Part shown: one piece after another, positions 1-64,000 of the stretch
How the letters are laid out: the number at the start of each line of letters is the position of its first letter
Numbering within the stretch: position 1 is the first letter of the stretch
DNA from: Betaproteobacteria bacterium
Lineage (GTDB): Bacteria; Pseudomonadota; Gammaproteobacteria; Burkholderiales; Casimicrobiaceae
DNA length: 64,000 nt
Reading direction: 5' to 3'
Assembly (NCBI GenBank): GCA_016861105.1
Contig: BOKS01000005.1
Location: forward strand, 124,001 to 188,000
Notes under the pieces: model-generated
The model's input: the letters and a program-made list of their open reading frames with translations, nothing else
What the model was told of the DNA's origin: nothing
The model's database searches: none
Made by a program: the position numbers and the translations under genes

Positions 1-796
<796 letters not shown>

Positions 797-860
797 GGTT
801 GTCCTTGCCGCGCCCTGCGTGTCATTGCCCTCGTCGTCCCCGTGCAAGCGGTGTTGCTGT

Positions 861-1203
861 CGTCGTTCCCGCGCACGCGCGTCTGTTGCGTTCGTCGTCC
901 CCGCGCACGCGGGTCCGTCGCTTCCGTCGTCCCCGCGAAAGGGGGGACCCAACGTCTTTCCCCTGCTCCCTCTTCGTCCCCGCGCACGCGGGTCCGTCGC
1001 TTTCGTCGTCCCCGCGAAAGCGGGGACCCAGCGCCTTTCCCCTGCTCCCTCTTCGTCCCCGCGCACCCGGGTCCGTCGCTTTCGTCGTCCCCGCGAAAGC
1101 GGGGACCCAGCGTCTTTCCCCTGCTCCCTCTTCGTCCCCGCGCACCCGGGTCCGTCGCTTCCGTCGTCCCCGCGAAAGCGGGGACCCAGCGTCTTTCCCC
1201 GGC
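861..1203 (+). repeat. Palindromic repeat array, family 1, left arm
   Basis: A tandem array between GIY-YIG and sucD. The element CCCCGCGAAAGCGGGG begins near 931, 1010, 1089 and 1168, an exact 79-base period. It alternates with a second palindrome, CCCGCGCACGCGGG or CCCGCGCACCCGGG, and a more degenerate unit starts near 861. Each unit can fold into a GC-rich hairpin with a GAAA loop; the core GCGAAAGC is known as an unusually stable DNA mini-hairpin. On the plus strand the units read towards the nuclease gene. Because the array has no stop codons in several frames, it yields long meaningless ORFs. Confidence 0.9.
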
Positions 1204-1500
1204 CTAGTCGACGATCGTCGAATACAGGTCGTTCCAGTACGGATTCCCCGCCTCGATCAGCTCCACCTTCCACGCTCGCTGCCACCGCTTGATCTGCTTC
1301 TCCCGGGCAATAGCCGCTTCCGCGGTCGCGTGTCCCTCGTACCACACGAGGTCATGGACATGGTAGGCCTTCGTGTAACCGTCGACGGCGTCGGACTTGT
1401 GCTCCCACACCCGCCTGACGAGGTCGGAGGTGACGCCGACGTACAGCGTGCCGTTGCGTCGGCTTGCCAGGATGTAGACCCAGTAGGTGCGGTCGCCCAT
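1204..1500 (-). CDS. GIY-YIG nuclease-family protein (UPF0213/COG2827 type) within the sucCD operon
   Basis: A 98-residue single-domain GIY-YIG protein. The GIY and YIG elements appear as VYI (Tyr9) and YVG (Tyr20), followed by Arg29, an EHK at 33-35 and the AxxREKxIKxW block with Glu67, the expected acidic catalytic position of this subfamily. It ends in the typical NPYWNDLY tail. Family members are small cytoplasmic endonuclease-like proteins, and most have no assigned substrate. The start is ATG 1500; no clear Shine-Dalgarno sequence is visible. The gene is bracketed by inverted arrays of the same palindrome (861-1203 and 1564-1735) and lies between sucC and sucD in the same orientation, so it is probably co-transcribed with them. 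Recognition of the repeats is my inference. Confidence 0.88.
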
Positions 1501-1563
1501 CGCGGCATTCGAGCAGGGGCGCCCGAGGCGGTCGATCCGACGTTCGAACGAGGCGTGCAGGTG

Positions 1564-1735
1564 TGAAAGACGCTGGGTCCCCGCTTTCGCGGGGACGACG
1601 ACTCTTGCAGCGACGCTGGGTCCCCGCCTTCGCGGGGACGACGACCCTTGCAGCGACGCTGGGTCCCCGCTTTCGCGGGGACGACGACTCTTGCAGCGAC
1701 GCTGGGTCCCCGCCTTCGCGGGGACGACGACAGAG
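1564..1735 (-). repeat. Palindromic repeat array, family 1, right arm (inverted)
   Basis: Four copies of CGCTGGGTCCCCGC-TTTC/CTTC-GCGGGGACG start at 1571, 1614, 1657 and 1700, a 43-base period. They are in the opposite orientation to the 861-1203 array. The spacers between copies are themselves nearly identical (ACTCTTGCAG type). The array ends about 30 bases from the sucC stop codon. In the sucC-to-sucD transcript it would form a series of GAAA- or GAAG-looped hairpins immediately after sucC. Confidence 0.9.
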
Positions 1736-1764
1736 TGGCCCGCGCGTCGCTCACGCCGAGGCGC

Positions 1765-2931
1765 CTACCTGCCCGCCACGGCCGCGACGATCTTCTGCGC
1801 GGCGTCCGCCATGTTGTCCGCACTGATGATCGGCAGGCCCGAGTCCTTCAGGATCTGCCGGCCCTGCTCCTCGTTGGTGCCCTTCATCCGCACGACCAGC
1901 GGCACCGCGAGGTGCGTCTCCTTCGCCGCGGCCACGATGCCGTTGGCGATGGTGTCGCAGCGCATGATCCCGCCGAAGATGTTGACGAGGATGCCCTTCA
2001 CCTTCGGATTGCGCAGCATGATCTTGAAGGCCTCGGTGACCTTCTCGGTCGTCGCCCCGCCGCCGACGTCGAGGAAGTTCGCGGGCTCGGCGCCGAACAG
2101 CTTGATCGTGTCCATCGTCGCCATGGCGAGGCCGGCGCCGTTCACCAGGCAGCCGATGTTGCCGTCGAGCGAGATGTACGAGAGGTCGAACTTCGACGCC
2201 TCGATCTCGTTCGCGTCCTCCTCGTCGAGGTCGCGCATCGCGACGATGTCGGGGTGGCGGAACAGCGCGTTGGAATCGAAGTTGAGCTTCGCGTCGAGCG
2301 CGACGACCTTGCCGTCACCGGTCAGGATCAGCGGGTTGATCTCGGCGAGCGAGGCGTCGGTCTCGTCGAAGCAGCGATAGAGGTTCCGGAACACCGCGCG
2401 GGCCTGCGGGACGCTCGCCGGGGGCACGCCGATCTTGCGCGCGACGTCGTCGGCCTGCGCGTCGGTCAGCCCGGCGACCGGGTCGATCGCGACCTTGTGG
2501 ATCTTCTCGGGGTGGCTCGCCGCCACCTCCTCGATGTCCATGCCCCCTTCGCTGCTCGCCATCAGCGTCACGCGCTGCGCGCCACGGTCGACCACCATGC
2601 CGACGTAGAGCTCCTTCGCGATGTCGGCACCCTCCTCGATCAGCAGGCGCCGCACCTTCTGGCCGTCCGGGCCGGTCTGGTGCGTGACGAGCTGCATGCC
2701 GAGGATCTGCCCGGCGAGCTTCTCGACGTCCTCGATCGAGCGCGCGAGCTTGACGCCGCCGCCCTTGCCACGGCCGCCCGCGTGGATCTGCGCCTTCACG
2801 ACCCACACGGGTCCGCCGAGCTGCCTCGCGGCCGCGACCGCCTCGTCGACGGAGAACGCGGGGATGCCGCGCGGGACCGGCACGCCGTACGTGCGGAACA
2901 GCTCCTTGCCCTGGTATTCGTGGATCTTCAC
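1765..2931 (-). CDS. sucC: Succinyl-CoA ligase beta subunit
   Basis: The 388-residue ADP/GDP-binding beta subunit of succinyl-CoA synthetase, the same length as the E. coli protein. An N-terminal ATP-grasp domain begins [12 protein letters not shown] and contains the glycine-rich [10 protein letters not shown]. The C-terminal ligase domain carries the [10 protein letters not shown] motif. The start is GTG 2931. In most bacteria sucD follows within a few bases. Here the sucC stop (1765) and the sucD start (796) are separated by two repeat arrays and a GIY-YIG gene, so translational coupling of the subunits must be lost. Confidence 0.97.
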
Positions 2932-2980
2932 ACCGTCTCCCCAGTGATCGTTCGCCGTCGTCCGCCGCGGCCGGCGCGCC

Positions 2981-3520
2981 TCACGCGGCGCCCCGGTACC
3001 AGCGCGGGTAGTAGCGCCGCACCGCCTCGCCCTGCGTCGACAGCGCGTGGCAGCGATCGAGCTGATACGGCTTGCGCTCGCCGGAGTCCTCGCGCTGCAG
3101 ACCGGCGAAGGTCTGGATCGCGGCCGTCGGCAGGAACGCGAGCAGTTCCGTGATGTGCGTGCAGCCGGCGACGCCGCCCATCGCGGCGTAGAGCGTCTTG
3201 CGGAAACCGTCGAACAGCGACGCGCCGACCAGCCGGCGATACGCGTCGTCGTGGTCGGCGCAGTGCGGCGGGTAGGGCGTGGCGTCGCTCACGGTCTCGA
3301 TCGCGTGGATCGTACCTTGGCGGTCGATGGTCACGCGCAGCCGGATGTCGTGCACCGGGTCGCCCGCGCGGCGCACGCCGGAGAGCAGCACGCAGTCCTG
3401 GTCCTTGACGTCGAGCAGCGTGGCCTCGATGTCGAAGCGGCCGTCGTCGCGCAGGAAGCCCTCGTAGCGCACCTGCCGGGCGTGCAGGCGTTGACGCGGC
3501 GACGGCGGAGACAGCGGCAT
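2981..3520 (-). CDS. DUF2889 domain-containing protein
   Basis: A 179-residue cytoplasmic protein matching the DUF2889 family common in betaproteobacteria. Visible hallmarks are an N-terminal [15 protein letters not shown] stretch, a central DIRLRVTID strand, a GCTHITELL segment and a C-terminal [11 protein letters not shown] with conserved Cys/His. No signal peptide or membrane segment is seen. No biochemical role is established for the family. It reads towards sucC with a gap of about 50 bases and could be the first gene of that operon. It diverges from glpK. Confidence 0.85.
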
Positions 3521-3581
3521 GACGGGCGGATGGAGGGCGGGACGGCGTTGCCGGGTCGCCGCGCCGGGCGCGACGCGGGAA

Positions 3582-3605
3582 AGCCCGCGCAGCGCGGGCT
3601 ACAAT
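3582..3605 (+). promoter_or_regulatory. Candidate glpK promoter -10 fused to a perfect palindrome
   Basis: The palindrome AGCCCGCGC-A-GCGCGGGCT (3582-3600) shares its last T with a -10-like TACAAT (3600-3605). It lies about 75 bases upstream of the glpK start in the region divergent from DUF2889. A palindrome filling the spacer of a promoter could be an operator; it could also simply be a hairpin. No good -35 element is visible. Confidence 0.4.
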
Positions 3606-3678
3606 CGCAGCAAAACCAACATTTTAGGGTTGCGGCCCGGCGGGCGGCAACCGGCGCTTAACCCGGAGGAATTCCGCG

Positions 3679-5163
3679 ATGCCTTTCGTCGTCGCCCTCG
3701 ACCAGGGCACCACTTCCTCGCGCGCGATCGTCTTCGGCCACGACGGCCGCCCGGTAGCGAGCGCACAGGCCGAGTTCCGCCAGATCTTCCCGCAGCCCGG
3801 CTGGGTCGAGCACGACCCGGCCGAGATCTGGGCGTCGCAGTCGGGCGTGCTGCACGCCGCGCTCGCCAAGGCGGGCATCGGCGCGCGCGACGTGGCCGCG
3901 CTGGGCATCACGAACCAGCGCGAGACCACGCTGCTGTGGGATCGCGCGACGGGCAAGCCGGTGCACAACGCCATCGTCTGGCAGGACCGGCGCACCGCCG
4001 GCATCTGCGACGCGCTGCGCGAAGCAGGCCACGCCGGGCGCATCGCCGCGCAGACCGGGCTGGTCGTCGACGCGTACTTCTCGGGCACGAAGCTCAAGTG
4101 GCTGCTCGACAACGTGCCTGGCGCGCGCGAGCGCGCGCAGCGCGGCGAGCTCGCCTTCGGCACGGTCGACACCTGGCTCGTCTGGCAGCTGACGGGCGGC
4201 CGCGTGCACGTCACCGACGCGACCAACGCGAGCCGCACGATGCTCTACGACATCCACGCGGGGGACTGGGACGACGGTCTGTGCGCGCTGCTCGACGTCC
4301 CGCGGGCGGTGCTGCCCGGCGTCGTGCCGTCGTCCGGCGTGTGCGCGACGGCGCAGCTCGAAGGCGTCGACGTCCCGATCGCCGGCATCGCGGGCGACCA
4401 GCAGGCGGCGCTGTTCGGCCAGGCGTGCCACGCGCCCGGCCTCGCCAAGAACACCTACGGCACCGGCTGCTTCCTGCTGATGAACACGGGGCGCGAGGCC
4501 GTGGCATCGCGCAACAGCCTCGTCACCACGGTCGCGTGGCAGCGCGCCGGCACCACCGAGTACGCGCTGGAAGGCAGCGTGTTCATCGGCGGCGCCGTCG
4601 TGCAGTGGCTGCGCGACGGCCTGAAGATCATCCGCCACGCCGCCGACGTCGAGGCGCTCGCGCGCACGGTGGACGACAACGGCGGCGTCTACTTCGTCCC
4701 GGCGTTCGCCGGTCTGGGGGCGCCGCACTGGGACGCGTACGCCCGCGGCGCGATGTTCGGGTTGACGCGCGGTGCGAGCGGCGGCCACCTCGCGCGCGCC
4801 GCCCTCGAGTCGATCGCCTATCAGAGCGCCGACGTGCTCGCCGCGATGGAGAAGGACGCGGGGCTCACGCTCGCCGAGCTGCGCGTGGACGGCGGCGCGA
4901 CGGCGAGCAATCTGCTGATGCAGTTCCAGGCCGACCTCCTCGGCGTGCCGGTGGTCCGCCCGAAAGTGCACGAGACGACCGCGCTGGGGGCGGCCTATCT
5001 GGCCGGACTCGCGGTGGGCTTCTGGTCGTCGTCCGACGACGTCAGGGCGAACTGGCAGGTCGACCGCACCTTCGAGCCGGCGATGTCGCGCGACCGCGCT
5101 GCAAGCCTGCGCGCGCAGTGGGACCGGGCGGTCGCACGCGCCAAGGGCTGGGCAGGCGCGTGA
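3679..5163 (+). CDS. glpK: Glycerol kinase
   Basis: A 494-residue FGGY-family kinase that phosphorylates glycerol to sn-glycerol-3-phosphate. The N-terminal phosphate-binding motif [10 protein letters not shown] is at about residues 8-17. Other family marks are [15 protein letters not shown], the [13 protein letters not shown] segment and [11 protein letters not shown] strong Shine-Dalgarno sequence (GGAGGAATT) precedes ATG 3679. Length is normal for the family. The 3' end overlaps the GTG start of the next gene. Together with the ugp operon about 3 kb away it points to growth on glycerol and glycerophosphodiesters. Confidence 0.97.
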
Positions 5164-6494
5164 GGCGCCTCGCGGCCGCGGTCCTCGGGGCGTGGGCCGC
5201 CGCGGCCGCCGCGAGCCCGTTCGACGCGATCGACCGGCTCGTCGACGGCTGGCAGGCGAGCCGCGCATTCTCCGGCGCGATCGTCGTCCTGCAGGATGGC
5301 GCGACGCGCTACGAGCGCGCCGCGGGGTGGGCGGACCCGGCGCGCGGTCTCCCCTACGCGGTCACCACGCCCACCGACGGCGCCTCGCTCGCCAAGCCGT
5401 TCACGGGGCTCCTCGTGCTCATGCTGGCCCGCGAAGGGCGCCTCGACCTCGACGCGCCCGCCGCCCGATACGCCGCCGAGTATCCGCACGGCGACACACG
5501 GGTGCGGGACCTGCTCGCGCATGCCGCGGGGCTGCCCGACTACGGCGCCTTCGACGCGCTGTTCCGCCACGGCACGCCCGTGACCACCAGCGCCATGCTG
5601 CGCGACCTCGGCGAGCGCCGCGTCGCGCCGCAGTTCGCGCCGGGGACGCGCTTCGACTACTGCAACGTCTGCTACAACGCGCTCGCGGTCGTCGCGGAGC
5701 GCGTCACCGGCGCGCGCTACGAGGCCCTGCTCCGCGAGCGCGTCTGGCGCCCTGCCGGGATGGCGGACGCCTACGTGCGCCCGGCGAAGCTCGACGCATT
5801 GCCGCCGGGGCGCGCGGTGGGGCACCGGTGGCGCGACGGCCGCGACGAGCCACGCGACGCCGAGGACAACGAGGACTTCCACGGCGGCAGCAACGTCTAT
5901 GCGTCCGCGCGCGGGTTCGCGCGCTTCGCCGCCGCGCTGGCGGACGATGCGCCGTGGCTCGGACCGGCCGCCGCGGATGCGGTCGAGCCGGTGCGGCTCG
6001 CCGACGGCGCGACGACGGGCATCACGCTGGGCGGGTGGTTCTGCGCTCCGGGCGGGCGGCGCTGCTACTTCAACGGCCACCACCAGGGCTTCTTCTCGGT
6101 GATGTACTGGGACCGCGGGCGCCGGCTCGCCGTTGCGTGGGTGAGCAACTCGACGATGCCGCTCTCGCTGCGCAACGTGCTCACGCGCGGACTCGTCGCG
6201 GCGGCGGAGGGCCGGCCGGTGGCGGTGTCGCCCGTTCAGGCGGTGCCGCTGGACGCGGCGAAGCTCGCCGCGCTGGCGGGCGACCACGAGGTCGGCGGGA
6301 TCGGCCGCGTCCGCGTCGCCATCGACGGCAAGCGCGGGACGCTGCGCACCGCGGGCGTCGACTACGAGCTGTTCCGCGTGTCGCCGGCCGCGTACTACGC
6401 GCCCGGCGTGGACGCGCTGCTCGGCGCCACGGCGGACGGCCGGCTCACGTGGTCGAGCGTGTTCGTGCAGGCCGTCGGCACGCCCGTCCGCTGA
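5160..6494 (+). CDS. Secreted serine hydrolase, beta-lactamase (class C-like) family
   Basis: A 444-residue protein with a signal peptide ([12 protein letters not shown]...AAAAAS). It has the serine-hydrolase signatures SxxK (SLAK, in DGASLAKPF), YxN (YCN, in [10 protein letters not shown]) and a late HxG-like GHHQG. These are marks of the beta-lactamase/DD-peptidase/esterase superfamily (Pfam Beta-lactamase). It probably acts in the periplasm; the substrate cannot be read from sequence. The start is GTG 5160, chosen because it overlaps the glpK stop as GTGA and puts the signal peptide first. A longer upstream frame exists but only shadows glpK. Confidence 0.85.
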
Positions 6495-6702
6495 TGGCGG
6501 CGAAGCGCAGCCTGCAAGCCGCGGCAGCGTTTCGCCGGGACGCCGGCGCGGGCGCGGGCGTTCGTTTGCCGAAACGCGATCGGGTGCATAGACTTCCGGG
6601 CTGTACCCGACGGCCGTCGTCGGGCGCACGCGCGCGAGGGCGACCCGGCCCGACGGCCGCACCGCGACGCAATTTCCCGTTCCCCCGACGAAGCGACCCC
6701 TC

Positions 6703-7926
6703 GTGACCGCCACCGCCGCCGGATGGCGCACGCCCGCCGTCGTGCTCGTCTGTGCGGGACTCGTGCTGACGATCGGCATGGGCATCCGCCACGGCTTCGG
6801 GCTTTTCCTGCAGCCCATGTCCACGGACCTGGGCTGGGGTCGCGAGACGTTCGCCCTGGCGATGGCCGTGCAGAACCTGACGTGGGGGGCGACCCAGCCG
6901 TTCGCCGGCATGCTGGCCGACAAGTACGGCACGGCGCGCGTCGTCGTGATCGGCGCGCTGCTCTACGTGCTCGGCCTGTTCGCGATGGCGCATGCGGACA
7001 CCCCGGTCGCGCTCGTGCTGACGGCGGGCGTGCTGATCGGCGTCGGCCTGTCGGGGGTCACGTTCAGCATCATGGCCGGCGTGCTGGGCCGTGCGTTCCC
7101 GCCCGAGAAGCGCTCGATGGCGCTCGGCATCTCCGCGGCGGCCGGGTCCTTCGGCCAGTTCGCGGTGCTGCCGGCCACGCAACTGCTCCTGACCACGCTC
7201 GGCTGGTACGGCGCGCTGGTCGCGCTGGGCGCCGTGGGCCTGCTGATGGTGCCGCTGGCCGCGGCGCTCGTCGAGAAGCGGGCGGCGCACGCGCACGCGT
7301 TCCAGCAATCCGCCGGGCAGGCGGTCGTCGAGGCCTTCGGCCATCGCGGCTACGTGCTGCTCACGCTGGGCTTCTTCGTCTGCGGCTTCCAGGTCGTGTT
7401 CATCGGCGTGCACCTCCCGGCGTTCCTCGCCGACCGCGGCATGCCGCCGCACGTCGCCGTGACCGCGCTCGCCCTCGTCGGCCTGTTCAACATCGTCGGG
7501 ACCTACACGACCGGCTGGCTCGGCAGCCGCGTGCCGAAGCGCTACATCCTGTCGGCGATCTACTTCGGCCGCGCGGCGGTGATCGCGCTGTTCCTGCTCG
7601 TGCCGATGTCGGTGTGGAGCGTCTACGCCTTCGCCGTCGCGATGGGCCTGCTGTGGCTGTCGACCGTGCCGCCGACCAACGGCATCGTCGCGCAGGTGTT
7701 CGGCGTGCGCTACCTCGCGATGCTCGCCGGCTTCACGTTCCTCAGCCACCAGGTCGGCAGCTTCCTCGGCGCGTGGCTCGGCGGCCGGCTGTTCGACACG
7801 CTCGGCAGCTACGACCTCGTCTGGTACCTGTCGATCGCGCTGGGCATCGTGGCGGGGCTCGTCAACCTGCCGATCGACGAGCGCGAGATCCGCCGGCCGC
7901 AGGCCGCCGCCGCGGGCCGCGGCTGA
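6703..7926 (+). CDS. MFS transporter
   Basis: A 407-residue integral membrane protein with about twelve hydrophobic segments. The MFS loop 2-3 motif is present as GMLADKYGTARVVVIG. The beginning (MGIRHGFGLFLQPMSTDLGW) resembles the oxalate/formate-antiporter-like and monocarboxylate group of MFS carriers. The start is GTG 6703. No neighbouring pathway gene clearly defines its substrate. The 207 bases between it and the serine hydrolase hold no gene. It converges on the Gfo/Idh gene at 7972. Confidence 0.88.
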   Translation: MTATAAGWRTPAVVLVCAGLVLTIGMGIRHGFGLFLQPMSTDLGWGRETFALAMAVQNLTWGATQPFAGMLADKYGTARVVVIGALLYVLGLFAMAHADTPVALVLTAGVLIGVGLSGVTFSIMAGVLGRAFPPEKRSMALGISAAAGSFGQFAVLPATQLLLTTLGWYGALVALGAVGLLMVPLAAALVEKRAAHAHAFQQSAGQAVVEAFGHRGYVLLTLGFFVCGFQVVFIGVHLPAFLADRGMPPHVAVTALALVGLFNIVGTYTTGWLGSRVPKRYILSAIYFGRAAVIALFLLVPMSVWSVYAFAVAMGLLWLSTVPPTNGIVAQVFGVRYLAMLAGFTFLSHQVGSFLGAWLGGRLFDTLGSYDLVWYLSIALGIVAGLVNLPIDEREIRRPQAAAAGRG

Positions 7927-7971
7927 CGCCGTTCGCGGGGGGGCGCGTCGCGCCGCCGCGCAGCGACAGGC

Positions 7972-8970
7972 CTATACCGCCTCGACGCGCCCGCTGCGCT
8001 CGGAGCGGAACAGCGCATCGACGACGCGCATGCCGCGGATCGCGTCCTCGACATCCCACGGCAGCACGATCTCGCCGCGCACCGCGCGCGAGAACGCCTC
8101 GCCCTGCAGCTCGTACTGGTCGCTCGGCGGAATCGTCTCGGTGCGGATGCCCGCGCCCTCCAGCGAGCTGCCGTCGTCGATGGCGATCGTCGTCGCCGCG
8201 CCCTGCGGCGCATTGACCGGGATGCGGATCTCGATGCGCCCCCCGTCGCCGACGAGCTGCAGGCGCTGGAAGCGCACGCACTGCGTGGACACCGTGAAGT
8301 CGAGGTGGCGCCCCTCGCCGAAGTCGACCAGCGCGCTGGTGAGCCGGTCCGTGCGGAAGCCGGGATCGCGGTCGACGAGTGCGACGGCACGCAGCGGCTC
8401 GGCCTCGAAGAAGTAGCGCCCCGCCGTGATCGGGTAGCAGCCGATGTCGTAGAGGCCGCCGCCGCCGACGTCGGCGCGGTTGCGGATGTTCGACGCGTCG
8501 AGGTTGAGGTACGAGAAGAACATCTGGATGGCGCGCAGCCTGCCGACGGCGCCCGCGCGCACGAGCTCGCGCGCGCGCTGCCACTGCGGGTGGAAGCGCA
8601 CCATGAACGCCTCCATCACCAGCACGCGCCCCTTCGTCGCAAGCAGCGCCTCCGCCTCGGCGGCGGTGAGCGCGATCGGCTTCTCGCAGAGGACGTGCTT
8701 GCCCGCCGCGGCCGCCGCCAGCGTCAGCGGCACGTGCAGGTGGTTGGGCAGCGGGTTGTAGACGGCGTCGACCTGCGGGTCGGCGAGCAGCGCCTCGTAG
8801 GAGTCGTGCACGACCGGGATGCCGAGCGCGTCCGCGCAGCGCCTCGCCTTGGCCGCGTCGCGCGAGCCCATCGCGTGCAGCTCGCACCACGCGCTCTTGC
8901 GCATGCCCGGCAGGACGCGGTCGAGGCCGATCTTCGCCGTCGAGAGGATGCCCCAGCGGACCGGCGTCAT
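7972..8970 (-). CDS. Gfo/Idh/MocA family NAD(P)-dependent oxidoreductase
   Basis: 332 residues with an N-terminal Rossmann fold ([15 protein letters not shown]) and the family's catalytic EKP motif in CEKPIAL, followed by the GGGGLYDIGCYP segment of the C-terminal alpha/beta domain. Such enzymes oxidise or reduce sugars, polyols and related compounds; the substrate is not readable here. ATG 8970 overlaps the ugpQ stop (ATGA), so the gene is translationally coupled as the last gene of the ugp operon. This suggests a polyol or phosphodiester-derived substrate, which is inference. Confidence 0.88.
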   Translation of the reverse strand: MTPVRWGILSTAKIGLDRVLPGMRKSAWCELHAMGSRDAAKARRCADALGIPVVHDSYEALLADPQVDAVYNPLPNHLHVPLTLAAAAAGKHVLCEKPIALTAAEAEALLATKGRVLVMEAFMVRFHPQWQRARELVRAGAVGRLRAIQMFFSYLNLDASNIRNRADVGGGGLYDIGCYPITAGRYFFEAEPLRAVALVDRDPGFRTDRLTSALVDFGEGRHLDFTVSTQCVRFQRLQLVGDGGRIEIRIPVNAPQGAATTIAIDDGSSLEGAGIRTETIPPSDQYELQGEAFSRAVRGEIVLPWDVEDAIRGMRVVDALFRSERSGRVEAV

Positions 8971-9758
8971 GCAGCGGGGTCCAGCACGTCGACGGCGTCG
9001 GTGATGATCGTGTCCACGCCCAGCGCCACGAGGTCGCGCGCGCGCGAAGGATCGTTGACGGTCCACGCCGCCACGGCCAGCCCCGCCGCGTGCGCGGCAT
9101 CGACGACCGCGCGGTCGAGCAGCGTGTGCTTCGCGTCGAGCGCGACGCACCCGCTCGCGCGGCAGCGGTCGAGCCAGTCGGGCGGCAGCCGCTCGCACAG
9201 CCAGGCCCGCGGCAGCCCGGGCACGGTCCGCTGCGCGGCGGCCAGCGCCTCCTCCGAGAAGGACGACAGCAGCGGCGGCCGCGCCGCACCGTCCCACAGC
9301 GCCGCCGCGTCCAGGGCGACGGCGGCCCCGGTCTCCCGCTCGCGGCCCGGCGCCGGCTTGATCTCGATGTTCACGTCCACGCCGTTGGCCCGGCAGTAGC
9401 GCGCGACGGCGGCCAGCGTGGGCAGCGGCTCGCCCGCGTACGCCGGCGAGTGCCACGCGCCGGCGTCGAGCAGCGCCAGCTCGCGCCACGGCAGCGCGTC
9501 GGCGCGACCGCGCGCATTCGTCGTGCGGTCGAGCGTCGCGTCGTGCAGCAGGAAGGCGACGCCATCGGCCGAGAGCTTCACGTCGAACTCCGCCATGCGG
9601 TAGCCGTGCGCGTGGCCGAGCCGCAGCGCGGACAGCGTGTTCTCCGGCGCGAGCTTGCCCGCGCCGCGGTGCGCGCACCAGCGCGGATAAGGCCAGGCAC
9701 GCCCCGCTTCGGCGGCGCGAGCGCGCCGCGGCGGCGCCTTCGCCCGCGGCCGGCTCAC
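8967..9758 (-). CDS. ugpQ: Glycerophosphodiester phosphodiesterase
   Basis: A 263-residue cytoplasmic-type GDPD that hydrolyses glycerophosphodiesters to sn-glycerol-3-phosphate and an alcohol. Motifs in order are the catalytic [35 protein letters not shown] and NIEIKP, all on the GDPD TIM barrel. There is no signal peptide. GTG 9758 overlaps the ugpC stop (GTGA) and the gene ends overlapping the next start (ATGA), so ugpC-ugpQ-Gfo/Idh are translationally linked. The basic N-terminal extension (about 20 residues) may be partly upstream of the true start. Confidence 0.93.
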
Positions 9759-10822
9759 GACAGCCGCGCGCCGGTCTGCGCGTCGAAGAGGAACACGAAC
9801 GCCGGCTCGGTGCGGAAGTGGAGCGTCGCGCCCACCGGCGGCTGCTCGCCGTGCGGCAGGCGCGCGAGCACCGTGTGGGGGCCGTGCGCGAGGTGGATCA
9901 GCATGTCGGCGCCGAGCATCTCCACCATCTCGACGCGGCCCGACAGCGACGCCTGGGCGGCGACCGCGGGCTGCAGGTGCTCCGGACGGATGCCGACGGT
10001 GACCGCGCGGCCGCTCTCGCGCGCCGCGCGCGCCGCGCACGCGAGCGATCCGCCGTGCTCCAGCGCGATGCGGCCGTCCGCCTCGACGCGCCCGGGGACG
10101 AAGTTCATCGACGGCGAGCCGATGAAGCCGGCCACGAACTGCGTCTGCGGGTTCTCGTAGACCTCCATCGGCGTGCCGACCTGCTCGGCGCGGCCGGCGT
10201 TCATCACGATCATCCGGTGCGCAAGCGTCATCGCCTCCACCTGGTCGTGCGTCACGTACAGCGACGTCGTGCCGAGGCTGCGGTGCAGCTTCTGGATCTC
10301 GAAGCGCATCTGCACGCGCAGCTTCGCGTCGAGGTTCGACAGCGGCTCGTCGAACAGGAACACGGCGGGCTCGCGGACGATGGCGCGCCCCATCGCCACG
10401 CGCTGGCGCTGGCCGCCGGACAGCTGCCGCGGCCGCCGGTCGAGCAGCGGCTCGAGCTCGAGGATGCCGGCGGCGCGCTTCACGCGCTCGGCGATGTCGG
10501 CCTTCGCGAAGCCGCGGATCTTGAGCCCGTAGGCCATGTTCTCGAACACGCTCATGTGCGGATAGAGCGCGTAGTTCTGGAACACCATCGCGATGTCGCG
10601 GTCCTTCGGCTCGAGGTCGTTGACGACGCGGCCGCCGATCGCGACCTCGCCGGCGGTGACGACCTCGAGGCCGGCCACCATGCGCAGCAGCGTCGACTTG
10701 CCGCAGCCCGACGGCCCGACGATGACGACGAACTCGCCGTCGCGGACGTCGACGGACACGCCGTGGATCACCGCGAGCGTGCCGTAGCTCTTGCGGACGT
10801 TGCGGAAGGAGAGGTCGGCCAT
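9755..10822 (-). CDS. ugpC: sn-glycerol-3-phosphate ABC transporter ATPase
   Basis: A 355-residue ABC ATPase of the MalK/UgpC type. Walker A is GPSGCGKST, the signature is [15 protein letters not shown], Walker B is VFLFDEP with the D-loop SNLDAKLR, and the H-loop is YVTHDQ. A C-terminal TOBE regulatory domain follows. It energises uptake of glycerol-3-phosphate or glycerophosphodiesters through UgpA/UgpE at the inner membrane. It lies downstream of ugpE across a 151-base gap and is coupled to ugpQ by a four-base overlap. Confidence 0.95.
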
Positions 10823-10833
10823 CGATCGAAGCG

Positions 10834-10863
10834 CGGGAATGGGGAATGGGGACTGGCGAATGG
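10834..10863. repeat. Short GGGAATGG-type direct repeats between ugpE and ugpC
   Basis: Three or four tandem copies of a GGGAATGG/GGGACTGG/GGCGAATGG heptamer-like unit lie in the 151-base gap between ugpC and ugpE. Similar short runs occur in GC-rich proteobacterial intergenic DNA. No function is evident. Confidence 0.45.
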
Positions 10864-10974
10864 AGCGCTTCGACGCGTGGCCCGCGGTGGCAAGGCGAAG
10901 GACCGATGGGTCGAGGCGCCAGCGCCCGGCTCGGGCTGCCTATTCGCCTGTCGCGATTCCACGGTCCCGCATCG

Positions 10975-11922
10975 CTACTTTTCCGTGTCGACCAGCCCCT
11001 TCACGAACCACTTCTGCATCAGGATGACGACGAGCGCGGGCGGGATCATCGCCATCAACGCGGTCGCCATGACGAGGTGCCACTCGACGGAGGCCTCGCC
11101 GCCGCCGGCGATCATGCGCTTGATGCCGATGACCACGGTGTAGTAGTCCTCCTTCGTGGTCACGATCAGCGGCCACAGGTACTGGTTCCAGCCGTAGATG
11201 AACTGGATGACGAACAGCGCGGCCATGCTGGTCTTCGACATCGGGACGACGACGTCCCAGAAGAAGCGCATCGGTCCCGCGCCGTCGATGCGCGCGGCCT
11301 CGGCCAGCTCGTCGGGCACCGTCAGGAAGAACTGGCGGAACAGGAAGGTCGCGGTCGCCGACGCGATCAGCGGCAGCGTGAGCCCGGCGTAGGTGTCGAG
11401 CATCCCGAGGTCGGACATGACCTCGTAGGTCGGCATGATGCGCACCTCGACCGGCAGCATCAGCGTGACGAAGATCATCCAGAAGAAGAACATCCGCAGC
11501 GGGAACTTGAAGTAGACGATCGCGAACGCCGACAGCAGCGAGATCGCGATCTTGCCCAGCGCGATCGCCAGCGCGGTGATCAGGCTGTTCATCATCATGC
11601 GCCACACGGGCGCGGCCGAATTGCCGGCGCCGTGCAGCAGCGCCTCGCGGTAGTTCTCGATCAGGTGCGGGCCCGGCACCAGCGGCATGGGCGCGGCGAG
11701 CACCTCCTCCGCCGTGATCGTCGAGGCAACGAACGTCACGTAGACGGGGAAGGCGATCACCGCCACGCCGAGCAGCAGCACGGCGTGCGTCAGGAAGTCC
11801 AGGAACGGCCGGTTCTCGACCATGCCCTCGCGGGGCACGTTCCGGGTCCACGGCAGCAGCAGGTTGCGCACGCCGGCCGGAAGGCGCGGGCGGGGCGCGG
11901 CGGAAGCGGGGGGCCTGGCCAT
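10975..11922 (-). CDS. ugpE: sn-glycerol-3-phosphate ABC transporter permease UgpE
   Basis: A 315-residue inner-membrane permease with about six membrane segments. It carries the EAA loop of MalG-like permeases ([14 protein letters not shown]) and the WNQYLWPLI segment typical of UgpE. ATG 11922 overlaps the ugpA stop as TGATG, supporting coupled translation. E. coli UgpE begins at a residue equivalent to Met34 here (MVENRP, position 11823), so a shorter start is possible. It pairs with UgpA to form the membrane channel. Confidence 0.95.
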
Positions 11923-12803
11923 CAGTACTGCACCCTTCGCTCGATCCACTTGAACTGGATCACCGTGAGCCCGATGACGATCATCATCAGGATGACCGAC
12001 TGCGCGGCCGAGCTGCCGAGGTCCAGGGCCTTGAAGCCGTCCTTGTACACCTTGTAGACGAGGATCTCGGTGGCCTGCCCGGGCCCGCCGGCGGTCGCCG
12101 CGTCGACGATCGCGAAGGTGTCGAAGAACGCGTAGACGATGTTGACCACCAGCAGGAAGAACGTCGTCGGCGACAGCAGCGGGAACACGATCGTCCAGAA
12201 ACGCCGGCCCGGCCCCGCCCCGTCGATCGCCGCGGCCTCGATCAGCGACTTCGGGATCGACTGCAGCCCGGCGAGGAAGAAGATGAAGTTGTAGCTGATC
12301 TGCTTCCAGACCGCCGCGACGACGACGAGGACCATCGCGTCGTGGCCGTTCAGCAGCGGGTCCCAGCCGATCCCCAGCCCCTTGATCCAGTGCGCGACGA
12401 TGCCCAGCGTCGGATTGAAGAGGAACAGCCACAGCACGGCCGCCACGGCGTGCGCGACGGCGTACGGCCAGATCAGCAGCGTCTTGTACGTGCCGGCCCC
12501 GCGCACGACGCGGTCGGCAAACACGGCGAGGATCAGCGACAGGAGGAGGCCGAACGACGCCACCAGGACCGAGAACACCGCGGTGACGCGGAACGAGGCG
12601 AGGTAGTGCTCGTCGGCGAACAGCGTCGCGAAGTTGTCCAGCCCGACGAACTCGACGTCGATGCCGAACGGGTCCTGCTGCAGCAGCGACTGGAACAGCG
12701 CCTGGCCGGCGGGCCAGAAGAAGAAGATGATCGTGACCGCGAGCTGCGGCGCGAGCAGCGCGTACGGCAGCCAGCCGGAGCGGAAGAGGACGCGCTTTTC
12801 CAT
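11922..12803 (-). CDS. ugpA: sn-glycerol-3-phosphate ABC transporter permease UgpA
   Basis: A 293-residue permease with six predicted membrane segments and the EAA motif [12 protein letters not shown] in the cytoplasmic loop that contacts UgpC. The N-terminus ([21 protein letters not shown]) is characteristic of UgpA. Start ATG 12803 lies just downstream of a strong hairpin that separates it from ugpB. It forms the heterodimeric transmembrane channel with UgpE. Confidence 0.95.
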
Positions 12804-12810
12804 CGGATGC

Positions 12811-12840
12811 GGCGAGGGCCCGCCGTCGCGGGCCCTCGCC
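12811..12840 (-). terminator. Intercistronic hairpin between ugpB and ugpA
   Basis: A perfect 12-base inverted repeat, GGCGAGGGCCCG and CGGGCCCTCGCC, around a six-base loop. It has no T-run, so it is more likely a partial terminator or mRNA-stabilising hairpin that makes the binding protein ugpB more abundant than the permeases. That layout is common for ABC operons. Confidence 0.7.
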
Positions 12841-12887
12841 GTTCGTTCAGGCGCCCGGGCGCCCGGGCGTCCCGCGCCGGGCGCGGG

Positions 12888-14216
12888 TCATTCCCTGGCC
12901 GACTTCTGGAAGCGGGCCAGCATCTCGTTCCCGCGGCGCACCGCGTTGTCGAGCGCCGCCTTCGCGTTCTGCTTGCCGGCGAGCATGTTCTCCATCTCCT
13001 CCTCGAACATGTCGCGGATCTGCACGAAGCTGCCGAAGCGCAGGCCCTTGGAGTTCGGCGTGGGCTGCTTCAGCATCATCTGGCGCACGGAGACGTCGGT
13101 GCCCGGGTTCTTCTCGTAGAAGCCCGCGCTCTTCGTGATGTCGTAGGCGGCGGGCGTGATCGGCAGGTAGCCGGTCTGCTGGTGCCACTGCGCCTGCCGC
13201 TGCGGATCGGCGAGGTACGACAGGAACTTCGCCACGCCCTTGTACTCGTTCGGCTTCTTGCCCGACATCACCCACAGCGACGCCCCGCCGATGATGGTGT
13301 TCTGCGGCGCGCCCTTGACGTCGGCGTAGTACGGCAGCATCGCCACCGCGTACTTGAACTTCGCGTTGCGGTTGATGTTGGCCTGCGCGGCGGACGACGA
13401 GGTGAGCATCGCGCACTCGCCGCTGTAGAACTTCGCCTCCGCCTCGTTGCGCCGCCCGGCGTAGGTGAAGTAGCCCTTCTGCGACCACTCCTTCAGGTTG
13501 TTCCAGTGGCGGACGTGCAGCGGGCTGTTGATCTGGAAGCGGGTGTCGAGGCCCGCCATCCCGTTCTCCCGCGTGCCGATCGGCACGTTGTGCCACGCCG
13601 AGAAGTTCTCGACGTGCACCCACGACGGCCAGCCCGTCGTGTACGCGCACTGCGACGCGCCGGCCGCCTTGATCTTCGCGGCGGCGGCCATCACCTCCGG
13701 CCACGTCGCCGGCGGGCGATTCGGGTCGAGCCCCGCCTTCTCGAAGACGTCCTTGTTGTAATAGAAGACCGTGGTCGAGCTGTTGAACGGGAACGACAGC
13801 ATCTCGCCCTTGGCGCTCGTGTAGTAGCCGGCGACCGCGCCGATGTAGCTCTTCGGGTCGAACTTCTCGCCGGCCTCGCGCATGACCTCGGCCACCGGCT
13901 TGATCGCGCCCTTGGCCGCCATCATCGTCGCGGTGCCCACCTCGAACACCTGAACGATGTGCGGCGCGTTGCCGGCGCGGAACGCAGCGATCGCCGCGGT
14001 CATCGTCTCGGGATACGTACCCTTGAAGACCGGCACGACCTTGTAGTCCTTCTGGCTCTCGTTGAAGCCCTTCGCGAACTCGTTGACGCGGTCGTTCAGC
14101 GCGCCGGTCATCGCGTGCCACCACTGGATCTCGGTCTGCGCGAACGCCGACGTGGCGAACGCGGCCAGCGCACCGGCGGCGACGAGGCGCGCGATGCGTG
14201 CTTGGGGACGGGACAT
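12888..14216 (-). CDS. ugpB: sn-glycerol-3-phosphate ABC transporter substrate-binding protein
   Basis: A 442-residue periplasmic binding protein with a signal peptide ending near FATSAFA-Q. The mature start (EIQWWHAMTGALNDRV) and the central FYYNKDVFEKAGLDP segment are typical of family-1 solute-binding proteins of the UgpB type. ATG 14216 is preceded by GAGGAGAA, a good Shine-Dalgarno sequence; longer in-frame extensions would hide the signal peptide. First gene of the ugpB-A-E-C-Q operon. A promoter and leader hairpin are visible upstream. Confidence 0.95.
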   Translation of the reverse strand: MSRPQARIARLVAAGALAAFATSAFAQTEIQWWHAMTGALNDRVNEFAKGFNESQKDYKVVPVFKGTYPETMTAAIAAFRAGNAPHIVQVFEVGTATMMAAKGAIKPVAEVMREAGEKFDPKSYIGAVAGYYTSAKGEMLSFPFNSSTTVFYYNKDVFEKAGLDPNRPPATWPEVMAAAAKIKAAGASQCAYTTGWPSWVHVENFSAWHNVPIGTRENGMAGLDTRFQINSPLHVRHWNNLKEWSQKGYFTYAGRRNEAEAKFYSGECAMLTSSSAAQANINRNAKFKYAVAMLPYYADVKGAPQNTIIGGASLWVMSGKKPNEYKGVAKFLSYLADPQRQAQWHQQTGYLPITPAAYDITKSAGFYEKNPGTDVSVRQMMLKQPTPNSKGLRFGSFVQIRDMFEEEMENMLAGKQNAKAALDNAVRRGNEMLARFQKSARE

Positions 14217-14242
14217 GGGTTCTCCTCGGGACGTGGCGACAC

Positions 14243-14265
14243 GGGCAGAGCTCGTGACTCTGCCC
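14243..14265 (-). promoter_or_regulatory. Leader hairpin or operator upstream of ugpB
   Basis: Perfect 8-base inverted repeat GGGCAGAG/CTCTGCCC with a seven-base loop, between the predicted ugpB promoter and the Shine-Dalgarno sequence. It could be an operator for a GlpR/PhoB-like regulator or an mRNA structure. The sequence alone does not decide. Confidence 0.45.
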
Positions 14266-14278
14266 TCTGGTGGTTGCG

Positions 14279-14308
14279 ATTCTATTGCAATTGCGTCCGC
14301 TCTCACAA
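14279..14308 (-). promoter_or_regulatory. Sigma-70-type promoter of the ugp operon
   Basis: On the minus strand TTGTGA (14308-14303) is followed after 18 bases by TAGAAT (14284-14279), about 60 bases upstream of the ugpB start. It is one of the best -35/-10 pairs visible in the window. Confidence 0.6.
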
Positions 14309-14421
14309 TCGCGCGCCCCCCTCGGCGGTTCCCGGCATTCCCCCGGACGAACGCCCGTGCCCGCCCGGCCGCTCCGCGACGATGTTGCGCTGCGACGCGG
14401 GATGCGGGACGACGGCGCGCG

Positions 14422-17400
14422 TCAGTCGGCGTGCCCGGGCTGCGGGGCGGGCGTCGCCGGGGGCGCGTGCGCCGCGACGGCGTCGGTGCGCCGTGCGCCT
14501 CCGGCGAGCAGCGTGTAGGCCGTCGGCACGACGAACAGCGTGAGCAGCGTGCCCACGGTCATGCCGCCGACGATCACCCAGCCGATCTGCGTGCGCGACT
14601 CGGCGCCGGCGCCGGTGGCCAGCGCGAGCGGGACGGCACCGAGCACCATGGCGCCGGTGGTCATCATGATCGGGCGCAGCCGCAGCGTGGCCGCCTCGAC
14701 GACGGCGGGCACGAGCGCCGCGCCGCGGTCGCGCAGCTGGTTGGCGAACTCGACGATCAGGATCCCGTGCTTCGTGATGAGGCCCACCAGCGTGATCAGC
14801 CCGACCTGGCTGTAGATGTTGAGCGTCCCGCCGGTCAGCTTGAGCGCGAGCAACGCCCCCGTCATCGACAGCGGCACCGCCAGCATGATCACGAACGGAT
14901 GCACGAAGCTCTCGAACTGCGCCGACAGCACGAGGTAGATGAACAGCAGGGCGAGCACGAACGTGAAGTAGATCTCCGACCCCGACTGGCGGAACTCGCG
15001 CGACTGGCCGTCGACGTCGGTCTGCGCCTCGGGCGGCAGCGACCTCTTGGCCGCGTCGTCCATCGCGCGCAGCGCCTCGTCGATGGCGTAGCCGGGCGCC
15101 AGCGTCCCGGTGACCTTCACCGCGCGCAGGCGGTTGAAGTGGTTGAGCGACTGCGGCGCCACGCCCTCCCTGACGTCGACGATGTTGGCGAGCTGGATCA
15201 TCTCGCCCGCGCGACCGCGCACGAAGATGTCGCTGATGTCCGCCGGCGTCGAGCGATCGTACGGGGCGACCTGGACGATCACGTCGTACTGCTCGCCGTC
15301 GCGCTTGAAGCGGGTGACCTGCCGGCCGCCGAGCATCGTCTCCAGCGTCCGTCCGACGGTGTCGACGTTGACGCCCACGTCCGAGATCTTGTCGCGGTTG
15401 ATCTGCACGCGGACCTCGGGGGTGTTGAGCCGCAGGTCGGTCTGCAGGTTCTGCACGCCCGGGTACTTGCGCGCCTCGTCGAGGAAGCGGTCGACGATGC
15501 GCGCGAGCTCGGCGTAGGGGACCTGCGACATGATCACGTACTCGATGGGCGTCGAGCGGAAGCGCTGGCCGAGCGAGGGGGGGTTGATCGGGAACGCCAG
15601 CGCCCCCGGCAGCGACATGAACTGCGGCCGCAGCTCCTCGGCGATCTGCTGCGCCGACCGCTGCCGCTCCTCCCACGGCTTGAGCCTGAGGATCGCGTTG
15701 CCGTCGACCACCGTGGGGAATCCCGCGAAGGCCGTGTAGGCGGCGGCATCGCCGATCTTCGCGTACATCTGCTCGATCGGCGCGATCTGGGCGGCCGTGT
15801 ACTGCGGCGTCGAGCCCTGCGGCGCCGACACGATCCCGAACACCACGCCGCGGTCCTCCACCGGGGAGAGCTCGCTCTTGAGCGACACGAACAGCGCCGC
15901 CCCGGAGACGAGGATGCCGAGCCACAGGAGGACGACGATCCAGCGCGCCTTCAGCGTCCAGGCCAGCAGCGCGCCGTACGCGCGCGTCTGGGCCTGGATG
16001 AAGCCCTCGATGCGGTTGTAGATCCACGAGTGCTTCGCCTGGTGGCGCAGCAGCAGCGAGCACATCATCGGCGTCAGCGTCAGCGCGACGAACCCCGAGA
16101 CCAGCACCGCGCCGGCCAGCGCGAGCGCGAACTCGATGAACAGGCGGCCGGTGCGGCCCGTCGCGAACGCCAGCGGGGCGAACACCGCCGCCAGCGTGAG
16201 CGTCATCGCCACGATCGCGAAGCCGATCTCGCGCGAGCCGCGGATCGCCGCATCCTTGGGCTTCATCCCCGACTCGATGTGCCGGAAGATGTTCTCCAGC
16301 ATGACGATCGCGTCGTCGACGACCAGCCCGATCGCGAGCACCATCGCGAGCAGCGTCAGCGTGTTGATCGTGAAGCCGAACGCGTACATGAGCGCGAACG
16401 CGCCGACCAGCGACACCGGGATGGTCACGATCGGAATGAGCGTCGCGCGCAGGCTGCGCAGGAAGAAGAAGATCACCAGCACGACGAGCAGGATCGCCTC
16501 GGCGATCGTCGTGAACACCGACGTGATCGACCGGTCGATGAACACCGACGAATCGTAGGCGACGACGAGCTTCATGCCGGAGGGCAGCGACTCGTTGATC
16601 CGCTCCACCTCGGCGCGCACGCCCGTCGACAGGTCGAGCGGGTTGGCCACCGCCTGCTTGACCACGCCGATGTTGATCGCGGGCCGGCCGTTGAAGCGGC
16701 TGATCGTGCGCTCGTCGATCGCCCCGACGGCGACCGTGCCGAGATCGCGGATGCGCACCGGGTAGCCGCCGACGTTGGCGACGACGATGCCGCCGAACTG
16801 CTCGGGCGTGGACAGGTCGGTCTCCGCGACGACCGTGAACTCGCGCGCCGTCGACTCGATGCGTCCGGCCGGGATCTCGGCGTTCTGGCGCCGGACGGCG
16901 TCCTCGACGTCCTGCACGGTCAGCCGGTAGCCGGCGAGCCGCGTGCGGTCGAGGTTGATGCGCATCGACACCTGCCGCTCGCCGAAGATGCGCACGTCGG
17001 CCGCACCCGGCTGCACCGACAGCCGCGGCTTCACGTAGCGGGCGATGTAGTCGGACGCCTCGAGCGGCGTCATCTCGCCGGCCTGGACCGCGATGTAGAT
17101 GATCGGCTGCGAGTCCGACTCGACCTTGGCGATGACCGGCTCGTCGACCGCCTCCGGGAGGCGCCCGCGGACGCGCGAGACCTTGTCGCGCACGTCGGCC
17201 GCCGCCGAGTCCGGATCGCGGCTCAGCGTGAAGCGCACGTTGATCTGGCTGCGCTCCGAGCGGCTCTGCGAGGTCATCAGCTCGACGCCCTCGATGCCGG
17301 ACAGCGAGTCCTCCAGCGGCTTGGTGACCTGCGACTCGACGACCTCGGCCGAGGCGCCGCGGTAGGTCGTGTTGACGCTGACCACCGGCTCGTCGATGCG

Positions 17401-17514
17401 CGGGTACTCGCGCACCGCGAGGCGCGTGTACGAGATCAGGCCGACCAGCAGCACCACCAGCGACAGCACCGTCGCGAAGACGGGCCGGCGGACGCAGATC
17501 TCGGGCAGTTGCAT
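14422..17514 (-). CDS. RND multidrug efflux transporter permease (HAE1/AcrB family)
   Basis: 1030 residues, the normal size for an inner-membrane RND pump, with two repeats of one TM helix plus a large periplasmic loop plus five TM helices. It starts MQLPEICVRRPVFATVLSL. TM4 carries the proton-relay GLVVDDAIVMLEN; the second half has a matching GLITKHGILIVEF. The YxxxxRD periplasmic porter segments are intact. The adaptor gene lies four bases upstream. No outer-membrane channel gene follows, so an unlinked TolC-type protein is expected. Drug specificity is not readable. Confidence 0.95.
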   Translation of the reverse strand: MQLPEICVRRPVFATVLSLVVLLVGLISYTRLAVREYPRIDEPVVSVNTTYRGASAEVVESQVTKPLEDSLSGIEGVELMTSQSRSERSQINVRFTLSRDPDSAAADVRDKVSRVRGRLPEAVDEPVIAKVESDSQPIIYIAVQAGEMTPLEASDYIARYVKPRLSVQPGAADVRIFGERQVSMRINLDRTRLAGYRLTVQDVEDAVRRQNAEIPAGRIESTAREFTVVAETDLSTPEQFGGIVVANVGGYPVRIRDLGTVAVGAIDERTISRFNGRPAINIGVVKQAVANPLDLSTGVRAEVERINESLPSGMKLVVAYDSSVFIDRSITSVFTTIAEAILLVVLVIFFFLRSLRATLIPIVTIPVSLVGAFALMYAFGFTINTLTLLAMVLAIGLVVDDAIVMLENIFRHIESGMKPKDAAIRGSREIGFAIVAMTLTLAAVFAPLAFATGRTGRLFIEFALALAGAVLVSGFVALTLTPMMCSLLLRHQAKHSWIYNRIEGFIQAQTRAYGALLAWTLKARWIVVLLWLGILVSGAALFVSLKSELSPVEDRGVVFGIVSAPQGSTPQYTAAQIAPIEQMYAKIGDAAAYTAFAGFPTVVDGNAILRLKPWEERQRSAQQIAEELRPQFMSLPGALAFPINPPSLGQRFRSTPIEYVIMSQVPYAELARIVDRFLDEARKYPGVQNLQTDLRLNTPEVRVQINRDKISDVGVNVDTVGRTLETMLGGRQVTRFKRDGEQYDVIVQVAPYDRSTPADISDIFVRGRAGEMIQLANIVDVREGVAPQSLNHFNRLRAVKVTGTLAPGYAIDEALRAMDDAAKRSLPPEAQTDVDGQSREFRQSGSEIYFTFVLALLFIYLVLSAQFESFVHPFVIMLAVPLSMTGALLALKLTGGTLNIYSQVGLITLVGLITKHGILIVEFANQLRDRGAALVPAVVEAATLRLRPIMMTTGAMVLGAVPLALATGAGAESRTQIGWVIVGGMTVGTLLTLFVVPTAYTLLAGGARRTDAVAAHAPPATPAPQPGHAD

Positions 17515-17518
17515 CGCG

Positions 17519-18739
17519 TCAGGACCTCGGCGCGGCGCCGCCCTTCGCCCCGGCGGGGGCCGCCGCCTTCTCGGGTGCGGCGGCCGCGGCCGGCGGCGGC
17601 GTGCCGTCGTTGGGGGCGACCAGCGGCGGCGACGCCCGGTTGGCGATCGCCACCGGGACGCCGTCGCGCAAGCGCACCTGTCCTGCCGTCACCACCAGGT
17701 CGCCGGCGGCCACCCCGCTGCGGATCTCCACCTTGCCGGTGCGCCGCTGGCCGAGCTCGACCTTGGCGCGCACGGCCTTGCCGTCGACGACCCTGAACAC
17801 GAACTGGTCCGTTCCCTGCGGCACCAGGGCCTGCTCGGGCACGACGAGCGCCTCACCGGTGTCGCCGGTGATCAGGCGCACGCGCGCGAACATGCCCGGG
17901 CGCAGGCTCGCGTCGCTATTCTTCACCTGCGCGCGCACGACGATCGAGCGGCCGGCAGCGTCGACCAGCGGGTTCACCGCGAGCACGCGTCCGTCGAACG
18001 TCTTGCCGGGGAGCGCGTCGAGCGTGACGACCAGCGGCAGCCCGGACTTCACCTCGCGCATGTGGACCTCGGGCAGCCGGAAGTCGACCTTCAGCGGATC
18101 GATCGCCTCGAGGTTGACGAGGTCGGCGCCCTCCTTCACGTAGTCGCCGACGGACACGCCGCGCAGGCCGATGATGCCGGAGAACGGCGCGCGGATCGTG
18201 GTCTTCGCCAGGCGCGCCTCGACGACCGCCAGCGCGGCCTCGGCGACGCGCAGGTTGTTCTCCGCCTCGTCGCGCGCCTGCCCGGAGATGAAGTTGCTCT
18301 TCGCGAGGTCGACGGCCCGCTCGTACTTGCTGCGCGCGAGCTTGAGGTTCGCGCGGGCCTGCTGCACCTCGGCCTCGTTGATCGTCGCGTCGAGGCGCAC
18401 GAGCACCTCGCCGCGCGTCACGCGCTGCCCCTCGGTGAAGGCGATCGCGGCGATGCGGCCGGCCACCTCCGGCCGGATGGTCACCGACTCGTCCGAGCGC
18501 AGGCTGCCCACGGTCGTGATCGCCTGCGGCATCGGTTCGGCCACGACCTTCGCGACTTCGACCGGCGCGGCCTGCTGGCCGCCACCCGGGCCGCCCTTCG
18601 CAGCCCCCTGGGGCGCCGGTGCGGCAGCGCCGGCGACCGGCGCGCCCGCGGCGGGTCCGCGCTTCCCGGCCCAGTACCCCACGCCCGCGGCGACGGCGAC
18701 GGCAAGGACGGCGGCGACGCCGGCGGCGTATCGGTTCAT
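17519..18739 (-). CDS. RND efflux periplasmic adaptor (membrane fusion protein)
   Basis: A 406-residue HlyD/AcrA-family adaptor with an N-terminal anchor (MNRYAAGVAAVLAVAVAAGVGYWAG). A biotinyl-lipoyl half-motif lies around GEVLVRLDATINEAEV, then an alpha-hairpin (residues about 125-190), then KTTIRAPFSGIIGLR and beta-barrel domains. It links the pump to an outer-membrane channel. It is translated just ahead of the pump gene and is divergent from the Bug-family gene. An Ala/Pro/Gly-rich C-terminal tail is unusual but common in GC-rich genomes. Confidence 0.94.
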   Translation of the reverse strand: MNRYAAGVAAVLAVAVAAGVGYWAGKRGPAAGAPVAGAAAPAPQGAAKGGPGGGQQAAPVEVAKVVAEPMPQAITTVGSLRSDESVTIRPEVAGRIAAIAFTEGQRVTRGEVLVRLDATINEAEVQQARANLKLARSKYERAVDLAKSNFISGQARDEAENNLRVAEAALAVVEARLAKTTIRAPFSGIIGLRGVSVGDYVKEGADLVNLEAIDPLKVDFRLPEVHMREVKSGLPLVVTLDALPGKTFDGRVLAVNPLVDAAGRSIVVRAQVKNSDASLRPGMFARVRLITGDTGEALVVPEQALVPQGTDQFVFRVVDGKAVRAKVELGQRRTGKVEIRSGVAAGDLVVTAGQVRLRDGVPVAIANRASPPLVAPNDGTPPPAAAAAPEKAAAPAGAKGGAAPRS

Positions 18740-18772
18740 GCGTAGGAGGGTCCTGCGCGGACAAAGACTCGC

Positions 18773-18836
18773 ATTATGCGCGGGCGGGTGGGACGCGGCA
18801 ATTCCGGCCGGCCCCCGGGCAACGGATCGTTACAAT
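18773..18836. promoter_or_regulatory. Divergent -10-like elements between efflux adaptor and Bug gene
   Basis: Minus-strand CATAAT (18778-18773) is 34 bases ahead of the adaptor start. Plus-strand TACAAT (18831-18836) is 30 bases ahead of the Bug-gene ATG. Neither has a convincing -35. They fit the spacing expected for divergent promoters. Confidence 0.35.
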
Positions 18837-18865
18837 CGCCGCTCGTCCCCTTCCCGGCCGCCGCC

Positions 18866-19855
18866 ATGCCCCCCTCCTCGCTCCGCCGCCGCCTCGGCGT
18901 CGCCCTCGCCGCCGCCGCGCTCGGCTGCACCCTTCCGATCGTCGCGCACGCGCAATCGTTCCCGTCGAAGCCGGTCAAGCTCGTCGTGCCGTTTCCGCCC
19001 GGCGGGTCGCTGGACAACGTGGGACGGCTGCTCGCGCAGAAGCTGACCGAGGCCTGGGGCCAGCAGGTCGTCGTCGAGAACCGCCCGGGTGCAGGCGGCA
19101 ACGTGGGCGCCGACGCCGTCGCCAAGTCGCCGGCCGACGGCTATGCCGTGGTGATGGGCGCGCTGTCGACGCACGCGGTCAATCCGAGCCTCTACGCGAA
19201 GATGCCGTACGACGCGGTGAAGGACTTCGCGCCGATCAGCAACGTCGCCATCACGCCGAACGTGCTGATCGTGCGCGCCGACTCGCCGATCCGCTCGGTG
19301 TCCGACCTCATCGCCTACGCGAAGGCCAATCCCGGCAAGACCAACTTCGGCTCGGGCAGCAACGGCAGCGCCGGCCATCTCGCCGGCGAGCTGTTCAAGG
19401 TCGAGACCGGCACCGACGTCATGCACATCCCCTACAAGGGCGGCGCGCCCGCGCTCCAGGCCCTGCTCGCCGGCGAGACGCAGTTCATGTTCGACAACCT
19501 GGCGAACGCGATGGCGCAGGTCAAGGGCGGGCGCGTGCGGGCGATCGCGGTCACCACGGCGCAGCGCAGCAAGCTCGCGCCCGACCTTCCGACGATGGCC
19601 GAGCAGGGGCTGCCCGGCTTCGACATCGCGACGTGGTTCGGTCTCCTCGCGCCGGCCGGCACGCCGCCGGAGGTGATCGCCAGGTGGAACGCCGAGGTCG
19701 TGAAGGCGCTGAACGCGCCCGACGTGCGCGAGAGGATGGTCGCGCAGGGAGCCGATCCCACGCCGACGACGCCGGCCGAGTTCGCCGCGTTCATCGCGAA
19801 GGAGCGCGACAAGTACGCGCGCATCGTCAAGGCGAGCGGCGCGCGGGTCGACTGA
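18866..19855 (+). CDS. Bug-family TTT substrate-binding protein
   Basis: A 329-residue periplasmic binding protein of the Bug/TctC family, very abundant in Burkholderiales. The signal peptide (LRRRLGVALAAAALG...AHAQ) is followed by SFPSKPVKLVVPFPPGGSLD, the diagnostic first strand-loop. AGGNVGADAVAKSPADGY and IPYKGGAPA come later. ATG 18866 was chosen because it begins the signal peptide. Ligands are usually carboxylates, but no TctA/TctB membrane genes lie nearby, so it may act as an orphan binder. Confidence 0.93.
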   Translation: MPPSSLRRRLGVALAAAALGCTLPIVAHAQSFPSKPVKLVVPFPPGGSLDNVGRLLAQKLTEAWGQQVVVENRPGAGGNVGADAVAKSPADGYAVVMGALSTHAVNPSLYAKMPYDAVKDFAPISNVAITPNVLIVRADSPIRSVSDLIAYAKANPGKTNFGSGSNGSAGHLAGELFKVETGTDVMHIPYKGGAPALQALLAGETQFMFDNLANAMAQVKGGRVRAIAVTTAQRSKLAPDLPTMAEQGLPGFDIATWFGLLAPAGTPPEVIARWNAEVVKALNAPDVRERMVAQGADPTPTTPAEFAAFIAKERDKYARIVKASGARVD

Positions 19856-19882
19856 TCGCCGGAAAGCGGCATCCGATTCCCC

Positions 19883-20108
19883 GAAACGAGGGTCAGACTC
19901 GCATTTCCGGCGTCACGCCCGTCGTCCCGATGACAACGAGCGGAACGAGGGTCAGACTCGAGTTTGGAGCGGAACGAGGGTCAGACTCGAGTTTGCGGCG
20001 GCACGCCATTCATCGCGATAGAAACGAGCAAAGCGAGGCCTGACTCGAATTGTCGGCGAAATGCGAGTCTGACCCTCGTTTTGAAATGCGAGTCTGACCC
20101 TCGTTCTG
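19883..20108. repeat. GGGTCAGACTCG repeat array, family 2, copy A
   Basis: Six copies of a roughly 25-base unit with core AACGAGGGTCAGACTCGNNTTT. Three are direct (from 19883, 19942 and 19971), one is degenerate (around 20032-20054), and two are inverted and adjacent (20058-20083 and 20083-20108). The head-to-head arrangement resembles REPIN-like or MITE-like clusters. The last copy ends six bases before the GTG chosen as start of the next gene, so the array supplies that gene's 5' region. Confidence 0.9.
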
Positions 20109-20113
20109 CGGCC

Positions 20114-21049
20114 GTGAGCGTCCTTCCGTTCCCGCCCCAGCTGCACGTCTTCGTCCGCGACTGGCTGTCCGCGAACAACGTGCTGCTGAAGAGCGCCGAC
20201 GGGCACGTGCTCGTCGACACGGGGTACGTGCGCCACGTGCCGCTGACGCTCGCGCTGCTGCGCACGCCGCGCGGATTGGGCGCGGAGCCGCTCGCGCGCA
20301 TCGTCAACACGCATTGCCACAGCGACCACATGGGCGGCAATGCGGCGATCGCGCGGGCCTACGGCTGCCCGGTGAGCGTGCCGCTGGGCGAGGCGGCGCA
20401 CGTCGAGGCGTGGGACGCGCGCGCGCTGTGGCTCGACTACGCGGACCAGACGGCGGAGCGCTTCACGCCGTCGGACGCGATCGCCCCCGGCGAGCGGCGC
20501 GTGTGGGGCGACCTCGCGTGGGACGCGATCGCTGCGCCGGGCCACGACATGGGCGCGCTGTGCTTCTACAACGCCGAGCACAGGCTGCTGATCTCCGGCG
20601 ACGCGCTGTGGGAGCACGGCTTCGGATTGGTCATGCCCCCGGAGATCGAGCCGCAGGCGCTGCCCGCCACGCGGGCGACGCTCGATCGTCTCGCCTCGCT
20701 GGACGTGCGCGTCGTCATTCCCGGCCACGGCGAACCGTTCGCCGGCGTCGCCGCCGCGCTGGAGCGCGCGTACCGGCGCGTCGAGGCGTTCGAGGCGGAT
20801 CCGATGCGTCTCGCGCGGCACGCGCTCAAGGTGATGCTGACGTTCACGCTGCTCGACCGGCGCGCGATGCGGCTGGACCTGCTGCCGGCCTACGTGGAGC
20901 GCGTCGGCATGTACCGCGAGTTCAACGCGCGCTTCTTCCGCCTCCCGCCGGCGGAGCTCGCCGGATTCCTCGTCGACGAGCTCGCGCGCGCCGGCGCGGT
21001 GCGCATCGAGGACGGCCGGTTGCTGCCCGCGGCGCCGGCCGCGGGCTGA
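20114..21049 (+). CDS. MBL-fold metallo-hydrolase
   Basis: 311 residues. The metallo-beta-lactamase zinc motif is THCHSDHMGG, with downstream APGHDMGA, LLISGDALWEHGFG and VVIPGHGEP supplying the other metal ligands. The C-terminal part (after about 230) is helical. This matches glyoxalase-II/SoxH-like MBL hydrolases; the substrate is unknown. The start is GTG 20114; the frame is open upstream through the repeats, but those residues come from the repeats and are not protein-like. The 167 bases after it contain no gene. Confidence 0.87.
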   Translation: MSVLPFPPQLHVFVRDWLSANNVLLKSADGHVLVDTGYVRHVPLTLALLRTPRGLGAEPLARIVNTHCHSDHMGGNAAIARAYGCPVSVPLGEAAHVEAWDARALWLDYADQTAERFTPSDAIAPGERRVWGDLAWDAIAAPGHDMGALCFYNAEHRLLISGDALWEHGFGLVMPPEIEPQALPATRATLDRLASLDVRVVIPGHGEPFAGVAAALERAYRRVEAFEADPMRLARHALKVMLTFTLLDRRAMRLDLLPAYVERVGMYREFNARFFRLPPAELAGFLVDELARAGAVRIEDGRLLPAAPAAG

Positions 21050-21216
21050 ACGCGATGCCCGGCAGGCCGCGCCCCCGTGGCCGCCGCGCCAGGCGGAATA
21101 GTCGGTGGCCGCGCGCTGTTCGGCTCGTCGGTTGCCGCGACGGCGGCGATCGGTTTCAATGTCGCGCCGCCCGGCTGCGGCGGTCCCGTCACCTCAACTT
21201 CGAGGAGTGGTTCCCG

Positions 21217-21669
21217 ATGCACATGCGGTCCAAGCTCGCCGTCGCGCTCGCGCTCGCCGGCACCGCGCTTTCGGCACAGGCGCAGTTCAAGCCCGAGGAG
21301 GCGATCGCCTACCGGCAGGGCATCATGAAGGCCCAGCGCTGGAACCTGGTGCCGATGGCGATGATGGTCCAGGGCAAGATGCCCTACGACCAGGCCGTGT
21401 TCCTGACGAAGGCGCAGCGGCTCAACGCGCTGAGCTCGATGACCGCGGACGGCTTCGTCCCCGGCTCGGAGGCGGGAGCGCCCACCAAGGCGCGGCCGGA
21501 GATCTGGAGCAACGCGGCCGGGTTCAAGCAGGCGGCCGACCAGTTCGCAGCCGAGACCCCCAAGCTGGTGGCCGCCGCGCAGTCCGGCAACATGGACCAG
21601 ATCAAGGCCGCGTTCGGCGGCGTGGTCAAGTCCTGCGACAACTGCCACGACAACTTCCGCTCGCGGTAG
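21217..21669 (+). CDS. Cytochrome c' (class II c-type cytochrome)
   Basis: 150 residues with a signal peptide (MRSKLAVALALAGTALSAQA) and a four-helix body. The haem-binding CDNCH lies near the C-terminus, as in cytochrome c' and not class I cytochromes. AGG-AGT Shine-Dalgarno (21203-21209) precedes ATG 21217. Members bind NO/CO or shuttle electrons in the periplasm. A cytochrome b561 gene converges on it across a shared hairpin, which suggests the pair functions together, as is often seen in betaproteobacteria. Confidence 0.93.
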   Translation: MHMRSKLAVALALAGTALSAQAQFKPEEAIAYRQGIMKAQRWNLVPMAMMVQGKMPYDQAVFLTKAQRLNALSSMTADGFVPGSEAGAPTKARPEIWSNAAGFKQAADQFAAETPKLVAAAQSGNMDQIKAAFGGVVKSCDNCHDNFRSR

Positions 21670-21691
21670 GCGCGAAGCGCCCTCCGCGCTC

Positions 21692-21727
21692 GCACGACGG
21701 GGCGGCCCGACGGCCGCACCGTCGTGC
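21692..21727. terminator. Bidirectional terminator between cytochrome c' and b561 genes
   Basis: GCACGACGG (21692-21700) pairs with CCGTCGTGC (21719-21727), with an inner GCGGCCC/GCCGC-like stem, between two convergent genes. Confidence 0.65.
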
Positions 21728-21738
21728 TTCGGCAGCCG

Positions 21739-22461
21739 CTATACCTTGGTGACCAGCGCCCAGACCGCGGCGGCGCAGACCGCGGCGATCGCCAACGCGC
21801 GCACGTGCGGCGTGCCGCCGATGCCCGCTCCCGCGTAGCGCGCAGGCAAGCGCTTGACGCCGGTGAACATCGGCGACACCAGGTCGTCGGCGAAGCGCAG
21901 CCGGTGCACGGCCACGGCGAGCACGTGCAGGGCCGCCAGCGTGTAGATCACCCACTGGTTGGCGACGTGCAGCGACGTGAGCCGGTCGGAGAAGCCCTTG
22001 CTCACGAGCTTGGCCAGCGGCCCTTCCGTGATGATGTCGTCGTTGGCGAACAGCCCGGTGCCGGCCTGCAGGAGCAGCACGCCGACGAGCGCGACGACCA
22101 TGTAGCCGCCGAGCGGATTGTGGCCGACGCTCGGCGCGTGCGGCGGCACCGCCAGCGTCCGCGCGTAGCCGACCACGGCCGTCGGACCGCGCACGAAGCT
22201 CGCCCAGCGCGCCCAGCGCGTGCCGGCGAAGCCCCAGGCGATGCGGAACGCGAGCAGCGCCAGCACGGCGTAGCCGGCGCGCATGTGCCAGTCCATCCAC
22301 GTGCCGCCGGCGTAGACGCACGCGACCGCGGCGACGACGAGCAGGAGCAGCGTCCAGTGGAAGACTCGCACCGGCCAGTCCCACACGCGCACGGGTACGA
22401 GGGGCTCCGCGGCTCGGGCGGGCGATGGGGTCGACGAGGCGGCGCGTCGCGGGTCGGGCAT
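21739..22461 (-). CDS. Cytochrome b561 family membrane protein
   Basis: A 240-residue di-haem membrane cytochrome with four to five TM segments. Haem-ligand histidines are in VFHWTLL, WMDWHMRAGY, TSLHVANQW and LHVLAVAVHR, as in the Ni,Fe-hydrogenase/b561 family. It probably transfers electrons between the quinone pool and a periplasmic cytochrome, plausibly the convergent cytochrome c'. ATG 22461 follows the MarC gene by about 25 bases on the same strand. Confidence 0.92.
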   Translation of the reverse strand: MPDPRRAASSTPSPARAAEPLVPVRVWDWPVRVFHWTLLLLVVAAVACVYAGGTWMDWHMRAGYAVLALLAFRIAWGFAGTRWARWASFVRGPTAVVGYARTLAVPPHAPSVGHNPLGGYMVVALVGVLLLQAGTGLFANDDIITEGPLAKLVSKGFSDRLTSLHVANQWVIYTLAALHVLAVAVHRLRFADDLVSPMFTGVKRLPARYAGAGIGGTPHVRALAIAAVCAAAVWALVTKV

Positions 22462-22486
22462 GGTCGGGGCGGCGGAGCGGGAGGGG

Positions 22487-23092
22487 TCAGAAGCCCCCGG
22501 ACTGGCGGACGAACGCGGCGATGCCGTCGAGCAGCATCTGCACGGCCACGGCCGTCAGCACGAGGCCGGTCAGGCGCTCGACGGCGCGCACGACGCGCTC
22601 GCCGAGCGCGCGCTGCAGGCGCTGCGCGCCGAGGAGGACGAACAGCGTGACCGCCATGGCGGCGCTGAGGGCGAGCACCCAGACGCCGATGCGCGAGGGC
22701 TCCCGCGACGCCATCAGCATGACGATCGCCAGCGCGGAGGGGCCGGCGATCGCCGGCACCGCGATGGGCACCAGGAAGGGCTCCGCGCCGGGCGCGTCGC
22801 CGAACACGCCCTCGGGCGTCGGGAAGATCATGCGCAGCGCGATCAGGAACAGCACGATGCCGCCGGCGATCGACAGCGCGGGCTGCGAGAGCCGCATGAG
22901 GTCGAGGAAGGCCGTGCCGCCCGCCATGAACGCGAGCAGGATCACGTACGCGAACAGGCACTCGCGCGCGACGACGAGGCGATGGCGCTCGCGCGGCACG
23001 CGCGCGAGCGCCGAGAGAACGATGGGGATGTTGCCGAACGGGTCGAGCACGAGCAGCAGCAGGACGCCGGCGGAGACGAGGTCGTCCGACAA
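22487..23092 (-). CDS. MarC family (UPF0056) integral membrane protein
   Basis: A 201-residue protein with six hydrophobic segments and the family motifs LDPFGNIPI and VPAIAGPSA. The start appears to be TTG 23092; no ATG or GTG gives a better N-terminus. MarC proteins are inner-membrane proteins of uncertain role and are not proven antibiotic-resistance factors despite the name. It is followed closely by the b561 gene and preceded by the methyltransferase gene on the same strand. Confidence 0.9.
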   Translation of the reverse strand: MSDDLVSAGVLLLLVLDPFGNIPIVLSALARVPRERHRLVVARECLFAYVILLAFMAGGTAFLDLMRLSQPALSIAGGIVLFLIALRMIFPTPEGVFGDAPGAEPFLVPIAVPAIAGPSALAIVMLMASREPSRIGVWVLALSAAMAVTLFVLLGAQRLQRALGERVVRAVERLTGLVLTAVAVQMLLDGIAAFVRQSGGF

Positions 23093-23123
23093 GGCGGGCG
23101 GAAGGCGGCGCGGCGGCGCGCCT

Positions 23124-23834
23124 TCAGGCGGCCTCGCCGATCCAGACGATCGCGGGCGGCACGTTGCGCCAGACGCGCTCGCCGCGGCGCCAGCGCAGCC
23201 GCGGGTCGCGGAACGCGAACGGCGCGCGCAACCCGTAGCTGTATTGCACCAGGCGCCGGGCCGCGTGCGCGAGCAGGAAGCGCTCCAGCGTGGCGACGGT
23301 CGCGCGTGCCACCTCGTCGGGAAGGCTGCGGAACGGCAGCGACGACACGGCCACCGTGCGCGGGGCCTGGTCCAGCAGGTCCGGCGCGCGCTCGTGCACG
23401 CATCCGACGCGCACGCGCGCGTGGGCGCAGCCGATGGCGAGACGCCGCGCGAGCGTCGGCTCGCGCTCGATCACGGTCAGCGCCGCGCGCGGATGGTCCA
23501 GCGCGAGACGGCGCGTGACCGAGCCGGTGCCACCGCCCAGCTCCACGATCGCGTCGAACCCGCCGGCGTGGCGTGACATCGCCGCGGCGAGCACGGGGGA
23601 CGACGGCACGATGCCGCCCACGAGCGCCGGCGCCCGCAGGAAGTGCACGAGCATCGAGTCCGCGAGGCCGCCGAGCAGCGCGTCGCGGCCGGTCCGCCGC
23701 GAGCCTGCACGCAGGCGCGTGGGCGCGCGCAGGTGCCCGATCGTCTCGTCGAGGGCGTCGGTGCGACGCAGGCGTGAGATGGGCACGGCCGCCGCGCCGG
23801 GGGACTCGTAGCCTTCCGGATCCGTCAGGGACAT
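23124..23834 (-). CDS. SAM-dependent methyltransferase, phospholipid N-methyltransferase-like
   Basis: A 236-residue class I methyltransferase with the glycine-rich SAM-binding VELGGGTGSVTRRL (about residue 95) and a following IEREPTLARRL acidic strand end. The preceding FLRAPALVGGIVPSSPVLAAAM segment is characteristic of PmtA-like phospholipid N-methyltransferases and rRNA dimethylase relatives. Start ATG 23834. A role in phosphatidylethanolamine methylation is suggested but not proven. Confidence 0.8.
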   Translation of the reverse strand: MSLTDPEGYESPGAAAVPISRLRRTDALDETIGHLRAPTRLRAGSRRTGRDALLGGLADSMLVHFLRAPALVGGIVPSSPVLAAAMSRHAGGFDAIVELGGGTGSVTRRLALDHPRAALTVIEREPTLARRLAIGCAHARVRVGCVHERAPDLLDQAPRTVAVSSLPFRSLPDEVARATVATLERFLLAHAARRLVQYSYGLRAPFAFRDPRLRWRRGERVWRNVPPAIVWIGEAA

Positions 23835-23878
23835 CGGTCTCTCGCCTCCGGTGCGTGGAACGGCGGCCGCGCGGCCGC

Positions 23879-24607
23879 TCACATGAGCCATCGTAGCAGC
23901 GACGGCACGAACGGAAAAACCAGTGCCGCAACCAGGCCGTGCAGCCCGAACGCGAGGCCGGCGAAAGCGCCCGCTTCCGCGTGCACCTGGAAGGCGCGCG
24001 CGGTCCCGATGCCGTGCGCCGCGAGCCCCAGCGCGAAGCCGCGCGCGGCCCGGTCGCGCACGCGCACGGCGTCTAGCACGTACTTGCCGACGACGGCACC
24101 GAGGACGCCCGTCGTCACCGCGAACACCGCGGCGAGCGCCGGCAGCCCGCCGAGCTGCTCGGCGATCCCCATCGCGATCGGCGCCGTCACCGACTTGGGC
24201 GCGATCGACGCGATCGTGCGCGGCGTGGCGCCGAGCACCCAGGCCAGCGCGACGACGCTGGCCGCGGCCGCCAGCGACCCCGCGGCCAGCGCGCCGGCAA
24301 TCGGCCGGGCCAGGCGGCGCACGCGCGGCCACTCGCGCGCGAGCGGGACGGCCAGGCCGACCACGGCGGGCCCGAGCAGGAAGTGGACGAACTGCGCGCC
24401 GTCGAAGTACGTGCGGTAATCGGTCCCGGTGGCGGCGAGCGCCGCCACGATCAACGCGACGGCGATCGGCACGGGGTTCGCCAGGGGGTGGAAGCGTGCG
24501 CGCGCGTACGCGGACCACCCTGCCGCGTACGCGACCAGCGTCAGCGCGAGGCCGGCGAGCGGCGTCGCCGCGAGGTAGACCCACAGCGCGAAGAGCGGGT
24601 CGCTCAC
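23879..24607 (-). CDS. lrgB: LrgB/CidB family membrane protein
   Basis: 242 residues, mostly hydrophobic, with the LrgB signatures FLLGPAVVGLAVPL, APKSVTAPIAMGIAEQLGG and HGIGTARAF. GTG 24607 (VSDPLFALW) was chosen; an ATG at 24664 would add a basic, non-homologous tail. It pairs with the LrgA/CidA-like gene just upstream. The LrgAB family is linked to murein-hydrolase control or, in other bacteria, to export or uptake of small organic acids. Confidence 0.92.
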   Translation of the reverse strand: MSDPLFALWVYLAATPLAGLALTLVAYAAGWSAYARARFHPLANPVPIAVALIVAALAATGTDYRTYFDGAQFVHFLLGPAVVGLAVPLAREWPRVRRLARPIAGALAAGSLAAAASVVALAWVLGATPRTIASIAPKSVTAPIAMGIAEQLGGLPALAAVFAVTTGVLGAVVGKYVLDAVRVRDRAARGFALGLAAHGIGTARAFQVHAEAGAFAGLAFGLHGLVAALVFPFVPSLLRWLM

Positions 24608-24686
24608 GGCGCCCTCACGGCCCGCACCGCGCCGTCGTCGCGGACGTGCGCCATCCGCCGGCATTGCCGGCGCCGCAAGGCGGCGT

Positions 24687-25064
24687 TCATGGGGAGGGCT
24701 CCGAAGTCGCGCCGTCGCGTTCGCGGCCGGCGAGGCGCGCGAACACCCAGGCCGCGACCGCGATCGCGAGCACGGTGCTCGCCGCCAGCGCGACGACGAT
24801 CGGCACCCACTCGTCGGCGAGCTGGCGCACGTAGAGCATCACGCCCACACCGGCAGGCACGAACAGCAGCGAGAGGTGCCGCGCCAGTCCGTCGGCCGCA
24901 GCCGCCAGCGCCTCCGGGACCGGGCCGCGCACGACGAGCGCGGCGAACAGCAGTCCCATGCCGGCGACCGGGCCTGGCAGCGGCAGGCCGGCGAGCCGCA
25001 CCGCCGCTTCGCCCAGCGCCTGGAACACGAGCAGCCACGTGATGCCGGCGAGGAAGGGGCTCAT
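24687..25064 (-). CDS. lrgA: CidA/LrgA family holin-like protein
   Basis: A 125-residue membrane protein with four hydrophobic helices and the family motif LPLPGPVAGMGLLF and LFVPAGVGVM. Start ATG 25064. Located 25 bases after the flavoprotein gene and 79 bases ahead of lrgB, so the pair is probably co-transcribed. The charged C-terminal tail (RERDGATSEP) is cytoplasmic. Confidence 0.92.
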   Translation of the reverse strand: MSPFLAGITWLLVFQALGEAAVRLAGLPLPGPVAGMGLLFAALVVRGPVPEALAAAADGLARHLSLLFVPAGVGVMLYVRQLADEWVPIVVALAASTVLAIAVAAWVFARLAGRERDGATSEPSP

Positions 25065-25089
25065 GGTCGTCGCCCGCCAACGCGGCGCG

Positions 25090-26421
25090 TCAGTGCAGCT
25101 TCACCCGCGGCTCGACGCGGCCGCGCAGGTAGCGGCCGAGCGTGTCCAGCGCGACCGCCGGCCAGCCGTGCAGCGCGCGCTGGTGCAGCTTGTACAGCGA
25201 CGCGTACATGAGCCGCGCGATCAGCCCCTGCACGAACAGGCTGCGCCCGATCAGCCGCCCCATCAGCGTCCCCACGGCCGAGAGCTCGCCGAGCGACACC
25301 AGCGAGCCGTAGTCGCGGAAGCGGAACGTCGGCAGCGGCCGGCCGCGCAGCCGCGCGTCGACCGTGCGCACGAGCATCGCGGCCTGCTGGCGCGCGACCT
25401 GCGCCCGCGGCGGAAGGATCGCGCCCTCGCGCCCGGCCTCGGGCCACGGGCAGGCCGCGCAATCGCCGAGCGCGAACACGTCCGCGTCGCGCGTCGTCTG
25501 CAGCGTGGTCGTCGTGACGAGCTGGTTCGCACGGTTCGTCTCGAGGCCGTCGAGGCCTGCGAGCCAGGCCGGTGCGCGGATGCCTGCCGCCCACGCGACC
25601 AGGTCGGCCGCGACGGCGGCGCCGTCGGCAGTGTGCACGGCGTCGGACGTCACGCGCGTCACCGTGCAGCCGACGCGCACGTCGACGTCCAGTCGGGCCA
25701 GCAGGTCGGCCGCCGCGGCCGCGATCGCCTCGGACAGCGGCGGGAGGATGCGCGGCGCGGCCTCGACGAGCGTGATGCGGACGTCGCGCGCGGGCTCGAG
25801 CCTGTCGAGCCCGTAGGCGGCGTGCATCCGCGTCGTCTGCCGGATCTCGGCGGCGAGCTCGACGCCGGTCGCCCCCGCGCCGATGATGACGATGTCCACG
25901 CGGCCCGCCTGACCCGCCGCCTTGCGTGCGTTCGCGCGCATGCTCGCCGCGAGCAGCCGGCGGTGGAAGCGCTCCGCCTCCCGCGGCGTGTCGATCGGGA
26001 TCGCGTGCTCGGCCACGCCCGGCACGCCGAAGTCGTTCGACTCGCTGCCGACGGCGATCACCAGCATGTCGTAGCCGAGCTCGCGCGGCGGCAGGATCTC
26101 TTCCCCCTCCTCGTCGTGCACCGCGTCGACGAGGACGACGCGCCGCGCACGGTCGAGCGCGCGCACCGCGCCCTGCCGGAACGTGAACCCGTGGCGATAC
26201 GCGATCGCCGGATAGTCCACTTCGTGGGCGTCGGCGTCCATGCGGCCCGCGGCCACCTCGTGCAGCAACGGCTTCCACACGTGGGTCGCGAGCACGTCGA
26301 CGAGGGTGACGCGGACGTCGCCGCGGCGGCGGTGCCGGCGCGCGAGCCCGGTCGCGAGCGGCAGGCCACCTGCGCCGCCGCCGACGATCACGACGTGGTA
26401 GGCGAGGGTTCCGACGGGCAT
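25090..26421 (-). CDS. NDH-2-like NAD(P)/FAD-dependent oxidoreductase
   Basis: A 443-residue two-dinucleotide-binding flavoprotein. The FAD Rossmann motif is VVIVGGGAGGLPLA near residue 10 and the NAD motif VDIVIIGAGATGVELA near 165. The late DVFALGDCAA binds FAD. A hydrophobic C-terminal region (about 385-430) suits membrane attachment, as in type II NADH dehydrogenases that pass electrons from NADH to quinone without pumping protons. Start ATG 26421. It opens the run leading to lrgAB. Confidence 0.9.
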   Translation of the reverse strand: MPVGTLAYHVVIVGGGAGGLPLATGLARRHRRRGDVRVTLVDVLATHVWKPLLHEVAAGRMDADAHEVDYPAIAYRHGFTFRQGAVRALDRARRVVLVDAVHDEEGEEILPPRELGYDMLVIAVGSESNDFGVPGVAEHAIPIDTPREAERFHRRLLAASMRANARKAAGQAGRVDIVIIGAGATGVELAAEIRQTTRMHAAYGLDRLEPARDVRITLVEAAPRILPPLSEAIAAAAADLLARLDVDVRVGCTVTRVTSDAVHTADGAAVAADLVAWAAGIRAPAWLAGLDGLETNRANQLVTTTTLQTTRDADVFALGDCAACPWPEAGREGAILPPRAQVARQQAAMLVRTVDARLRGRPLPTFRFRDYGSLVSLGELSAVGTLMGRLIGRSLFVQGLIARLMYASLYKLHQRALHGWPAVALDTLGRYLRGRVEPRVKLH

Positions 26422-26462
26422 GTGCGGCGCTCGCGGGGCGCTCGCTGCGCCCGCGCCTTGCG

Positions 26463-27644
26463 TCACGCGCGCTCGTAGAGCGTGACCACGCACGCCCCGC
26501 CGAGCCCCAGGTTGTGCTGCAGCGCGAGCCGCGCGCCCTCCACCTGGCGCGCGCCGGCCGCGCCGCGCAGCTGGACGGCGAGCTCGTAGCATTGCGCGAG
26601 GCCGGTCGCGCCGAGCGGGTGTCCCTTGGAGAGCAGCCCGCCCGACGGGTTGGTGACGACGCGGCCGCCGTAGCTGTTGTCGCCGTCCTCGACGAAGCGC
26701 TCGGCGCCGCCGTCGGGGCACAGCCGCAGCGCCTCGTAGCTCACGAGCTCGTTGTGCGCGAAGCAGTCGTGCAGCTCGCACACGCCGACGTCTTCCGGCG
26801 CGACGCCGGCGTCCTCGTACACGCGGTCCGCGGCGGCCCGCGTCATGTCGCAGCCGACGAGCCGCATCATCGAGGCGCCGTCGAAGGTCGAGGGCGTGTC
26901 GGTCGTCATCGCCTGCGCGCGGATGCGCACGCCGCGCACGCCCCGCCGGCGCGCGTAGGCCTCCGAGGTCACCACGGCCGCGGCCGCACCGCACGTCGGC
27001 GGGCACGCCATCAGCCGCGTCATCACGCCGGGCCACAGCGGGACGTCCGCGAGCACCTCCTCGTCGGTGACCACGCGGCGGAAGAGCGCGTTCGGGTTGT
27101 GCTGCGCGTGCCGGCTCGCCTTCGCGCGGATCTTCGCGAACGTGGCGAGCTTCGTGCCGTAGCGGCGCATGTGCTCGCGGCCGGCGCCGCCGAAGTAGCG
27201 CAGCGCGAGCGGGATGTCGCCGGCGTCGGCGGCGAGCTCCGCGCAGACGCGGTCGAAGCGCTCGAACGGCGACGGCCGATCCCCGAACACGGTGCCGATG
27301 GCGCCCGGACGCATCTGTTCGAAGCCGACCGCGAGCACGCAGTCGGCGGCGCCGCCCTCCACCGCCTGGCGAGCGAGGAAGAGCGCAGTCGACCCGGTCG
27401 AGCAGTTGTTGTTGACGTTGACGACCGGGATCCCGGTCATCCCGACCGCGTACAGCGCGCGCTGCCCCGACGTCGAGTCCCCGTAGACGAAGCCCGCATA
27501 GGCCTGCTGCACGTCGGCGTAGTCGATGCCGGCGTCCGCGAGCGCGGCCACGATCGCCTCGCGCGCGAGTTCGTCGTAGGGCGGCGACGCACCCGGCTTG
27601 CGGAACGGAACCATGCCGGTCCCGGCGACGACGACGGCGGCCAT
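26463..27644 (-). CDS. SCP2-type thiolase / acetyl-CoA acetyltransferase-like lipid-transfer protein
   Basis: 393 residues of the thiolase superfamily, SCPx/lipid-transfer group. The nucleophilic cysteine is in NNNCSTGS (about 86-93), the HDCFAHNE element follows, and the catalytic GHPLGATG is near the C-terminus. The N-terminal Rossmann-like AGTGMVPFRKPG is diagnostic of the SCP2 branch. It acts in degradation of sterol side chains or other acyl-CoA metabolism. A -10-like TACAAT lies 40 bases upstream. No other beta-oxidation genes are adjacent. Confidence 0.9.
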   Translation of the reverse strand: MAAVVVAGTGMVPFRKPGASPPYDELAREAIVAALADAGIDYADVQQAYAGFVYGDSTSGQRALYAVGMTGIPVVNVNNNCSTGSTALFLARQAVEGGAADCVLAVGFEQMRPGAIGTVFGDRPSPFERFDRVCAELAADAGDIPLALRYFGGAGREHMRRYGTKLATFAKIRAKASRHAQHNPNALFRRVVTDEEVLADVPLWPGVMTRLMACPPTCGAAAAVVTSEAYARRRGVRGVRIRAQAMTTDTPSTFDGASMMRLVGCDMTRAAADRVYEDAGVAPEDVGVCELHDCFAHNELVSYEALRLCPDGGAERFVEDGDNSYGGRVVTNPSGGLLSKGHPLGATGLAQCYELAVQLRGAAGARQVEGARLALQHNLGLGGACVVTLYERA

Positions 27645-27683
27645 CGGTTTCCTTCATGGCGCCCGGACCCGAGCGATCCTCGC

Positions 27684-27689
27684 ATTGTA
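27684..27689 (-). promoter_or_regulatory. -10-like element for the thiolase gene
   Basis: ATTGTA on the plus strand reads TACAAT on the minus strand, placing a start of transcription about 30 bases ahead of the thiolase ATG. No clear -35 is seen. The remaining DNA up to 27812 is featureless. Confidence 0.35.
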
Positions 27690-27812
27690 AGGCGGCCCGA
27701 CGCACACGCGCGACGACGCGGGGATGCGGACATTCCCTGTCGCCGTCGCGCCGACGGCCGCACGCGCGGGCGGCCGATGGTGCGCGGGTGCGCGGGCCGG
27801 CAAGGTGCCGTG

Positions 27813-28166
27813 ATGACCTCCCGCACGTTCGCCCTCTCGCGCCACCGCCGGCGGCGCACGCGCGAGCCGCGCGCCTCCGACGCCGCGACCCCGGCCGACG
27901 GCGAGCCGTTCGCCTGCGCGCTCGAGCACCAAGCCGCAGGCCCCCGAAGGGACGACGCGGCACCCGCCGACGTCGATGCGCCCGGCATTCGCCCCGACGC
28001 GCCGCCGCTGCCGCACGAGCGCGACGAGCACGCCGACACGCCCGCTCCGCCCCGCGCGCCGATCGTCCAGGCGCAGCGCGACCTCGCCGAAGGCCGGGTC
28101 GACACCGACCTCCGCCGCAAGGCCTCGGAAGTCTTCGAGCGGGCGCTGACCCCGCGCCGGCGCTAG
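27813..28166 (+). CDS. Hypothetical protein, charged
   Basis: A 117-residue unrecognised protein, rich in Arg, Ala, Asp and Pro, without signal peptide or membrane segment. The C-terminal 40 residues (VQAQRDLAEGRVDTDLRRK, then ASEVFERAL) look more protein-like than the low-complexity front. Support comes from its own ATG with an AAGGTG upstream and from ending just before a perfect bidirectional terminator. The same strand carries long antisense shadows of the thiolase gene, so the call is tentative. Confidence 0.5.
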   Translation: MTSRTFALSRHRRRRTREPRASDAATPADGEPFACALEHQAAGPRRDDAAPADVDAPGIRPDAPPLPHERDEHADTPAPPRAPIVQAQRDLAEGRVDTDLRRKASEVFERALTPRRR

Positions 28167-28184
28167 CGGCCCCCGTCGACGAAA

Positions 28185-28205
28185 AGGCCTCCCACGGGGA
28201 GGCCT
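28185..28205. terminator. Bidirectional terminator between hypothetical gene and hppA
   Basis: AGGCCTCCC-ACG-GGGAGGCCT is a perfect 9-base stem flanked by AAAA on the left, so it gives a T-run for the minus strand. It lies between convergent genes. Confidence 0.8.
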
Positions 28206-28228
28206 GTCGCGGACCGGGGCGCGGTTAC

Positions 28229-30382
28229 TCAGGGCTTGTTCGCGGGCAGCGGCGTGGCCGGCGCAGCGACGACCGCGACGGGCGCCGCCGGCGCCTCCGC
28301 GAGCGGCTTGCCGGCGTGCAGCGTGAGCAGCGGCACGATCATCAGCGCGACGATGTTGATGATCTTGATCAGCGGGTTCACCGCCGGCCCGGCCGTGTCC
28401 TTGTACGGGTCGCCGACCGTGTCGCCGGTCACCGCCGCCTTGTGCGCGTCGGAGCCCTTGCCGCCGAAGTTGCCGTCCTCGATGTACTTCTTCGCGTTGT
28501 CCCAGGCGCCGCCGCCCGTGGTCATCGAGATGGCGACGAAGATGCCGGTGACGATCGTGCCCATCAGCAGCCCCCCCAGCGCCTGCGGCCCGAGCGCGAG
28601 GCCGACGACGACGGGCACGAGCACCGGCAGCAGCGAGGGGACGATCATCTCCTTGATCGCCGCCTTGGTCAGCATGTCGACCGCGACGCCGTACTCCGGC
28701 TTCGCCGTGCCTTCCATGATGCCCTTGATCTCGCGGAACTGGCGGCGCACCTCGACGACGACCGACCCCGCGGCGCGTCCCACCGCCTCCATCGCCATCG
28801 CGCCGAACAGGTAGGGGATGAGGCCACCGATGAACAGGCCGATGATCACCATGTGGTTCGACAGGTCGAACGTCGTGGCGAGGTTGAACTTCTCGAGCGC
28901 GTGCGTGTAGTCGGCGAACAGCACGAGCGCGGCCAGACCGGCCGAGCCGATCGCATAGCCCTTGGTCACCGCCTTGGTCGTGTTGCCGACCGCGTCCAGC
29001 GGGTCGGTGATCGCGCGCACCGAGTCGGGCAGGTCGCTCATCTCGGCGATGCCGCCCGCGTTGTCGGTGATCGGCCCGTACGCGTCCAGCGCGACGATGA
29101 TGCCGGCCATCGACAGCATCGACGTGGCCGCGATCGCGATGCCGTACAGGCCGGCGAGCCAGAAGGACACGAAGATCGACGCGCACACGGCGATCACCGG
29201 CCACGCCGTGGCACGCATCGACACCCCCAGCCCGGCGATGATGTTCGTGCCGTGGCCGGTCGTCGAGGCCTGCGCGACGTGCTTCACCGGCTTGAAGTCG
29301 GTCCCGGTGTAGTACTCGGTGATCACGACCATCGCGGCGGTCAGCGCGAGGCCGACCAGCGCCGCGCCGAACAGGCGCAGCGGCGAAAGCGTCGCATCGA
29401 CGGCGGTGACGCCGGACATCATCCACTGCGTGATGAACCAGAAGCCGACCGCCGAGATCAGGCCGGCGACGATCAGCCCCTTGTACAGCGCGTTCATGAT
29501 CTTGCCGCCGGGCACGGCCTTGACGAAGAAGCAGCCGACGATCGACGCGAGGATCGAGAAGCCGCCCAGCACCAGCGGGTAGGTCACGGCGGCCTCGGCG
29601 TACTGCGGGAGCATCAGCGCGCCGAGGAGCATCGTCGCGATGATCGTGACCGCGTAGGTCTCGAAGAGGTCGGCGGCCATGCCGGCGCAGTCGCCGACGT
29701 TGTCGCCGACGTTGTCCGCGATCACCGCCGGGTTGCGCGGGTCGTCCTCGGGGATGCCCGCCTCGACCTTGCCGACCAGGTCGGCGCCGACGTCCGCACC
29801 CTTGGTGAAGATGCCGCCGCCCAGCCGCGCGAAGATCGAGATCAGCGACCCGCCGAACGCGAGGCCGACCAGCGGCTGGATCGCGTGGTGCAGGCCTTCC
29901 TTCATCAGGTTCGGCGCCCACTGCGCGGCGCCGATCAGGAACCAGTAGAAGCCCGCGACGCCGAGCAGCCCGAGCCCGACCACCAGCATCCCGGTGATGG
30001 CGCCGCCGCGGAACGCGACGGCCAGCGCTTCGTTGAGGCCGGTGCGTGCGGCCTCGGCCGTGCGCACGTTCGAGCGCACCGAGACGTTCATGCCGATGTA
30101 GCCGGCGAGCCCGGAGAGGATCGCCCCGAGCGCGAAGCCCGCCGCGGTCGCCCAGCCGAGGAACACGCCGATGACCACGAACAGGATGGCGCCGACGATG
30201 CCGATCGTCGTGTACTGGCGGTTGAGATAGGCCTTGGCGCCAGCCTGCACCGCCGCGGCGATCTCCTGCATGCGGGCGTTGCCGGCCGGCTTGCCCATGA
30301 TCCAGCCGATCGACCACGCGCCGTACGCGATCGCGAGGATCGCGCAGACGAGCGCGAAGATGAGTGCTGCGGAAATGCCCAT
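28229..30382 (-). CDS. hppA: Membrane-bound proton-translocating pyrophosphatase, K+-independent type
   Basis: A 717-residue polytopic membrane pyrophosphatase (about 16 TM helices) that couples PPi hydrolysis to H+ pumping. The substrate loop [13 protein letters not shown] and the DNVGDNVGD repeat are intact. The residue that sets potassium dependence is lysine ([12 protein letters not shown]), as in K+-independent enzymes. Start ATG 30382 is preceded by GGGAGAAG. An Ala/Pro tail ends the protein. It lies downstream of the PPi-dependent phosphofructokinase on the same strand, across a repeat-filled gap of 884 bases. Confidence 0.97.
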
Positions 30383-31266
30383 GAACGCTTCTCCCAGTGT
30401 GTGCGTGCCCCGGGAAGCCCGCCCGCCTCCGCAGGCGACTGCGTCGCCGGCGCGCGGCCGGAGGCCGGCCCGCGGCGCGGCCGCGCGGAGGTCTTCCCGG
30501 AAATCCCCCGAAAACGTGGTCCCGGCCGGGTCTTGGTGGGATTCCCCGCCCGGCGCGGGCAAACGCGCTATTTTGCCAGTCCGCGGGCCGGCGCGTCGAC
30601 CTCCGCTTACCACCGGCCGGCACGCCGCCCCGTTCGCGGGCGTTCGCCTGTCGCCGCTCCGGAAATCTCGCTGGAGGACGGGAAGGCCCGCAAGACGCTG
30701 GATCCCCGCCTGCGTGTGCTCGGGCGCCGGGCGGACGCGCGCGAATGACGACGGGCGAAGGCGTTCCCCTTCGCGTCGTCGTCCCCGCGAAGGCGGGGAG
30801 CCAGCGACCTTGGGGCGCACGTGACGAAGACGCTGGGCTCCCGCCTCCGCGGGAGCGACGACGAATGAATTGCCGCGCTTCCGTCGTCGCGGGCGCCAGA
30901 ACCTCCACCTCGTCGTCCCCGCGCAGTCAGGGACCCAGCAACAATCACCTCGTCGTCCCCGCGCAGGCGGGGACCCAGTGTCTTTACTTCGAGGAACGCT
31001 GGAATCCCGCCTGCGCGTGCGTGGGCGACGGGCGAATGCGCGGACCGCGCAGGCTTAGCCCTGCAAGCTCGCCGCTAGCGTCCCGAGTCGGAGGTTCGGT
31101 GAAGCATGCATCGATCGTGATCAGGCCGGCGTCGCACTGGCGACGAACACGGATGCGCTGCGCGAAGCGGCGCGAAGCGGATGTCGCGACGATTCGCGAG
31201 GGCCGCGACACTGCAGCGCGCCGCTTCTCGCTCGCCTTTGCACGACGAACTTCCGACTCCGGACAC
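30383..31266. other. Gene-free 884-base interval between the PPi-phosphofructokinase gene and hppA
   Basis: No convincing gene. The middle (30694-31032) is a family-1 palindrome cluster. 30383-30690 is GC-rich and holds a weak CAAAAT-like element on the minus strand near 30570. 31033-31266 contains one inverted repeat, TGTCGCG/CGCGACA (31182-31210), and short direct repeats GCGAAGCGG. Frames that stay open across it are created by the repeats. Confidence 0.7.
30694..31032. repeat. Family 1 palindromes, dispersed degenerate cluster
   Basis: Six degenerate copies of the sucCD-region palindrome in mixed orientation. Inverted copies are near 30694, 30829 and 30998; direct copies are near 30774, 30910 and 30951. 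The left-half CGTCGTCCCCGCG and the flank ACCCAGC/GACGCTGG are preserved, while loops vary (GAAG, GCAGG, GCAGTCA). Pairs face each other, consistent with short inverted-repeat elements. No nuclease or transposase gene is adjacent. Confidence 0.85.
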
Positions 31267-32523
31267 CTAGATCGCGAAGTCCCGCCCGGTCTTCTTCGGC
31301 ACCGCGACGTTGCGCAGGCGCACGTACTGCGGGAGCCCGTCGCGGAACGGCGGCGGGTCCTCGCCGCGGATCAGCGGCGCGAGGTACGCGCGCGCCTTCG
31401 CGGTGATGCCGTAGCCGTCCCTGGTGATGAAGCTCGGCGGCAGCATCTTCTCCACGTTCGCGACGTCGGACAGCGGTGCCGCCGTGATCTTCCAGCGGTA
31501 CGGCCTGTCGGAGACGCGGGTGATCGCGGGCATCACAGCGTTGCGACCGGCGAGCGCGAACTGCACGGCCGCCTTGCCGACCGCGTAGCTCTGCTCGACG
31601 TCGGTCTTCGAGGCGATGTGCCGCGCCGCGCGCTGCAGGTAGTCGGCCACGGCCCAGTGGTACTTGTAGCCCAGCTTGTCCTTGACGAGCGCCGCGATCA
31701 GCGGCCCCACGCCGCCGAGCTGCGCGTGCCCGAACGCGTCGCGCGTGCCGGCCTCGGCCATCAGCTTCCCGTCGGCTCCCTTGAGCCCCTCGGACACGCC
31801 CACGCAGCAGTAGCCGAAGCGCTTCGTCCTCTCGTCGACCGCGGCGAGGAACTTCGCCTCGTCGAACGCCACCTCGGGGAAGAGGAGCACCAGCGGGATC
31901 GGCGTCGCCTCGTCCTCGGCCATGCCCACCGCCGACGTGATCCACCCCGCGTGCCGCCCCATGACCTCCAGCACGAAGACCTTCGTCGACGTCTTCGCCA
32001 TCGACGCGACGTCGAACGCGGCCTCGCGCATCGACACCGCGACGTACTTCGCGACCGATCCGAAGCCGGGGCAGTTGTCGGTGACCGCGAGGTCGTTGTC
32101 GACGGTCTTGGGCACGTGCACGGCGATCAGCGGATAGCCGAGCCTCTCCGCGATCTGCGAGACCTTGAGGCAGGTGTCGGCCGAGTCGTTGCCGCCGTTG
32201 TAGAAGAAGTAGCGGATGTCGTGCGCGCGGAACACCTCGAGCAGCCGCTCGTACTGCGCGCGCGACTCCTCGAGGCCCTTCAGCTTGTAGCGGCACGAGC
32301 CGAACGCGCCGGCCGGCGTGTAGCGCAGCTGGTGGATGGCGCGCGCCGGCTCCTTCGAGGTGTCGATGAGGTCCTCGGTGAGCGCGCCGATGATGCCGTT
32401 GCGCCCGGCGTAGACCTTGCCGATGCGGTGGCGGTGCGCGCGCGCCGTCTCGATGACGCCGGCGGCGGAGGCGTTGATGACGGCGGTGACGCCGCCGGAC
32501 TGGGCATAGAACGCGTTGGGCAT
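31267..32523 (-). CDS. PPi-dependent 6-phosphofructokinase
   Basis: 418 residues of the phosphofructokinase family. The substrate motif is PKTVDND (138-144), with Lys where ATP enzymes have PGTIDND. The nucleotide-site motif is GGNDS (110-114) instead of GGDGS. Both indicate use of pyrophosphate as phosphoryl donor. MGRHAGW and the sugar-binding segments are present. Start ATG 32523. The enzyme makes fructose-1,6-bisphosphate and phosphate reversibly. Together with the H+-pyrophosphatase downstream it suggests PPi-based energy handling, known from methylotrophs and some other bacteria. Confidence 0.92.
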   Translation of the reverse strand: MPNAFYAQSGGVTAVINASAAGVIETARAHRHRIGKVYAGRNGIIGALTEDLIDTSKEPARAIHQLRYTPAGAFGSCRYKLKGLEESRAQYERLLEVFRAHDIRYFFYNGGNDSADTCLKVSQIAERLGYPLIAVHVPKTVDNDLAVTDNCPGFGSVAKYVAVSMREAAFDVASMAKTSTKVFVLEVMGRHAGWITSAVGMAEDEATPIPLVLLFPEVAFDEAKFLAAVDERTKRFGYCCVGVSEGLKGADGKLMAEAGTRDAFGHAQLGGVGPLIAALVKDKLGYKYHWAVADYLQRAARHIASKTDVEQSYAVGKAAVQFALAGRNAVMPAITRVSDRPYRWKITAAPLSDVANVEKMLPPSFITRDGYGITAKARAYLAPLIRGEDPPPFRDGLPQYVRLRNVAVPKKTGRDFAI

Positions 32524-32554
32524 CGCGGAGGCCGTGGTGGGGAACGGGGGGACG

Positions 32555-33625
32555 TCAGCGCTCGCCGAGCTCGCGGGAGAGCGCCAGCGCGGGCGCGAAG
32601 TGCGCGTCGGCGGCCAGCGCCTTGCGCACGTTGCGCCGCGCGGCGTCCGCATCGCCGGCGGCCTGGTCGAGCAACGCCAGATTGTAGTGGAAGCCGCCGT
32701 CCTGCGGCCGCACGGCGACCGCGAGCGCCTGCACGGCGCGCGCGTCGGCGAGGCGGCCGGCGGCCCGCAGGATCATCGCGCGCAGGTTCAGCGCCCACGG
32801 GTCGTTCGCGCTGACGGCGAGTGCTTCGCGGGCCTTCGCGTCCGCCTCCGCCAGCCGCCCGTCCTGCGCGAGGCGCGCGCCCTCGGCGAGCAGCGGCCGC
32901 GTGCGCGCGGCGAGCGCGTCGTGCGCCGCGGCCCACTTCGCGTAGACGCGGTCGCGGTGCGCGGCGAACGCCGCGGCATCGTGGTTCGCACCTCCGGCCG
33001 CCCCCGAGTCGCCGGCGTCCGCGTGCCACTGGAACGAGCCCAGCGGCACGAAGTGGAACGCCGCCTTCTGCGCCAGCTGCAGCATGAACTCCCAGTCCTC
33101 GAGGATGGCGAACGACTCGTCGAAGCGGCAGCCCGCGTCGACCAGCTCGCGCGCGAACAGCGCCGCCGACAGGTGGATGAAGTTGCGCTCGTAGAGCTGC
33201 ATCAGCGAGAACGGCTGGCCGAACCACTCGACGTGGCCGTCGCGGAACACGCCCTTCGCGTACGACGTGACGACGCGCGCCTGCGGGGCCTGCGCGGTCG
33301 CGGCGAGCAGGCCGGCGAGGTGGTCGGGCAGGAACACGTCGTCGTCGTCGAGGAACGTGATCCACGTCCCGCGCGCGGCGGCGAGCCCGGCGTTGGCGGC
33401 GGCCGCGCGCGGCAGGCGCCCCGCGCCCGCCACCAGCCGCAGCGCGTGCGCCCCGCAGCGCGGCGGCAGCGGCGGATGCGCGGGGCCGCAGGCCGCGACG
33501 ACGACGACCTCCGCGGTGACGCCGTGCTGGGCCGCGATCGAGGCGAGCGCCGCGTCCAGCGTGGGCCGCGCCATGCTGCGCACGACGACGCTGACCTGCG
33601 GCGCTCCCGGGTCGTCGCGCGTCAC
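32555..33625 (-). CDS. Family 2 glycosyltransferase with C-terminal TPR region
   Basis: 356 residues. The N-terminal GT-A domain begins QVSVVVRSMARPTLDAAL and has the metal-binding DDDD after WITFLD, then an ILEDWEFML acceptor-side motif. The last 110 residues form TPR-like helical repeats (LAEADAKAREALAVSANDP). Likely attaches sugars to a surface polymer; donor and acceptor are unknown. The start is GTG 33625. Lies between adk and the PPi-phosphofructokinase gene on the same strand. Confidence 0.87.
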   Translation of the reverse strand: MTRDDPGAPQVSVVVRSMARPTLDAALASIAAQHGVTAEVVVVAACGPAHPPLPPRCGAHALRLVAGAGRLPRAAAANAGLAAARGTWITFLDDDDVFLPDHLAGLLAATAQAPQARVVTSYAKGVFRDGHVEWFGQPFSLMQLYERNFIHLSAALFARELVDAGCRFDESFAILEDWEFMLQLAQKAAFHFVPLGSFQWHADAGDSGAAGGANHDAAAFAAHRDRVYAKWAAAHDALAARTRPLLAEGARLAQDGRLAEADAKAREALAVSANDPWALNLRAMILRAAGRLADARAVQALAVAVRPQDGGFHYNLALLDQAAGDADAARRNVRKALAADAHFAPALALSRELGER

Positions 33626-33675
33626 GCGTTACGCGCCTTCGGCGCAGCGTCGCGTCCGCGCCGCGGCGTCGCCGC

Positions 33676-35191
<1,516 letters not shown>

Positions 35192-35196
35192 CGCCG

Positions 35197-35388
35197 CTAT
35201 TTGCGCAGCGCCTCGACTTCCTCGGGCGTCAGCTTGCGGGCCTCGTCCTCGAGCAGCACGGGGATGCCGTCGCGGATCGGGTAGGCGAGGCGCGCCGAGG
35301 CGCTGAGCAGCTCCTGGCGCTCGCGGTCGTAGACGAGCGGGCCCTTGGTCACCGGGCAGACGAGGATCTCAAGCAGCTTGGCGTCCAT
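35197..35388 (-). CDS. Trm112 family small protein (YcaR-like)
   Basis: A 63-residue Trm112-like protein ([18 protein letters not shown]...IRDGIPVLL). Eukaryotic and archaeal homologues activate methyltransferases; the bacterial role is unknown. It has one Cys only, so it lacks the zinc site. The start overlaps the lpxK 3' end by 20 bases. A TAAAAT element inside lpxK (35479-35484, minus) could provide an internal promoter. Confidence 0.93.
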
Positions 35389-36391
35389 CGAGGCGGTCCA
35401 TCACGAGGGCGACGAGCGCCGGGTCGAGGCAGGCGCGGATGTCGAGCGCGTGGCAGCGCTCGTCGGCGAAGCCCGCGCATTTTACCGCGTCCTTCGCCGT
35501 CATCACGATGACGTCGGCGCCGGGGAGCGCGAGGTCCGCGGGCGTGAACGCGTGATGGTCGCCGAACGCGTGCGGCACCGCCTGCACGCCGAGCCGCGCG
35601 AGCAGGTCGAAGAAGCGCTGCGGGTGGGCGATGCCCGCGACCGCGTGCACGCGCGCGCCGCGCCAGTCCGACGGGTCGACGCGTCGCGCCGGATCGGCGA
35701 GGTTGCGCAGGCCGGCCGGGACGTGCGTCATCGTCGTCTCGCGCCCGTTGGTGCCGGCGCGCGGCGCGTCCCCCGCGCCGTCGACGAGCCGCACGATCGC
35801 GTCGACCTCGTCGAGGCGCGAGCGCGGCTCGCGCAGCGGGCCGGCCGGGAGCAGGCGGCCGTTGCCCAGCCCGCGCCGCGCGTCGATCGCGACGATCTCG
35901 ACGTCGCGCGCGAGCGCGTAGTGCTGCAGGCCGTCGTCGCAGACGACCACGTCGCAGCCCGGGTGCGCGTCGAGCAGCGCCTGCGCGGCAGCCGCCCTTT
36001 CGCGCCCGACGACGACCGGGCACCCCGCGGCGGCGAGCAGCAGCGGCTCGTCGCCGACCAGCGCCGGCGCGTCGCCGGGCCGCACCTCGCGCACGCCCCG
36101 CACGGCCCCGCCGTAGCCGCGGCTCACCACGCCGGGCCGCCGGCCCCGCGCCGCGAGCTCGCGGACGAGCGCTGCGACCAGCGGGGTCTTCCCGGCGCCG
36201 CCGACGGTGATGTTGCCGACCACCACGACGGGCACGCGCACGCGCCGCGCGCGCAGCACGCCGCTGCGGTACAGCGCGCGGCGCAGCGCCACGAGCGCGC
36301 GGAACACCCATCCGAGCGGCGCCAGCGCGAGCGCCAGCGGCGTGGCGCGAGGCGCATACCAGCTCGCGATCAGGGCGTCGCGCAGCGCCAC
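35369..36391 (-). CDS. lpxK: Tetraacyldisaccharide 4'-kinase
   Basis: A 340-residue lipid A 4'-kinase. N-terminal membrane-proximal helix, then P-loop [18 protein letters not shown] (about 57-74), DDGLQH and the C-terminal GDHHAF and MTAKDAVK segments typical of LpxK. Acts on the inner face of the cytoplasmic membrane. The start is GTG 36391. Preceded by exbD across 16 bases. Confidence 0.97.
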
Positions 36392-36407
36392 GCTCGCGAC
36401 CGCGGCG

Positions 36408-36848
36408 CTATTTCGCGGGCGCGGCCGCGCCGGGCGTGGGCGCCTGCGTGGCGAACGTGATGCTGGTCAGCCCCGCCGCGCGCGCCGCCTCCATCACGTG
36501 GATGACCGACTGGTGCGTCGCGTTGGCGTCGGCGTTGATGACGACGATCGGGTCCTTCGCGTCGCCCGCCGAGCGGCGCAGCATCTCGGCCATCGCGCCC
36601 ACCGTCGTGAACGCGAACACCGTGCCGTCGATCACGTAGCGGCCCTGCGGATCGACGCCCACGTTGACCTCCTTGGGCCGCTGCTTCGCCTGCTCGGCGT
36701 CGGCCTCGGGCAGCGTGATCGACAGCTCCTTGACGCGCTGGTAGGTCGTCGTGACCATCAGGAAGATCAGGATCACGAGCAAGACGTCGATCAACGGGAT
36801 GAAGTTGATCTCCGGCTCGTCGCGGCTGGATTGCCGGCGCAGGTTCAC
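36408..36848 (-). CDS. exbD: ExbD/TolR family biopolymer transport protein
   Basis: 146 residues with a short cytoplasmic N-terminus, one TM helix (NFIPLIDVLLVILIFLMV) holding the conserved Asp, and a periplasmic domain. Works with the ExbB-like protein next door to use proton motive force for TonB-type energy transfer. The start is GTG 36848. The exbB-exbD-lpxK order is typical of betaproteobacteria. Confidence 0.95.
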   Translation of the reverse strand: MNLRRQSSRDEPEINFIPLIDVLLVILIFLMVTTTYQRVKELSITLPEADAEQAKQRPKEVNVGVDPQGRYVIDGTVFAFTTVGAMAEMLRRSAGDAKDPIVVINADANATHQSVIHVMEAARAAGLTSITFATQAPTPGAAAPAK

Positions 36849-36855
36849 GGCGGCG

Positions 36856-37461
36856 TCACCTCCGCTCGCCGTGCGCGTAGTCGACCAGCTTGATCGCCTG
36901 CTGCTCCATCTCGACGACCAGCGCGTCGACCTTCGCGCGGAAGTGGCGGTAGAACATCAGCGCCGGGATGGCGACGATGATCCCCATCGCCGTGTTGTAG
37001 AGCGCGATCGAGATGCCCTGCGCGAGCTGGATCGGGTTGCTGCCGGCGGCCGACTGCGAGCCGAAGATCTCGATCATGCCGACGACGGTGCCGAGCAGTC
37101 CGAGCAGCGGCGCGGCCGTCGCGATGGTGCCCAGCGTGGTCAGGAAGCGCTCGAGGTCGTGCGTCACCACGCGCCCGACCTCCTCGATGGCTTCCTTCAT
37201 CACCGGCCGCGGCGCCTTCACGTTGGCGAGCCCCGCGGCGAGGATGCGCCCCAGCGGACCGCGCTCGGCGGTCTTGCGCAGCAGCTCGGGCGTCGCGCCG
37301 GCCTGGCGGAACTCGGCAAGCACCTGGTCGACCATGTTGGCGGGGGCGACGACGCTCTGCCGCAGCGTCCACAGCCGCTCGAAGATCAGCGCGAGCGCGA
37401 CGATCGACGCGAGGATCAGCGGCCAGATCGGCCAGCCCGCGGCCTGGATGATGGACCACAC
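36856..37461 (-). CDS. exbB: ExbB/TolQ/MotA family proton channel
   Basis: A 201-residue proton-channel protein with three TM segments; the last pair contains APLLGLLGTVVGMIEIF and GISIALYNTAMGIIVAIPAL, the family core. Forms a complex with ExbD, encoded seven bases downstream. The start is GTG 37461. The first gene of the exbBD-lpxK-kdsB-adk run. Confidence 0.95.
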   Translation of the reverse strand: MWSIIQAAGWPIWPLILASIVALALIFERLWTLRQSVVAPANMVDQVLAEFRQAGATPELLRKTAERGPLGRILAAGLANVKAPRPVMKEAIEEVGRVVTHDLERFLTTLGTIATAAPLLGLLGTVVGMIEIFGSQSAAGSNPIQLAQGISIALYNTAMGIIVAIPALMFYRHFRAKVDALVVEMEQQAIKLVDYAHGERR

Positions 37462-37546
37462 GTGCGAGGAACTCCGCGAGAGGTGAAACCGCCGCGAATG
37501 GTGCCTGCGGCCACCCGTTAACGCAAGGCGGGCGGTCCGCCGGATC

Positions 37547-38380
37547 CTACCGCCCGGCGCGCCGCCGCGGCGGTCCTTCGGTCAGCGTGGCCGTGACCGC
37601 GGCGCCGGACAGCACGATGATCCACGACACGAACAGCCAGACGAGGAACAGCGGCAGCACGGCCAGCGCGCCGTAGACGCGCTGGTAGGTCGGCACGCCG
37701 GTCACGTAGAGCACGAAGCCGCGCTTCGCCCCCTCGAACAGGAGCGCGGCGGCGAACCCGCCCACGAGCGCCGCGCGCAACGGGACGCGCCGCGCCGGCA
37801 GCACGCCGTAGAGCAGCGCGAAGAGCAGCGTCGCGAGCGCGACCGCGAGCGGCGCGCGAATCGCGGACACCGCCGGCGCGACGAAGGGCGCCGCCGCCAG
37901 CGATTCCTCGATCAGCCAGTTCGTCGACCACACCGCCGCCCCGATCGCCAGCGGCCCCAGCAGCGCGCCGAGGCCCACGACCGCGAGCCGGCGCGGCAGC
38001 AGCGACGCGCGCCGCTCGATTCCCCAGATGGCGTTGATCTCGCGCTCGACCGTGGCGATCAGCGCGACCGCTGTCACGACGACGATCGCGATGCCCACGC
38101 CCTGCAGTTCGGCGGCCTTGCGCGTGAACTCGTCGAGGTAGGGACGCACCGCGGCGCCGCTCCCCGGCAGCAGGTGGCGCACGAGGAAGCGCTCGAGCGA
38201 CGCGATCCAGCGCTCGAACAGCGGATAGCGCGCGACGTACACGACGGCCACCGTCATCAGCGGGACCAGGCCCAGCATCGTCGTGAACGACAGCGCCGCG
38301 GCGGTGCGCACCAGCCCCACGCCGGTCAGGCGGCGGATGACCCCGTCGAGGAAGCGCGTGGTGGCGGAGAGGGCACCCAA
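37547..38380 (-). CDS. YihY/UPF0761 family inner-membrane protein
   Basis: About 277 residues with six TM helices and the family motif AAALSFTTMLGLVPLMTV near the start. Once named BrkB/ribonuclease BN, but now regarded as a membrane protein of unknown role. I prefer TTG 38380 because a -10-like GATAAT (38422-38417) would put the transcript start downstream of the alternative GTG 38443. The shorter N-terminus also matches the usual distance to AAALSF. GTG 38443 (298 residues) is the alternative. Confidence 0.85.
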   Translation of the reverse strand: MGALSATTRFLDGVIRRLTGVGLVRTAAALSFTTMLGLVPLMTVAVVYVARYPLFERWIASLERFLVRHLLPGSGAAVRPYLDEFTRKAAELQGVGIAIVVVTAVALIATVEREINAIWGIERRASLLPRRLAVVGLGALLGPLAIGAAVWSTNWLIEESLAAAPFVAPAVSAIRAPLAVALATLLFALLYGVLPARRVPLRAALVGGFAAALLFEGAKRGFVLYVTGVPTYQRVYGALAVLPLFLVWLFVSWIIVLSGAAVTATLTEGPPRRRAGR

Positions 38381-38416
38381 GGGATCGAGGCCGGCAGGAC
38401 GCGGCGGCGGCGCGCG

Positions 38417-38425
38417 ATTATCGCA
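38417..38425 (-). promoter_or_regulatory. Extended -10 element upstream of the YihY-family gene
   Basis: Minus strand TGCGATAAT (TG-N-GATAAT). Used here to favour the downstream start of the YihY-family gene. No -35 is obvious, which is normal for extended -10 promoters. Confidence 0.4.
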
Positions 38426-38553
38426 CCGCGCGCGTGGCGCCACGGCGCCGGCGGTGTAAGGTACGCGGCACGCCCGCCGACCACTCCGCGGGAACGCCGC
38501 GGTGCCGACGGGGTCCGAAGCGATCGTGGCTGCCCGACGGTGGAGGACCTGCG

Positions 38554-39111
38554 ATGGACGACGCGAAGACCGAGACCGCCGTGCTGGGCGGGGGATGCTT
38601 CTGGTGCCTGGATGCGGTCTTCCGCGACCTCGACGGCGTCGTGCGCGTGGAGTCCGGCTACGCGGGCGGCTCGTCGCCCGATCCGACCTACGAGGCGGTG
38701 TGCACGGGACGCACGGGCCACGCCGAGGTCGTGCGCGTGACCTTCGACCCCGCGCGGCTGCCCTACGACGAGCTGCTGCGGGTGTTCTTCGCGATCCACG
38801 ATCCCACGACGCGCGACCGCCAGGGCAACGACGTCGGCACGCAGTACCGCTCGGTCGTCTTCTGCCAGTCGCCGGCGCAGCGCGACGCCGCGCAGCGCGT
38901 GGTGCGCGAGATCGACGCCGCCGGCGCGTACGGCGCGCCGGTCGTGACCGAGATCGCGGACGCGGCGCCGTTCTACCCGGCCGAGGGCTATCACCAGGAC
39001 TACTTCGAGCGCAATCCGGCCCAGCCGTACTGCATGTTCGTCGTCGCCCCGAAGGTGGCGAAGTTCCGGAAGGCCTTCGCCGGGCGTCTCAAGCCGCGCG
39101 CCGGCGCCTGA
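38554..39111 (+). CDS. msrA: Peptide-methionine (S)-S-oxide reductase
   Basis: 185 residues. The catalytic motif GCFWC with Cys at about 14 and 17, followed by ESGYAGG and YHQDYFERNP. Repairs oxidised methionine using thioredoxin. Start ATG 38554 is chosen over upstream in-frame codons because GGAGG (38542-38546) lies seven bases ahead and the family begins a few residues before GCFWC. Divergent from the YihY-family gene; converges with the MFS gene. Confidence 0.97.
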   Translation: MDDAKTETAVLGGGCFWCLDAVFRDLDGVVRVESGYAGGSSPDPTYEAVCTGRTGHAEVVRVTFDPARLPYDELLRVFFAIHDPTTRDRQGNDVGTQYRSVVFCQSPAQRDAAQRVVREIDAAGAYGAPVVTEIADAAPFYPAEGYHQDYFERNPAQPYCMFVVAPKVAKFRKAFAGRLKPRAGA

Positions 39112-39136
39112 CGCGCGTCGGGGCGCGCCCCCCGGG

Positions 39137-40309
39137 TCAGCGGCGCCGGTGGCGTGCCGCCAGCCCGCCCAGCCCCAGCGCGAGGCCCACGGAGCCGAAG
39201 ACGGGGATCATGCCCACGGTGGTGCCGATCGCGCCGAACACGAGCGGCACGGTGACCGCCATCGTCTGGATGAGCGACATGCGCAGGCCGACGATCTCGC
39301 CGACGCGCCCGGGCGGCGAGTGCTCGTGCAGCAGCGACATCACCATGGGCTGGCTCGTCCCGAGCGCCATGCCGAGCCCGAACGAGAGCACGACCAGCGC
39401 CAGCGTGCTCGAGGTGAACGGGAACGCGACGTAGACCGCTGCCGACGCTAGCAGCGCGACCCGCAGCACCTTCATCTGCGGCGGCCGTGCGCCCACGAGC
39501 CAAGGCATCACGAGCCGCACGGCGAAGGTCGCGGCCGCGAACGCCGACAGGATCGAGCCGATCTGCGAGGCCGACAGGCCGATGCGCGAGCCGTAGATCG
39601 GCACGAAGATCGAGTGCAGGTCCCAGCCGATTGCGAACAGCGCGTTGAGCGCGAGCAGCTTGCGCAGCATCGGGTGGCGCAGCAGCTCCCGCATCCCCGC
39701 GCCGCCGGCCGCCTCGCCGCGCGCGTGCACGGCCGGCAGGCGCAGCGCGCCCCGCAGCAGCGCCACGAGCGTCACCGCCGGCGCGACGGCGAGCAGCGCG
39801 AAGGCCCAGCGGAAGCCGGCGAGGTCGATCGCGACGCCGGCCAGCAGCGGGCCGGCGAACGCCGACGCCGACAGCCCGAGCGCGTACCAGCTGAAGTTGA
39901 CGGTGCGCGACAGCGGGTCGCCCAGCTCGCCGACGATGCGCTGCGCCGGCACCTGGTAGAGCATGAACGACAGCCCCGCGAGCATCGCGGCGCAGAAGAG
40001 CGCGGGCAGCCCCGGCCACAACGCCGGCAGCAGCGCGGCCGCCACCGACCCGGCGGTGCCCCAGACCATCGGCCGCCGCGGCCCGATGCGGTCAACGAGC
40101 CGCCCCGCAGCGATCGCGAGCAGCGCGGGCAGCAGCGCGAACAGCGCCATCAGCAGGCCGACCAGCGCCGGCGAGGCGTCGCGCGACAGCGCGTCGAGCG
40201 CCACGGCGACACGCCCGCCGGTGAGCAGCACGTGGTTGCACGCGCCGAAGAGAATCAGCGCGGCCAGCGTCCCCGAGGGCAGGCGCCGCGGGGCGACCGC
40301 GGCGCTCAC
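39137..40309 (-). CDS. MFS transporter
   Basis: 390 residues with about twelve TM helices. Motif A appears as AAGRLVDRIGPRRPMVWG between TM2 and TM3. General resemblance to sugar/drug MFS carriers; substrate unknown. The start is GTG 40309 (MSAAVAPRRLP), since the longer upstream frame is low-complexity and not protein-like. A minus-strand TACAAT lies at 40504-40499. Convergent with msrA. Confidence 0.87.
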   Translation of the reverse strand: MSAAVAPRRLPSGTLAALILFGACNHVLLTGGRVAVALDALSRDASPALVGLLMALFALLPALLAIAAGRLVDRIGPRRPMVWGTAGSVAAALLPALWPGLPALFCAAMLAGLSFMLYQVPAQRIVGELGDPLSRTVNFSWYALGLSASAFAGPLLAGVAIDLAGFRWAFALLAVAPAVTLVALLRGALRLPAVHARGEAAGGAGMRELLRHPMLRKLLALNALFAIGWDLHSIFVPIYGSRIGLSASQIGSILSAFAAATFAVRLVMPWLVGARPPQMKVLRVALLASAAVYVAFPFTSSTLALVVLSFGLGMALGTSQPMVMSLLHEHSPPGRVGEIVGLRMSLIQTMAVTVPLVFGAIGTTVGMIPVFGSVGLALGLGGLAARHRRR

Positions 40310-40858
40310 CGGGCTGTCCCAGGAGATCGGGAAACGTCGCGGTTCACGGTACCGGCCGCCCGGGAAGGCGCCCGCGCAGGGTGCCCGTGCGCACGGCCCG
40401 CCGCACGCGTGGCGCGAGGGGCACGACCGCGGCGCCGCAGGCGCGCGGATCGGCAGGACGAAGCGCGGGAGGGAATCGGCAACACGGAAGAGACCGCGAT
40501 TGTAACGCGGCGCGCGCCGCCCCGCGCCGTCGCTCGTCGTGCCCGACGCGGTGCCACCGCCTTCGCAGCAGCGCGTGTTGGCGGTCGTCGCGGTCGCCGC
40601 GCGCGCCGCTCCGGGGGGCGGACGCGCCGCCCTGGCGCACGTGCCGCAGCAGCGGGAGCGCGAACAGCGCGGTGCGGCGGGTACGACGGTCGTCGCCAGC
40701 CGCCCGCGGTTGCCGGCCGCATCGGCGACCTCCACGGGCGCGGCACGCAGCCACGACCGCGCGGGCGGAGCGTCGCCTCGCCCGGCGGCGCGACCGGTGC
40801 CGGCGCGCGCGGTGGCGCAACGCGTTCGCGCGCGCGCAACACTTCGGTTCTCCCTATG

Positions 40859-40882
40859 AAAAAACCCCGATCGAGGGGCTTT
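40859..40882 (-). terminator. Rho-independent terminator pointing leftwards
   Basis: On the minus strand CCCC-TCGATC-GGGG is followed by TTTTTT. It would end a leftward transcript, yet the gene to its right (41003) runs rightward. A weaker rightward use is possible because CTTTCC follows on the plus strand. Confidence 0.5.
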
Positions 40883-40901
40883 CCCCAGAGGGCCTTTGGG
40901 G

Positions 40902-40907
40902 TATAGT
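40902..40907 (+). promoter_or_regulatory. -10 element of the histone H1-like/SWIB gene
   Basis: GTATAGT, about 95 bases ahead of the ATG, implies a long 5' leader. The spacer holds a CCCCA/TGGGG inverted repeat. No strong -35 is seen. Confidence 0.45.
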
Positions 40908-41002
40908 CCGACGCGATGGAGCAGGACGCACCCTAGACAGGAGGGTCTGCTTCAGAACGCACGGCCGCCGTACCGAGCACTCCAATCCAGGAAGGAGAAT
41001 CA

Positions 41003-41410
41003 ATGGCTACTGCCAAGAAAGCTGCGAAGAAAGCCCCGGCCAAGAAGCCTGCCGCGAAGAAGGCCCCCGCGAAGAAGGCCCCGGCCAAGAAAGCGCCGGC
41101 CAAGAAGGCCGCGAAGAAGGCCCCGGCGAAGAAGGCCGCAGCGAAGAAGACCGCCGCGAAGCGCAAGCCGAACGCCGCGTTCATGAAGGCGATGACGCCC
41201 TCCGCCGCGCTCGCCTCGATCGTCGGCAGCAACCCGCTCCCGCGCACCGAGGTCACGAAGAAGGTCTGGGACTACATCAAGAAGAACAAGCTGCAGGACG
41301 CGGTCAACAAGCGCATGATCAACGCCGACGAGAAGCTCAAGGCGGTGCTCGGCAAGGCGAAGGTCACGATGTTCGAGATGACGAAGCTGATCTCGTCGCA
41401 TCTCAAGTAG
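41003..41410 (+). CDS. Histone H1-like DNA-binding protein with C-terminal SWIB domain
   Basis: A 135-residue protein in two parts. Residues 1-55 are almost only Lys, Ala and Pro in PAKKA-type repeats, like bacterial histone H1-like tails that bind DNA non-specifically. Residues about 56-135 (KPNAAFMKAMTPSAALASIVG to the end) form a SWIB/MDM2 domain, shown by LPRTEVTKKVWDYIKKNKLQD and FEMTKLISSHL. The combination suggests a nucleoid-associated protein. A good GGAAGGAGA Shine-Dalgarno precedes ATG 41003, and a strong terminator follows, so it is monocistronic and probably highly expressed. Confidence 0.92.
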   Translation: MATAKKAAKKAPAKKPAAKKAPAKKAPAKKAPAKKAAKKAPAKKAAAKKTAAKRKPNAAFMKAMTPSAALASIVGSNPLPRTEVTKKVWDYIKKNKLQDAVNKRMINADEKLKAVLGKAKVTMFEMTKLISSHLK

Positions 41411-41452
41411 CCGCGGCGCCGCGATCCGCGGCGCGCGACCGGGACACGACGG

Positions 41453-41486
41453 ACGGCCGGGCAGCGATGCCCGGCCGTTTCGTTTG
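41453..41486 (+). terminator. Rho-independent terminator of the histone/SWIB gene
   Basis: ACGGCCGGGCA-GCGA-TGCCCGGCCGT, an 11-base perfect stem with a GNRA loop, followed by TTCGTTT. Confidence 0.9.
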
Positions 41487-41517
41487 CGTTGCGCAGGCGG
41501 CGCCGCGCCTCGCGCGG

Positions 41518-42408
41518 TTACGCGGCGCCTCCCTGGCGCGTGCCCTGCAGCGCGGCGATCCGCTGCTCGATCGGCGGGTGCGTCGAGAAGAGCGCCATCA
41601 GCCCCGACTTGTCCGTGATGCCGAGCGTCTTGATGCCCTCCGGCAGCGAGGCCTCCTCGCTCACGCCGCCGAGGCGGCGCAGCGCGTTGATCATCGGGGT
41701 CGGCGTGCCGAGGTAGCCCGCCGCGCCGCGGTCCGCGCGGAATTCGCGCTGGCGCGAGAACCACGCGACGATGATCGACGCGATCAGCCCGAACACGATC
41801 TGGCAGACCATCACGGTGACGAAGTAGCCCGGGCCCGTGCCGCGCTCGGTGCGGAAGACCGCGCGGTCGACGATCGACCCGACGATGCGCGACAGGAACA
41901 CGACGAAGGTGTTCACGACGCCCTGGATCAGCGTCATCGTCACCATGTCGCCGTTGGCGACGTGGGCGACCTCGTGGCCGAGCACCGCCTCGACCTCCTC
42001 CTTGTTCATCGACTGCAGCAGGCCCGTCGACACGGCCACCAGCGCCGAGTTCTTGAAGGCGCCGGTGGCGAATGCGTTGGGCGGTCCCTCGTAGATCGCC
42101 ACCTCGGGCATGCCGATGCCGGCGCGCTCGGCGAGGCGCCGCACGGTCTCGACCAGCCAGGCCTCGACCTGGTCGCGCGGCTGCTCGATGACGTGCGCGC
42201 CGGTCGACCACTTCGCCATGGCCTTGCTCATCAGCAGCGAGATGATCGCGCCCGTGAAGCCGACCACCGCCGAGAAGGCGAGCAGCGGGCCGTAGGCGAT
42301 GCCGGTGGCGTCGTACACCGCCCGGTCGAGGCCGAACAGCCGCAGGACGACGGACAGCACGACCAGCACGGCGATGTTGGTCGCGAGGAACAGGACGATG
42401 CGTTTCAT
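41518..42408 (-). CDS. htpX: Membrane-bound zinc metalloprotease HtpX
   Basis: A 296-residue M48-family inner-membrane protease. N-terminal TM segments ([19 protein letters not shown]), the zinc motif HEVAH in [14 protein letters not shown], further TM helices and a catalytic EFRADR for the third zinc ligand. Degrades misfolded membrane proteins under stress. Start ATG 42408; convergent with the histone/SWIB gene. Confidence 0.97.
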
Positions 42409-42569
42409 GCGGCTGTCTCCGGTGTGCGGTGACGCGAGTCGTGAAGTGGCGGCATCCTCCGGCCGCCGGCGGCGCCCGGGGCCGTCGCGCCACTACGTGG
42501 GGCGGGGACGCACGGGTTTCAATCGGGCCGCGTTCGACATCGCCGGCGACGGCGAGTGCCCGGCCGCGG

Positions 42570-44399
42570 TCAGGGCTGGCGCCCGGACCACGAGTCCTTG
42601 AGCGTCACGGTGCGGTTGTACACCGGCCGGCCGGGCACGTGGTCGACGCGGTCGGCGACGAAGTAGCCGGCGCGCTCGAACTGGTACCTCGCCTCCGGCG
42701 GCGCGAGCGCCAGCGCGGGCTCGACCTGCGCGACGATCACCCGGCGCGAGTCGGGGTTGAGGTCGTCGAGGAAGTCGCGTTCCAGGAGGCCCGCTTCGTC
42801 GTCGTCGTCGCCGGCGACCTTCGCCGCGGCCGCCGCCGGTGCGTCGGGCTCGCCGCGCGTGCCCCAGGGGTTGCGGTCGCCGGGGAATGGCACGCGGAAC
42901 AGGCGGTCGTAGAGGCGCACCTCGGCCGGCACGGCCTCGTCGACGGCCAGCCAGTGGATGTTGCCCTTCACCTTGCGCGCCTCGGCGCCGGGGGTGCCGC
43001 TGCGCGTGCCGGGATCGTAGGTGCAGTGGACGACCGCGACGTTGCCCGCGGCGTCCTTCTCGACGCCGACGCAGCGCACGATGTAGGCATGGCGCAGCCG
43101 CACCTCGGCCCCGGGGGAGAGGCGGAAGTAGCCCTTCGGCGGCACCTCGGCGAAGTCGTCGCGCTCGATCCACAGCTCGCGAGCGAAGCGCAGCCCGCGC
43201 CGGCCGCGTTCCGGCTTCTGCGGGTGGTTCGGCGCGTGGCAGGTCTCCGAGGCGCCTTCCGGATAGTTGTCGATGACGAGCCGGATCGGGTCGAGGACGG
43301 CCACCCGGCGCTCCGCGCGCTCGTTGAGATCGTCGCGCATCGCGTCCTCGAGGACGCTCATGTCGATCCACGCGTCCGACTTCGACACGCCGGTGCGCTC
43401 CGCCATCAGCCGGAAGCCCTCCGGCGTGAACCCGCGACGCCGCGCGCCGACCAGCGTCGGCATCCGCGGATCGTCCCAGCCGTCGACGTGCCCGCCGTCG
43501 ACCAGCTGGATCAGCTTGCGCTTCGACAGGACGACGTACGTGAGCTTGAGGCGCGCGAACTCGATCTGCTGCGGCAGCGGGCGCTCGAGCCTGCCGCCGT
43601 CGGCGAGCCGCGCGATGACCCAGTCGTACAGCGGCCGGTGGTCCTGGAATTCCAGCGTGCAGATCGAGTGCGTGATCCGCTCCAGCGCGTCGGAGATGCA
43701 GTGCGTGTAGTCGTAGAGCGGATACACGCACCACTTGTCGCCCGTGCGGTGGTGCGAGGCGTGGCGGATGCGGTAGATCGCCGGGTCGCGCATGTTCACG
43801 TTCGGGCTCGCCATGTCGATCCGGAGCCGCAGCACGTGCGCGCCGTCGGGAAACTCGCCGGCGCGCATGCGGCGGAACAGGTCGAGGTTCTCCGCCGGCG
43901 TGCGGTCACGGTACGGGCTCGGCCGGCCGGGCTCGGTCAGCGTGCCCCGCGTCGCGCGCATCTCGTCGGCCGACTGGCTGTCGACGTAGGCGAGGCCCTG
44001 CCCGATGAACCACTCGGCGAACTCGTAGAGCCGGTCGTAGTAGTCGGACGCGTGGTAGAGGTGCTCTCCCCAGTCGTAGCCGAGCCAGCGCACCGACTCC
44101 TCGATCGACGCCTCGTACTCGACGTCCTCCTTGAGCGGGTTGGTGTCGTCGAACCGCAGGTGGCAGCGGCCGCCGTTCTCGCGCGCGATCCCGAAGTTCA
44201 GGATGACCGACTTCGCGTGGCCGTAGTGCAGGTAACCGTTCGGCTCGGGCGGGAACCGCGTGACGACGCGGCCGCCGTACTTGCCGGTCCGGGCGTCGTC
44301 CGCCACGATGGCGCGGATGAAGTTCGGCGCGGGGACGGCTTCCAGGCGCTCGCGCGCCGCGGCCGGCGCCCTCACGCCGTCTTGCGGTGCAACAGCCAT
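42570..44399 (-). CDS. glnS: Glutaminyl-tRNA synthetase
   Basis: A 609-residue class I synthetase. The HIGH-type motif is PPEPNGYLHYGHAKS and the KMSKS-type motif VLSKRK; the C-terminal anticodon-binding beta-barrels follow. It charges tRNA-Gln. The C-terminal insertion APAAAAAKVAGDDDDEAGLL (about 525-545) is a low-complexity acidic stretch not seen in E. coli. Start ATG 44399. The 161 bases to htpX carry no gene. Confidence 0.97.
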   Translation of the reverse strand: MAVAPQDGVRAPAAARERLEAVPAPNFIRAIVADDARTGKYGGRVVTRFPPEPNGYLHYGHAKSVILNFGIARENGGRCHLRFDDTNPLKEDVEYEASIEESVRWLGYDWGEHLYHASDYYDRLYEFAEWFIGQGLAYVDSQSADEMRATRGTLTEPGRPSPYRDRTPAENLDLFRRMRAGEFPDGAHVLRLRIDMASPNVNMRDPAIYRIRHASHHRTGDKWCVYPLYDYTHCISDALERITHSICTLEFQDHRPLYDWVIARLADGGRLERPLPQQIEFARLKLTYVVLSKRKLIQLVDGGHVDGWDDPRMPTLVGARRRGFTPEGFRLMAERTGVSKSDAWIDMSVLEDAMRDDLNERAERRVAVLDPIRLVIDNYPEGASETCHAPNHPQKPERGRRGLRFARELWIERDDFAEVPPKGYFRLSPGAEVRLRHAYIVRCVGVEKDAAGNVAVVHCTYDPGTRSGTPGAEARKVKGNIHWLAVDEAVPAEVRLYDRLFRVPFPGDRNPWGTRGEPDAPAAAAAKVAGDDDDEAGLLERDFLDDLNPDSRRVIVAQVEPALALAPPEARYQFERAGYFVADRVDHVPGRPVYNRTVTLKDSWSGRQP

Positions 44400-44907
44400 G
44401 CGGATTTGTTCATGAACAATCGAGGTCGTCGGTCGATTCTACGCGGGCCGCCGCAGCGCGTCATGCGCCCGGGGCGGCCGCCCCCGAGGGAACCCCGCGG
44501 AAAGCCGCGCCCCACCTCGCTTCCCGGGCGGCTGTCGGTCGGCGGCGGACACGGTTGTCCACAAATCCTGTGGATAGGAATGTGCATATCTTGTACAGTC
44601 CGCGTCCAACCCCATGAACCGGCAGTGAAAAGGCTGCGATGACCAAAATCGCGCCGGACAAAAGCAACGCCCGATCAGGCGTTTAAACGTGCTCGCCGCC
44701 GCATCCCGCGCGCCGGCGGCGGCGCCTTCGTGACAGCGCCATGACAGGCACCCGCCGTCAAGCCCCCGGATCGTTGTCCATGACAGACCTGTACCAGCGG
44801 CAATGCCGGCGTCGGCCGGCCGGGCCCGCCGGCCGGCCGCGCTCGCCCGTCGGGACGTCGTGAGCTCCCGCCCCGGCGATGCACCGCAACAACCCGAGGT
44901 GCCGGGA
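44400..44907. other. 508-base divergent region between glnS and xseA
   Basis: No convincing gene. TTGTCCACA (44555-44563) and TGTGGATAG (44569-44577) form an inverted pair of DnaA-box-like nine-mers. A minus-strand terminator-like AACGCC-N6-GGCGTT followed by GCTTTT lies at 44683-44658. A 15-codon frame (ATG 44639) and a 68-codon minus-strand frame are present but unsupported. Less GC-rich than its surroundings around 44575-44610. Confidence 0.6.
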
Positions 44908-46227
44908 ATGCCGCCGCCCGTGCTCCCGGTCGGGTTGCTCGTCTCCTCCGCACGCCTGCTCCTCGAGCGGCACCTCGGCGTCGTCTGGGTCGGCGGCGAA
45001 GTCTCGAACCTCTTCCGCGCCGCTTCGGGCCACGTCTACTTCACGCTCAAGGACGCCGCCGCGCAGGTGAAGTGCACGCTGTGGCGCAGCAAGGCGCAGC
45101 TCGTGCCGTTCACGCTGCGCGACGGCATGGCGGTGGAGGTGCGCGCGCTCGCCTCGATGTACGAGGCGCGCGGCGAGTTCCAGCTCAGCGTCGACACGAT
45201 CCGACACGCCGGCGTGGGCGCGCTCTACGAGCGCTTCCTCGCGCTCAAGGCGAAGCTGGAGGCGGCGGGCTGGCTCGCGCCCGAGCGCAAGCGGCCGCTG
45301 CCTGCGTTTCCGCGGCGCGTCGGCGTCGTCACGTCCCCGCGCGCGGCGGCGCTGCGCGACGTGCTCGCCACGTTCGCGCGGCGCTGGCCGCAGCTAAGCG
45401 TGGTCGTCTACCCGTGCGCCGTCCAGGGCGACGGCGCGGCCGCGGAGATCGCGCAGGCCATCCGCACGGCCAACGCGCGGCGCGAGGTGGACGTGCTGAT
45501 CGTCTGCCGCGGCGGTGGCTCGATCGAGGACCTCTGGGCGTTCAACGAGGAGGTCGTGGCGCGCGCCATCGTCGAGTCGGCGTTGCCGGTGGTCGCCGGC
45601 GTGGGGCACGAAACCGACGTCACGATCTGCGACTTCGCCGCCGACGCGCGGGCGCCCACGCCGACCGGCGCCGCGGCGCTCGTGACGCCCGACTGTGCGG
45701 AGCTCCGCCACCGCGCCGGCCAGGTCGCGCGCCGCCTGCAGCACGCGCTCGCCTACCGCCTCGCGCACGCGACGCAGCGCGTCGATCACGCGTCGCGACG
45801 CCTCGTCCATCCCGCCGCGCGCCTCGCCGAGCAGCGTGCGCGCCGTGCCGACCTCGCGGGGCGGCTGGCGCGCGCCGCGGCGCGGGTGTGCGCGGAGCGG
45901 GCGCGCGCGCTGGACGGCGCCCGCCTGCGCTTCACGCGCGAGCTGCGCTCGCCGCTGCCCGGCGCCGAGCGCGTCGCGGTGGCGTGCGCGGACCTGGTTC
46001 GCGCCGGCGCCCGCGCCGTGGACGCCCGCGCGCAGCGCGTCGCCGCGCTCGCGCAGGGGCTCGCGCACCTCGATCCGGAGGCGGTGCTCGCGCGCGGCTA
46101 CGCGATCGTCGCGGACGCGCAGGGCCGCGTCGTCGTGGATGCCGCCCAGGTCGACACCGGCGACGAGGTCTCGATCGCGCTCGCCCGCGGCCGGGTACGC
46201 GCGGCCATCACCTCCCGCCAGAATTAG
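44908..46227 (+). CDS. xseA: Exodeoxyribonuclease VII large subunit
   Basis: 439 residues. An N-terminal OB fold ([25 protein letters not shown]) is followed by the nuclease core with [31 protein letters not shown] and [17 protein letters not shown]. Long C-terminal helices follow. With XseB it degrades single-stranded DNA. ATG 44908 has GAGG nine bases ahead and gives the family's usual N-terminal length; GTG 44860 and ATG 44803 are alternatives. The stop codon lies inside the first copy of a family-2 repeat, so the repeat array touches the gene end. Confidence 0.94.
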
Positions 46228-46410
46228 GGTCAGACTCGCATTTCCGCACAACGCAGAACGAGGGTCAGACTCGAATTTCGTCGCTGGGTTACCGGCGCGC
46301 GCGAGCCTTGCGATCCGGAAATTCGAGTCTGACCCTCGTTTCCCGTGGCCGGCTTATTGGCGTGCGCGCGCGTTGCGATCCCGAAATTCGAGTCTGACCC
46401 TCGTTTCCCC
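46221..46410. repeat. GGGTCAGACTCG repeat array, family 2, copy B
   Basis: Four copies: two direct (46221-46248 and 46256-46280) and two inverted (46318-46343 and 46382-46408). The inverted pair also share flanking sequence (TTGCGATCC-GAAATTCGAG), giving a 64-base unit. The first copy reads TTAGGGTCAG instead of ACGAGGGTCAG and its TAG is the xseA stop. Same unit and same head-to-head arrangement as the 20-kb array. Confidence 0.9.
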
Positions 46411-46437
46411 CCGGGACGCGGGATCGGGCGCTGCGGC

Positions 46438-47601
46438 TCAGGCCTCGTCCGGATCGGGATCGTCGATGGCGCCGGCGGCACGCAGCGTCGCGATCACGTC
46501 CGCCGGCGCCTGCGCCGGGATCCTCGGCGTGGCGCAGACGACGTCCGCGTTCTGCGCACGGTGGCGCAGCGCGTGGTCCATCAGCACGATGGCGAGCATC
46601 GCCTCGGCGATCGGCGTGGCGCGGATGCCCACGCAGGGATCGTGGCGCCCGTGCGTGTTGACGACGACCGCACGCCCGGCCTTGTCGATCGAATGGCGGT
46701 CGAGGCGGATCGACGAGGTCGGCTTGACGGCGATCGACACGACGATGTCCTGCCCGGTCGAGATGCCGCCGAGGATGCCGCCGGCCTGGTTGCCGACGAA
46801 GCCCTGCGGCGTCATCTCGTCGGAGTGCTCGGTGCCCTTCTGCGCCACCGCCGCGAAGCCCGCGCCGATCTCGACGCCCTTGACGGCGTTGATGCCCATC
46901 ATCGCGCAGGCGATGTCGGCGTCGAGCTTGTCGTAGACCGGCTCGCCCCAGCCGACCGGCACGCCGCTCGCGACCACGGCGATGCGCGCGCCGCACGAGT
47001 CGCCCGACTTGCGCAGCGCGTCCATGAACGCCTCGAGGCGCGGCACGACGCTCGCGTTGGCTACGAAGAACGGGTTGGCGTCGACGTGCTCGAAGCCCTC
47101 GAAAGGCACGACGTTGGGCCCGAGCTGCGTCAGGTGCCCGCGGATCGCGACGCCGTGGCGCTCGCGCAGCCACTTCCTCGCGATCGCCCCGGCCGCCACC
47201 CGGACGGCGGTCTCGCGCGCGGACTGCCGGCCGCCGCCGCGGTAGTCGCGCTCCCCGTACTTCTGCCAGTACGTGTAGTCGGCGTGCCCGGGGCGGAACG
47301 TGTCGGCGATGCGCGCGTAGTCCCGGCTGCGCTGATCCTCGTTGCGGATCAGCAGCGCGATCGGCGTCCCCGTGGTGCGGCCCTCGAAGACGCCGGAGAG
47401 GATCTCGACGCTGTCGGATTCGCGCCGCTGCGTGACGTGGCGCGACGTGCCGGGCTTGCGCCGGTCGAGCTCGCGCTGGATGTCGGCCTGCGCGAGGGCG
47501 AGCCCCGGCGGGCAGCCGTCGACGACGCAGCCGATCGCCGGACCGTGCGACTCCCCGAACGAGGTGACGCAGAAGACCCTGCCGAGCGTGTTGCCGGACA
47601 T
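46438..47601 (-). CDS. aroC: Chorismate synthase
   Basis: 387 residues. FGESHG near residue 15, [18 protein letters not shown] and [15 protein letters not shown] are the three family signatures. Converts EPSP to chorismate with reduced FMN, the last shikimate step. Start ATG 47601. The gene ends 28 bases from the repeat array that follows xseA, with which it converges. Confidence 0.98.
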
Positions 47602-47713
47602 CGGAGCGTGCGCGCGCCGCGCGAGGTCGATGGGAAAAAAAGTCTAGCACGTGCCTCGCATCGCTCCTGCGCCGCGGCCTGCGACGCGCGGCGCGGCGTG
47701 GGAGAATCCCGGC

Positions 47714-48481
47714 ATGGACACGGCGGTGGCCATCGACGTCCGTCTCGCACGCGCGCTGCGCGAGGCGCGTCACGTCGCGGTGCTGACCGGGGCGGGGATC
47801 TCCGCCGAGTCGGGCGTTCCGACGTTCCGCGACGCGCTGACCGGCTTGTGGGCGACGTTCGATCCGCGCGAGCTGGCGACGCCGGCGGGGTTCCGGCGCA
47901 ATCCCAAGCTCGTCTGGGACTGGTATGCGGCGCGCCGCGAGCAGTTGCGCGAGGTCGCGCCCAACCCCGGGCACGACGCGCTCGCGCGCCTCGAGGCGCG
48001 CGTGCCCCGCTTCCTCCTCGCGACGCAGAACGTCGACGGGCTGCACGCGCGCGCCGGCAGCCGCCGGCTGGTCGAGCTGCACGGGAACATCGCGCGCGTG
48101 CGCTGCTCGCGCGAGCGCGGACGCATCGTCGCGACGTGGGACGAGCCGGCCGACGAGCCGCCGCGCTGCCCGTCGTGCGGCGCCTTCTTGCGTCCCGACG
48201 TCGTGTGGTTCGAGGAGGACCTGCCGGTCGACGCGCTGGTGGCGGCCGAGGACGCGGCGCGCGCCTGCGACCTGATGCTGGTCGTCGGCACGTCGGGCGA
48301 GGTCTATCCCGCGGCCGCGCTGCCCCAGTACGCCGCCGACGCGGGCGCGTGCGTCGTGGAAGTCAACCCCGCGCCCACGCCGCTGTCGCGGATCGCCGAC
48401 CACGCGCTGCGCGCGCCCGCCGGCGTGGCGCTCCCGGCGCTCGTGCGGGCGGCGTGGGGCGAGGACGTCATGCCGGCGTAG
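47714..48481 (+). CDS. Sirtuin, NAD-dependent protein deacylase
   Basis: 255 residues with TGAGISAESGVPTFRD for NAD binding, TQNVDGLH and catalytic His123 in ELHGN. Removes acyl groups from lysines. Only three cysteines remain in the zinc region (Cys131, Cys152, Cys155); the usual second Cys of the first pair is replaced by Glu or Arg (RCSRERG), so zinc binding may be altered or absent. Start ATG 47714. The 3' end overlaps the convergent ATP-grasp gene by 14 bases. Confidence 0.93.
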   Translation: MDTAVAIDVRLARALREARHVAVLTGAGISAESGVPTFRDALTGLWATFDPRELATPAGFRRNPKLVWDWYAARREQLREVAPNPGHDALARLEARVPRFLLATQNVDGLHARAGSRRLVELHGNIARVRCSRERGRIVATWDEPADEPPRCPSCGAFLRPDVVWFEEDLPVDALVAAEDAARACDLMLVVGTSGEVYPAAALPQYAADAGACVVEVNPAPTPLSRIADHALRAPAGVALPALVRAAWGEDVMPA

Positions 48482-49625
48482 CCGCCGGCGGCGCGCCGCG
48501 GCCGTGCCGCCGCCGCAGGGCGGCCAGCACCTGCGGCGTCAGGTCGCCGAAGATCGGGCGGCGGGACGCGAACTGGTAGAGGAAGCTCGACCCGCGGAAG
48601 TTCGCCTCGACGAAGACCGGCGCGGCGAGCGGATCGATCGCGATGTCCCACGACACCAGGTCGAAGTGCGGAAGCTGCGCGTGCAGCTCGACGACCAGCC
48701 GGCGCGCGGCGTCGAATCCCGGGACGTGCTGCCGAGCGCCGAAGTCGTACCCGCTGGTCGGATGACGCCGGTGGACACGCCCGGCCTTGTCGACCGCCGC
48801 GTCGTGCAAGCGCCCGTCGTCGTCGATGCCGCAGGCGATGCCGCCGGTCCCCGCGTTGTCGGTGACGCGCCCGTCGACGCCGAAGCGCGCGAACGCCAGG
48901 AGCACGCGGGGCGCGCCGTCCCAGCGCAGCGTCAGCAGGCGCACCGTGTTGACCGATGCGGAATGCGGCGCCGCCATGGCGGGGTGCTGCTCGATCGCCG
49001 CCTGCACGAGGAAATCGTCGCCGTGGCTGCGCTCGAGGTCGTCGAGGTCGACGGCGGCGTCGCCGCGCCAGGCCACTCCCGCGGCGACGCGGAGCCGGGC
49101 CACGCCCTCGCCGTTGTCGGTGCGGCTCGGCTTCACGATCCGCTCGCCGCCGCCGGCGAGCAGGCGCTCGCGGGCCGCGTCGCGCGCGAGCGGCCGGTCG
49201 TCGCCGTCGTAGTAGCGCCCGCGCATGCGCTTCACGACGGTCGCCGGCGCCCGCTCGTGGCGCAGCAGCCGGCGGTACAGGTTCTTGTCGCCGTAGGCGG
49301 GGCGCAGCGCGCGGTCGTTGAACATGCCGAGGATCTCGTCCCACCACACGAAGTGCGGCACGAAGCGGACGTCCTCCACACCGGTGACGTTGAACAGGGC
49401 GACGTGCCATCGCGGATCGACGCGGCGGCCGTAGTGCCGCGTCCAGTACGTCTGGACGTCCGCGAGGTACGCGGGCCGGGCCGGGGCGACGAGCCTCGGG
49501 TTCTTCGCCACCATCGCCTGGAACATGAGGGCGCGCGTGCGCGCGAGACGCACGCGATCCACCGCGGCGGCGAGTCCGTGCACGCCGCGGACGATCGCCT
49601 TCGCGGCCGCGAGGCGCGGCGTCAT
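48468..49625 (-). CDS. Sugar-transfer-associated ATP-grasp family protein
   Basis: A 385-residue protein of the ATP-grasp superfamily, sugar-transfer-associated type. Supporting motifs are IVKPSRTDNGEGV (ATP-binding loop), VQAAIEQHPAMA, SVNTVRLLTL, and late SWDIAIDPLAAPVFVEANFRG with the metal-ligand Glu/Asn. Members are usually in polysaccharide loci and may join carboxylates to amines. ATG 49625 overlaps the stop of the DUF2339 gene (ATGA), so the two are translationally coupled and probably act together at the envelope. Confidence 0.87.
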   Translation of the reverse strand: MTPRLAAAKAIVRGVHGLAAAVDRVRLARTRALMFQAMVAKNPRLVAPARPAYLADVQTYWTRHYGRRVDPRWHVALFNVTGVEDVRFVPHFVWWDEILGMFNDRALRPAYGDKNLYRRLLRHERAPATVVKRMRGRYYDGDDRPLARDAARERLLAGGGERIVKPSRTDNGEGVARLRVAAGVAWRGDAAVDLDDLERSHGDDFLVQAAIEQHPAMAAPHSASVNTVRLLTLRWDGAPRVLLAFARFGVDGRVTDNAGTGGIACGIDDDGRLHDAAVDKAGRVHRRHPTSGYDFGARQHVPGFDAARRLVVELHAQLPHFDLVSWDIAIDPLAAPVFVEANFRGSSFLYQFASRRPIFGDLTPQVLAALRRRHGRGAPPAATPA

Positions 49626-52417
49626 CGCCGGGCCTCGGCCGCCTCGGACGCGCTGCGTCCCGGCGGCAGCGGCGCCACGTAGCCGATGACGAGCAGCAGC
49701 GCACCCACGCCGAGGAAGGCCACGACGCGCGTGAGGCCGGACAGCGCCGCGAGGTCGAGCAGGAACAGCTTCGCGACGACCAGCGCGAGCAGCGCGGCGC
49801 CGGCGAGCCAGACCTCGCGCAGCGCGCGGCGCGTGGCGAGCAGCATCGCCCCCAGCGCGGCGAGCGTCCACGACAGCGTCACGGCCGCCTGCAGCGGACG
49901 GTAGGCGAACAGCGCGTCGGCGTCCCATGCGACGCCGCCGAGGTGATGCGCTGCGCGCGCGAGCGCGCCATGGCCGGCGACGAATGCCGCGAGCGCGCAG
50001 GCCCACAGGCGTTGCGACGCCGGCAATGCCGTCCACGCGGCCGACCAGCGCCACGCCGCGACGAGCGCAGCGGCGAGGGTGACGTCCAGCGGGTTGGCGA
50101 GCGGCAGCCACGGCAGCGGCCGCGGATCGCCGGGGGACACGACGTTCACCCCGACGAACCACGCCGCGAGCGCCACGGCGATCACGGCGCCCGCGCGGCG
50201 CCCCCAGGCATCGCCGTGCGCGCCGAACGGCCAGGCGGTCGCAGCGCGCGCCCGCGTCACGGCGGCGAGGTAGAGGAGCGGCGGCAGGGCCGCGGCGCAG
50301 GCGATCCAGACGGTGCCCTCGGCGGTGGAGCGGCCGACCCATTCGCTCGCTTCCCAGCCGAGCCACGCCACCAGCGCGAGCGCGGTGGCGACGTGGGCCT
50401 CGCCCAGCCACTGCAACCGGCGTGCCGGCCATGCGTCGTGCCCGACGGCGCGCAGCCCGGCGGCGTGCGCCGCCCACGCGAGCGGCCAGGCGAGCCATCC
50501 GCCGCTCGCGAGCGTCGTGCGCGCGGCGTCGAACAGCAGGACGGCGGCCGCGAGCATCGCCGGAAGCACCGTGGCCGCGCTCCAGCCGATCCGCGGCCAG
50601 CGCAATGCACGGCCCGCCGCCAGCGCGAGTGCGGCGGAGCCCGCGACCCACGCGAGCGACGCGTTCACGGCGCCCGCGCGGTCGAACGCACGGTCGAATT
50701 CGCGCGTGCCCGCGAGCACCCACCACATGAGTCCCCACGCGAAGACGATCCACAGCAGCCACCGCTCGACGCGTCCTACCTCCGCCGGGTGCCGGTCGGC
50801 GAGGCCGACGATGGCCAGCGCCGCGAGGCCGATCAGCGCGGCGCCGCTGAAGGCCGCGTTCGCGAACGGCACGCCCGACGGCGCGGGCCACGACCACGCG
50901 AAGGCCGCCGCGGCGGCCGCCGCGACCGCCAGCGCGAACCAGCGTGCGACGCGCTGCCGCTGCACCAGGCCGAGCCAGTACACGGCGGTCGCCTCGATCG
51001 CCCAGCCGGCAGACGTCCAGCGGGCGTCGAGCGCCAGCGGCAGCACGAGCGTCGCGAAGACCAGCGCGAGCGCGGCGAAGGACTGCGCCAGCCGCGCGAG
51101 CCCCTGCGACGGCGCGCGCCGGTGCCACGCCCACAGCGCGGCGTAGAAGGCCGCGAGCGCACCGGCGCTCCACGCGGTCCCGTGCTCGAAGCGGGCCACG
51201 ATGCCCGACTGCAACGCGAAGCCCACGAGCGGCACACCGAACACGAGCACGCCGTCGACCGGCGCGCGCTCCTGCGGACCCGCGCGCCGCGCGTGCAGGA
51301 TCGCGATGCCGACGTAGAACAGGAAGAACAGCGCGAGGAACGGCTGCACCGTCGCGTAGTGTGCGCTCCGGTAGTACGACCAGCCCCACGCGAGCCCGAG
51401 CGCGAACGTGAAGGCGAATCCCAGCACGTCGAGCGCGCGCCAGCGGCGACGCCACGCGACGGCGAAGATGGCGCCGTCGAGCACCGCGAACCACGCGAAC
51501 AGCGGAAGCGGCCGCGTGTCCGCGGTCTGGATCAGGACCGGCGCGAGGAAGCCGCCGGCGAAGGCCAGCGCGGCGAGCGCCTGCGCGTCGTGTCGCAGCG
51601 CCACGGCGATCGTCGCGGCGGCGACGGCCGCCAGCAGCGCGATCGCCGGCAGCGGCGCGAGCACGTCGTACAGCCGGAAGGCCGCGAAGACGGTGAGGTA
51701 GACGATCCCCATCCCGCCGCCCTGCAGCGACAGGCCGTAGGCGGGGCGCGTGCGCGCGAGGCGCATGCCCAGCGCGGCGAGCGCGAGCCCGCCCGCGGCG
51801 GCACCGCCGAGCTTCGCCTCGATCGGCAGCCCGAACGTCTCGGCGAAGTGGCGCAGCAGGAAGGCGACGCCGAAGAACAGCACCACGATCCCGATCCGCG
51901 TCAGCGCGTTGCCGCCGGCGAGCCAGGCGCGGACCGGCGCGAACGCATCCGCCCGTGCGGCCGATGGCGGCACGCGCGCGACGTCGTCCGTCGCCGCGCG
52001 ACCGGCAGCGTGCACGGCGTAGGCGGGCCGTGGCGGCGGCACGTCCGGCCGCTCCGCGACCGGCGGTGCGAGCGTCCGATCCACGGCATCCGCGGCCGCT
52101 GCTTCGGGATCCGCGACGCCGGCGACATCGCCGAGGCGTGCGCCCGGCGGTGGCGCGAGTCCCACGTGCGCCTCGATGCGCGCGAGGCGCGCCTCGAGCG
52201 CCGCGAGCCGCTGCAGCAGCGCGTCGTCCGCCCCCGCCGCTGCGGTGCCCGGCGGCGCCGTCGCCCGGGCCTGCGCGGCGTGCGCCCCGGGCAGCGCCCG
52301 CCGGTCGAGGAGCCAGCCGGCGAGACCGCCGGCGATGCCGAGCGCCAGCGCGGCGAGCGCCCCGGCGGCAACGAGCCCGACGAAGATCCCGGCCAGCGCG
52401 CCGATCACGCGCCACAC
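49622..52417 (-). CDS. DUF2339 large integral membrane protein
   Basis: 931 residues with over twenty hydrophobic segments, an N-terminal TM helix (VIGALAGIFVGLVAAGAL), then a coiled segment (ALLQRLAALEARLARIEAHVG), matching DUF2339. Function unknown; multi-helix polytopic proteins of this family are thought to be envelope-associated. GTG 52417 was chosen because GGGAGG lies seven bases ahead; GTG 52408 is next. Coupled by ATGA to the ATP-grasp gene. Confidence 0.9.
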   Translation of the reverse strand: MWRVIGALAGIFVGLVAAGALAALALGIAGGLAGWLLDRRALPGAHAAQARATAPPGTAAAGADDALLQRLAALEARLARIEAHVGLAPPPGARLGDVAGVADPEAAAADAVDRTLAPPVAERPDVPPPRPAYAVHAAGRAATDDVARVPPSAARADAFAPVRAWLAGGNALTRIGIVVLFFGVAFLLRHFAETFGLPIEAKLGGAAAGGLALAALGMRLARTRPAYGLSLQGGGMGIVYLTVFAAFRLYDVLAPLPAIALLAAVAAATIAVALRHDAQALAALAFAGGFLAPVLIQTADTRPLPLFAWFAVLDGAIFAVAWRRRWRALDVLGFAFTFALGLAWGWSYYRSAHYATVQPFLALFFLFYVGIAILHARRAGPQERAPVDGVLVFGVPLVGFALQSGIVARFEHGTAWSAGALAAFYAALWAWHRRAPSQGLARLAQSFAALALVFATLVLPLALDARWTSAGWAIEATAVYWLGLVQRQRVARWFALAVAAAAAAAFAWSWPAPSGVPFANAAFSGAALIGLAALAIVGLADRHPAEVGRVERWLLWIVFAWGLMWWVLAGTREFDRAFDRAGAVNASLAWVAGSAALALAAGRALRWPRIGWSAATVLPAMLAAAVLLFDAARTTLASGGWLAWPLAWAAHAAGLRAVGHDAWPARRLQWLGEAHVATALALVAWLGWEASEWVGRSTAEGTVWIACAAALPPLLYLAAVTRARAATAWPFGAHGDAWGRRAGAVIAVALAAWFVGVNVVSPGDPRPLPWLPLANPLDVTLAAALVAAWRWSAAWTALPASQRLWACALAAFVAGHGALARAAHHLGGVAWDADALFAYRPLQAAVTLSWTLAALGAMLLATRRALREVWLAGAALLALVVAKLFLLDLAALSGLTRVVAFLGVGALLLVIGYVAPLPPGRSASEAAEARR

Positions 52418-52514
52418 GGCGTCGCCTCCCGCTGCGTTGCGGCGCGTCTCACGGGACCACCCGCCGCGCCGGCGCGCTCCGGGGCAATTCGCGCTCGGGG
52501 CGGCCCTTCGCGCT

Positions 52515-54395
52515 TCATCGCCGCGGTCCCCGAAGCGCGAGGATCGTCGCGCGCAGCGCGCCCGCGTCCAGCCGCTGCGGCGCGATCGCCTCGCCGACAA
52601 CCAGCGCGATGCGCGAGAACACGCCGCGCCAGCGCCGCATGGCGCGTCCGTTGTGCGAGCGCGAGAAGAAGCTGCCCCACAGGCCCGCGAGCGCCATCGG
52701 GATCACCGGCACCGGCGTCTCGCGCACGATGCGCTCGAGCCCGGGGCGAAACGGCCCCATCTCGCCGGTGTCCGTCAGCCGGCCCTCGGGGAAGATGCCG
52801 ACGACCTCGCCGTCGCGCAGCGCCCGGGCGACGTCGGCGAAAGCCCTCTCCTTGAGCGCGGCGTCCTCGCGCCCGGGCGCGATGGGGATCGTGCGCATCG
52901 TGCGGAACAGCAAGCCGAGCAGCGGCGTCGCGAAGATGCGGTGGTCCATGACGAAGCGGACCGGCCGGCGCATGCACGCGCTGATCACGACCGCATCGAC
53001 GTAGGACACGTGGTTGCACGCGATCACGCACGCGCCGTCGTCGGGGACGCGCTCGAGCCCGCGCGCGTCGACGCGGTACACCGAGTGCACCAGCGCCCAC
53101 GCGAGGAAGCGCATCAGGAACTCGGGCACGAGGCGGTAGATGAACAGCGCCACCGCGGCGTTCATCAGGCCGGTCGCCAGGAACAGGTCGACGATCGACA
53201 GCCCGGCCTTCAGCAGCGCGATCGCGACGCCGGCCGAGGCGACCATGAAGATCGCGTTGAGGATGTTGTTGGCCGCGATGATCCGCGAGCGGTGCGACGG
53301 CCGCGAGCGCTGCTGGATCAGCGCGTACAGCGGGACGATGTAGAAGCCGCCGAACACGCCGATCATCACGAGGTCGAACGCGACGCGCCAGTGCGCGCCG
53401 ACCGCGAGGAACGTCCGCACGCCGGCGACGCCGTCGGCACGCAGCCCGTGGGCCGCGAGCCAGAGGTCCACGGCGAACAGCGTCAGGCCGATCGACCCGA
53501 GCGGGACCAGGCCGATCTCCACCTTGCGGCCCGACAGCCGCTCGCAGAGCAGCGACCCGGCGCCGATGCCGATCGAGAACAGCGCGAGCAGCAGCGTCAC
53601 CACGGTCGCGTCGCCGCCGAGGAAGTCGCGCGCGAAGCCCGGGAACTGCGCGAGGAACAGCGCGCCGTAGAACCAGAACCACGAGATCCCCAGCATCGAC
53701 AGCCAGACGACGCGGTTGCCCTGCGCGAGGACCAGGTTGCGCGCCGTCTCGGTGACCGGGTTCCAGTTGATCGCAAGCCCCGGGTCGACGGCGGGCGTGC
53801 GGGGGACGCGCAGGCTCGCGGCCCAGCCGGCGACCGCCAGCGCGACGCCGGTCGCGCCGGCCAGCAGGGGTCCGTGCGGCTCGACCGCGACCGTGAGGCC
53901 GCCGACGATCGTGCCGAGCAGGATCGCGACGAAGGTGCCCATCTCCACGAGCCCGTTGCCGCCGACCAGTTCCTCGTTCGACAGCTGCTGCGGCAGGATC
54001 GCGTACTTCACGGGGCCGAACACGGCCGACTGCACGCCCATCAGGCCGAGCGCGACGAACAGCAGCGCGACGCTGCCCTGCCAGAACCCGGCGAGCGCGA
54101 CGAGCATGATGCCGATCTCGGCGGCCTTGGTGGCGCGGATCAGCCGCGACTTCTCGAGCTTGTCCGCGACCTGGCCCGCCGTGGCGGACAGCAGCATGAA
54201 CGGCGCGATGAACAATGCGCCGGCGAGGTTGACCAGCGTGTCGGGGTCCATGCCGCCCGCCGCGGCGCCGAACGCGACGAAGATCACCAGCGCGTTCTTG
54301 AGGACGTTGTCGTTGGCCGCGCCGGCGAACTGCGTCCAGAAGAACGGCGCGAAGCGCCGCTCCCGCAGCAGGTCGAACTGGTTGCGCTCGTGCAT
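52515..54395 (-). CDS. MFS lysophospholipid flippase-acyltransferase fusion (LplT-PlsC type)
   Basis: A 626-residue fusion. Residues 1 to about 420 are a 12-helix MFS transporter like LplT, with FAGAANDNVLKNALVIF and VFGPVKYAILPQ. Residues 430-626 form a PlsC-type acyltransferase, with NHVSYVDAVV (NHxxxxD) and FPEGRLTDTGEMG. It would flip lysophospholipids inward and reacylate them; in enterobacteria the related Aas acyltransferase is a separate neighbour of LplT. Start ATG 54395. Divergent from the HTH gene. Confidence 0.92.
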   Translation of the reverse strand: MHERNQFDLLRERRFAPFFWTQFAGAANDNVLKNALVIFVAFGAAAGGMDPDTLVNLAGALFIAPFMLLSATAGQVADKLEKSRLIRATKAAEIGIMLVALAGFWQGSVALLFVALGLMGVQSAVFGPVKYAILPQQLSNEELVGGNGLVEMGTFVAILLGTIVGGLTVAVEPHGPLLAGATGVALAVAGWAASLRVPRTPAVDPGLAINWNPVTETARNLVLAQGNRVVWLSMLGISWFWFYGALFLAQFPGFARDFLGGDATVVTLLLALFSIGIGAGSLLCERLSGRKVEIGLVPLGSIGLTLFAVDLWLAAHGLRADGVAGVRTFLAVGAHWRVAFDLVMIGVFGGFYIVPLYALIQQRSRPSHRSRIIAANNILNAIFMVASAGVAIALLKAGLSIVDLFLATGLMNAAVALFIYRLVPEFLMRFLAWALVHSVYRVDARGLERVPDDGACVIACNHVSYVDAVVISACMRRPVRFVMDHRIFATPLLGLLFRTMRTIPIAPGREDAALKERAFADVARALRDGEVVGIFPEGRLTDTGEMGPFRPGLERIVRETPVPVIPMALAGLWGSFFSRSHNGRAMRRWRGVFSRIALVVGEAIAPQRLDAGALRATILALRGPRR

Positions 54396-54677
54396 CGGGA
54401 CGGAAGGCCGGTCGGTTCGCCGGCGAAAGCTCGCCGGACAGCGTCGAAGTAGAGCACGCCCGCGCGTCCGCGGTCAGCACCGTCCGCCGGTCGACCGCGG
54501 CCGCGTCGTTCGCGCCTCGCCGGCATGGTGCGGCGCGCCGGCCTTTTCCGCTACGTTTCTGCTAGAGTAGCGTTATCCGATACTCGCCGTCGCGCGCGGC
54601 GCGCCCCGGCACGCGCCGCTTCCCGGCGGCTCCCCCGCCGGGCATCCTGTTGCCGCTCGCGCAGACGCGCATCCTCG

Positions 54678-55451
54678 ATGAACGACGCCCGCGACCTCGT
54701 CGATGCACTGAAGCAGGTGGTCCGGATGCGCGGCCTCACCTACGCGGCGCTCGCCGCGCGCATCGGCCTCTCCGAGGCGAGCGTCAAGCGGCTGTTCTCG
54801 CAGCGCACGTTCACGCTCGCGCGGCTCGAGCAGTGCTGCGCGGCGCTGGACGTCGACTTCCTCGAGCTCGCGCGCCTCGCGCGGGCGCGCGGGGCCGCGT
54901 CCGCCGCGATGACCGTCGCCCAGGAGACCGCGCTCGCGGCCGACACGCGCCTGCTCGCCGTGTTCTACCTGGTGATGAGCGGCTGGACGGCGGAGGAGAT
55001 CGTCGCGCGCTACCAGCTCTCGGCCGTGCAGTGCACGGGGCTCCTCGCGCAGCTCGACCGCCTCGGCCTCGTCGACCTGATGCCGGGCAACCGGGTCCGG
55101 CTGCGGCTGCCGCGCGACGTCCGACTGCGCCCCGACGGGCCCATCCGCCGCCGCCACGGCCGGCGGGTCGTCGACGACTTCCTCGCCCCGCAGTTCGACC
55201 AGGCCGGCGGATCGTTCGCCTTCGAGTTCCGCGAGCTGTCGCGCGCCTCGTTCGAGATCCTCAGGCGGAAGCTGGAGCGCCTCGCCGCGGAGATCCACCA
55301 GCTCGCCGACGTCGACGCGCACCTGCCGCCGTCCGACCGCGAGACGATCGGCATCGCGCTCGGCATCCGCCCGTGGTCGATGGCCTCCGCGATCGAGCTG
55401 CCGCGGCGCCGGCCCGAGCCCGCGGTCACGCGCCGCGGGCGCGCGCGCTAG
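54678..55451 (+). CDS. XRE-type helix-turn-helix transcriptional regulator
   Basis: 257 residues. An N-terminal XRE-like HTH ([21 protein letters not shown]) followed by [15 protein letters not shown]. The longer C-terminal part has no recognised domain but includes a winged-helix-like stretch ([35 protein letters not shown]). Ligand and targets unknown. Start ATG 54678 is chosen because the upstream frame is low-complexity. It reads towards thyA with a gap of 28 bases. Confidence 0.87.
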
Positions 55452-55479
55452 AATCCACGCTCCACGCCGCCCGCCCGCG

Positions 55480-56274
55480 ATGAAGCCCTACCTCGACCTG
55501 CTGCGCCACGTGCGCGACCACGGCGTGCGCAAGCAGGACCGCACGGGCACCGGCACGCTCTCCGTGTTCGGCCACCAGATGCGCTTCGACCTCGAGCAGG
55601 GGTTCCCGCTGGTGACGACGAAGAAGGTGCACACGAAGTCGATCGTGCACGAGCTGCTGTGGTTCCTGCGCGGCGAGACGAACGTGCGCTCGCTGCAGGA
55701 GGCCGGCGTCACCATCTGGGACGAGTGGGCGGACGAGCGCGGCGAGCTCGGTCCCGTCTACGGCCACCAGTGGCGGCGCTGGACGGCGGGCGACGGCCGC
55801 GAGATCGACCAGATCGCCGAGGTGATCCGCGACATCCGGCGCCACCCCGATTCGCGCCGGCTCATCGTCTCCGCGTGGAACGTCGGCGACATCCCGAAGA
55901 TGAAGCTGCCGCCGTGCCACACGTTCTTCCAGTTCTACGTGGCGCAGGGCCGGCTGTCCTGCCAGCTCTACCAGCGCAGTTGCGACCTGTTCCTCGGCGT
56001 CCCGTTCAACGTCGCGAGCTACGCGCTGCTCGTGCACCTCGTCGCGCACCAGTGCGACCTGCGCGCCGGCGAGTTCGTGTGGACCGGCGGCGACTGCCAC
56101 ATCTACCTGAACCACCTCGAGCAGGTCGAGCTGCAGCTCTCCCGCGAGCCGCTGCCGCTGCCCACGCTGGTCCTGCACCGCCGGCCGCCGACGATCTTCG
56201 AGTACGCCTTCGAGGACATCGAGGTCGTCGGCTACCGATCGCATCCCGCGATCAAGGCGCCGGTGGCGGTCTGA
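55480..56274 (+). CDS. thyA: Thymidylate synthase
   Basis: 264 residues, the same length as E. coli ThyA. Catalytic Cys146 in [19 protein letters not shown]-like phosphate loop ([13 protein letters not shown]) and [18 protein letters not shown]. Makes dTMP from dUMP and methylene-THF. The folA gene that recycles the product DHF is 5.7 kb away, past the glr operon, though the pair is often adjacent. A CCGGGG/CCCCGG hairpin at 56305-56324 follows it. Confidence 0.98.
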
Positions 56275-56388
56275 GGGTCCTCCCCGTCGCGTGCGTCATG
56301 AGGTCCGGGGCTTGACGACCCCGGGGCGCCGGCGTTCCGATGGAGCACGGTGTCGCATGGGCGGCCGGATCCGTGACGAGGAGGATGC

Positions 56389-57069
56389 ATGAACGTGTTG
56401 CGTTGCATGCGGGCTGCGTTGATCGGCACGTTCGTCGTCTCGGCGCACGTCGCCGCGCAGCAGTGCGACGTCTTCACCGACGTCCAGGCCGCGGACTCGT
56501 TCTGCCCGTCGGTGCAGTGGCTGAAGAACCGCGGGATCACCACGGGGTGCACGGCGACGCAGTACTGCCCGGCGAATCCCGTCACGCGCGCCCAGATGGC
56601 GCTGTTCCTCAACCGGCTGGGCACGGCGACCTTGCCGCGGGTGTTCTGGACGACGTCCAACGGCGCGGCACCGGTCGAGCTGCCGCAGGGAAACGGCGCG
56701 ACCGACTACTGCACGACGGCGCCGATCCCCGCCGCGGCCCATCCGCGCATCGCCGTCGCGCACGGCTACATGTCGCTGCAGGCGAACGGCGGCGACTACC
56801 TGCGAATGGGGCTTCGGTACACGCCGTCGGGACAGGCGCCGGTGTATGCCAACTTCGTGTCGCAGACGGTGCGCAACCCTGCGGGGAGCTACCAGCTCGC
56901 GTGGGCGTCGAACCCGGTGGCGCTGGTTCCGGGGCTCTCGCACACCTTTGCCATCCGGCTCTCCAACAACGGCCAGGCCGGCTCGACGTTCCTCGGCGAC
57001 AACGAATGCCAGCTGATCGTCATGGTGATCAACGACAGTCCGTCGACGCCTCCCCTCGACGTTCAGTGA
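56389..57069 (+). CDS. Secreted protein with an S-layer-homology-like domain
   Basis: 226 residues. A signal peptide (MRAALIGTFVVSAHVAA-Q) is followed by an SLH-like domain: FTDV, VQWLKNRGITTGC, NPVTRAQMALFLNRL. Such domains usually bind cell-wall polymers. This one has four cysteines suited to disulfides (QQCDV, SFCPS, TGCTA, QYCPA). Residues 80-226 are a beta-rich, unknown region. AGGAGG precedes ATG 56389. Surface or periplasmic role is inference; no SLH partner is visible. Confidence 0.75.
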   Translation: MNVLRCMRAALIGTFVVSAHVAAQQCDVFTDVQAADSFCPSVQWLKNRGITTGCTATQYCPANPVTRAQMALFLNRLGTATLPRVFWTTSNGAAPVELPQGNGATDYCTTAPIPAAAHPRIAVAHGYMSLQANGGDYLRMGLRYTPSGQAPVYANFVSQTVRNPAGSYQLAWASNPVALVPGLSHTFAIRLSNNGQAGSTFLGDNECQLIVMVINDSPSTPPLDVQ

Positions 57070-57112
57070 CGCGCGCGGCGGTCCTCTGCGCGCCTCATCC
57101 GCAACGGACCCG

Positions 57113-57481
57113 CTAGGCCTCGAGCGACTGGTGCAGGTAGCCGACCTGCACCACGAACAGCGGCCGGTCGTGGCCGCGGAGCTCGACCTGGTAGACCGTG
57201 ACCAGCCCGTCCGGGCCGTCCAGCCGCAGCAGCAGCTTGCGGTAGGTGATCCACCCGGAGAGGACGCCGCAGGACCTGGCCGGGACGTCGACCCGGTCGG
57301 CGCGCTCCGCCAGCGCGCGGGCCACGAGCTCGGCGTTCTCGCGGGTGTGGCACCCGGTGGTCCGGTGCTCGAGCAGCGGGACGTCGAGCGGGAAGCGTTC
57401 CTGCGCGAGCGCGGCGCCGCTGGCGGCGAGCAGCAGGACGAGAGGGACGGCGGCGCGGATCACGGCGTTGACGGAAGGCAC
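57113..57481 (-). CDS. Hypothetical periplasmic protein
   Basis: About 122 residues with a signal peptide (VIRAAVPLVLLLAASGAALA-Q) and an unrecognised mature domain that has two cysteines (GCHTREN and ARSCGVLSGW). The start is uncertain: GTG 57481 or GTG 57463. A TTG at 57703 gives a longer frame, but a strong terminator for the upstream gene lies between 57669 and 57701 within that extension, so it is unlikely. It converges with the SLH-like gene. Confidence 0.65.
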   Translation of the reverse strand: MPSVNAVIRAAVPLVLLLAASGAALAQERFPLDVPLLEHRTTGCHTRENAELVARALAERADRVDVPARSCGVLSGWITYRKLLLRLDGPDGLVTVYQVELRGHDRPLFVVQVGYLHQSLEA

Positions 57482-57668
57482 GGCAGCGAGGACAGGGGTG
57501 GCGTCGTTCGTCGCATCGTGCACGAAGTCGGCGCCGTTGGCCAATGCCCCGGCCGGGCTCGTGGTGCGCTCGCGGGGCGGCGTCGCCGCGAGCCCGGCTG
57601 CGCGCGCCTGCCCTGCGGGTCGCCGAAGCCGGCGGTCGCCGACGTCGCGACCGCGGAACGCGTCGTCG

Positions 57669-57701
57669 AAAAAGAAAGCCCGCCGGGAGGAGGTGGCGGG
57701 C
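57669..57701 (-). terminator. Rho-independent terminator of the small sigma-54 transcript
   Basis: On the minus strand GCCCGCC-N10-GGCGGGC is followed by TTTCTTTTT. It ends the transcription unit that begins at about 57992. Confidence 0.88.
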
Positions 57702-57780
57702 AAGGGGGATGAAGAGGCGACGCGCAGGGAGGAGGGCTGCGCGCCGCCGGACCCGGCTGGCGCCGGATCGTGAAAGCGGG

Positions 57781-57942
57781 TCAGACGATGCTGCGCGCCG
57801 CGCTCACGCGCTCGGCGAGCTCCGCGAGCGCCTGCTGCTGGCGGCGCGCCGCCTCGTCGTCGCGGCGATCGGCGTCCGCGCGCTCGTCGATCTCCCGTCC
57901 GGGCATCGAGTACCGGGTGAGCTCGTTCGCGAAGGAGTCCAT
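57781..57942 (-). CDS. Small 53-residue charged protein under sigma-54/GlrR-type control
   Basis: ATG 57942 with GAGG six bases ahead gives MDSFANELTRYSMPGREIDE, then an Arg/Asp/Glu/Gln/Ala-rich helix (ADRRDDEAARRQQQALAEL) to the stop at 57781. No signal peptide, membrane segment or cysteine. Not a family I recognise. Its promoter matches the sigma-54 consensus, two GlrR-type boxes lie upstream and a terminator follows 80 bases after the stop, so it appears to be the only gene of its unit. The transcript might instead act as a regulatory RNA; the ORF could then be secondary. Confidence 0.6.
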   Translation of the reverse strand: MDSFANELTRYSMPGREIDERADADRRDDEAARRQQQALAELAERVSAARSIV

Positions 57943-58002
57943 GATCGCCTCACAATCATCGTCGGGACGACGGGTGGTCGTCGTTGCACACGCATCCTTA
58001 CA

Positions 58003-58019
58003 TGCAACGGGCGTGCCAG
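58003..58019 (-). promoter_or_regulatory. Sigma-54 promoter, perfect -24/-12
   Basis: Minus strand CTGGCACGCCCGTTGCA. TGGCACG (58018-58012), four bases, TTGCA (58007-58003), an exact match to TGGCACG-N4-TTGCW. Predicted start near 57992, giving a leader of about 50 bases to ATG 57942. It is the only such match I found, though the window was not scanned exhaustively. Confidence 0.85.
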
Positions 58020-58127
58020 CTCCGGCGCCGACCGCGTGCCGGCCGATGCGAAGCGCGCTGCCGGGGCACGAGCGGCCCGAAAGGAGGCAGTGCGTTGACG
58101 CAGCGCAGCGTGGGCGTCGCGCCGGAT

Positions 58128-58145
58128 GTCGCAATGCAGCGACAC
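58128..58145. promoter_or_regulatory. GlrR-type operator box 1 (TGTC-N10-GACA)
   Basis: TGTC-GCAATGCAGC-GACA, an exact match to the palindrome reported for enterobacterial GlrR. Centre about 144 bases upstream of the predicted start, the usual position of a sigma-54 enhancer. Confidence 0.75.
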
Positions 58146-58192
58146 CCGTGGACGCCTTCGCGTCAACCTCCTGTTCGCGCTCGCTTTTCGCT

Positions 58193-58210
58193 GTCGCACG
58201 CGGGCGACAG
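58193..58210. promoter_or_regulatory. GlrR-type operator box 2 (TGTC-N10-GACA)
   Basis: TGTC-GCACGCGGGC-GACA, an exact match, with its centre about 209 bases upstream of the predicted start and 65 bases from box 1, near six helical turns. Two matching boxes upstream of one sigma-54 promoter are unlikely by chance. Confidence 0.75.
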
Positions 58211-58249
58211 CGGCTGCCGCCCGGCGCGGGCGTCGCGCGGCGTGCGGCG

Positions 58250-59602
58250 TCAGCCCTTGCCCTCCTTGAACATCGACGGCTCGAGCTTGTGGCGTTGCAG
58301 CAGCTTGTAGAACTCCGTGCGGTTGCGCTTGGCCATCTGCGCGGCCTGCGTCACGTTGCCGCCGGTGATCTTGAGCAGCCGCACCAGGTAGTCGCGCTCG
58401 AAGGACTTGCGCGCTTCCTCGAAGGGCACGAGCGCCGCGGCGTCCTCGCGCAGCGCGTTCTGGACCACCGAGGCGGGGATCACGGCCGTCGTCGTGAGCG
58501 CCACCGCCTGCTCGAGCAGGTTGAGGAGCTGGCGCACGTTGCCCGGCCAGGGTGCGGCGATCAGCAGCGCCATCGCGTCGGGCGCGAGCGTGGGCAACGG
58601 CTTGCGGTAGCGCTCGGCCAGCTTGCGCAGGAAGTGCGTCGCGAGCACCGGGATGTCCTCGCGCCGCTCGGCCAGCGGCGGCAGGCGCAGCGACACGACG
58701 TTCAGGCGGTAGTAGAGGTCCTCGCGGAACAGGCTGGCGGCGCGTTGCGCCTCGAGATCGCGGTGCGTGGCGGAGATGATCCGCACGTCGACCGGGACCG
58801 ACTGGGTGGATCCGACAGGCCGGACTTCACCTTCCTGCAGCACGCGCAGGAGTTTCACCTGCAACGGCAGGGGCATGTCGCCGATCTCGTCGAGGAAGAG
58901 CGTGCCCTTGTCGGCGGTCTGGAACAGGCCCTTGTGCGCCTGGACGGCGCCGGTGAACGCGCCGCGCGCGTGTCCGAACAGCTCCGACTCGAGGAGCTCG
59001 CCGGGGATCGCCCCGCAGTTCACCGCCACGAACGGCAGCTCCGCGCGCCGGCTCGCGCGGTGGATCGCCCGCGCCAGCAGCTCCTTGCCGGTACCCGACT
59101 CGCCGTAGACGAGCACGGCCGCGTCGGAGTCGGCGACCAGCCGCGCCTGGCGCAGCAGGTCCTCCATCTTCGGGCTGCGCGTGACGATGCCTGCGCGCCA
59201 CTCGGACGACGCGGTCGCCGCCTCGCCGTCGTCGCCGGAGAGCTTGAGCGCCGCGGCCACCTTCTGCAGCAGCTCCTGGCTGTCGAAGGGCTTGGTCAGG
59301 AACCCGAAGACGCCCCGCTGCGTGGCGGCCACGGCGTCGGGGATCGTGCCGTGCGCGGTCAGGATGATGACGGGCAGCGTCGGATGCTGGCGGTGGATCG
59401 CCTCGAAGAGCTGCAGGCCGTCGATGCCGGGCATCCGCAGGTCCGTGACCACGGCAGCCGGGCGGGCCACGGCGAGGGCCGCGAGCGCGGTCTCGCCGCT
59501 GTCGGCGGTGCGCACCCGGTAGCCGGCCGACGTGAGCCGCAGGCTGATGAGCCGCAGCAGGTCGGGATCGTCGTCGACGAGCAGGACGTCGCTGGCGTGC
59601 AT
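58250..59602 (-). CDS. glrR: Sigma-54-dependent response regulator GlrR (QseF-like)
   Basis: 450 residues. Receiver domain with phospho-acceptor Asp54 in VVTDLRMPG. AAA+ domain with Walker A GESGTGKE, the sigma-54-contact loop GAFTGA, Walker B GTLFLDEIGDMP, and a C-terminal Fis-type HTH (NVTQAAQMAKRNRTEFYKLL). Activates sigma-54 promoters. It follows glrK and a lipoprotein gene in the order typical of the Glr/Qse system. Start ATG 59602; the lipoprotein gene ends seven bases away. The GlrR-type boxes lie immediately downstream of the gene. Confidence 0.95.
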   Translation of the reverse strand: MHASDVLLVDDDPDLLRLISLRLTSAGYRVRTADSGETALAALAVARPAAVVTDLRMPGIDGLQLFEAIHRQHPTLPVIILTAHGTIPDAVAATQRGVFGFLTKPFDSQELLQKVAAALKLSGDDGEAATASSEWRAGIVTRSPKMEDLLRQARLVADSDAAVLVYGESGTGKELLARAIHRASRRAELPFVAVNCGAIPGELLESELFGHARGAFTGAVQAHKGLFQTADKGTLFLDEIGDMPLPLQVKLLRVLQEGEVRPVGSTQSVPVDVRIISATHRDLEAQRAASLFREDLYYRLNVVSLRLPPLAERREDIPVLATHFLRKLAERYRKPLPTLAPDAMALLIAAPWPGNVRQLLNLLEQAVALTTTAVIPASVVQNALREDAAALVPFEEARKSFERDYLVRLLKITGGNVTQAAQMAKRNRTEFYKLLQRHKLEPSMFKEGKG

Positions 59603-59608
59603 GGCGGC

Positions 59609-60415
59609 TCAGTTCCCCCCGCCCGAGCCGGCACCGCCGCCGCCGCCGCTGCGCAGGCGGTCGCGCATCAGGCTGCGCTCCATGGCGCGCAGCGCCTCGA
59701 GCTTCTGGATCGCCGCCTCGCTGCGCGCCTGCTCCTCGCGAACGGCCCGGACGCGCTCGGCCACCTGCACCGACAGCACCGTCGCGAGCTGCTTCAGGCC
59801 CGTCGAGCCGGGGTTCGCCTTGCCGACCGTCTCGAGGAGCGCCAGCGCGCGCTGGTCGTCGGACGGCCCCTGCCGCGTCAGCGTGTGGAGCACCGCCACG
59901 CGGATGCGCGTCGTGTCGGCGCGCGTGCGGTTCATCGCCTGCGTCTGCGCGGCGAGTTCGCGGCGCAGGTCGTCGGCGGCCAGCCCCGCGTAGCGCTGCA
60001 GGTCGGCGAGCAGCGCGGCGAGCTCGCGATCCTCGGGCGTGGACTCCTGCACGACCACCACCTGCGGTGGCGCGGGCTCGGGCGGCGGGACGGATGCGAC
60101 CTGCGGCGTGGGAATCGCGGGCGCTGCGGCCGGCGGCAGCGGCAGGGGATCGGGGACGAGCGGCGCCTGCGCGATCGCGACGGGGGCGGCGGGGCCGGCC
60201 GCGGACGGATCCGCGGCGACCGGCTCGATCGGCGGCCACTCCACCAGCGGCGCCTGCGGCGGCGGCGGCGGCGGCGGCACCGGCGCCGCGGGGGCCCCGG
60301 CCGGTTCCGGGATCGACGGCGCCGCGGCGACGACCTCCGGGGCGGGCGGCGCGGCCGCGCAGCCGGCGACGACGGCGCACAGCGCCAGCGCCGCCAGCGT
60401 GTGTCCCCCGCTCAC
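59609..60415 (-). CDS. Proline-rich lipoprotein of the GlrK-GlrR operon (QseG position)
   Basis: 268 residues. A lipoprotein signal (LALCAVVAGC, lipobox VAGC) followed by a long Pro/Ala-rich linker (residues about 35-125) and a C-terminal helical domain with coiled-coil features (VAERVRAVREEQARSEAAIQKL). Sits between glrK and glrR, the place of the outer-membrane lipoprotein QseG in enterobacteria. It is not clearly the same family, so homology is unproven. The start is GTG 60415, overlapping the glrK stop as GTGA. Confidence 0.8.
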   Translation of the reverse strand: MSGGHTLAALALCAVVAGCAAAPPAPEVVAAAPSIPEPAGAPAAPVPPPPPPPQAPLVEWPPIEPVAADPSAAGPAAPVAIAQAPLVPDPLPLPPAAAPAIPTPQVASVPPPEPAPPQVVVVQESTPEDRELAALLADLQRYAGLAADDLRRELAAQTQAMNRTRADTTRIRVAVLHTLTRQGPSDDQRALALLETVGKANPGSTGLKQLATVLSVQVAERVRAVREEQARSEAAIQKLEALRAMERSLMRDRLRSGGGGGAGSGGGN

Positions 60416-61890
60416 GACGGATGCCCCACGCTGGCGGCCCCCGCCGCGGTCGGCGCGTCGAGCGGCGCCCCCTGCGGCAGCGACAGGCGGAAGCAGGCGC
60501 CCCGCTGCCCGTCGGACCGGTCGTGGACGGCGATGCGGCCGCCGTGCGAGTTCGCGTACTCGCGCGCGATCGCGAGCCCGAGCCCCGACCCCTTGACCCG
60601 GCCGCCGGGCGGCGCCTTGCCCTGGAAGAACGAGTCGAAGATGCGCTCGCGCTCGTCGGCATCGACGCCCGGGCCGTTGTCGCTCACCTCGATGTGCGCC
60701 TGCCCGCCCTCCTGCCAGGCGCGGATGTCGATGCGGCCCGCGCGCGGCGCGTACTTGATCGCGTTGCTGACGAGGTTGTCGACGATCGTGCGCAGGCGGT
60801 CGGCCTCGCCGACGACCAGCGCGGGCTCGAGCCGCGTGTCGATCGTGATGCCCCGCGCCAGCGCCGCGAGCTTGTGCTCGCGCACCACGCGCCGCGCGAT
60901 GTCGCCCAGCATCACCGGCCCCAGCGTGGCCGGCTCGAACGCCCGCGTCTGGTGGTACTTGAGCAGGTCCTCGATCAGCTTCTGCAGCGACAGCGTGTTC
61001 TCGCGGACGATGCGCACGATGTCGCGCTGCTCGCGCGTGAGCTGGCCGCCGACCTCGTCGCGCAGCAGCTCGGCGCCCTCGCGCACGGCGGTCAGCGGCG
61101 TCTTGAGCTCGTGCGAGACGTGGCGCAGGAACCTGTTCTGCTGCTGCTCGAGCTCGGCGAGCCGCACGCGCAGCCACTCGAGGCGCTGGCCGAGGTAGCG
61201 CAGGTCCTGCGGCCCGTTCACCTCGATCGCCTGCGAGAAGTCGGCGCTGCCCATCTGCCGGATCGCCTGGTCGAGCTGGCGGATCGGCCGCGCGATCAGC
61301 ACGGCGAACACGATCGCGAGCGCCAGCGCGATCGCCGCGGTGGCCAGCGCGAGCCAGAACCACTTCTCGCGGCCCTCGGCCGCGGTGTCCTGAAGCCGCT
61401 CGATCGCCTCCTGCGTGAGCGCGCTGGACGCGGTGAGCATCGTCTGCGCGTCGTCGGCGAGCCGGCCGTAGCCGTCGGCGAGCTCGATCGGCAGGCTCGC
61501 GCTCCTGCGCGGCGCCGTGAGAAGCTTGTGCAGCGCGTCCTCGCGCTGGCCGAGGCGCTTGAGCGCCTCGCGGTACGCGCCCTCCAGCGGAATCTGCGAC
61601 AGCTGGCGCACGCTGGCCTGGAAGTCCTGCCTGAGGCGGTTGTAGTCGTCGACCAGCGCCTGGTCCTCGAGGATCAGGTACTGGCGCACGACGCGCTCGA
61701 GCGTCGTCGTCTGCTCGAAGAGCTGGCGCGAGGTGCGCGCGGCCTGCGCCGTCTGCAGCACCTCGTCCCGGCTCTGCGACACGAGCCGGTCCAGCGACAG
61801 CGTGAGCTCGGCGAGCGCGTAGAGCAGCGGCAGGCTCACCAGCAGGAAGCCGAGCAGGATGAACTTGAGGAAGGACCGGGGGTAGTACAC
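60412..61890 (-). CDS. glrK: Sensor histidine kinase GlrK (QseE-like)
   Basis: 492 residues. N-terminal TM helix (FLKFILLGFLLVSLPLLYALA), periplasmic helical sensor (30-175), TM2 (FWLALATAAIALALAIVFAVLIA), HAMP linker, dimerisation helix with His260 in RHVSHELKTP, and an ATPase domain with DNLVSNAIKYA, DNGPGV and GSGLGLAIA. Phosphorylates GlrR. The start is GTG 61890. It diverges from folA across only 68 bases, with overlapping -10 elements. Confidence 0.95.
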   Translation of the reverse strand: MYYPRSFLKFILLGFLLVSLPLLYALAELTLSLDRLVSQSRDEVLQTAQAARTSRQLFEQTTTLERVVRQYLILEDQALVDDYNRLRQDFQASVRQLSQIPLEGAYREALKRLGQREDALHKLLTAPRRSASLPIELADGYGRLADDAQTMLTASSALTQEAIERLQDTAAEGREKWFWLALATAAIALALAIVFAVLIARPIRQLDQAIRQMGSADFSQAIEVNGPQDLRYLGQRLEWLRVRLAELEQQQNRFLRHVSHELKTPLTAVREGAELLRDEVGGQLTREQRDIVRIVRENTLSLQKLIEDLLKYHQTRAFEPATLGPVMLGDIARRVVREHKLAALARGITIDTRLEPALVVGEADRLRTIVDNLVSNAIKYAPRAGRIDIRAWQEGGQAHIEVSDNGPGVDADERERIFDSFFQGKAPPGGRVKGSGLGLAIAREYANSHGGRIAVHDRSDGQRGACFRLSLPQGAPLDAPTAAGAASVGHPS

Positions 61891-61940
61891 GCGGCGACGC
61901 GGTCTTGGGGGCTGGCGGGCAAAGGTCCCGGGAGCGACCG

Positions 61941-61961
61941 ACTATAATCCTTGCGATTATG
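61941..61961. promoter_or_regulatory. Overlapping divergent -10 elements within a palindrome, folA/glrK
   Basis: Plus-strand TATAAT (61943-61948) and minus-strand TATAGT (61946-61941) overlap. ATAATC (61944-61949) and GATTAT (61955-61960) form an inverted repeat that spans the -10 and the folA ATG. With TATAAT at this place the folA transcript would start about four bases before ATG 61959, i.e. be nearly leaderless. Confidence 0.5.
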
Positions 61962-62504
61962 GCATCGCCTCCGGAGCAGGCGCACGCTTCCCGCCGTGCC
62001 GTGGCGGGAGCGCGTCTCGCGATCATCGTCGCCGTCGCCGCCAACGGGACGATCGGCGCGGCGGGCACGCTGCCGTGGCGGCTGCCCGCCGACCTGCGGC
62101 GCTTCCGCGAGGTCACCAGCGGTCACGCGATCGTCATGGGCCGGCGCACGTGGGCGTCGATCGGCCGTGCGCTGCCGGAACGCCAGAGCATCGTCGTGAC
62201 GCGCACGCCGGGGTTCGCGGCGCCCGGCGCCGACGTCGTCCGATCGCTCGACGAGGCGCTCGCCGCCGTGCGCCGGCCGCTGCCGGCGTTCTGCATCGGC
62301 GGCGCGGAACTCTACGCCGCCGCGCTGCCGCGCGCGGACGTCCTGCTCGTGACCGAGATCGCGCGCGCGATCGACGGCGACACCGCATTTCCGCCGATCG
62401 ACCGCGGCGCGTGGCGCGAGATCGCCCGCGAGCCGCACGCCCCCGACGGGCCGCAGGCGCTGCCCTTCGCCTTCGTCACCTACGCGCGTGACGATCGGCG
62501 ATAA
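61959..62504 (+). CDS. folA: Dihydrofolate reductase
   Basis: 181 residues from ATG 61959. Core motifs are IIVAVAANGTIGAAGTLPWRLPADLRRF near the N-terminus, GHAIVMGRRTWASIGRALPER for NADPH binding and CIGGAELYAAAL. It regenerates THF after ThyA. ATG 61959 adds 14 residues before the usual start; GTG 62001 (VAGARLAIIVAV) is the other option. A near-consensus TATAAT just upstream of ATG 61959 favours a (nearly) leaderless mRNA or the GTG start. Confidence 0.95.
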   Translation: MASPPEQAHASRRAVAGARLAIIVAVAANGTIGAAGTLPWRLPADLRRFREVTSGHAIVMGRRTWASIGRALPERQSIVVTRTPGFAAPGADVVRSLDEALAAVRRPLPAFCIGGAELYAAALPRADVLLVTEIARAIDGDTAFPPIDRGAWREIAREPHAPDGPQALPFAFVTYARDDRR

Positions 62505-62513
62505 TGGCCGCGC

Positions 62514-62600
62514 GCCGGGATGGCGGAACTGGTAGACGCAGCGGACTCAAAATCCGCCGGTAGCGATACCGTGAGGGTTCGAGTCCCTCTCCCGGCACCA
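62514..62600 (+). tRNA. tRNA-Leu (anticodon CAA)
   Basis: An 87-base cloverleaf. Acceptor stem GCCGGGA (62514-62520) pairs with TCCCGGC (62590-62596). Anticodon arm GCGGA-CTCAAAA-TCCGC gives anticodon CAA, which reads UUG. A long variable arm (CGGTAGCGATACCG) is typical of leucine tRNA, the TpsiC arm is AGGGTTCGAGTCCCT and CCA is encoded. It starts ten bases after folA. Confidence 0.97.
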
Positions 62601-62647
62601 TCCGCGCGGCTGCGCGCGCAGGCGCGCGCAGCCGCTCGCTCTGGGGG

Positions 62648-64000
62648 CTAGTCGGGCACGTACAGCGTCCCGCGCCGGAACTCGATGCGGTCGGCGGCGG
62701 CCGGCGCGTCCGCGATCGGGGGCACGTTCGACGCCTCCAGCGGCGGCGCCGCCGCGCACGCCGGATCGGCGCAGCGCGGCACCGCGCGCACCACCTGCGA
62801 CGGCGGCAGCGGTGCGCCCTGCGTCAGGTGCGCGTACATGCGGTCGAGCGCCTCGATCAGGTAGACGTGCAGCGGCACGAAGCGCTTCTCGTAGCCCGCG
62901 AACGCGCCCCCGGGGAGGAACGCGTCGAAGTGCTGCGCATTCGTCACCTCGATGTAGCGCAGGCGCGACACGCCGGGCGCGGCCGCCTGGTTCGCGGCGT
63001 AGTAGGCGCGCGACGCGTGGTTGACCGGCACCAGCGCGTCGGCGCGTCCGTGCACGACGATCGCCGGCGTGTGCTTCAGCCGCGCGCCCAGCTGCACCTC
63101 GGCGATGCCTGCCCGCACGCGGTCCGACGCGGCCTTCGCCGCCCCCGTCAGCGGCGCGCCCGTGACGATGTCGCGGCCTTCCGCGAGGTTGCGGTGGCAG
63201 ATCGCGCCGTCGAGCGCGAAGTCGGCGGCCCCGGTCGACGGCGAGACCCCCTGCAGGTCGAGGAGCGCCCCGCCCAGCGAGTCGTTGTAGACGACGTTGA
63301 CGCCGGACGTCGGCGGCACGCCGTTGCCGGTGCCGAAGATGTTCGCCTGCACGACCGCGATCTGCGGCGCGACGCTGCCGTCCGAGTTCGGAACGAACAC
63401 GTTGCCGGCCGTGTTGGCGAAGCTGAAGCCGCAGACGTCGTCCTCGACGCCGAAGCGCCCGTGCGCATTGGCATAGGTCACCGCGATCGCGTTGGTGGCG
63501 AAGCGGTAGTGCGACGCGTGCAGCACGTCGCTGTCGGGCAGCCAGCCGTAGTCGCGCAGCTTCCGCAGCGCGTCGGCCGACCACGCTGCGACGTCGCCGC
63601 CGGCGACCAGGCCCTTCGCCGCCAGCCCCGCGCAGCGTTGCGCCGGACCGGCCGCATTGGGCAGGAACAGGAAGCCGAACGACGGGGCAGCCGCACCGAC
63701 GGCGAGCGAGGCGCACGGCTGGTAGAGGTTCGCCCACGTGAAGTAGTCGTAGAGCGGCCGGCCGATGACGGGAGCTTCCTCCGATCCCTGCACGATGCGC
63801 AGGCGCCTCGCGTCGGCCGGCTGGACGTTGGGCTCGGTCACGGCGACGCCGTCGACCAGGCCGTGCTTGTCCTGCTCGGCCGCCGCGACCGCCCCGCCGG
63901 CGCCGTTCGAGATGCCTGACGCGATGACGATGGTGTTGCGCGTGTCGAGGACGACGCGCTTCTGCCCCCGCGGGCCCGGCGTGCCGTACTTCTCGTTCAG
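62648..64000 (-). CDS. 3-hydroxybutyrate oligomer hydrolase (5' end beyond window)
   Basis: Open through the right edge; about 450 residues are visible, with the N-terminus beyond 64000. The serine active-site segment IASGISNGAGGAVAA lies at the edge (63930-63890). FGVEDDVCGFSF and VVHGRADALVPVNHASRAYY, containing late acidic and histidine residues, follow, as in D-3-hydroxybutyrate-oligomer hydrolases that break down PHB oligomers. A GTG at 63841 is internal, not the start. C-terminal tail FRRGTLYVPD. Indicates PHB metabolism. Confidence 0.9.
   Translation of the reverse strand: MNEKYGTPGPRGQKRVVLDTRNTIVIASGISNGAGGAVAAAEQDKHGLVDGVAVTEPNVQPADARRLRIVQGSEEAPVIGRPLYDYFTWANLYQPCASLAVGAAAPSFGFLFLPNAAGPAQRCAGLAAKGLVAGGDVAAWSADALRKLRDYGWLPDSDVLHASHYRFATNAIAVTYANAHGRFGVEDDVCGFSFANTAGNVFVPNSDGSVAPQIAVVQANIFGTGNGVPPTSGVNVVYNDSLGGALLDLQGVSPSTGAADFALDGAICHRNLAEGRDIVTGAPLTGAAKAASDRVRAGIAEVQLGARLKHTPAIVVHGRADALVPVNHASRAYYAANQAAAPGVSRLRYIEVTNAQHFDAFLPGGAFAGYEKRFVPLHVYLIEALDRMYAHLTQGAPLPPSQVVRAVPRCADPACAAAPPLEASNVPPIADAPAAADRIEFRRGTLYVPD

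Follow-up and report, generated by a model that had tools for sequence, protein, structure and literature searches.

This locus raises the question of what the response regulator GlrR controls in a betaproteobacterium. Enterobacterial GlrR acts through the small RNA (sRNA) GlmY and also through rpoE. In E. coli, glmY is activated by QseF/GlrR together with IHF and sigma-54, and GlmY serves as a RapZ-sequestering RNA (PMC6075780). For betaproteobacteria, no GlrR target was found in the literature searched. A preliminary description of the locus had proposed that a small protein, or else an unrelated sRNA, encoded beside the regulator is under GlrR control here. The comparison of sequences presented below supports this proposal, and the "or" looks like "and", because the open reading frame (ORF) is under codon-level selection and a CU-rich RNA element is kept in the basal genus g6 without the ORF. 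We propose, with a probability of roughly two in three, a GlrR/IHF/sigma-54-controlled transcript with two outputs: a small protein and, from its 3' part, a CU-rich regulatory RNA. At the sequence level, enhancer, promoter, ORF and RNA element are each conserved, and so is their staying together. The preliminary description knew of no account of this gene, and none was found in the accessible literature, most subscription papers being outside its scope.

Features of the locus

The window is the whole stretch of DNA that was analysed, 64,000 nucleotides of contig BOKS01000005.1 (positions 124,001 to 188,000) from a Betaproteobacteria bacterium of the family Casimicrobiaceae. The features of the unit and of its neighbouring genes are listed in Table 1.

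Table 1. Features of the candidate GlrR output unit and neighbouring genes, in window positions.
Feature	Position	Strand	Remark
GlrR box 1 (upstream box), TGTCGCCCGCGTGCGACA, TGTC-N10-GACA	58192-58209	-	exact on direct reading
IHF-like site between the GlrR boxes	58164-58176	-	degenerate copy, 3/9 mismatches; most relatives better
GlrR box 2, TGTCGCTGCATTGCGACA, TGTC-N10-GACA	58127-58144	-	exact; start 126 nt ahead of the -24 element
Sigma-54 promoter (-24/-12), TGGCACGCCCGTTGCA, TGGCACG-CCCG-TTGCA	58003-58018	-	exact on direct reading
ORF of 53 codons for a small, acidic (pI 4.8), family-specific protein	57781-57942	-	SD-like GAGG in front
3'UTR hairpin, 12 pairs, loop CCCUCCUCC (57736-57728)	57716-57748	-	predicted fold
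Unpaired CCCCCUU just ahead of the terminator, conserved	57702-57708	-	
Intrinsic terminator, 7-pair stem (57701-57695/57684-57678)	57669-57701	-	T tract to 57669
Terminator loop, ACCUCCUCCC, 10 nt	57694-57685	-	motif kept across Casimicrobiaceae
glrR, sigma-54-dependent response regulator	58250-59602	-	
Probable glrG/qseG-like lipoprotein	59609-60418	-	position and lipobox-like LCAVVAGC; name inferred from gene order
glrK, sensor histidine kinase	60412-61890	-	named by gene order with glrR

Direct reading confirmed the sigma-54 promoter and the stem and T tract of the terminator where the preliminary description had placed them. Both boxes are exact as well, and only their positions had been given one base too high. 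The ORF and its Shine-Dalgarno (SD)-like GAGG also stood, but an SD-like stretch precedes the ORF in just 12 of 24 orthologues when a short motif list is used. The terminator is absent from the list of a simple scanner because its loop exceeds the scanner limit of 8 nt. In the coordinates of the own genome, the boxes are located at C5:182192-182209 and C5:182127-182144. The gene directly next to them is glrR, as had been stated: GlrR is the best NCBIfam family for the regulator (637 bits, below the cut-off of 763; next family 433), and RNRTEFYKLL in the C-terminal segment is common to E. coli GlrR, the recognition segment thus being conserved. No Pfam match was obtained for the glrG/qseG-like candidate (stretch submitted: 60039-60596), and for glrK no NCBIfam model was above its cut-off among the best 25 models listed. 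Hfq is encoded in the own genome. Elsewhere in the window, an Rfam Bcj11 match at 53619-53740 on the minus strand (49.5 bits; gathering 49) lies within a long ORF (52515-54395) and is probably a chance match.

Conservation of boxes, promoter and IHF-like site

In the own genome of 4.49 Mb, 42 TGTC-N10-GACA boxes were found versus 14 for the reversed control pattern. The promoter pattern TGGCAY-N6-TGCW by itself is no evidence, because its 25 sites are outnumbered by the 52 of its reversed control. A box followed by a promoter within 500 nt occurs at two places only, this unit (gaps of 108 and 173 nt) and a place on contig C13 (146 nt); the latter was considered as a second GlrR target and rejected, since its box falls inside an ORF and is taken as chance. 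Among 64 Casimicrobiaceae genomes, the combined pattern was matched 26 times, in 25 genomes, and its reversed control never; by coordinates, 21 of the 26 are at this unit and 5 are elsewhere.

A GlrR search had matches in 61 of 61 genomes, many of these with paralogues only. The preliminary description had made its reading depend on boxes and promoter being conserved near glrR in relatives, and a sigma-54 promoter with at least one exact box is present downstream of glrR in 27 of 32 Casimicrobiaceae glrR loci. The five exceptions are L008, where the contig end is reached with two boxes still visible, L025, where the unit is displaced about 5 kb further on (read as L062), and three loci of genus g2. 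Two exact boxes are found in 14 of the 27 loci, with a spacing of 65 nt in 13 and of 67 nt in L020. The distance from the start of the last box to the -24 element is 114-139 nt (these 14 loci and two loci with that box alone), and from the upstream box, where it stands alone (11 loci), it is 177-201 nt. Seven further ORF loci (L062-L068) have a box upstream in six cases and a promoter-like site in six, one of which reads TGGTACG.

The IHF-like site is found 15 nt past the upstream box, where 27 loci average 1.63 mismatches in 9 positions (the upstream box being inferred from spacing in L006 and L031) versus means of 5.2-7.4 at 34 other offsets; the offset of +15 had been noticed before it was tested. 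L020 and L031 have no IHF fit at this offset (6 mismatches).

For comparison, the E. coli glmY region holds three boxes in a 14-kb stretch, with 0.18 expected; two boxes are 63 nt apart, and the last box starts 107 nt from the -24 element. The preliminary description had already noted that enterobacterial glmY is activated via sigma-54 and such boxes. The unit is like E. coli glmY (PMC6075780) in its TGT-N12-ACA boxes about 65 nt apart, its IHF(-like) site, its sigma-54 promoter and its place beside a glrK-qseG-glrR operon. It is unlike glmY in being downstream of glrR, in having an ORF and in giving no Rfam GlmY match. The boxes, -24/-12 elements and IHF-like site of a GlrR/sigma-54 output promoter of the glmY type are present, the IHF copy of the window being degenerate. 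By these counts, the conservation of boxes and promoter at the locus is not chance, and control of the unit by GlrR and sigma-54 is very highly probable.

Some Casimicrobiaceae genomes have a second GlrR-like regulator with 58-61% identity (L042/L043/L044; G024, G030, G007). In two of these, a boxless TGGCACG-type promoter is found just downstream, followed by an ORF that is PAS-like by eye.

The RNA element in the 3'UTR

Downstream of the ORF, the unpaired CCCCCUU leads into the terminator, whose loop is CU-rich. The 3'UTR of the window is predicted to form three hairpins, of which the second and third carry CCUCCUCC loops; the anti-SD motif CCUCC is in the terminator loop and, in the window, in the loop of the second hairpin. 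When 23 3'UTRs were folded, the CU-rich terminator loop was unpaired in 20 (not free in L007, L011 and L022), and a second CCUCC loop was found in the window and L002 only.

The CU-rich terminator is present in 35 of the 36 loci having the stretch, 34 found by one pattern and L045 by another, and the length of the loop varies among loci. CCUCC is in 33 and UCCUCC in 32 of the 34 pattern-matched terminators, counts made with patterns that themselves demand YUCC in the loop. A total of 41 loci had been given to the pattern. Its non-matches are L008 and L025, where the stretch is outside the locus, L028-L030, which belong to g2, L045, the variant caught by the other pattern, and L020, which has promoter and ORF and in which the CU-rich terminator was not found. 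Searched with a separate pattern for the element, 16 of 37 genomes, all of the own genus, gave a single hit each, and the control gave 1. In the g1-type set the terminator stem is nearly invariant, and a covariation score as high is obtained in 30 of 500 shuffles.

These loops lead us to lean slightly towards an action of the 3' element in trans by anti-SD pairing, an estimate that was lowered a little because the loop counts use patterns already demanding YUCC. As an RNA target, glmS was tried and is not supported: duplexes of the window 3' RNA with glmS start regions from six Casimicrobiaceae genomes (a seventh gave no glmS start) had energies of -25.8 to -34.6 kcal/mol, no better than a background with mean -29.8 and sd 6.8 taken from 68 window ORFs, many of them spurious. 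Separately, three exact GlrR-type boxes were observed in 6.1 kb around glmS (44732-46564; G000:C12 ~42305-48406), above genome density, and no TGGCAY-N6-TGCW site was found on contig C12, which carries glmS.

Relocated copies and copies without the ORF

Behind glrR, the three g2 loci read lack box, promoter, ORF motif and CU-rich terminator alike; a weak -24-like match within the glrR end of L029 was regarded as chance and left uncounted. Diverged copies of the ORF in g2 were located away from glrR by profiles. All 14 such loci read have TGGCACG-N5-CGC about 45 nt ahead of the start codon, with CGC replacing TGC at -12, and in 12 of them an exact box lies 103-178 nt ahead of the promoter. The stop codon is followed by a hairpin whose loop is invariant from UUUCCUCCCCCGG onward in 12 aligned sequences; the invariant CU-rich motif sits in this separate hairpin, and the terminator loop is plain. 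In the stems of both hairpins, 6 pairs are changed on both sides versus 2.8 in shuffles, and 13 cells versus 3.7 (0 of 500 shuffles). Four of the six pairs belong to the plain terminator and two, both from L060/L061, to the CU-rich hairpin. The enhancer, the sigma-54-like promoter, the ORF and the CU-rich loop have thus remained together in g2.

In g6, the ORF profile matches none of 11 genomes, and box, promoter and CU-rich terminator are kept with the ORF absent in five of five loci read. A GlrR tree, with three g6 and three g2 rows and g7 left out, has g6 as sister to the other Casimicrobiaceae rows with a support of 93/97, just under the mark of 95. The ancestral GlrR output may have been a non-coding anti-SD RNA as in g6, inside which the small protein arose later. 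We hold this order of events to be tentative and rather doubtful, and the data are explained equally well if the small g6 genomes have lost the ORF. If it were true, RNA and protein from one sigma-54 transcript would now act in the same response.

These two groups bear on the alternative that the transcript is a plain mRNA for a GlrR-controlled small protein, whose CU-rich loops serve termination, stability or Hfq binding and have no targets in trans. A terminator loop requires no fixed sequence, yet the CU-rich loop is kept in nearly all loci despite its varying length, g2 keeps its invariant motif in another hairpin with a plain terminator loop, and g6 retains the element without any ORF. 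We therefore regard the alternative as unlikely, while noting that the selection on the ORF is clear, that the conserved element is mostly a terminator and that the glmS test gave nothing. The loop might also act in cis, its CCUC pairing with the GAGG before the ORF, as would be possible in the window and some relatives, and limiting translation with no role in trans. This is quite improbable, since half of the orthologues show no SD-like stretch as a partner, the loop occurs in g6 in the absence of the ORF, and both loops are free in the fold predicted for the window transcript.

The ORF and its predicted protein

The protein output of the proposed two-output transcript is represented by 24 glrR-linked orthologues of 48-57 codons, which have the ends MDxFxPEFxxYWL and ALEELAERVxAARSIV with a free linker between. 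ORFs were chosen by the C-terminal motif, and the start of L010 was reset by hand. Over these orthologues, pS is 0.57 and pN 0.39, with pS higher in 267 of 276 pairs. By region, pS/pN is 0.66/0.34 in the first 14 columns, 0.57/0.57 in the linker and 0.52/0.25 in the last 18 columns; on this measure, the ends are constrained and the linker is free of constraint. For the g2 copies, which are outside the members of that profile, pS is 0.43 and pN 0.20, with pS higher in 91 of 91 pairs, and reading frame and length are maintained over 24 plus 14 loci. By substitution pattern the ORF is under codon-level selection, and its translation is highly probable. That it is untranslated and the transcript a non-coding GlrR-dependent RNA, a reading with which its absence from g6 and the poorly conserved SD would agree, is very improbable in view of these pairwise values and the preserved frame and length.

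The ORF profile matched 44 of 64 Casimicrobiaceae genomes (24 members, 8 other non-g2 genomes and 12 of g2), one genome having a second, weak match, and a wider protein profile, A2, matched 10 of 399 genomes of the order, all Casimicrobiaceae. No Pfam or NCBIfam family fits the protein, DUF1127 was matched by none of 16 members and, in another scan, by none of three proteins, and the best match of a PDB profile search had an E of 0.24. The structure prediction (mean pLDDT 71.7, pTM 0.35, helices 3-12 and 14-52) is of too low confidence for interpretation. A CcaF1-like RNA-binding role is disfavoured because the orthologues are all acidic (24 of 24, pI 4.1-5.0).

Comparison with known RNAs

The unit in part resembles the alphaproteobacterial ar14/cuckoo RNAs, which have CCUCCUCCC in hairpin loops, and CcsR1-4/CcaF1 of the CIN1 locus, in that its putative RNA would come from the 3'UTR of a small-protein gene (PMC10253847, PMC8625941, PMC3927594, PMC10746234). 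Two ar14-type loops are present in the window, and most relatives have one CCUCC loop. The unit is unlike ar14/CcsR in its betaproteobacterial host and its sigma-54/GlrR-type promoter, versus the RpoHI/RpoHII promoter given in these sources, and unlike the CIN1 locus in its acidic protein without DUF1127 match and its Rfam scores under gathering. On the window stretch, Rfam ar14 (RF02344) scored 30.9 bits (E 7.4e-4), below the gathering score of 58.8, and CcsR1 scored 18.8 bits. Among the 25 other unit loci that were scanned, just one gave an ar14 match, a weak one (L023, 22.5 bits, E 4.9), so the unit resembles cuckoo RNAs in kind and not in family. An anti-hemB match in L023 (22.3 bits, E 0.77) is likewise weak.

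A further likeness is to the RF02278 RNAs (ncS27/bdhR1) and Bordetella S17, in which CU-rich unpaired stretches complementary to ribosome-binding sites are followed by a terminator; the S17 precursor holds a putative 32-residue ORF (PMC5688073, PMC11722255). The CU-rich stretches of S17 repress a target by pairing close to its ribosome-binding site, which compensatory mutations have shown in the case of one target, whereas the reports on ncS27 and ar14 RNAs give such pairing as a prediction (PMC11722255, PMC5688073, PMC10746234). S17S is produced by RNase E cleavage. The unit differs in giving no RF02278 match, either at its own locus or at the other unit loci scanned, and in its promoter, that of S17 being described there as sigma-A. 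Rfam GlmY likewise had no match in the window stretch or the other unit loci scanned, and unlike GlmY, a RapZ-sequestering RNA, the unit has CU-rich loops. An RF02278-like CU-rich double hairpin was observed elsewhere in the own genome (L069, G000:C10:38697-38764; 34.5 bits, gathering 50), and because of this weak locus the genome may hold two CU-rich RNAs.

Proposed mechanism and significance

In the proposed mechanism, phosphorylated GlrR would bind both boxes, the intervening DNA would be bent by IHF, and RNA polymerase with sigma-54 would initiate at about 57992, giving a transcript of about 325 nt. Translation would yield the 53-residue acidic protein. The 3'UTR, whole or after cleavage, would be a regulatory RNA that uses its CCUCC loops and the unpaired CCCCCUU for pairing with G-rich SD regions of other mRNAs, thereby lowering their translation. 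RNase E cleavage as for S17S may hold here, and by analogy with the known RNAs the element is probably a translational repressor of several mRNAs.

Each part is of a known kind; within the literature searched, what is new is the way they are combined, together with the promoter type and the protein. The IHF-like site, the anti-SD loops and the relocated g2 copies are additions to what the preliminary description had listed. The locus provides a defined candidate GlrR output with an unusually readable enhancer, and suggests that GlrR is again tied to an RNA, this time unrelated to GlmY and paired with an orphan small protein. It makes testable the questions of GlrR targets outside enterobacteria, of the joint action of the protein and RNA of one transcript, and of small-protein birth in sRNA genes.

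Loci outside the family

An RNA model, R3, matched 14 of 399 genomes of the order, 6 of them Casimicrobiaceae (an earlier model, R1, whose sequence set was misaligned, was discarded). Six g2 genomes listed were missed because the g2 terminator loop is plain. A spread of the RNA element beyond Casimicrobiaceae was rejected: in the other 8 genomes (9 matches), no box and no glrR was found in the flanks read, and the matches look like ordinary terminators. One of them, L094, nevertheless has CCUCC in its loop and an R3 E of 4.3e-6. Because it outscores the two g6 copies (1.0e-5), membership of g6 rests on position and not on score.

At 10 glrR loci of other families (L032-L041), a promoter-like site is found downstream in 7, with a box upstream of that site too in 5. 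The gene after it encodes a glycine-zipper protein in L034 and, just under the Pfam cut-off, in L037, and a BON-domain protein in L041, where no box is upstream; the downstream proteins of L032 and L033, both partial sequences, had no Pfam match. The neighbour output of GlrR thus seems to be swapped between families. Right after glrR in L039, a box and a TGGCACC-N4-TTGCA promoter are followed within about 90 nt by a strong terminator, with no ORF of note, and a short GlrR-dependent RNA in another family is possible. A metagenome-assembled genome titled Bordetella parapertussis (L084) carries the Casimicrobiaceae unit, and its title is probably a mislabel.
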